Below, piece after piece: positions 1 to 64,000 of a stretch of DNA of 64,000 nucleotides. A program made the position numbers and the translations under genes. This stretch comes from Scatophagus argus (Eukaryota; Chordata; Actinopteri; Scatophagidae). Position 1 is the first letter of the stretch. Each line of letters starts with the position of its first letter. The notes beneath the pieces were generated by a model that was not told the DNA's origin, searched no databases, and saw only the letters and a program-made list of their open reading frames with translations. The DNA lies in NCBI RefSeq assembly GCF_020382885.2, contig NC_058503.1:20965535-21029534 (forward strand), given 5' to 3'.

Positions 1-529
1 CCAATGAAATAAACACCTACATGCTTCTGAGCAGCAACCAAACATCAGACCAAATTAGCAGCTGGTGATCAGGGCTGCCAGCTGGTCCCTTTAGTCCAGA
101 ACGAGATCCAGGATCAGTGAAGTCGGAGTATTTTATGATTAGACCTTCTGTTACTCCTCCAAAGTGGAAGGTGTGGTTGACCAAAAATCAAAGGCCAAAC
201 TTAACTGGAAGTGAATTAACTTAACTTGGATTTTTCTTACTGATTGTGTCTTTAGATGCCCTCACACTGAAAAGACCACAAAGAGCTGAACAAATACCAA
301 AACCTGACGGTGCAACACCAAGCCTTCACTACACGCTGGTCTGCTCAGACTGTCTGCTGAACGCAAAGCTCTCATTCACATGGTTGTTCAAATGTCAGCA
401 GGGGCTGTTCTAGGATCAGTGGAGATCAGGTGCTCAGCCCTGAAATCTCTGATCTGAGTCTCAATTGATAAACATTCCAGTATAAACAAGAGCTGTATGA
501 ACAAAATGAAAACACAAAGTTTGGTAGAG
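1..529. other. Left-edge non-coding sequence, nothing recognised
   Basis: No open frame with recognisable protein content, RNA gene or repeat was seen here. It ends where the inverted copy of the histidine-rich gene family begins, with its poly(A) signal on the minus strand at about 540-545. Confidence 0.5.
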
Positions 530-534
530 ATGAC

Positions 535-2320
535 TTGCTTTTATTAGACACAAGGCAGTTTTATGTTGTTTATCAGGAGGAAATTCTGATCAGAGTCTGA
601 TACATGAAAAGCAAACACAGCAAACATGGCGTCCCATCACTCAGAAGCTTTAAAACAGAGAAATTGGAATGTGAAGCGCTGAACTGAACTGATCGTGATG
701 AGACTCGGCAGCAGGATGAAGGTCTCCAGGCGGCAGCTCGTCTTGTGTCTCCTCCCATCCAGACGTCTTCACCTCAGAGTCGCTGCTGCAGGAGCTGCTG
801 GAGGACGACAGCAGAGACAAACTCTGTCAGTTCACTCAGTCAGTCAGCTCTTTAGGTCGTGAATTCATGATTTAATGGAATATCAGTAACACTTCAAATA
901 AATTCCTTCTTGTTTCTTCCATTTCTTTCTTTCTTTTCGAGGGCAGCAAAAACCATCTGTGAACTTAAGACTGACGGCTCGCGTCCAGCAGACGCAGAGC
1001 AACGTTAGCGTCCATTAGGAGTCGTGTCTCTGTCTGCCACAGAGGCTGCATGAGGAAATGTTCACATGTGTCGTCTTTGGAACAGCTGAACCAGTTGGAC
1101 TTGAAAGACCAAAAGAGATCAAATCAAAATGATTTAAGTTCTTCCTTTCAGGATCATTTTTGTCGAATGAAAAATTTTTTTTAACAATGTGGGTTGTGAC
1201 TCTCAGTTGTATTGGACTGATGAAATTGAAATTAGTATGCCTGAAACGTAACTCAGTTAGACTCAATGATGATCACATTTATATTCACATTTAAATAAAC
1301 TGGATCTTACCCTGACTGCCAAGGACCTGCAGCCACATCCACCAGGCCCTGGTCCTCACCATGGACGTGGGGGTGTGGGATAGCACACATATGAAGGCGG
1401 AGGAGGGCAGGGTGGATAATTCACTTTTTAAATATCACAGTTGTCTTGACTCAGGGATCTCTAAATGTGGTGATTTTGAATGTCTTTGATAAACTGAAGC
1501 TTGGAGTGTTCCTCTGTGCACTGGAGAAAATTCTCAGACTTCTTAAGCTCAGTAAACCAAAAAGCTTCTTGGGTTAGCTGAAAAAACATGTCATCAAAAG
1601 CTGAAAACTGTGCTGTTTTTCTGAGCTCATGACAAGACAGGTGGTTCTCACAGGCCAGTGATGTTAATCTCACACAGTGGAAGAATGTTATTTTATCAAC
1701 ACAACCACTGGAGCGAGCCTGCCAGGCCATTTTCCGGGTTGTTTCCAGGCAGTTTGGTAGTTTTCTGAAAATCACTTGCTGGTTTTGTAGTAGAGTCACC
1801 ACCAGTGATGGTGGACACATCACAGACCAGCCCTCCCATTGTTGTATATGACCTGACTTTGCATCACACAACTGAAGACCATCACAGTGTATCATTAGAT
1901 AACATTGGTTGCGTGCAGCCGTGGCCTAGAGGTTGGCGAAGCGGCTTGTGATCAGAAGGTCATTGGTTTGATTCCCCCACTGGATGGGCAGGTAAAATTT
2001 GAGTGTGGTGGGGTGATAATGTCCTCACCTTCCATTAGCCAGCCCTTTAGCAAGGCACTTAACCCCCAATATATGCTCCCCGGGCGCTTGATGCAGCCCA
2101 CTGCTCCTGTGTGTTTCACTGCATGTTGCATGTGTGTGTGTTTCAATCTGTGATGGGTTAAATGCAGAGAAGTAATTTCTCAGCTTGGGATTCATAAAGT
2201 TACTTAAAAATAACACAAGGACTAAAAGGTGAGTAAATTTCAGTGGACTTACTGAGTGCTGGAGTGCAGATCCACAGACACAGCAGTGAACTGACTGCTT
2301 TTCTTACTGCTTTTATACTG
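535..2320 (-). pseudogene. Inverted, broken copy of a PRR13-like histidine-rich gene
   Basis: Read on the minus strand, this block keeps the parts of the intact gene at 19.0-20.95 kb in order. There is a TATA box (2317-2311), the exon 1 sequence with its GTAAGT donor (about 2295-2253), and a shortened exon 3 remnant (about 1410-1313, Pro-rich codons then a GTAAG donor). The Ser-rich exon 4 remnant lies at 805-773, followed by the 3' UTR with AATAAA at 545-540. It is broken in several ways. The His-Gly repeat is missing, no ATG exon was found, the AG before exon 4 reads CG, and the stop after the Ser/Asp tail is lost. A SINE sits in the position of intron 1/exon 2. Promoter and 3' UTR resemble the gene at 19 kb more than its two sisters. 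This is seen by direct comparison; that it is inactive is inference. Confidence 0.72.
1901..2195 (+). mobile_element. tRNA-derived SINE
   Basis: The left part has an A-box-like TGGCCTAGAGG (1922-1932) and a B-box-like GGTTTGATTCC (1965-1975) at tRNA spacing, as in RNA polymerase III promoters. The body runs through the 'fee'-type GGCACTTAACCCC core often seen in fish SINEs to a tail around GGGTTAAATGCAGAGAAG. It lies inside the inverted pseudogene. No clean target-site duplication could be assigned by eye. The tRNA-like part has decayed arms, so it is not a functional tRNA gene. Confidence 0.8.
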
Positions 2321-2365
2321 TGAGAGGCCACACCTCAGACAGAAACAATCCAGAGCCTGACATCC

Positions 2366-2440
2366 AGTGGAGGACAAAGGACACCACTCCATTACTTCAG
2401 TAAAGTATAAGTACTCCTGCTCAAATATTACTCCAATCCA
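2366..2440. repeat. Fragment of a common teleost MITE-like repeat
   Basis: The CAGTGGAGG...CACCACTCC...TTACTTCAGTAAAGTATAAGTACTCC pattern resembles the AGTACTT/AAGTAC-rich non-autonomous DNA repeat common in teleosts. Related pieces occur at about 47.1-47.6 kb and 60.62-60.75 kb in this window. The family name is not assigned. Confidence 0.45.
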
Positions 2441-3640
2441 AGGGAGAGTGGAGCTCTTGCATTCAACAACACTTTCATGTTCTATAAGGAACTCTGAAGT
2501 GGTCCTGAATCGGTCTCACTTTAATACTGATGACATTACATGACCTGCATGAGAGACCATCAGCAACAAGAGCGGCTGTGTTTATGCAGTGAATATTAAT
2601 GTCTGCCACCAGCTCAGATGTTGAAAGTGAATACAGTTTTTCCTGCTGCTCTGTAGTCTGGTGGAGCAGCAGCTGATGCTCCTGTATGGCCAAACGGGAG
2701 CGGGACAACGAGCTTCTGACTTCATTTTTGTCGTCCTGGTTACTGAGGTATATATTGCTGTTGGCTTGTTGTCCTGAAGACATCACATTGAATGTTGGTG
2801 GTTTTAGCGTTAGCTCAACAAAAGTAGCAGACGACCTCAGAATGAAACTCAACAGTTGCTCGCTGGTGTTTTTAAAAACAGAAAGCAGAGAATCCTGCAT
2901 GTTACAGCGAGTCTCATGAATCAGGGAGCCTCTTAGATCCTTTAGATTCTTTACTGCAAGCTGAGAAATAAGGACGAATTTCACTGACATCAAAAAAAGA
3001 AGATTTTAAACAAAAATGATAGTAACAACAATGACAAGAAACCTCTAATGAGCAAATGTGCAAGAAGTCGGGCAATTCTCAAAGATACTCGAATGTGGGC
3101 ATCCGTTCGTCACCAGGCTGTGTGATGTAGCCAGTTAGTTCAACAGCTTTTTTTAAACCAACATTGTGAATAGTTTTTAGATTTTATTAACTTGCAACAG
3201 CATTAACAGTGTTGTCAGTGATTAAACATGTTTTGCATTTGATAAGGTTAACCAGGACAAAGTCGCCTTGGCGAGGCTGAAACTTTGTCTGGCGTAGATA
3301 AGCTGGGTGGAATTTAGGCCAGGCTGCTTTGCAGTGTAAAATGTCATATCTTTATGAGATGTTTACTCTGCTGGATCTTAGAACAAAGCCTGATTTTGTC
3401 TGAATGAGACACAGATCGATGACAGGAAGCTGGTAGGGGCTGCCATCTTTTTGATTTGATTTCACTGCTGTCGTGTTGTGTGTGTATGACTGCGGTGTTA
3501 TTGGTGTTTAACTCGGGCCTGGTTGAAGAGTTCCCTCACAGTGAGTGTTTTTCTTTAGAAGAAGTTATCTTGCATCATGAAGCCGCTTGGAGCCACTTTT
3601 GCTGTCCATTTTAATAAACAATTTGCCATGAGGGAGGGAT
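2441..3640. other. Non-coding/unknown, with one unexplained 172-codon minus-strand frame
   Basis: This stretch lies between the inverted pseudogene and the orphan 3' UTR fragment. A 172-codon minus-strand frame runs from 2993 to 2475 but matches no family I recognise and has no evident splice context. It may be chance or an old mobile-element relic. Nothing else was identified. Confidence 0.4.
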
Positions 3641-3654
3641 GTTGTGATTTTTAA

Positions 3655-3975
3655 ATCCATGAAGAGGAAGACGTCTGGATGGGAGGAGACACAAGACGAG
3701 CTGCCACCCGAAAACCTTCATCCTGCTGCCAATCGTCATCATAATCACTTTATCTGACCACTTAAAATTCAAAGTGTGTGTTTCAAAACTTTCTTTTCAA
3801 ATACTGCAGCGTTGCTTTGTGTGAAAACGACTTCAGCATCAGTCAGTGTGTGACGCTGTGTTTGCTTTTCATGTATCAGACGCTGATCAGAATCATTTCC
3901 TCCTGATAAACAACGTAAAACTGCCTTCTGTCTAATAAAAGCAAGTCATCTCTACCAAACTTTGTCTCTCTGTTC
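3655..3975 (+). pseudogene. Orphan 3' UTR fragment of the PRR13-like family
   Basis: The sequence begins just after the position of the stop codon in the intact gene at 20.5 kb (GAAGACGTCTGG... then GGAGACACAAGACGAGC). It continues to a poly(A) signal AATAAA at 3934-3939. It matches the 3' UTR of that gene and, in reverse orientation, the pseudogene at 535-770, forming arms of an inverted repeat about 2.9 kb apart. There is no coding exon, so this is a dispersed or duplicated tail, not a gene. Confidence 0.7.
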
Positions 3976-4236
3976 TCTTCTCCATGTGTGTGTTTAACTT
4001 CTTGTTGGACGAAACTAAAAATCTCCAGCCATCACTTCGGACTCCATAAAAAGACAGCTTAACAGCTAATCATTTAGTCAAACATAAGAGACAGATTCAC
4101 TGATGAATGAAAATAAGTGTTAGTTTAAGTTGAGTTTCATAATCTTCACCTAACCTGCGAGACGAGAAAGCACAAGGACTCCAGGACAAAGTTGAGTTGG
4201 TAACATGCATTAATGGAACATAAATCTGTGCAGCGG

Positions 4237-4345
4237 CAGATAGATGGATAGATAGATAGATAGATAGATGGATGGATGGATGGATAGATAGATAGATGGA
4301 TGGATGGATAGATACTTCATTGATCCTGAGGGAAATTCAAGAAGA
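4237..4345. repeat. GATA/GATG tetranucleotide array with adjoining interspersed-repeat tail
   Basis: About 75 bp of GATA and GATG units are followed by CTTCATTGATCCTGAGGGAAATTC. That junction is frequent in teleost genomes at the tails of LINE-derived repeats. The family assignment is from memory and tentative; the tetranucleotide array is directly visible. Confidence 0.75.
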
Positions 4346-4639
4346 AGAAAAGGGAGAGGAAGAAAGAGCTCAGTGCATCATGGATCAAACTGACTAAGGA
4401 GAACCTTTTAACAAATGATTCTGCAGCTTTGCAAAGGTGTTTTTGAATTAATTAAAGAATCTGAAAGCACAGCCAAGATCCTGACTCCTGTTCTGATTCT
4501 TAGATCACTGACTTTGCATTTCTAATTTGAAAATATCTGACAACAAATACAGACATAAAATAAAATAAACAAATACTTTTTTGTGGAAACCTGTCCTTTT
4601 AATCAATACGTGAGCACATGTGTGGTGTTTGTCGTAGGA

Positions 4640-4936
4640 AGGCTCTGATTGGAGGACCTCACGACAGAGCCGCCCCTGTCCCCGCCCAACCGATTTGTGA
4701 TTGGACAGCCGAGTCTCTGCTCATGTCTCTCCATGCAGAGAATCACTCGGACGGCACCGCGAAGGCTGCCGGGAAATGGAGTGTGAACTGCTCTTGAACG
4801 ATGAACCCGCCGACCTCAAAGAACTACAAATCCCATGAGGAGAGCAGAAGGGGGGCAGAGGCCGAAGAGGAGCTGAAAAGAAAAGAACTGATGTGCTTCA
4901 GCGGAGGATTTAACTTTGTGCCTGTCAGTAATCGAT
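4640..4936 (+). promoter_or_regulatory. lss: Putative lss promoter/5' UTR
   Basis: The segment just upstream of the lss ATG is GC-rich. It holds two inverted CCAAT boxes (ATTGG at 4648-4652 and 4700-4704) and GC boxes near 4670-4687. NF-Y plus Sp1 sites are the usual partners of SREBP at sterol-synthesis promoters. I see no clean consensus sterol response element by eye, so sterol control is inferred from the gene's role. No TATA box is apparent. Confidence 0.5.
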
Positions 4937-13989
<9,053 letters not shown>

Positions 13990-14234
13990 AATCCTTTAAC
14001 AGCCTCTTCAGACTATCTGCCAACCCGTCTACAACTGAAGCGAAATACGACGACAGCCACAAGGCTCAGAACTTTCAGGCTTCAAGTTATGCACCATTTC
14101 TAAGTGGGGCACTTTTAGTGACTGAATGTGGACATATTATAATGATCATAACCTTCACTTTTAGAGAGCTTTTCTAAATCAAAGCTACAAAATGCTTCAC
14201 GTACAAAGATTGTACAAAACCAATACAGTAGGCA

Positions 14235-14240
14235 AATAAA
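14235..14240 (+). terminator. lss: Likely lss poly(A) signal
   Basis: AATAAA lies about 245 bases after the lss stop codon. A second AATAAA near 14714 could serve a longer transcript. Confidence 0.55.
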
Positions 14241-16339
14241 ACAATAAGTAATAAAACCAGAAAGCAAAGGTCAGTCAGTATAAATCGAGTAAAAGCTCAA
14301 GTGAAAGCTCTCAGATTAAAGTTTGTTTTTAGAAGCATTTCAAAAGAGGTCACTGCTGACCTGATTTCCTCAAGCAGCTTGCAGTACAGCCATCGATTTA
14401 ATTCAGGCCTTTGACTTTGAATGAAGGCATGTGAAAAGGTCTCTGTGTCTCTGAAGGATAAAATAGGTTGCATTTTGGAAATATTTCTAAGATGATAAAA
14501 ACAGGTTCTGGTGTGTGCTGCTTTCAGCTCTGCATCTGAGTCGGATCCATCAGATCAGCGCACCACATTTCATTCTTTGAATTTCTTTTTATGTTGACAT
14601 TCCAGACGGAGCTACTCCTTAAAACTCTGTTGTGATAATCTGCTGCTGTCCAAGACGCCCCCTTAATGTGCGCTGGTTTTAAATCCCTGCTTCTTCCTTC
14701 CATTTGCATTTAGAATAAAGAACTTTTCTGTGTCTTGATGTGTCGTCAGTAAATTTACGTTACATCGGTTTGTACGCAGCAGACGGTCAAGCACAGAGCA
14801 ACACGAGACAATTCTTTTATTTAGAAGAATAATCCCTCATAACACCTGACACTGATCAATCACAGTACACAGCACACCCAGCTTATGGGCGGGGAAGTCC
14901 GATGATGTGTTAACCTTTATCAGAATGAGAGAGTTGGCAGAGAAGACACATTTTTTCAGCAACGCCCTGATCCTCCCCCCAACGCATGTACAATGGAAAC
15001 ACTATTTTACTGTTAACTGCTGTTTACTGTTTTACTGTTACCCTGAGAACTGCATGAGTGTACAGTCAGTTAGAGAGGGAAGAAACACGGTGGAGAAGGA
15101 GTTTGCGTGGCTCAGGTCCGTTTGCTCGGTGTCCTCCTGAATCTATTCTGCCTATATGTTCACATTCTGCCTATATTTTGTCGTCCTTAATATTCATACA
15201 ATAAGTTTGTTATGCCGTTTTAGTTTTTAAACACATCAGTGATGGACACAAGGGGGGCAAAGGGGGAGATTGCCCCCATGTTTATATAAATCATGCAGTG
15301 TCGTCTTGGTTTGCATTTCTGGTTTATAAAACATGACAAAGTGCCTTCTCGGGTGTCCTTTTAGTGGACAAAATGTGATGCAGTGCTGTACAGGCTGCCC
15401 TACATGCTGACATGAGTTGGTCTCCATGTGCCTGCAAATAAATAGTGAACAGACCGCTGTGTGTTTTTTATTGCAGAGGTGGAGAATTTATAACATTTGA
15501 GTCACATAATAAAACATTTGTGAATCCCTGCATGCTGGCACCCCACTGCGTACAGCTGGTGCCCATTTTATCACTGTTGCACCTGCCCCTCAGACAGCCT
15601 GATCCGTCCCTGGCATCTGATGCAGGTCTGTGGGTCCTGGTAGCCAGATCCCTCCTCTGTGGTTTGTTCCATTAAAGGCTGGGGTGTAATGAGGCCTGTA
15701 GTTTCTTTTAGCTAACAAGGCTGCCATTCATCTTAACCTGATTTACACTATGGAAGCTTAATTCGTCACCAAAGACTCAGGTTTTTTTTTTTTTTGCCCT
15801 TTGACCACTAATGCTGTCACGGACACTTCTGAAGAAGAGTTAAAGGTGTGGTGGTAAATGATGTTTTGAGATGCTTCATTGATTATGAAGTAAGTGTATG
15901 AGTTTGTGAATATCTCAGTCTGTAATGTACATACAATGGCTTTTGAGCATCATGGGAGAGTCTCTTGTCAGTCACAGCGTTCATTTGTGTAGCTGTTGTG
16001 CAGGAACGTGGCAGGCGTTCAAGGCATTCAGAGACAAAACTGGTTAAGCCAGCGTTGCTTTCTAATATTTGTTCAGAGTCTTATGCATGTTGCTACGAAA
16101 TCTGATAAGAAAACTTGTTTTGATTCACCTCTGACACTTTTCCTACAGCAGGATGGTGGAGCTGTGTGGTGACACCTCCTCACAACAAGGAGAAATAAAA
16201 AATGTAAAAATTAGGTTACATATTTAAAGGTTAAATATTAGGTTAGATATTTTAGTATTTCTGCAGCAACATGATTATCCTTTACTGCGGTCGTACACTT
16301 CAGATTTATGCTCAGCTCAGCTCAAATGAGGACTTGAGA

Positions 16340-16760
16340 CTTGATTTGCTCACTTGACTCCGTAAAGACTAATTTTGAGACTTTATTCCGCAATAACTTG
16401 ACTTGAGACTCGAGGGAATCAAGTCTCAAGTCTCAAGTATGATTGTGTGTGTGACAAATAAACCTATCTTGTATCTAAGATACAAGTCTTCACCTGAGAA
16501 CAGAGATCAGACGTGACCTTTCATCTTGGATTTAACTCCCTCAAGACTTGACTAAATGTGAGACTTAAATATCTAAAGATCCAAATAAATGTGAGACTTG
16601 AATCCTTGAGGACCCTTGTGCACTAGCTCCCTAAAAATATGACCTGTGACTCGATGACTTGGTTTGAAACTCCTGAAAGATCCTCTGTTCAGCTCCCAGA
16701 CCTGACTTGACCTGTAAAAGAGGAAACATTCAAGTCTCAAGTGCCACATGGCTTGTGAGG
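16340..16760. repeat. Degenerate CTTGAG/CAAGTCTC-rich repeat block
   Basis: Many imperfect copies of GACTTGAGACT and its complement CAAGTCTCAAG are spread over about 400 bp, with several local dyads. The composition resembles the GAGTC-rich interior of the hAT-like element at 33.2-33.55 kb, and this may be an older relative. Ends and target duplication are not clear. Confidence 0.5.
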
Positions 16761-17154
16761 GATCACAGTTACAGACCAATGTTTGGTATTAGAGCTCACA
16801 TAAAGCCAACATCAAACTACTTGTTTATTATCCCTGTTATTATGCCCGTTTTTGTGTTGACTGATGTGTGTGCTACACCGTGCTGAATGATAGTTGTGTT
16901 TTATTGATCTGTGAACACCTGTAAGCATCACAAAGCCAGTCAGAAGACACAGTTCTGCCTTAACACTGAGTGAACAAGCGACTTGTGTGTGCAGGCCTGT
17001 TGAGGAGTCTGTTTTCACCCATCGGAGCAGAAAATACAGGTTTTCCTTCCTGATAACATCACAGTGGCTCGTGATGAGTGCAAGGTTTCAGACAAACAGG
17101 CTCGTCAAACATGCAGTGCACAGGACAAAATATATTCATTGAACCTGGGGTTAC

Positions 17155-17156
<2 letters not shown>

Positions 17157-17188
<32 letters not shown>
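17157..17188. repeat. (TG)n microsatellite
   Basis: About 16 TG units, directly visible, roughly 160 bp upstream of the first PRR13-like promoter. Confidence 0.9.
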
Positions 17189-17189
<1 letters not shown>

Positions 17190-17346
17190 CCGAGCAATTT
17201 CGCCATCTTTCGCTAGAAATAACGTGAATGCTGTTCTTACTCATTTGCAGTACTGCTGTTGTGTATCTTTCGAAATGTACATGACTGTACGCACTGCCAG
17301 CCTCATGATGCTCTGCCCCCGATGAGCTGCTTCAGGTGTGGCTGCA

Positions 17347-17401
17347 CATAAAAGGAGCAGCAGGTGACAGGTGCGTCTTCGGACCCACGCTCCAGCAAAC
17401 A
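17347..17401 (+). promoter_or_regulatory. Core promoter and non-coding exon 1 of PRR13-like gene A
   Basis: A TATA-type CATAAAAGG (17347-17355) is followed by a GCAGCAGGTGAC segment and a short leader ending at 17401 before a GTGAGT donor. The same arrangement and bases recur at gene C (21924-21979), defining one of two promoter classes in the cluster. The transcription start near 17375 is inferred from TATA spacing. Confidence 0.65.
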
Positions 17402-17683
17402 GTGAGTTCACTTTTAAAACTCTGATGGTGATGAGGATGATGATGGTCTGTAGCTAACTTGAGCACAGGGTGACGGTCGGTTTGGGAGGATTTTGAGTCA
17501 CACCTTAAACCGTTTCACACTTGCATTTCTCTAATCTTAAATGTTTTGTGAAGGTGGTTTTAGGGTTTGTTTTTGTTTCCTGTTTAAAAAGATTTTTGTT
17601 TGCGTGAGGGAGTTTTGTGTGGATTTGTTCTAATAATTTGACTTGATTGATTTTTTTTCACTTTCAGGGTTTGAAGTTTTGAA

Positions 17684-18546
17684 ATGAACAGACAAGGTAA
17701 GGAAACACAGCCGGTTTTGCTTCATCCTCACCTCGTTCTTCCAGATGTGTTGAATGCGTTTCATTCACAGTTGCTGAATATGAATTTATAACCAATTACA
17801 GGTGGAGGCTGTGGCCAAGGAGGCCATGGCCATGGACACTGCGGTGGTCATGGACACGGTGGTGGTCATGGACACTGTGGTGGTCATGGTGGTCATGGAC
17901 ATGGTGGTGGCCATGGACAATGTGGTGGTCATGGACACTGTGGTGGTCATGGACATGGTGGTGGCCATGGACACTGTGGTGGTCCTGGACACGGTGGTGG
18001 TCACGGACACTGTGGAGGTCCTGGACATGGACACGGACCTCGGCACAGACGCAGGCATAAGCGTGGCCATAAGCATAACAAGTGTCACAAGAAGGGGAAG
18101 GACTGTCACGGGGTAAGACTGAGTATTGTGGAATTCATTCACAACAGGAAGCGGGCTTTGTTCCAAATTCAGAAACGCGAAGCATGAAAGTTTTACACAA
18201 TCCGGCCCACAGTAATTCGTCCAGGAGGAGAACGAATGTTCTCGTGCAGGAACACCAGGCTGCACTTCCACGTATTTGCACACATTCACACATGGATGTT
18301 GCCTTTTTTAAACACAGTCTGATCAGTTGCAGGTTTAGTGTCTCTACATGGATGGGAAAGTGCTAACTTTTACCTTGCATGTTCAGATCTATGCTGTCTG
18401 TTGTCTGTTCTAAAACTGATATTTGATTAACAAGACTTGAACTCATTCTCTCACTGACTGGCTGTTCTGCTTGTTTATGTGTGTTGTCTGTATGTTAATC
18501 CCAACTGTAGTCCTCCAGCAGCTCCTGCAGCAGTGACTCTGACTAG
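17684..18546 (+). CDS. PRR13-like gene A: Gly/His/Cys-rich protein, 119 aa
   Basis: Coding exons 17684-17696, 17802-18112 and 18511-18546; the frame closes to 119 aa. The ATG follows a non-coding leader exon plus a 16-base 5' UTR stretch in exon 2 (from 17668). The protein starts MNRQGGGCGQGG, then has a long Gly/His core of HGHCGGHGHGGG-type units with regular Cys. A basic stretch (HRRRHKRGHKHNKCHKKGKDCHG) precedes the separately encoded tail SSSSSCSSDSD. The basic His/Lys region followed by poly-Ser and Ser-Asp matches the C-terminus of PRR13 (TXR1) as I know it. No signal peptide or membrane segment is present. Metal binding by the His/Cys core is plausible but inferred. It is the least proline-rich of the three tandem genes, so PRR13 kinship rests on shared gene structure and tail. 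Confidence 0.72.
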
Positions 18547-18723
18547 ACGAAGACCAGACTCCTTGACGGGAAAAGACCCATCAGCCTACCTGCACAAGGA
18601 TCACAGTTTACCTTAAAAAGTTTTTGGGCCTTATTTTCATGTGTATTCTTGGTGCAAAGCATGTAAAACACAAACTGAGTTTTCACTGATTGTATGGCCT
18701 TGAATGAAATAATAATCTAATCA

Positions 18724-18729
18724 AATAAA
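18724..18729 (+). terminator. Poly(A) signal of PRR13-like gene A
   Basis: AATAAA lies 178 bases after the stop codon of gene A, followed by an A-rich then GT-rich stretch. Confidence 0.6.
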
Positions 18730-19007
18730 AAATCATGAAAACAGAGATGGTTTGGGAGGTTTTTCATAACTTTCTGAGTTTGAGTCACTGAATGAAGATG
18801 AGCTGATTATTCCAAAAGAGATTTTGTTTTCAGAAAATTAAAACCATCCTGGAGAAAATCTTGGTTGAATCTGAAAAGGTGTGATCTGTTTTGGGTGTGA
18901 TACTGGTGCGCACTGCCGTGTGCCACAGAGTCATTATTAAGATGACCACTAGATGGCACCAAAGTAAGACATTTTCAGTGATCATCTCCGACTGAGGTGT
19001 GGTCTCC

Positions 19008-19062
19008 TATAAAAACCGAGTCAGTTCACTGCTGTGTCTGTGGATGTGAACTCCAGCACTCA
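19008..19062 (+). promoter_or_regulatory. Core promoter and non-coding exon 1 of PRR13-like gene B
   Basis: TATAAAAA (19008-19015) is followed by GTCAGTTCACTGCTGTGTC and a leader ending at 19062 before a GTAAGT donor. The TATA-to-donor region closely matches the inverted pseudogene at 2317-2253 and differs from the promoters of genes A and C. Confidence 0.7.
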
Positions 19063-19245
19063 GTAAGTTTACTAGATGCTATCTGGGCATAATTACCAAT
19101 ATTTCACAATATTGCATTTCACAACTGCTTTAATCTATCTACATAATCTACATCTTATATATGTATTTATATCTTTCCTTACATTAAGAAGGTGTGCAAA
19201 TTAACTGGCTTCTTTCATTTCAGGATTTGGATCTGAAATTCTGAA

Positions 19246-20508
19246 ATGTCGTGGAATAACAAAGGTAAATAACTCACCTGTTGTAACTGTCTTTTGTTCA
19301 TCCTCAGTCAGTTTTAACTTTTACTGCATCCCCGTCCTTTTACCAAACTATATTTATTTAATCTGGGGGAGCAAAAATTGACACCAACTCTAAACAATCT
19401 GAAAGAAAAACAAGATAAGCCCCACTCCTTTTGTTTGACCAGGATACCAGCGTCCTCAGCCAATGCCAGGAGGATACCCTCAGTGTCCACCAGGTCCCGT
19501 GCCACCCCAACCCTGTCCTCCCCAGCCCAGTGCTCCACCTGTGTGTAATCCTGTAGCCCCACCGTGTGGAGGGCATGGAGGTTGTGGCCCTGGGCATGGA
19601 CATGGACATGGTCCTGAGCATGGTCATGGACATGGTCATGGGCATCATGGACATGGACATGGTCCTGAGCATGGGCACGGGCATCATGGACATGGACATG
19701 GTCCTGAGCATGGTCACGGGCATCATGGACATGGACATGGACATGGTCACGGGCATCATGGACATGGACATGGACATGGATGTGGGCACCATCATCATAG
19801 GCATGGTCACATGCACGGCCATTGCCACAAGAAAGGAAAGCAATGTCACGGGGTAAGAGCCTATGAATTTATTTAGTTATTTATGAAGTAAAAACTGTAC
19901 CACAGTCCATCGACAACAACTACTTAGTTTAATACAATTAGAAACTGTTTATTCATAAATGATATTCTTAAATAAATTCAAATTCGACACATAGCTGAAA
20001 CTAATGCAGTTTAATACAAAAGTGAAACACCTCTGTGGTGAAAGTTTGCAGAATTTAGGCACTACTTGGGTAAACACACTGCAAGATCATCATAAAGTGA
20101 CGGTAATCAATATTTTCTCCTGTGATGATTGTGTAAAGTCTTAACTCACACTGGAGTTCCACAGTCTGTGCAGCTCCACTGAGCATTTTAGTTTCTTATA
20201 GCTATTCAGTGCTTTTCTGGAGAGCCAGATATTCCCAGGAGTCCTGAGAGAACAAATCCAGTGCTAAAAAGTGATTAGTGATGATTGATCTCTTATTAAC
20301 CGGGTGGACAGACACGACTGAACAGATGAACATGTTAGCTGTGTCAATTTAAAAAGTGATAATATGTCAGTGTCACACTCCTCATAGACACATGACTCAT
20401 TTCATTTATTTAATGTGTCACTGATTATTTCATGAAATAATGAATTTATGACGGAGTTTGTCTCTGCTGCAGTCCTCCAGCAGCTCCTGCAGCAGTGACT
20501 CTGACTAG
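19246..20508 (+). CDS. PRR13-like gene B: Pro-rich N-terminus and His-Gly repeat, 154 aa
   Basis: Coding exons 19246-19264, 19443-19852 and 20473-20508; the frame closes to 154 aa. Residues 1-50 (MSWNNKGYQRPQPMPGGYPQ then PPGPVPPQPCPPQP) resemble the Pro/Gly/Tyr N-terminus of PRR13, which also starts Met-Trp-Asn-Pro. From about residue 50 to 125 the protein is a His-Gly repeat with three 39-base units carrying GPEHGHGH. Then comes HCHKKGKQCHG and the tail SSSSSCSSDSD from its own exon. No signal peptide is seen. The repeat is so regular that long stop-free frames exist on both strands; only the spliced plus-strand frame makes a consistent gene. Mammalian PRR13 is described as a nuclear regulator, but no function is assigned here beyond the likeness. 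Confidence 0.78.
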
Positions 20509-20940
20509 AGGAAGACGTCTGGCTGGGAGGAGACACAAGACGAGCTGCCGCCCGGAAACCTTCATCCTGCTGCCATTCATTTATGAACCTAATCAGTTTA
20601 TTTGACCACTTTAAAGGTTCAGCGTGTAGGATTTGGTGACATTTCACCAATTCTAATAGTTTGATGGGATGAAAACAAATTTCCCTTTTGTTCCCTTCGT
20701 GTCCCTCTGAATCCTTCACACTGGACCTTGAAGATTCAAAGTGTGCATCTGAGAACTTTGTTTGTTTTGCTTCAAATATTTGCTTATAAATGCAATTTAC
20801 AAGTCAAGTTTCGCTGTCATGAACACACATACTTTAATAACTTGTATGAACTGTTACGCCAACACTTTTTAAAAACTCCACGCGTCGGTTTGTGACTCTG
20901 TGTATCATTTTCTTGCAACATAAAACTGCCTTCTGTTTAT

Positions 20941-20946
20941 CATAAA
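20941..20946 (+). terminator. Variant poly(A) signal of PRR13-like gene B
   Basis: CATAAA sits exactly where the related 3' UTR fragment at 3.66-3.97 kb has AATAAA, about 430 bases after the gene B stop. This is one change from the canonical hexamer. Confidence 0.45.
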
Positions 20947-20984
20947 AGCAGGTCATCTCTACAAAACTTTGCCTCTTTATTCTC

Positions 20985-21920
20985 TGTTTTATTTGACCTC
21001 ATAGTTACACTGTGTGTCATGTGAACGCTGAATTAAGACCTTTGTTCAGCTCTGTCCAGTCACACACCCTGCAGCTCCTGAGAACACACTCATCTGAGCC
21101 CAGTTTTACTCAGCTATGAATCTTTTATTCACGCTCTTTCGGGTCTCACAGTAACACATTTTAATCTCTGACACATAGACTTGTGTATTATGATTATTAA
21201 ACTTCAGAGCAGCTCCTCTTTTCAGTGCACAACAGCAAGGCGGTGAGGCTGAGTGTAAACATGTTGCACCTTTGGCCCAGAACCAATCAGTTTTGTGCTT
21301 GATAAAACAGAAGTGCATTTCACAGTATTGTTTAATGCTTTGTTCCTTATTCAGGTTGCTACAGTCTTCCTGAGAAAGAAGAGGATGAATTGAGCCAAAT
21401 ATAAAGATCAGAAAATAAGTGACATATGAAACAAACAAAATCATAGTTAACAATTTAAATAAAATTGTCAGAAATGAACAGCAGCAAAGCAAATAAAAAC
21501 TCACGAAGCTTCTAATTTTGATCTACTTTTGACCTCATTAGTGATTTAAATAATCACATTTAAACATGGTGTTCTGTCTCATAAGACTCAGAAATAATTT
21601 CTTAAGGGTGGAGGAGGGATGTCTGAAGATACGCAATGAAAGAAGACTCAAAATGTGTTCCGGTGTTTCGGTGTCATGAGGTTGCAGATGACCAAATGAG
21701 CTCAGAATCAAACAAAAACATGAGCTGTAAACCACATCTTTAAACAGAAACGCACACAGTTTCAGAGGTGTGGGTGTGTGCATAATTACCTTAGACCATG
21801 GACTGTATTGACCGCATGTTAAAGATTACACACACACACACACCCACGCCCATAGGTGGAGCAAAGCACAGTGTGATGGGAGCTCATGACGTTCTGCCGC
21901 CTGATGATGAGAAGTGGGCT
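20985..21920. other. Spacer between PRR13-like genes B and C
   Basis: AT-rich sequence without recognised exons or repeats. It ends with a short CA run at 21828-21843 upstream of the gene C promoter. Confidence 0.45.
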
Positions 21921-21923
21921 GCA

Positions 21924-21979
21924 CATAAAAAGGATCAGCAGGTGACGGCTGAGTGTGTGGATCTGCTGTCCAGCTCACA
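21924..21979 (+). promoter_or_regulatory. Core promoter and non-coding exon 1 of PRR13-like gene C
   Basis: CATAAAAAGG (21924-21933) followed by ATCAGCAGGTGACGG and a leader ending at 21979 before a GTGAGT donor. It matches the gene A promoter, including the GGCTGCA directly upstream of the TATA-type box. Confidence 0.68.
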
Positions 21980-22117
21980 GTGAGTTCACCTCATCGTGTG
22001 CAGACCTCTCAGCTTCTCATACAGGAAACCAGTGTGTGCGTGTGTGTTGGTTTGTTTAAAGTGTTTTTTTCTTTTCTCTCTGCTTTCAGCTTCTGTAGTT
22101 TCACCTGAAGTCTTATA

Positions 22118-22757
22118 ATGTACGGACACAACCAAGGTAAAGGACACCGCCGCCGTCAAATACAAATACATGCTCGTGTTCTACGATAAAGCATTGACTA
22201 AGTAAGTATTCCTCTTTTGTCCTCATCTGTAGGAAACCCGTACCCTCCGGGTTACCCAGGCCACCCTCAGCAGGCGCCTGGGGGATACCCTCAGTATCCT
22301 CCAGGCACAGTCCCACCAAACTGCCCTCCTCAGCCCCACGGACCTGGATATGGCCCGGGATATGGAACCGGCTGTGGCCAGGGACACGGGCAATGCCAGG
22401 GACACGGGCAATGCCAGGGACAAGGGCAATGCCATGGACAGGGACACGGACACGGACATGGACATGGACATGGACATGGACCCGGACACGGACATGAACA
22501 TGGACATGGACATGGACACGGGCACAAGCACAAGCACAAGCACAAGCATGGCCACAAGCACGGCCATTGTCACAAGAAAGGGAAGGACAGTCACGGGGTA
22601 AGAATCACTTTTTCCAATATGATGTACTGGTCTCTAACAACTTGTTCCAAATCTTAAGTCGAGAACTGAACGACGGTGATTGGCTGATGTCTGTGTGTTG
22701 TCTTCATCCCTGCTGCAGTCTTCCAGCAGCTCCTGCAGCAGCAGCGACTCTGACTAG
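22118..22757 (+). CDS. PRR13-like gene C: Pro/Gly-rich N-terminus, His-Gly and His-Lys repeats, 140 aa
   Basis: Coding exons 22118-22136, 22233-22597 and 22719-22757; the frame closes to 140 aa. The N-terminus MYGHNQGNPYPPGYPGHPQQ and the following PGGYPQYPPG/PPQPHGPGYGPG segment closely resemble PRR13-type Pro/Tyr/Gly sequence. The middle has three GQCQGHG-like units, then HGHG repeats. It then shifts to HKHKHKHKHGHKHGHCHKKGK, much like the His/Lys-rich end of mammalian PRR13. The tail exon encodes SSSSSCSSSDSD. Intron positions match genes A and B exactly (after the first base of a Gly codon, and before the Ser tail). Of the three, this is the best PRR13 match. No signal peptide is seen. 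Confidence 0.8.
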
Positions 22758-23020
22758 ATGAAGACGCCACGAGACAAGTTGGTGCCAGCAGACCTTCATC
22801 CTCCTAGCATGCATTATGATCATTATTTTACTGCCTAAATGTTTCTTCACTTATAATCTTAAAAAAAAGCAGTTTGTGGCTGTGCTGGATGTTTCAAAAT
22901 GACTCTTGATCCTCCGTGCCGTGACTTCATTACATGGTGTGGTCCAGTTTTTCTTCGGATTTCATTTGTTAGTGTACAGTAAGAGTCATTATTGTATACT
23001 CTAACTGTGTCTGTGAGAAA

Positions 23021-23026
23021 AATAAA
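23021..23026 (+). terminator. Poly(A) signal of PRR13-like gene C
   Basis: AATAAA 264 bases after the stop codon, followed by a GT-rich stretch. Confidence 0.55.
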
Positions 23027-23423
23027 AATGTTCCTGCTCATGTCAGCTGGTAGTGAATTAATGCAATGTCTTGTTTTTATTTCATTTTGTGTCCACGATT
23101 CTGAAGGCTCTCTTTGCTCCTGTAACAAAGGTGTGCTCTTTATTTGCTCAGGGAAAGTCCACCGTGACCTTTTTTCTCCGCCACACCTTGGCCACTAACT
23201 GGAACTGCCTGTGCAGCCTTCCTAATCTTGTTTTTGATTGCTTGCCTAATCAAACCTGTGCTCATGTTGATATCCAGCCTAACAAGGTCACTCGTATTTG
23301 TGAGCCACCTTTTCTTGATGTTGTGTTTAAAGAGTCAGTGGTGGAACATAAGAGCTGTTTCTTAAGCAAAATAACAACACATGAAAATACTGAAAGCCCT
23401 CCAATCACAATTATACTATCATA

Positions 23424-23780
23424 AAAGGAAGATAAGAAGAGATAAGCTTTTATTACATACAGAGGGAAATCCAGTCGTTCCAGCAGCACAATTACAGATA
23501 CGCAGGGAAATTAAAAAGTAATAATGATAAGTAATAATGATTGTAATGATGCAGACATAAATATATAATATAGTATAAAATAGTGCAGTACAGTATCTTA
23601 TGTGACATAAGAAATAGTATAAAGTAAAATTTAGTAACATCAGAAAACATAATATATGGTACAGCACAGCAGTATAACATGAATATTAAATATTTATGTA
23701 ATATAGCATAGTGTTAGTATAATCTCTAATAAGTAATAAATAAAGTATAATACATAAAAATATAAATCAGTGGACACAAA
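23424..23780. repeat. Interspersed repeat with AT-rich tail upstream of hibch
   Basis: It starts with GATAAGAAGAGATAAGCTTTTATTA, then AGAGGGAAATCCAGTCGTTCC, AGCAGCACAATTACAGATA and a long AGTATAAAATAG-type tail. This arrangement is common in teleost genomes as the tail of a LINE- or SINE-derived repeat. Its family is not named with confidence. Confidence 0.5.
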
Positions 23781-23799
23781 ACAAAAAACAGAGACTCCT

Positions 23800-23983
23800 C
23801 TCCGCACTAGGTGGCGCTGTGGCAAGAAAAATATAGCGCGAATTGAATCTTTCTCGGTGGTGTGTACGCCCACCGCGAGGTCAGCGCACCGACCAATCAG
23901 AGACAGCTCGGTGCCTCTTACAGGAAGTAAACGCACAAACTACAGAGGAGAAAGCAAGCCCTAACTACAAGTCGAGTACAATA
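23800..23983 (+). promoter_or_regulatory. hibch: Putative hibch promoter/5' UTR
   Basis: CpG-richer sequence than its surroundings, with a CCAAT box at 23893-23897 and no TATA box, directly upstream of the hibch ATG. This is typical of a constitutively expressed mitochondrial enzyme gene; promoter activity is inferred. Confidence 0.5.
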
Positions 23984-40479
<16,496 letters not shown>

Positions 40480-41292
40480 GGTCTGTCAGCTGGCAGCTGC
40501 TTCCCTCCTTCGCTTCAAACACACACCACAAAGCCTTCGCCAAGCCTCCCGTGCCCACATCCCTTTATGGTATGTGAGAGGACTGTAGAGCTTTAATGAC
40601 AGGTACTTGCATAGATCTTACAGTTCATAGTTTGACTCTAAATGCTGCGGTGACGTCTCGCGGGAAACATCCAGGCTGCTCCTGTGCAGCCGAGGAAAAG
40701 AATCTGATTCATGTTCAAAATCGAAACTAGTAACAGAAGAAGTAGCTAACAGGCGCCCCGTGTGTCACATGGGAAAAATGTTCAGTGTAAACTTGCTTTG
40801 CAGTGAAGAGTCTTTTTTTCTCTTCTTCTGCTGCAAATCCAAGGAATCTGGCACACAGCAGCGTTAACACGAGGACATGGGAGGAGAACATGATCTCGCC
40901 ACTGAGTGCTTTATTACATTTCCTGTGGATGTGTGTCGATGTGACATTGATCAGCATCATCTGTTTTCCTGTTGAGTGCGGCCACTTGTTGGAACTCACA
41001 TAATGTATCGTGTCCATTTCTGCAGTTCTTGTCTTTTCCCAGTTATTTTGTGTTTAGTGACGTCTGTACGCCGGATAAAATCAGTGTTCTGGCTGATCCG
41101 AGCAACACTCCCGGGACAAATCGGAATACATTAGCATGACTGTTACTTTGCATTTAAGTAAACAAATAGCAGTTTCAGCAGTTTGAAATGTGTGTAGTTT
41201 TTCAGGAGGAATCAAATCACCTCCCCAAATCAATAGCTGCATTATTTATGAGACAACCAGTCAGATTAGCCAGCCGTGTTGGCTCAGAGAGC

Positions 41293-41298
41293 AATAAA
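41293..41298 (+). terminator. hibch: Likely hibch poly(A) signal
   Basis: AATAAA about 815 bases after the stop codon, followed within 25 bases by a GT-rich stretch (GTTGTGTGTTCTTGGTGGG). Confidence 0.55.
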
Positions 41299-41319
41299 GA
41301 GAGTCGATAACCGAAAATG

Positions 41320-44300
41320 TTGTGTGTTCTTGGTGGGTGAAGAAACGTTTATGACCTGCCTATAAAGTCTCCTTGTGAAACAGAGACAGATCTTTGTCAA
41401 AGTGCCTTTTGTTATCAGCATGAAAGCATGAAGCTGCCGCCCAGGTACGAAGTCCAGAAAGTAAACGTTTTATTTGCATGTTGGGTTGTTAGACGGTCTG
41501 TTCTACCTGCAGCGTAGGCAGGTAGTCGTGCACGTTTTATTCGACGGGTTTACTTGTCTGTTACATATGACTAACCAACCTTTTGGTCACAAATGACTAC
41601 TTTTCCACTTCCTGTCTTTAATTCTTCACAATCACTTCTGACTCCATGGGTGGAAGACTGTGAGGCTCGCTGAGCTTTCACAGCGGCTCAGCAGGCAGAC
41701 TGGATGACCTTCCACATACTGGAGGCAATAAACGCCAAGAACGCCGTCTGAGTGTTTTCTCTCGACGTCACAGATAAACCTTAATGTTTTATGGCTGCCA
41801 TTTGCTCTTGAGACAAGTGCTGGCAAGCGGTCACTTCTGGGTCCTTTATGTGGCTGAACTTTTAACCCGCTGAGTGTTCACTCTCGTACAGGATGCGGCA
41901 GATCTCGCTTGACAGCTATGAATAAATACTGTCCATATGTGCCTCTAATGTGTTGAAAAGCACCTGAGATTGAGCTGCGCCATATGGTGATGTGAATCAT
42001 CTGAGGACAGAGAAAGTTTGTTGTTTTGTCGTAAATCACAAATCTTATGGAAAACTTATTTTTCATGACGTGAAAAACAACAATAAAGGAAAATAATTCT
42101 GAAATACTTTCAATCGTGACAGAAGGCATGAATCTGATTTATTGGCATAATCAGTTTTTACACATACTGAATGTACAGTTTGCATGTTAGATGGATATTC
42201 TAGTGAAGGAAGAGGCAAAAAGTCACACATTTTAAGTTATTTTATGATGAAATATTCACTGGCCGACATGTATCGTCTCACACAGCTGCTTTTCAAAACT
42301 ATTCTCCACTAATTTGGCAGCAGACAAACGCTGGAAACTGAAGCCTGTGGGCTGCTATGACGGAGACACCAGAGGCATTGTGGGTACAGGACAGGTGTCT
42401 CTCTGGCTGCAGAAAAACCCTCATTTAAAGAAGAGCTGCAGCAATTAATCAGTTAGTCAACAGAACATTTACTGACTATTTTTCAACATTCAGTTTAATG
42501 TTTTTTGTTGGAGATGTTGATAGACTGGACGTCTTTGGGTTTTGGACTGTCAGTTAAATGTTTACGTCTGACATTTTATAGACGAAACAATTAAGAAAAT
42601 AACTGACGGATTAACTGTTAATAGAAATGATTGTTGGTTGAAGCCATAACTTAAAGCATCGCGCAGGGCGCTTCAGCCGTCCAGACGCTGCGCCTCAGGG
42701 GATCTCTCCCCCGAGGGGAAGTGCTGGACGAGCGTGGCCGGCGTAGCGGCGTCTCTCATCTCTGTCGCAACACCTGCTGGTATTAAATAATTTAAAATGG
42801 GTGACCTTTGAAAACTAGTTTCCAAGAGGAAGCGTTGGCACCCTTTCAGTCAGTGTTAAAGCGTCAACTGGAAGACACGGACGTTTGAATGCTGACAGGA
42901 TGAGATTTTTCACTCTATGCGGTGCAGAAACGCCTCTTCGTGGCTGTCTGACGAAGGGAAATCAAAGTCGCCACAAGACCCCATGTTTTCCAGAGTTTAA
43001 ACTAAAGCGAGTCTCTTTTGAATTTGTACACTCGGATGATACCGCAGCTTGTAAAAAAGTAAACCTTTTCTCAGCAAAAACCAGACATCAGAAAGAAGTA
43101 TAGATTGCCATCGCCCAGTTTGGTGTTAAAATTAACATGTAAAATTAAACAAACAAACAAAAAAGTCATCCCTCAGTACGTAAAGAAAATGCGCACCTTT
43201 AGTTGCATGAACTGATCAAACGTTCGTATTCTGCTTTGTCTTGTGCTATTAAAACCTTTCAGAAAACAGTCTTGGTACAACAGTGAGATCCTTTAGCTGA
43301 AGCAGAACAAATGGCATCAGATTAAGAATTAGGAATATGGCCTCGTCACCATCATCATCTGTTGGTTTGTTGGAGGAGATTCATCCAGACATTAGTGCAA
43401 TTTCTGCTTTACGTGTTGATTTTTAGAGCAAAGCGTTTGGCGAGGTGAAAGTCTAAAACACCGTCTACATTGATCTGAAATCCCAGTTCATTTTATGCCA
43501 ATACTGAAACCCCCATTAATGTTGTGAGCGAAAACCTGGGGAGAAGGCAAACGGACAGAACGCCCTGCCACTCTTTTTTTATATGGCTTATCAGCTTGTG
43601 TTGAAGTACTCCTTACTGTTACTGCTTACCATATAACAGCACAACACCATTATCATGTTGCATGGCAGTTTAAGCGTCTTCATCAGCAGAGCCGAGCTAA
43701 TGATGTGACTTCAGGTTTGGGTAAATCCCAATGACATCAGGTAGAGTTTCTGTACCCCTCTGTCCAGTGAGCAAAGACCAGGCCTGCTTAATGTCCCCTC
43801 TGTAGTAAATCACACAGTATAAAACAATTCACAACATTCATTAAGGACTTTGGCGGTTGTGAACCTCTAATCTAAATATATCCACTCTGTCCCCTGGTAT
43901 GTCTCATTGCCCTCCGTTATAGAGCAGCGCCGCACCATTTTCAGAAGTCATGCGTGTCCTGGACTGAAATGTCATGGGTTTCAGGGTTTGCATATTTATG
44001 CCGTAGTCGTCTATTGGTCAGATGGCAGTGTATCTCAGTCAGGCGTTTTACAATGACACAAGGTTGATGGAAAATAAACTACGCCTACAACATTTTAGCC
44101 AGACCCCAGTGTTTTCTGGGTTTGTTTTTAGCAACAGCAGTTCTGTTGACAAGATAAATCCTTTTTGAAAGTGTGTTAATCCTTCCTCGTGCCCTGGTTT
44201 CTCTGAGACCAGCAGCTCCCCTGTGATCTGAGTCCTCGTGTCAGAGTTAGCAAACGGACTACCCCGGGGTGCAGGAAATACATCGTTTGTATGCATAATT

Positions 44301-44975
44301 TCCTGGACTGCGGTGAAGGCTGTCTAATGGCAGTGAGAGGAGCAGAGCTGAGGAAGACGCACCTCTGCTACAGCATCTCCAGGGAGGCCATTAGGGGAGA
44401 ACTTCAGGCTGAGGAGCCTTTTGTCTGACCAGAAGGAGCCAGAGATCTGGCTGTGTTTCTGACCTGATGATACGAGTGAGGATTTTCAAGTGTGGGCCCT
44501 CGCCAAATGAAGGGCTCTATTAATAACTTCCTGCGTAAGAGGCGGGAATCTTGGCTGTGGAACAGCATCAATGGACGGGATAGACTTTCACTGGCAGGAA
44601 GGTTACAATTCCTGGCAATATCTGATAGGATTTCTTGCTTTGCATTCCAGCCAGATGGCCAACACCTACTGGGAGAGGGGACAAATAAGGTCTGAGAAAG
44701 ACGATAGCCAACTGCAGACACTCTGCTTCAGCTTTGATACAGAAAATCAGAGAAATGTGGGTGGGATCACAGTGCTTTTGTCTCTCTGGAAGAAAGTTTT
44801 TGCGCTCAATCCAGGCATGATCCAATCCAAAAGAAGGTCAAAACTGAACTCCTGCTCGCAGCAGATAGATGCTTGAGGGATGTCGAGGCGTTTTTTTGGC
44901 CTTGTTTAATCACATGTAGAACCTCCAGTGTCAGCGTCTCAGCGCGGCCCGGCCTTTCCACCGCGGCGCTCCTTC
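41320..44975. other. Intergenic region between hibch and the smAKAP gene (tail to tail)
   Basis: No coding exon was recognised. It probably includes the 3' UTR of the minus-strand smAKAP gene next to 44981. A GC-rich palindromic island stands out at 42656-42775. The rest is AT-rich unique sequence. Confidence 0.5.
42656..42775. other. GC-rich nested stem structure of unknown nature
   Basis: In an AT-rich neighbourhood, CGTCCAG (42678-42684) pairs with CTGGACG (42724-42730). Inside it, CCTCAGGGG (42693-42701) pairs with CCCCCGAGG (42708-42716) with one mismatch around a six-base loop. It could be an old mobile-element piece, a structured RNA remnant or a regulatory palindrome; the sequence alone does not decide. 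Confidence 0.45.
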
Positions 44976-44980
44976 CCATG

Positions 44981-45256
44981 TCATGGCACGTCGCATTCAA
45001 TGTAGGGGATGTCGCTGTAGCGACGGTCTACCTCCACCCACTGCTGCACGGCCCGCACCACGATCTCCTCGGAGAGCTTCTGGGCGTACTCGAGCAGCAC
45101 CGGGTTGACCTGAGGGGAGCTCTCCTGTGAGCCCATCTCTGACTGAACCAAGTAGGCTTTCTCGCCCCTCGACGCCTTGACTTTGCCGTCTACCTTCTCT
45201 GTGGAGTTTGCATTTTGGGCCGCAGAGTCGCTCTTTTTGGATTTAACACACCCCAT
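44981..45256 (-). CDS. Small membrane A-kinase anchor protein (smAKAP, C2orf88 homologue), 91 aa
   Basis: Anchors the type I regulatory subunit of protein kinase A at the plasma membrane and cell junctions. The ATG is at 45256-45254 and the stop at 44983-44981. The protein starts MGCVKSKK: Gly2 for myristoylation, Cys3 for palmitoylation, then a basic patch. Residues 53-73 (VLLEYAQKLSEEI then AVQQW) form the amphipathic PKA-RI-binding helix. The C-terminus YSDIPYIECDVP matches the mammalian DIPYIE end. The length is close to the human 95 aa. The coding region is one exon. An acceptor (CTCCAG) ends three bases before the ATG, so an upstream 5' UTR exon is expected, perhaps in the CpG-rich stretch near 46.7-46.9 kb. 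The position between hibch and mstn, opposite in strand to both, is as in mammals. Confidence 0.93.
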   Translation of the reverse strand: MGCVKSKKSDSAAQNANSTEKVDGKVKASRGEKAYLVQSEMGSQESSPQVNPVLLEYAQKLSEEIVVRAVQQWVEVDRRYSDIPYIECDVP

Positions 45257-46499
45257 ACTCTGGAGGATATAGCATTGATTTGGGGAGGTGTGCGGTGGCA
45301 GTGAGGCGTGAGAGTCTTTGGTTAGATTCCCAACTCACACATCAATATTTTCATTTTCTAGAGGTGGGCGACCTCGACTTCTCTCTGCGGCTGTCGCCTT
45401 TGCACTCCTGTCATCCGCTCCCAGGCTCATCCATGTCTGAGTGCCAACATGTGTGACGGTCAGTAACACACAGTGGAAGGTGGTGATCTGGGGGGCAGTG
45501 GAGGGCGACCAGCTAGGAGGCCCATCCCTGTGCGGGTCTGGCGGTGCCGAAACAGTCAGTCCTGCTCCCTTGCTGACCAGAACTCATCCCCTCCTCAACT
45601 GCAGAGAGAAAGAAAGTGGAAAGAGATAGAGGAAGGATTTCAGTAATTTATTACTCAGCGTACAAAAAACCAGATGGCGGGAAAGAGGAAAGGATTGTGA
45701 GCGATTTTTCACAGCGGCTGTGTCAGCCATGTGACCCGGGGCTCCGGATGCTGGCTCGAGGTCAAGGCCTCACCTCTGCAGGGTCGTTTTTAAAACAGGC
45801 TGTGCTCCTCTGAACATCAGATGTGTTACTCACCCCTCCTCTAGCTCAGAGTGTTTTATGACTCAGTCCCTCGGCCTGTTTTGTATTGCATGACACAGGG
45901 ACGTCTGTCTCGAGCTCGAGTGCCCTGATGCTGTTTTGTTGTAAGGCCGTGTCTCCCATCTGTTCCACTAACCGAGCCTCGCAGCCTGATTTACAGTGAC
46001 AGCTCCTTTCCTAGGACGACAGGCCTCGAAGCACAGCAAACATGCGCTTCATTCAGAAAGCTGTAGTCTACACAACACGCAGGCCATGAGTGATTTATGC
46101 AGAGCGGGGAGTCTCCCTGTGAGTAACAACACCTGCAGGTGCCAACACAGGAGCCCGAACTGTCACAAAAAGCCTCTGCCTCATCAGATGTTATGTTAAT
46201 GAGCTTAAATGACCGTAAACGTGTCTTAATGTCAGCGTGCACCAAACTGCGAGAGCATCCACTAGCTGGGATTTGGATTAAACCTGATAACTGACTTATT
46301 TCTGAACAAGGAGCTCTTGTGCAAACCTGCTCTGAGCCTCAGTGGAAATGCGGACAGGATGTGCAGAGACCCTGTAGAGCTGTACGTACTTTTAACAGAG
46401 TGCAGAAACCCCGTCAGGTTCCTCTCCATTCCACTAAGAAAGAATCCGGCGACAGGAAACACAACCCAAGGTCGTTCAAGTAAACAATAATCCGAACAT

Positions 46500-46945
46500 C
46501 ATCTGGAGTCGCGCCGGTTATTCAGTCCTCCCCTCGGATCCTCAAACAGCATCCGAGCGATCTGAACTTCACACTTGATCGTTATTGAAATGCGTAAAGA
46601 AACAAAATTATCTCCCAAGTTGCAGCTCGCTGCTCTGGTTGCTGCAGGATGAAGCGCTCCAGATTTCTAAATAATCTCTGCGGTGAAACGTAAATCCCAC
46701 GCGGGTGGAGCAGACGGTTTCCGCTGTTGCCTTCACGTCGGTCAGCACCGAGTGAAGCTCCTCGGCAGACAGGAAATCGGAGGTCTGGACTGACTTCAGC
46801 GCAACGACACTCCGCGGCGATTACCGCGCTGCAGCGGTGCTCGGGAGGAGAGCGAGTCCAGGCGCTGCGCACTGACAGCGGCTCTGCACTGCCGGGGGCC
46901 TGCTGCAGCAACACCGCCATCTGGTGGCGATACTGAGGTACTGCA
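46500..46945 (-). promoter_or_regulatory. Putative CpG-rich promoter/5' exon of the smAKAP gene
   Basis: Dense CpG relative to the rest of the window (for example around GCGCAACGACACTCCGCGGCG). It lies upstream of the smAKAP coding exon, which begins with a splice acceptor and so needs an upstream leader exon. Assignment to this gene and strand is inference from position. Confidence 0.4.
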
Positions 46946-46954
46946 GGGTGCTCA

Positions 46955-46958
<4 letters not shown>

Positions 46959-47031
<73 letters not shown>

Positions 47032-47033
47032 AC
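46959..47033. repeat. Compound (CT)n(CA)n microsatellite
   Basis: About 24 CT units pass directly into about 13 CA units. The Arg-Glu repeat frame on the minus strand is only its translation. Confidence 0.95.
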
Positions 47034-47084
47034 TTGTCTTCATTGGCTGTGGAGGAGCTAAGCTATTCAGACCCTAATACCACA

Positions 47085-47610
47085 CTGTGAAAATACCCCA
47101 CTTAAAGTAAAAGTCCTGCATTCAAAACACTTAAAGCATCAAGAGTGAAAGCACTAGAATGTTCCCTTATCTGTAAGATCTCCTGAGCTCAGCCTGGCTT
47201 CTGCTTAGTGATGACGTATTTTCCAGCCAGTCCAAGAAGCCTTTTAAAGAGTTTGTTTATCTTGACAAGGAGGAGAATTTCCTCAACACACACAAAGGAA
47301 CAGTTCATCCTTCAGTTTACCACAAACATTCAACATCAACACATCTGGAGATGCCTGGGTTTCACCGGAAAAGGGGGATATGGAAAAATGTCATCTGAAG
47401 GGAAACTAAAGCTGACAGACGAATGTAGTGCAGTAAAAAAAATACAACATCAGCTGTTGAGACGTAGAGTTGAAGTATAAAGTACCAGATTAAAGTAAAA
47501 GTAACAAGTGTTTCTTACATACGAGTAAAGTCTTGCAATCAAATTATTCCTTGAGTAAAAGTACCTGTATAAACTTGTAAACTGAACATTTGTGTACTTT
47601 ATGACAGCAA
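47085..47610. repeat. Fragments of an AGTAAAAGT-rich teleost MITE-like repeat
   Basis: Stretches such as CTTAAAGTAAAAGTCCTGCA and GAGTAAAAGTACCTGTATAA resemble the common teleost element also seen at 2.37 and 60.62 kb. The middle (about 47.17-47.45 kb) is different sequence, so the element appears broken up. Confidence 0.45.
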
Positions 47611-48469
47611 ACGTAACTGACAGAGAAGCAGAGCCGCACTCTCACATGATTGGTGGAACAAAATGACTGTCAGTTAAACAACCAATCAGAACTCTCCATC
47701 AGGCCTGCCTCCTCATTAAGTGGCTTCTTCTCCACAGCGTCCAGCTTTAGAGGTTAGAAGTTCAATTTTAGTTTTAACTCCAGTAATAAGAAGTTAAGCC
47801 TGTTTTGACTGAGGCTACATAGTCATTTTGTTTATCTGTTTATTTGTTTTTCTCGGTGGGAGCTGCCTGTAACCGATTGGTTTGAACTTGCCACACGATG
47901 GCGCCATCGTCTCAGGTGTTACAATCAGGTTTCAGCAGCGAGGACCTGAACAAGGTCCTGGACTGAAGATTTTCTTCATCTTGGCTGATTTTCTTTTATT
48001 CCTGTACGCGACGCGACGTGTTTCCAGTTTTATTTGATATGAGTCGATAATCAAAACAAGGGAGGGGGGGTCATGGTCTGGACAAACGGCTCCTGGAGAC
48101 GGACTAGTCTTGCACTGAGTCAAACAATCACTCTCTATTTGTTTTCTCACTGATTAAATGCATTTCCTTTGCAGCTGCAGCTGCATCGACGTACCTGCAG
48201 TCAAACATAACTCATATTTGACGGACCTGTCGTGTCCGCATCTTTAAAACAAATCTGTTAAACAACCTTCTTTCAAACCCAAGCTGTGTTCACACACAGC
48301 TCAAACTACACACAAACTGTCCTCTCGCTTTTCTTCATAATGCGCATTAACAACACCACCAGGCTGTTCCGCTTTATTTTGTGTCACACAACCTGCGGTT
48401 CGGAACGTGTTAGCGGACGCTGCGCTCCTGCGCAATCAGTGCAAGAAAAGTGAATTAATCCGCGTGTGG

Positions 48470-48747
48470 ACACGTTCAGCACATGCTCACAGTCTCCATC
48501 CCTGTATGGTTTGACAACGAAAAAAAGTTTTCATGTCAGTCGGTCAAAATTCATTGTTGCCTGTCCAGCCAATCATAGTTTTTGACGACACAATAGAGGC
48601 TAAAGTTGGAGTATAAAAAGGTGTGCGCTAATAAAGTATGATGCCTATCAGCGTGGGACATTAATCCAAAGCCAGTCCGGTCGCGCATCAGATCCGGCAC
48701 ACACCAAGGGATCTTTTTTCACACCAAACTTTCACACCTTAGAGACA
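48470..48747 (+). promoter_or_regulatory. mstn: mstn core promoter and 5' UTR
   Basis: TATAAAAA at 48612-48619, a CCAAT box at 48569-48573 (CCAGCCAATCATAG) and a CACATG E-box near 48480 precede the mstn ATG at 48748. TATA, CCAAT and clustered E-boxes bound by myogenic bHLH factors are the known layout of vertebrate myostatin promoters. The transcription start at about 48645 is inferred from TATA spacing. Confidence 0.75.
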
Positions 48748-51054
48748 ATGCATCTGTCTCAGATTGTGCTGTATCTTAGCTTGCTGATTGCTTTGGGTCC
48801 AGTAGTTTTGAGTGACCAAGAGACGCACCAGCAGCCCTCGGCCACCAGCCCAGAGGACGCGGAGCAGTGCGCTACCTGCGAGGTCCGGCAGCAGATTAAA
48901 ACCATGCGATTAAACGCCATCAAGTCCCAGATTTTGAGCAAGCTGCGAATGAAAGAAGCTCCCAACATCAGCCGAGACACGGTGAAGCAGCTCCTGCCCA
49001 AAGCGCCGCCGCTGCAGCAGCTTCTCGACCAGTACGACGTGCTGGGAGATGACAACAGAGATGTGGTCATGGAAGAGGACGATGAGCATGCCATCGCGGA
49101 GACGATAATGATGATGGCCACAGAACGTGAGTTTTTATTTCGTTTTGCTGTTTGCATGAGGAAAGGGACGCGCTCCCAAACAGGCTTTTACGCACTGAGC
49201 GGAGCGCGCGGCGGACGCTCTCAGTAGACTTTTTTTATTTTTGACAAGACGTCGCTTCGCCGGGTTTTGATGTTGAAAATACGGATAAACAACATTGCAG
49301 GGGTTCCAAACAGCTTGTTGCTCAGTGCGTTTTGGACAGACACCATGTAGTCACGGCGCGCTCTGATTCCTAGACTTTATTTAGAAAGTTAAAGTGTGTC
49401 AGGGATGTTTATTTGCACCGGTTTATTTCTGTCTGTAAATTTAAATCGCACATGGTCAGTATATAGAGAACTTTTCCCTCTCTCTCTCTCTCCAGCCGAG
49501 TCCGGCGTGCAAGTGGACGGGCAACCAAAGTGCTGCTTCTTCTCTATTACTCAAAAGTTTCAAGCCAATCGAATAGTCCGGGCGCAGCTCTGGGTGCATC
49601 TACGCCCGGCGGACGAGGCGACCACTGTGTTCCTGCAAATCTCCCGCCTGATGCCGGTCACAGACGGGAACAGGCACATACGCATCCGCTCCCTGAAGAT
49701 CGACGTGAATGCCGGCGTCAGCTCCTGGCAAAGTATAGACGTCAAACAAGTGGTGAGCGTGTGGCTGCGGCAGCCGGAGACCAACTGGGGCATCGAGATT
49801 AACGCCTTCGATTCGAGGGGAAATGACTTGGCCGTGACCTCCACGGAGCCCGGGGAGGAAGGACTGGTGAGCCCAGCGTTTATTCTTCATGCTAAGATCG
49901 ATAACACGCAGGTTATTCCATCCGTAAGCGTACAGGAGAGAACAGTGTTGTGTGCAGCAGCCCAGTCAGGTAATCATGTGCCGCTCCTGTACCGATCAAT
50001 GTGTCTGTTATCGGACCATCCAGCAGGAAACGCAGTCGTCTCTGAAAGCACAGATCCCTACTGGGTTCAGAGAAGCAGCTTGCAGTCATTGTTGTGCTGT
50101 GCCGATGCTTTCACTTCAGGTTTTTCGTGTGCGGTGAGGCTTTGCAGAGTCAGCAGGTGGTTAAACATTCCTGCATTTCACTGCTGGAGGAGCGAATCAA
50201 GATTTAAGACTTTTGAAAGCAGTTAATCAACACAGACTCCATGTAGGCGCACACCTGGGTTTGGACAAATGCCCAGTCCACAATAACTTCAAATCTTATT
50301 GCTGGATTACATAAAAGTTCACCTGCCCCACATTCCTTAAAGTATTCAGTGTGACTGTGCAAATCAGAGTAATTGCCTGCACACACACACACACACACAC
50401 ACACAGCTACTATCAATGACAAACACTTATCATACAGCGCAGACACTGGCACCGGGCTCGGAGGCAATTAGAATATCTAGACGGCTGTGGTTAACCAACC
50501 GCCAGATAATCTAATTTCTCTAAAACTCAAAGTTTCATAATATTATCGTGGCGTGTTTGAAAACCAGCTGCCAAAGGTCGAGGGAATGGGGTTGAAAAGA
50601 TGCAGGCTGAATGCTGTCATCCGCCTCCTTTTGCAAACCAGCTGTTTTATACCCACATGTTCTGTCACTGCAGCAACCGTTCATGGAGGTGAAGATCTCA
50701 GAGGGCCCCAAGCGTGTCAGGAGAGACTCGGGCCTGGACTGTGACGAGAACTCTCCAGAGTCCCGGTGCTGCCGCTATCCGCTCACGGTGGACTTCGAGG
50801 ACTTTGGCTGGGACTGGATTATTGCCCCAAAGCGCTACAAGGCCAACTATTGCTCTGGGGAGTGTGAGTACATGCACTTGCAGAAGTACCCGCACACCCA
50901 CCTGGTGAACAAAGCCAACCCCAGAGGGACCGCAGGCCCCTGCTGTACCCCCACCAAGATGTCGCCCATCAACATGCTCTACTTTAACCGAGAGGAGCAG
51001 ATCATCTATGGCAAGATCCCTTCCATGGTGGTGGACCGTTGTGGATGCTTTTGA
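48748..51054 (+). CDS. mstn: Myostatin (GDF8), three exons, 376 aa precursor
   Basis: Secreted TGF-beta-family ligand that limits skeletal muscle growth through activin type II receptors and Smad2/3. Exons 48748-49126, 49496-49866 and 50674-51054 follow the canonical three-exon vertebrate layout; the frame closes to 376 aa. A signal peptide covers about residues 1-22 ([20 protein letters not shown] then LS). The propeptide is followed by the furin site RVRR at 264-267 and a 109-residue mature domain starting DSGLDCDE. That domain carries nine cysteines and ends CGCF. At the spot aligned with the mammalian BMP1/tolloid site (Arg-Asp) this protein reads Gly-Asp. Linkage to pms1, C2orf88 and hibch marks the ancestral myostatin locus, the teleost copy usually called mstn1 or mstnb; that choice of copy is inference. 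Introns are short (369 and 807 bp), and intron 2 has a CA repeat. Confidence 0.98.
50381..50405. repeat. (CA)n microsatellite in mstn intron 2
   Basis: About 12 CA units, visible directly. Confidence 0.9.
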
Positions 51055-51323
51055 GTTCAGATGGAGACGGGGGTTGGGGGTAGAGGTGGGTGGGGGAGAG
51101 GGGGGGGGGCTGTGGCTCAGTCCGGCCTCCAGTTCCAGACTTTTTGACACAACTGATCCACCAGTTCCAGTGCTTTTCCTGCAGCAACACGGTGCAATAG
51201 AAGCAGAGTAGAGGCCACAAACAGCCCGACCTTCCAGCAGGGCAGCGCTTTCACAACCGGCATAGCTCTTACTTTTCTTTCCTCCAGTGAAATCTAGAGG
51301 CTTGAAGTCAGATGGATGCAGGA

Positions 51324-51325
<2 letters not shown>

Positions 51326-51361
<36 letters not shown>

Positions 51362-51396
51362 TCACATTTACACACACACACACACATACACACACA
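51326..51396. repeat. Interrupted (CA)n microsatellite in the mstn 3' UTR
   Basis: Two CA-rich runs separated by TCACTCACATTTA, about 270 bases after the mstn stop codon and before its likely poly(A) signal. Confidence 0.9.
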
Positions 51397-52508
51397 AGTG
51401 CTGGACTTTGGAGTGAATGTAGACAGAAATGATCAAAGTTATCCAAAAACTTTCTTCCTTCCTTCGTCTCGGTGTTCTGTGCTCTGTCCATTTATACAAA
51501 CATGCCGACAGATTATACTCGTACGCCATCTACTCCACTCCACTCCACTCGTAGCCATCATACAAGCTATTACACTTTTTGCTAAGCTACATGTTTGTGA
51601 TAATCATTTTTCAAGTTATGTTTTAAGAGTGAAACCAGGAAATCCTCATGGACTTTTTTGAAAGGGCTTGGAAAAACACAGCTGGAGACTGGGTGATATT
51701 TCACACTGGTAGAACATGTTTTAGTACACACAGGTTCATAGGAGCCAATGAAAAAAACGGAAAGAAAACTGGCTGCACGGCAAACCCTTAGTCACCCCAC
51801 TTTATTACCGCCAATTATAAAACTCTGCCAAAAATTGCAACCTCCGTTTAATTTGGAAAATTAGACACGAGTTATTATCCCTCCTCGATTAAACTGTAAA
51901 TCCTATTCTTGTTTTTGATTTATGGGAACTTTGGTGCCGGTTTTTAACGCGTCGGACGATCACTCCTACAAAAAAAATAATAAAAAAAATGTTCCACCAG
52001 GGTCGAAGTACCACTTTAGGTCTTGACAGGTCTTCATGTACTCTGCCATCCACACTCGCAACAACATACCCGACCGAAGAGCATTCTCATCATCTTCACT
52101 ATCCAACAAAACAGTCTGACCTGCCCGACACACTTGAATTATTCTGATTGTAAATTCACATGACTGGACAGAAGGACTTGAACTGAAGGCACAGTGAATG
52201 CAGCCTACAAATGAAAAATGTGTTTAAGACAGAGGAAATGGATTGTGGAGGTGTGTGAATGTTGAAATCATGCTTTAACTCTGTCTTACAAACAACACAG
52301 TTTGCACTATGGCACACCAATAGAGAGAATTGGTTGCTACAAAAGTTGTAAAAACTGATTTTGATATGTTTGCTAATTTGTATTGTATACATATGCCATT
52401 GTTTCCATTAGGAGTTGCCTTTCTGAAACCACTGTTGGTAAATGTATAAAACCACAATCTAGCAAGATAAAAGATGTAATACAGCAACTCAATACACTTG
52501 TTTTAACA

Positions 52509-52514
52509 AATAAA
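52509..52514 (+). terminator. mstn: Likely mstn poly(A) signal
   Basis: AATAAA about 1.45 kb after the stop codon, followed by a T/GT-rich stretch (CTTGTTTGTTGAGTTCCTTTT). This gives a 3' UTR of about 1.5 kb. Confidence 0.6.
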
Positions 52515-52884
52515 GTTTCTAGCTTGTTTGTTGAGTTCCTTTTGTTTGCGCAGATTGTTTCTGTGTTACATTCAGACAGCATATTGAGCCAAGTACGCTC
52601 GTTTTCTATAAACCGGAGCTTTTTAGGCGATATGGAAGACCCGATGGCACATTTAGTTGCATTTCAGCCTTTTCAGCAGCATCTGCTTGTACTGAATCTG
52701 TAACTCACACACAATGTGAAAGCAACACTTGCAACACATTTCAAAGAGGCCTAAAACATGATGTTGTTGCAGTTTATCAAAGGAACAAGGATGGAGACGG
52801 TTTTGGTGCTCGACAGTTTAGTTTCATCCTGCAGACTCGCACATCACCTGAACCTGAACACAATCAGTGTGTGCAACAAGTACT

Positions 52885-52885
<1 letters not shown>

Positions 52886-52915
<30 letters not shown>
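52886..52915. repeat. (CA)n microsatellite downstream of mstn
   Basis: About 15 CA units, visible directly. Confidence 0.9.
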
Positions 52916-52920
<5 letters not shown>

Positions 52921-55900
52921 CTACCTGACTACACCTGCACAATCACATCACCACAAGCCCGTGTTATCGCAGTCGTAATTCAGTCCAGCTTCCCTGACTT
53001 TGCTTTTCTTCCCAGTGAAGAGATGTTGAAGGTATTACAGTCTAATGAGAGGATGTGGACTCTGGTGCGCTCTGACAGCGTGAGCCGTTCGACTGACGGC
53101 CTCATTGAGGCCTGACTTCCGCCCAGTAGAGGGCGAATTGAGCACTGGCCCCCAGAGCCACTTCCTTTCCCGCTGAGTGCTGGAAAGCTGCCATGAAGAT
53201 CGGCCACAGAGGGAGCAGGTAGTGGATCCGCAGAACCTCTTTAACCCAGGAGAAGGTTTTTAGATTCAACCTTTCACTCTTTGCTGGTGATGGAGGGGAG
53301 AAAGCGTCTGAAAAGGTCTGTTAACAAGAGAACTATCTTGAGGAAAAGTAAAGGTCGCATACCGAACTTCAAGCTGCAGATTTAACAGCACAGGACAGAA
53401 CCAGTTCATAATCTGTAATCTCCATCCTCAATAGTGCTGTCTCCATCTGCAGTCTGACATTGGCATGAACCTTTTATGAGTCTAATAGTCCCCGATAGTT
53501 TCCAGACCTTTACTTTCACATTATTACTCATGACGCATGTCTTAAAAATTTCTAATTGAAGAGTGTGAAAATATCATTGCTCCCAGGTCTCATGTATAAA
53601 TGTCATTTAAACTTGTTTTCATACCTTTTCAGCACTAAAGTTTCTGTTTTACACTTTGTGACTTCACATTTGTGGCTGAGGTAACGACTAGAATAAAACA
53701 GGCTGAAGATGAGGAATTGTTGAGCGTTGCTCTTTTTCACCTCAGTTTAAAAAAAGCCTGCACCAGTATGTGTCGTTCTGACGGCTCAGGTGCGTCGTTT
53801 CTTTCACTGGTCTGATGCTTGTTTCATGCTATGCTGCTATGTGAACAGGAGCTGGGAAACGTTTCGCCTGAGCGTTGATACATCTGTCAAGAGTCAGACC
53901 CCTGGAGGACTGCATCCGCCAGCGACATTCCACCTCTGACAGGTGAGGAAGTGAGAGTGAGAGAAAGGGAAGAAGGATGTTGGGGGGGGGAGGTGAAGGA
54001 GTAGTCCAAGGCAGCTGGAGACCCCGTTATTGGACAGCGTTCCTGTTGTGTAAAGTTAATAGAATTTGAATTGATAGAATCTGTATTCCTCTTCAAGTCC
54101 TCATTAATGAATGGCCACTGAGTGACACAGCTCCTTAATAATGTTCAGTGAACACAGATAAATGTGCTCTGGTTATCTGAAACGTCACACAAGACTGATT
54201 TACCCACATCACAAATTTGTGTATCGCAGCCATTGTTTTGATTTTATTCGTGTTTTCCTTGAGAAAACTGAAAACAACCTTACCACAGACCGAGCCGTCA
54301 GCCCACACAGGAGAACCTAAATCCTGTTTACACTGGGCTTTGTCAAAGGTTCACAAGCTCTCTGGTGGTACTCGTACCTCAGTGGGTCACCTGAGTCATT
54401 AGAACTCGTTTCTGTGAATACCTATGCAAAACTTATGGCAATGCATGTGAGAGTCAACCAGACACCAAATGTAAAAATGCCGGCGTCACGGCTGTGCTAG
54501 ATGAAAAGTCAGGATTCATCATCTGGGGAACGAGAATGTCTGTCAATCAAACAGACTGACGTCAGTCTGTAGTATTTAATTCAGTCTGGTTCACAGTGAA
54601 CTGACCTTGCTATCTAATGCATGCTAATCTACGCAGTTCTGTGAGTAAGTAGAATACAAAAGACACAGGATGCAGATTTAATTTAAGAAAGTCTTTAATG
54701 AAGGTTAGTGTCCACAGGTCAAGACACCTGACGGATGATAGCAGTTATTCAAGACAGCGAGCACCTCAGGAGGCCTTTCCAGGAGAGCCTGATATCCGCA
54801 TGGAGAGGAGTCGAACGTGAAACTAGAAGATGTAGACAAAGTACAGGGACCAAAACATACAGTGGTTATTCTGTGTTCATTCATCTGAAGACCTCATATG
54901 TCTGTCTCAAGCTTTGGTACAACCGGCTGAACAGCAACAAAGCTCGAAGATTGATTACCTGACAGTGGCATCAGTTAACGTTAAACCGTTAATGCGTAAC
55001 CGTATATGTATAAATATATATCCTGTAAACTGTCCATAGACAAAATCAGTATTTGTTTTTCACTCTGCGTTTCTAACATCTTATAGCGGACATCGTAGAT
55101 ATGTGTCTTTAGAGGCGCTGCGAGAGTTCGCCCACATCTGGACACAGTGCAGGGTCATGGACAACGAGTGGGGAGAGAAAAGGGGTTTGCCACGTGCATC
55201 CAAAAAACATCTGGACCCTTTAACAGATGTGCGAACCATACCATCTGGAGAAGTGTTTCTGCTGACAGGCGAAGGTCCTCCCCGACAGCAACACGGTTCA
55301 AGAGCGATGACAGATCAACTTGTCAAACCACGGAGAGGCTGAAGCAAATGTGTCCACAAGATTGGATGATGTGAGTAAAAAAGAAGAAAAGTTTATAACT
55401 CTTAGAATATTACTAATGTATTGCTATTCCTTTGCACCCTACACAGTTTGGAGACAAAGGACCAACAGCTAACTGCATTCATGAAAAATGGCCACAAAAA
55501 TTGTGATGACTGAGTCCATGTAAGTCGATTTAAAGAAATAACAACTCTTTAGTCTTAATCTTTTGTTGCTTCCTGCAGCAGCTGTGACAGCTTCCAGGAT
55601 TTGGTCAGATGGACAAGATGCCACACTCAAATTAAGTTAATGATGAGTCCAAATGAAATTCAGTCGTGTTAACAGGCTAACGCTACAACAACAGATGCTC
55701 CTGAAATGGCAAATTATGAGGTTTACAAAGAACACAAGACACTTAACCATTATATTAATTTGACCATGTTTTTCCCTTTTTCATTCGTAAGTGCTAAATT
55801 TCACCCTTGTTGACCGGCTGCTCAGAAACATGTTTCTGCAGTGGGTGTCCATCAGGGTTTGATAAAGATAAGACAGCATGTGACACTTGATAAGACTGAT

Positions 55901-58038
55901 TTAAACAAGCTCGGCTTTACAGAACGCTCAAAGGTCTATTAGTGTTGAAGAAACTACAGTTCGGTTCAGCACGAGGTTGGTAGTAAATTTGGCGAGTAAT
56001 TTGTTAAAAACTGTTTTATGTTACAACTTACAGAGGGGGAAAAAGCCACATTTTTGTTCATGTTTTGTCAATAAATGTGTAAGTGCAAGTCTTATTCCAT
56101 GTACAATGAACAGGGTAACGTCCATCTGACCGCTGACTTAAACCAGGTGCCCCTGGGAAGCCACTTTATCTTATGGGAGCATGATGTTCAAGATGCACAT
56201 TGTAATCACTTAAACAACCAGCAGAGGATGATCACCTCAGGCCAGATTGACAGGTTGTTTATGAAACTCCCTCTTGGGTCTACGGAAAGCAATGAAAAGC
56301 AATAAAATCAGCCAGTCTGGGACACGATAAGGGCCAGATGGCCAGCTGCTGAATGCTGCCTGTCTTCACTTCTTGAGTGATTTATCCTTTCCGTCTGCAC
56401 TCTGCTTGCTTTTTCACTTAGGGATGAGGAATCACTATTCCTATCCCGAAACTGACAGTCACCTCTGGGAAGTTATCACATGATTAATGGCTTTCTAAAG
56501 CTACTGGAAGTTTGGAGACGGGACAAATTTGGTGTTCAGTCCAGATATGTTTACAAAATTCCTCAATGTCAGTGTTTGTTTGCGAGGAGGGGTTAGGTGA
56601 CGAGCAAAAAAATGAGGCCCTGAACCATCCAAGGTCCAAGGCAGCGAAGCATTGTCTCTCTGGGGACGGAGGGTTGACAGTGATGAAGAATAGATGTTCC
56701 TCCAAGGAGACTAAGGGACGGCAGATTATGGAAACCTCCTGTCTCCCGACGGTATGCCTGTGCTCTTAACACAGACGGATGTAGAGTAGTATCAGGTATG
56801 TGTCAAGAGGCCTGGATAGATTCTGACATCTCAGAAATAAAGTTTATGGTACATTTTTACAGATTACTATGCACAATTAATTTTACAAGAAGAGTTGAGT
56901 GACATTCTTGCAGCAAGCAGGACTTTCCAGAATTAAGCCTGGGTAGATAAATCCACGACACTGTCTGGACACAGGCTTAATATTTATTGATATGGAAGGA
57001 AATCCAACTTTTCAAAAATGTTTCAATATGCTTATGCCGTGTTTACTTGAAAAATCAACAGTGTTTACATCTAGGTTTGGTTGTCTCGAAGGCTGAAAGC
57101 ATCACCCGACAGACAGGCTTGTAGCTGACACAGATATTCCTTGAAAGCAGACATTCCTTAAGTTGAGCAAACTCACTGAATTTCACTGGAAATGAATTTT
57201 CTCCCAAAGCCCCTCTTTTCTTTAGTTACCTAAAACGTATCCCAATGAAAACCATATCCTCTCGGGATACAACTTCAAAAATTGGTGTGGGAATTGTCGA
57301 CAAGTGATTAAAAATTAAAAGGAGCAGACTTGATGGCCCCGTTGTGGATGCCCTTGACCCATGAAATTGAATGTAGTGTGGCTGTAAATTCTCCAACAGT
57401 TGAGAACCTGTGGATTTTTAACACCCATCACATTAGTGTGTGCCTGAAGCCCATAAAAAGTACTAAGTGGCTCTTCTGTGGTTGGCACAAAAGTGTGCAG
57501 TCACAGCAAGGCACCACCACCAATTACCAGCAGAAAAACAAAAAGTTAGATGCAGCTAAGATTTTATAGTTGGTCCCATATGGAGTGTGGTACGGTTAAC
57601 GGGTTTGAGGCGCTTGATGAAGTCCTTCTGTGAAGTTTGGTGTTGATGGTGAGTGCTAGTGACAGATTTGTTTGCATCTGATTCAAAGATTCTGATTTAT
57701 TTCAGAGTAAAATAATACTTTTGGAAGTTAGTCGTTGTGAGGGAGTCACTGTATCGACAAACTCATTCATGTAAGTCACTCATCACTCATTCATGTAAGT
57801 CTATGCAGTGTTTTAGCTGATTTTTTAAATTGTTTTAATTTGTGGACTCAGACTTTTAGCTTGTGATCCGGTCTCGTTACAGGCTTCCATGTTGTTACCA
57901 GGAGGATTCAGGACTTCATTTGCAAAGCCTCCACTTCTTCTCTCCGGTGACAAACTAACGGTAAGTTAGCTTAACTAGCTAATACTTATTTTTTAGTAAA
58001 AGTAATACTAGTTACTTTTCAGATTACACCTTTTCATA

Positions 58039-58107
58039 CCTTGCGTATTGCATCGCAACACGATGCAATACGCAAGGCCTTCATCCCACGCCGGTGGGAT
58101 GAAGGCC
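58039..58107. repeat. Two abutting perfect hairpins (inverted repeats)
   Basis: Hairpin 1 has a 17-bp perfect arm (58039-58055), loop CAACA, and complement at 58061-58077. Hairpin 2 has a 14-bp perfect arm (58076-58089), loop GCCG, and complement at 58094-58107. The two share the GG at 58076-58077. There are no mismatches in either stem. No transposon ends or target duplication were recognised around them. Confidence 0.9.
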
Positions 58108-60205
58108 AGAGTGTGTTTGATACAAAGATGTTCTACGAAATGCTGTCCAACCTCATCTGAAGGCAAAATTCCCAGTGTCACACCATCACACGGTTTACTT
58201 TCAGTGTCTTGCACTTGTTTAAGAGACTTGTGAGAAGTTCAGACCATCCACATTCTCACCAAAGCACAGCCTGCTGTTTCACAGAGTTAGAAAAATGATT
58301 GTGCGCACAACTGGTCCAAACTTGTTGAAAATGTGTGCGGCGATCTGACAGTACTTCAGCTGAAGTATGCCTTTAGTTTCTTTTTGGTTATTTTTGGCTA
58401 CAGGAAAAATGTAAATTTTAAGGGACAGCTTGGTTAAAGAATATTAATAATTTTGAACCATGACTTGAAGATTTAATGTTTTTAAACTGGTGATGACATG
58501 TATCGAATTGAATTGTATTCCCAGAGACACATAAAAATCATTCTCTCTATCTATTTTCACATTTCTAAACAGAAACAGGTGTTGCTTTTACCCAGCACCG
58601 GGCATGGTACTCTGTGTGACTATTTCTCATAACAGTTCCAAAATTAGAGCGGGAAAGGGGTTAAATATAGTTCATGTCATTTTATTTTGGATTTGATGAC
58701 TCTGTTAAAGAGCACATTTACCTCTGGGTTGTTAGAGTGGTGTAAAGTTGCCCTGGCTGCTGAATACAACCTGAGAAGCAGTAGCTCTGCACATTAGGAC
58801 AGTAACAGGAGAGCAGATAACTATCTAGATGACGCTAAATGTAAAATGAGTATTCTTGTATCGAGGTCTGGATATTCAACATTTTGCATCCATTCCAAAA
58901 CTTTGCTTTCCACTCTTGGTTTTGGGTTAATCATCAGTAACAGCCTCAATCTGGTTACAGAAAATGTCAAAAAGAGCAAAGCAGGTGGTTTAAAAGACAG
59001 CTGGCAAAACGAACTGTTGCTGACCTTTTAAACAGTGCGGTCACATGGTCAAAAGATGATCATCAGTTAATCCTCCCCAATTACTCTGATATGCCCCTTG
59101 GGCGCCAAAGGCAGCACGTACAGAGCAGATTCTGCTGCCGCACGCATTTCTGGACACGAGCAACCGAGGAGCACATGTCCAGCAATGAGACGTTTCAAAC
59201 AAGAGTCCACGCAGGAGCGAGGAGCAAAAAAGCTGAGGGGAGAAGGGGTCCTCGCTGGCATTCATCCCCTTCCCTGAGGCACTTTGCATAGCGTTGGGCC
59301 TGCAGCAATGCTGAAGCCATCTGTGGGTTCTCTCAGCAGAGGCCACGTAAAACAAGACGTGCTGTGGTTTGACCTTTCACAGTCCTAACTATAATATTAT
59401 CATAAGATGGATGATCAGATTGCACTTCTCCCTGCGGTGGGATTCAGTGTCCATATGAAAAGGCGATGAGTGAAAACCTCGTGTGGCCATATGTAGTCCT
59501 GTTCCAGGGTGGTGAAATCACAGTCCGCGTTTCTATAATGACAAAACCAAATTCTCTCCACTTAACTGTAGACGTTCCGCTTCTGTAAATAATTAAAAAT
59601 ACACCAGAAATGATAAAAAGTAATCATCTAATTTTTTGCTTTTACAGCTGGCAGTCCTCTCTTTCTTAAGTCACAGAGCAAAGTATAATTCGGTTTGTTT
59701 CCCCGCAGGAAACCTCAAGCAACACTGAACACCAGAATGGTGGTGTAACAGACTAATGTCTTTAGGAAGTGGCACCGCTACAAGTTAGCGCAGTGTCAAG
59801 GATTTGCTAAACTTTGTGGTTAAAATTACAGTGCAAATCTCTGAAGCATTTAATGCAGCCAGGGATAATATACAACTATCTGTCAATACTAAAGGCTGAG
59901 CAGCTGGCACTAATTGAGGGAAAAGAATTATGGGTAGGAGCTGGCAGCGTGTGCATCTCTGGCCTGGAGCAACAGCCATTCCAACGGTGCCACAATGAGG
60001 CTTAGGGGTAGTAAGATACTCTGGCTTTTGGACAGAAATCAAGACAGGGAGTCAGGTGTCACTCTGCAGGTCGAAGAGCGCTCTTGTTAATCCAAGAAAA
60101 TTCAAAACATGAAAGAAATCAGTTTACAAAACCAAAATGTTAAATGTAAAGCAAACCTGCACGCGGAGCACGCCGGCGTGACGGGTGTTGTGAGCAGGAG
60201 AGGAG

Positions 60206-60267
60206 AGGTTTCACTCTGCATGCCGCTCATTTCTGCTTCTCCACAAACAGGTTTCACTCTGCATGCC
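60206..60267. repeat. 19-bp direct repeat pair
   Basis: AGGTTTCACTCTGCATGCC occurs identically at 60206-60224 and 60249-60267, 43 bases apart start to start. It is a small local duplication downstream of pms1. Confidence 0.9.
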
Positions 60268-60614
60268 TCCGTTTTGTTGCACATCCAGGCCTTTTCTTTT
60301 CTTTTTTATTGACTGTAATGAAAAATGTGATGTCTTTGTTACCACAACATGAAACGTGTCCTTTTTCTCTACGCCTTCAACATCTGAAATTCTGTCAAAG
60401 CTTTGGGAACATCTGCCCTCGCACACAGTGAGTAAAACACATTCGATGCTCGTCCTGTGAATAACAAAGCATTACATGAGCTGCTCGAACACAGCAGTAG
60501 ACATTTGTTACTTCCTTTGTTGTTCCTCTATTAATATCACAATGCATCATATGTTTTGTTTTCAGCTCTGTTACCAAATCTGGAAGTTCGTGGTTTTCAC
60601 TGGAGAGGAACGGT

Positions 60615-60750
60615 ATGAAAAACTGTAATCTGAAAAGTATCTGAAGTTGTCAGGTGAATATATTGGAGTAAAAAGTACAATATGTGCCACAAGTACCTCA
60701 AATTTGTACAGTACTTCAGTAAATGTACTTAGTTGCATTTCACCACTGAA
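60615..60750. repeat. Teleost MITE-like fragment
   Basis: AGTACCTCAAATTTGTACAG, TACTTCAGTAAATGTACTTA and the end CATTTCACCACTGA match the terminal part of the common teleost AGTACTT-rich non-autonomous element. Related pieces lie at 2.37 and 47.1-47.6 kb. Confidence 0.6.
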
Positions 60751-60860
60751 TATGCATTGATAAATACTTAATATATTTGGATTTTATTGACAAAAATTAG
60801 CTATTGAGGGTTCATAAAAGGAGTCACGTTTGATCAAACAAAGACTGTGGGAAAAATACA

Positions 60861-60866
60861 TTTATT
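60861..60866 (-). terminator. pms1: Likely pms1 poly(A) signal
   Basis: TTTATT on the plus strand (AATAAA on the minus strand) lies 132 bases past the pms1 stop codon. Confidence 0.5.
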
Positions 60867-60997
60867 TTATGCTGTTTGTAACAAAGTCTGCCATCGCTTG
60901 AGCAGAAAGGAAACAAATCAGGCAGCTTGCATAGAGAATAATCAGCCGTTCCACAGATATTGCACTGCTGTGATTTCTTCATTAAGGTGTCCACTTC

Positions 60998-63900
60998 TTA
61001 GAGCTCTAAAGGCCTCAGCAGAGCTTCAGCTTCCTGGTCCGTAGAAGGGACGTCCAATAAGTGTTGAAGAAAAGGTCGTCCGTGGATGCAAGTCCGGCTG
61101 TTCTCACCCAGCTGCTGCTGCATCCTGAGCAGGGTTTCCTCCACGTCTTCCCGGGTTAAATTTGTAGGCAGCTGACGGACGAGTCGAACTGCTTCACCCT
61201 GAGAGGCAAAAGACACAAATCAACCATTTCAGGTTTCATAAAACAAAAAATCCACAGTGACGCTCAACCTCAACTGCGAGTATCTCTCACTTGTAGGTAG
61301 TTTGTGACTTTAAGTGGCCGACACTCTTGCACGGTCTTGGCCTTCCTGTGAAGAACTGCAGTCAGGATCTCCCTGAGGTCCTCCACGCCGAGGAAAGGCA
61401 CGTAGTCTGCCATTGCTGTCACTTCCAGATGTCTCTCGGCTGACGTGGGGCCTGGCCAAAACAAGCAGAAAACAAGGATTAATATACTCCAGACGCCACT
61501 ACTATCTCCAGGAAAGAATAATAAATAAATATTGTGGTTTACGACTGGACTCATGACCAAGTCAAACAAGCGAGGGGCCAAATGGAGTGTTAAATGACTA
61601 ATAGAAGCCCCAGCAGACTGGAAGGAAGTTGTCTTGTAGGGTGGAAGAATGATAGCTTCTCATTTCATGAGGAAATACTGCAAATCATGCACAATTTATA
61701 TTTCTGATACGCCACTTCGGATGCAAAATTTTTAAAAAAAGCCTGGAGAAGTAGAGACGGTTATAAAATCTCTTACATATTTCTGTGTTGTCCGTGCAAA
61801 CTGCAGAGTCCAGTACATTTGCTATAAAAATTGATGTATGGGAGCAACAACTGACTAACAAATATCCTCACGGTAACAACAGAATATTTTAAAACAACAG
61901 AATCTGCAGGATCACGTCGTGCACAAGAAAATAAACAACATCTCACGTTTTAAACGCAAAAGCGGCAGATAATTCAGCAGAGGTTGTGCAATAAAAAACA
62001 AAACAAAAAACATCTCATATACGCTGCTACCTCCAGTCCCATGCACACCCACCGAGGCTGGCAGTGCCAAATGAAAATTCCTCGAATTTCTTAAAGGGCA
62101 ACCATTCTCATCACACGCACACTGGGGTACAAACCTACTGTGAGACCACTCTGTCGGGCAGAGAGCCAATGTCAACCGAGGTGAACCACTCCAGCAACAA
62201 AAACAACCAACACTCGCAGGACACTGTATACCCTTTGCAAGAAGAATAATGTCACAGTGATGAAGAAGAAGCTGGCAAAAACAAGCTGAACTGTGACTTT
62301 ATTTTACATCGTGTTTATGATTTGGACTTTTTTACAGTACATACGTGGTGAAAATACACGGATTTATTAGATTCTAATTAGGATCTGCCATTCTAAGCCC
62401 TATCAATATTAGAACCACAAGTGTTAGGAAAAAAAGGGAAAAAAAGGCTTCGTAAACATGCAACCATAAGGTCCTAAACTAATTAAACATGATCACTTGT
62501 TTGCATGTCTTATAACAGCTGGATTATAATAAATACACATGTGCTTAGTCCAGAGAAAACTTTCCTGTTGTACATGTGTGTGAGTAAAAGGTGCTGCAGT
62601 CTGTGTACACACACACTGAGTGATGAAAGTGTCCTAACGTTTCTAACTTGTCACTATCCAGTTCAAAAGAAGAAACACACTAAGTTATCTAATCCTAATG
62701 GTTTAAAACCTTCGCCACTTCATCATTCCTTGTTCTTCATGATGGATAGATTTGTCGAAGGACTGGCAATATTTTGTCTTATCCACAACTAATCTGATAG
62801 AAATAAACTCCGTCAGGGATAATTGCCTGTAATCCAGTTACTCGGGACTTTATGTTTGACATTTGTAGGTGGCTGGTGAACTGTGGCATTAATGATGGCA
62901 AACGGCTCCAGCATTTGTTAAATAAAACAAGACAATCTGTGAGACCTTTAAACAGCGTGACTCAGAAAATGAGAGGAAAGGCCTGTTTTCTGATGTGTTG
63001 TACTGAAGTAAAATGTAAAAACTTCTATTCTATTTTCTCAGCTCTAATTCCTGAGGGGACACCAAAAGCTGTGCTGTCGCTCCACTAACGGACCCTCTGT
63101 CACCATGTCTACAGCTGCAAACAGCGGCTGATATTACTGTGGCGTGCGTTCACCGAGCGTTGTTAAAATTTTTGAAATTACAAAGTTGTGTTCATGGTGA
63201 TATATGGTGTGGCAGTCATGACAGATATTGAAGATACACTATATAGACAAAAGTATCCAGACACACCCGTTTATGTGGCTGTTCCTCATGGTTTGGGCTC
63301 GGCCCCTGACTTCCAGTGAAGGGAAATCTTAATGCTTCAGCATACCAAGACATTTTGGACAATGCTATGCTTCCAACTTTGTGGCAACAGTTTGTTGAAG
63401 GCCCTTTTCTATTCCAGCATGACTGTCTGTGTGTCCCAATACTTTTGTCTCTATTTTGTACATGAAGATATTCGGTCCTGCATAAAAAAACGCCACCCTT
63501 TGTAAGATATTTTGATTAAACCACCTCATACAGTGTTACTGTCTGAAATTTCATTTACAATGTACCTGGAGTGAGTCGGATCTTAAATCCATTAGCCACA
63601 AGCCTGGGATCAGAGAAGAAGGCTGCTCCACTGAGCTCAGGGCTTTGTTTCTCCATGTTGCACAAAGCCTCAGTATATTCTGCTCCCCCTAGATTTCTAC
63701 AAACAGAGAAAAAGACATGTTTAACACACAACAACCGTGTGTGTTCAGACGTTAGATAAGCCTGAACACAAACCAGAGATCAGGATTTGTCTTGACAATA
63801 GTCTCAAACAAACACGTATGCAAAGAGAGTGGATGACGATTTTCCTGGTGAGGAGTGAGTGATACGTTACCCATCTGTTAACTGTATAGGGTTCTGCAGA

Positions 63901-64000
63901 CTCACTGCTGGAAGTATATTATTCTCTAGAAGTCTCTTAAACAGCAAGGCTTCCTCCACTCGAAATGGGTTTAACAACATGAGCCTCTGACCACATAAAA
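60998..64000 (-). CDS. pms1: PMS1 mismatch-repair protein, C-terminal four coding exons (partial)
   Basis: MutL-family partner of MLH1 in DNA mismatch repair. On the minus strand the exons are >64000-63871, 63696-63566, 61451-61291 and 61198-60998 (stop 61000-60998). All junctions are GT-AG and the phases agree. The gene continues beyond the right edge. Visible protein segments match the end of vertebrate PMS1: [20 protein letters not shown], then [19 protein letters not shown]. Next come [20 protein letters not shown] and ECRPLKV, then [11 protein letters not shown] and the CIHGRPF motif shared by MutL C-terminal domains. The last exon codes 66 aa plus stop and ends slightly beyond the mammalian terminus. 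The ATPase domain lies outside the window. The gene converges on mstn, as in mammals. A small Tc1/mariner relic sits in the intron between the 63566 and 61451 exons. Confidence 0.95.
63237..63468 (+). mobile_element. Internally deleted Tc1/mariner-like element, 232 bp
   Basis: Terminal inverted repeats CACTATATAGACAAAAGTAT on the left and, inward from the right, CAAAATAGAGACAAAAGTAT, flanked by TA on both sides (63235-63236 and 63469-63470). The interior keeps a plus-strand remnant of a transposase C-terminal region around 63322-63425 (for example [15 protein letters not shown] and [10 protein letters not shown]). Most of the transposase is missing, so it is non-autonomous. It lies in a pms1 intron. 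Confidence 0.85.

Follow-up and report, generated by a model that had tools for sequence, protein, structure and literature searches.

Short open reading frames of low complexity raise the question of whether they represent genes at all and, if so, to which family they belong and what their products might do. This question is posed by a 64,000-nucleotide stretch of Scatophagus argus DNA (the window, C11:20965535-21029534), in which a first-pass annotation described a cluster of three spliced, histidine-rich genes located beside lss and resembling PRR13. We examined these genes, herein called g1, g2 and g3, in the context of the complete assembly (570.7 Mb, 48 contigs).

Gene models for g1, g2 and g3

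On joining the predicted exons (Table 1), the three spliced frames of 119, 154 and 140 amino acids that had been proposed were reproduced. All six donors named at the outset (17697, 18113, 19265, 19853, 22137 and 22598) carry GT, and each has a matching AG acceptor. Under this predicted splicing, the tiny exon carrying the ATG ends in phase 1 as originally claimed, and the intron phases are 1 and then 0 in all three genes. A TATA-type promoter and a non-coding first exon had also been assigned to each gene, and both assignments hold, as evident by TATA-like boxes at 17347, 19008 and 21924 that are each followed by a very short exon.

Table 1. Locations of predicted exons, promoter elements and relics in array copies (window positions) and in the prr13 gene of the same species
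Gene	Feature	Position	Strand
g1	TATA-like box through end of non-coding exon 1	17347..17401	+
g1	Exon 2, ATG at 17684, phase 1 end	17668..17696	+
g1	Exon 3, Gly-His-Cys repeats followed by basic His/Lys/Arg stretch	17802..18112	+
g1	Exon 4 coding part, SSSSSCSSDSD and stop	18511..18546	+
g2	TATA box through end of non-coding exon 1	19008..19062	+
g2	Exon 2, ATG at 19246, phase 1	19224..19264	+
g2	Exon 3, Pro/Cys stretch followed by Gly-His repeats and basic stretch	19443..19852	+
g2	Exon 4 coding part, SSSSSCSSDSD and stop	20473..20508	+
g3	TATA-like box through end of non-coding exon 1	21924..21979	+
g3	Exon 2, ATG at 22118, phase 1	22090..22136	+
g3	Exon 3, YPPG stretch followed by Gly-His/Gln-Cys repeats and KHKHKH stretch	22233..22597	+
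g3	Exon 4 coding part, SSSSSCSSSDSD and stop	22719..22757	+
G	Tail-exon relic, acceptor CAG changed to TCG, usual stop missing	770..805	-
G	Exon 3 donor relic (CAGGGTAAGA)	1305..1314	-
G	Promoter relic, TATA box	2310..2319	-
prr13	MWPNQG exon, ATGTGGCCAAATCAAG, phase 1 end	1514-1529 of C3 region L054	
prr13	Pro-rich exon, 446 nt, K/H stretch at end	1634-2079 of C3 region L054	
prr13	Tail exon SSSSSSSSSSDSD, after phase-0 intron	3612-3653 of C3 region L054	

A ten-copy array on both sides of lss

The description of the three genes holds, but they do not constitute the entire cluster. Rather, they form the right-hand end of an array with ten members (A, B, C, D, E, F, G, g1, g2 and g3, with C and G on the reverse strand) that extends over ~44 kb of contig C11, from the TATA box of A (20944164) to the stop codon of g3 (20988291), with copies on both sides of lss. 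Nine copies yield full models and one is a relic. A pattern for the tail exon, permitting up to three mismatches, matches nine places genome-wide, all on C11, whereas the reversed-pattern control yields none; the tail of g3, which is one codon longer, adds the tenth copy. DNA searches conducted with exon 3 of g1 and of F match at least five and at least 12 places, respectively, again on C11 only. The same tail pattern yields no matches in viral or prokaryote collections, as expected of a fish gene.

The array is bounded by mcm3ap on the left (MCM3AP_GANP, E 1.1e-32) and hibch on the right, and lss lies within it (lanosterol synthase chains, E 2e-15). The genes to the right encode an ECH_2 protein, SmAKAP and a TGF-beta protein with its propeptide. 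We take the first to be hibch and the last to be myostatin (mstn), on the basis of family and expected synteny.

The phase-1 ATG exon is present in nine of the ten copies, and the same exon plan recurs in six modelled copies outside the window. Their predicted proteins comprise 63 (A), 81 (B), 210 (C), 86 (D), 86 (E) and 145 (F) amino acids, with those of D and E being identical. The tenth copy, G, lies inside the window at 770-2319 on the reverse strand and was overlooked in the first-pass annotation. It is damaged: the TATA box and relics of exon 3 and the tail are kept, but exon 2 is missing, as is exon 3 in its 5′ portion.

Signs that the array genes are protein-coding

In the GGN-CAY repeats of g1, g2 and g3, further reading frames are also open. 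An open frame by itself therefore proves nothing, and so we sought additional signs of coding. When repeat units are compared within genes, 47 of 79 mismatches fall at third codon positions, although only one third are expected. This count uses one period per gene (18 nucleotides for g1, 39 for g2, 18 for g3 and 33 for C; F has no usable block), and the tally over all periods is similarly biased (96 of 173).

A second sign comes from comparing exon ends with adjacent non-coding DNA among F, g1, g2 and g3. The last 30 nucleotides of exon 3 are identical at 24 to 28 positions, and the first 24 nucleotides of the tail exon at 22 to 24. By contrast, the 30 intron nucleotides directly following the exon 3 donor are identical at only 7 to 11 positions in five of the six pairs, with F and g1 being the exception (22 of 30), and the 30 nucleotides directly preceding the acceptor are identical at 12 to 17. 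Values for the 3′ UTR are 9 to 11 of 30 in five of the six pairs; the remaining pair, F and g2, agrees at 29 of 30, and likeness is thus not confined to exons. Given that constraint is seen at exon ends and that intron agreement is close to chance in most pairs, g1, g2, g3 and the other tailed copies look like protein-coding genes with predicted splicing. The original reading of these frames as spliced and coding is thus strengthened by the excess of third-position changes, by exon constraint and by recurrence of the plan in further copies.

Tailed and tail-less classes

The copies fall into two classes. Five of the ten (C, F, g1, g2 and g3) carry a basic stretch followed by AG|SSSSSC..DSD and a stop codon, and the second intron is in phase 0 in all five. 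In the short Pro/Cys copies A, B, D and E, a stop codon resides within exon 3, at a distance from the exon 3 donor of 17 nucleotides in A and 45 nucleotides in B, D and E; the intron that follows these stops is in phase 0 in B, D and E and in phase 2 in A. Nonsense-mediated decay usually applies to stop codons that precede the last donor by more than 50-55 nucleotides, and the stops of these four copies are probably near enough to the donor to escape it. Readthrough of the tail-less copies was considered and rejected.

All five copies A, B, D, E and G share the change of the tail-exon acceptor from CAG to TCG and the same change of the tail stop codon. These common changes suggest either a single ancestral loss or spread by conversion. 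Identities between certain copies vary along their length. For A and F, identity is 99% in intron 1 and drops to 49% in intron 3. C and F share 99% of positions in intron 3 and in the last exon, compared with 81% in intron 1 and 77% in exon 3. For D and E, likeness is 98-100% up to intron 3 and 89% in the last 300 nucleotides. These values are compatible with mosaics of the kind that gene conversion or unequal exchange would produce.

The classes also differ in composition. The label ‘histidine-rich’ is apt for g1 (41% Gly, 24% His), g2 (27% and 27%) and g3 (27% and 20%), which also contain 5-8% Cys, but it does not extend to C, F, A, B, D and E, whose cores are of the Pro/Cys type. One third of the residues in A and D are Pro and 10-13% are Cys; A, D and E contain no His, and B contains 1%.

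No Pfam family reaches its cut-off for the seven different array proteins scanned, those of g1, g2, g3, C, F, B and D (E equals D). The best scores were obtained for TrAA12, at 11.3 and 14.3 bits against a cut-off of 30.9, and for DUF6970, at 15.4 bits against a cut-off of 27, and PDB matches to g3 are weak and compositional (best E 0.045). Public fish annotation may well already list the array genes as uncharacterised; in the open-licence PMC literature, we found no paper naming the array or the expression of fish PRR13-like genes.

Probable relationship to prr13

The resemblance to PRR13 had been proposed from the tail and the basic His/Lys stretch. A query with the C-terminus of human PRR13 produced a single genome match (C23, E 1.36) in a frame that is not PRR13-like. 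We therefore located the prr13 gene of this species through synteny with pcbp2, whose KH domain matches 11 places, the best being at C3:9188857 (90%). A prr13 gene of 167 codons resides at C3:9181514-9183653, 5.2 kb 5′ of this pcbp2-like KH exon. A second pcbp2-like place, on C8, has no prr13-type tail within the 19 kb scanned with the same script. In ayu, prr13 and pcbp2 appear among the genes of one synteny figure (PMC8389408).

This gene supports the proposed relation. Like the tailed array genes, prr13 has a small ATG exon with a phase-1 end, a single large exon, a phase-0 intron and a Ser-tail exon, which in both prr13 and the tailed copies starts with TCCTCCAGCAGC and ends with DSD. There are also clear differences. 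Ten Ser residues occur in a row in prr13, compared to five Ser followed by Cys in the array tails, and prr13 has approximately one Cys whereas the array cores are rich in Cys/His. Unlike the array genes, prr13 carries a Gly/Ala stretch 5′ of the basic part, and no TATA box is apparent by eye 5′ of its putative first exon. In the human protein, ten conserved serines at the C-terminus and the absence of any domain have been described (PMC11911201).

Alignment of residues is far less discriminating. Of 500 shuffles in windows of 10, the observed score against prr13 was reached by 3 for F, 16 for g3, 32 for g1 and 50 for A, and by 151 for g2, 227 for B, 245 for C and 305 for D. With the tail removed, the corresponding counts are 11 (F), 42 (A), 66 (g3), 119 (g2), 287 (D) and 372 (C); g1 has no Pro-rich part. 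The common exon plan and the tail start TCCTCCAGCAGC are specific, while residue alignment is mostly compositional, and therefore the link to PRR13 rests on gene structure. On this basis, kinship between the array and prr13 is likely. Because the array resides at mcm3ap-lss-hibch and a separate prr13 adjoins a pcbp2-like gene, the two would be paralogues rather than orthologues.

Proposed history and possible functions

We propose that a PRR13-type gene was copied, as it seems, into the mcm3ap-lss-hibch locus, where the array copies would have gained a TATA promoter. Repeat expansion would have rebuilt the single large exon into a low-complexity core, of Gly-His-Cys type in g1, g2 and g3 and of Pro-Cys-Gly type in C, F, A, B, D and E. 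Five copies retain the C-terminal module, consisting of the basic stretch, a CHKKG..CHG-type end and the Ser-tail exon, and the other line would have lost it through the changed acceptor and an earlier stop. The products are envisaged as intracellular, disordered proteins that are made in bulk by one specialised cell type, perhaps epithelial. Their cores may associate through Cys and through metal- or pH-dependent His contacts. The basic stretch and a CK2-type acidic Ser tail might direct the tailed class to the nucleus or to RNA or phosphate partners, and the tail-less class would contribute the core only. This joint account, a ten-copy array on the PRR13 plan with rebuilt cores that encodes intracellular disordered proteins addressed by their tails, stands in our judgment at an even balance, because gene structure makes up most of its content; the exon plan, copy number, classes and exon constraint are read directly from the genome.

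The epithelial element receives a weak hint from the promoters. A box, AGGTG[T/G]GG, was noted by eye 5′ of the TATA box in eight of the nine models and is absent from g3, and we consider that it resembles KLF sites. This is weak evidence because the copies share the box by descent and the comparison has no control.

As to function, we tentatively favor a bulk intracellular low-complexity protein carrying a detachable basic/phospho-Ser address. No signal peptide or hydrophobic start is evident in the array models, and a secreted role was rejected because there is no hydrophobic start. The same absence is compatible with metal handling, wherein the Gly-His-Cys members would serve as intracellular Zn or Cu buffers and the basic stretch and tail would determine location only. 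The His and Cys contents of g1, g2 and g3 agree with such a role, but this possibility seems rather unlikely given the near absence of His from A, B, D and E, which means that His-based metal binding is not common to all copies.

At a similar level of doubt, the proteins could be nuclear regulators like PRR13/TXR1 that act at chromatin or RNA through the basic stretch and Ser/Asp tail, with the core tuning condensation. The tail exon and basic end are the best-kept parts of the tailed copies, prr13 carries the same module, and PRR13 is described as a suppressor of thrombospondin-1 transcription (PMC11911201). However, the module has been lost from five of the ten copies and the core changes fast, and when Prr13 was conditionally inactivated in CD4 T cells of mice, no effect was reported in the infection assay used (PMC11936294). 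The idea that these are mostly relics, with repeats expanding in decaying copies and one or two genes, or none, being expressed, could draw on the plainly broken G, the acceptor and stop changes shared by the tail-less copies and the conversion-like mosaics, but it is quite improbable given nine open models with intact splice sites, the third-position bias, and exon constraint against near-random introns in the tailed copies.

If the joint account is correct, a conserved single gene of unexplained function has seeded an array in which the Pro-rich core was rewritten as Gly-His or Pro-Cys, with the splice plan kept throughout and the C-terminal module kept in half of the copies. Such an array would provide a natural set of variants with which to probe the role of the PRR13 tail and to ask if PHGR1, a protein of the gut that has no known relatives, is a member of this family. 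It would also be a case in which kin are missed by alignment alone and gene structure carries the signal.

Parallels with other known systems

Among the literature found, mammalian PHGR1 may be the nearest functional parallel. It is described as a four-exon gene whose Pro/His/Gly-rich product has repeats of ~11 amino acids, conserved cysteines and no conventional signal peptide, and is found in the cytoplasm and nucleus of gut epithelium (PMC5803922). As far as that published description extends, the plan and composition of the array would fit PHGR1 (PMC5803922). The human locus, at 15q15.1, differs from the lss/hibch setting of the array. PHGR1 is also not known to carry a Ser tail. Judged by title, no paper on a fish phgr1 gene was found in the open-licence PMC literature.

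It is conceivable, as a long shot, that vertebrates in general possess a family of inducible, low-complexity epithelial proteins derived from PRR13, in which mammalian PHGR1 is a tail-less, translocated member and the fish array an expanded form. In that case, a housekeeping nuclear protein would have become a bulk structural or metal-binding one by losing its Ser-tail exon, and the array, where copies with and without the tail are neighbors, would capture this transition midway.

The cornified-envelope clusters of SPRR type are likewise tandem sets of genes for small intracellular proteins with Pro/Cys repeats that turn over rapidly, although their exon plan presumably differs from that of the array. 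Clusters of this type are also mentioned in the account of PHGR1 (PMC5803922).

Plant dehydrins (PF00257) provide a further likeness. None of the array proteins scanned (g1, g2, g3, C, F, B and D) matches this profile, whereas prr13 of this species does so through its basic and poly-Ser stretch (E 3.4e-5), with a score of 24.8 bits that lies under the curated cut-off of 30.6 bits and thus reflects compositional likeness rather than membership.

Open reading frames and a possible further relic associated with the array

Copies D and E are preceded (about 3500-4000 of L008, a C11 stretch outside the window) by the sequence of a 176-aa open frame that also lies upstream of the broken PRR13-like copy G, indicating that this sequence was duplicated together with their promoters. 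Its sole Pfam match, CjCas9 PI-CTD, fell below the cut-off (E 0.072), and this hit was put down to chance. A 154-aa frame within copy G, for which a Pfam scan returned zero matches, is possibly part of a mobile insertion.

Open frames associated with copy G
Feature	Window position	Strand	Location
176-aa open frame	2475-3005	-	upstream of copy G
154-aa open frame	1461-1925	-	where exon 2 and some of exon 3 are missing

Upstream of copy A (L006, 3160-3200 region; C11 about 20943150), GGTTTGAGGTTTTGAAATGTTTAGACACGA resembles by eye the small coding exon 2 of g1, with the donor missing; it is perhaps a relic of an eleventh array copy.

The basic and poly-Ser end of the fish's own prr13 (L054:1634-3653, C3) matched the plant dehydrin profile below the Pfam cut-off (E 3.4e-5). 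This is a compositional likeness, which may hint at how such tails work.
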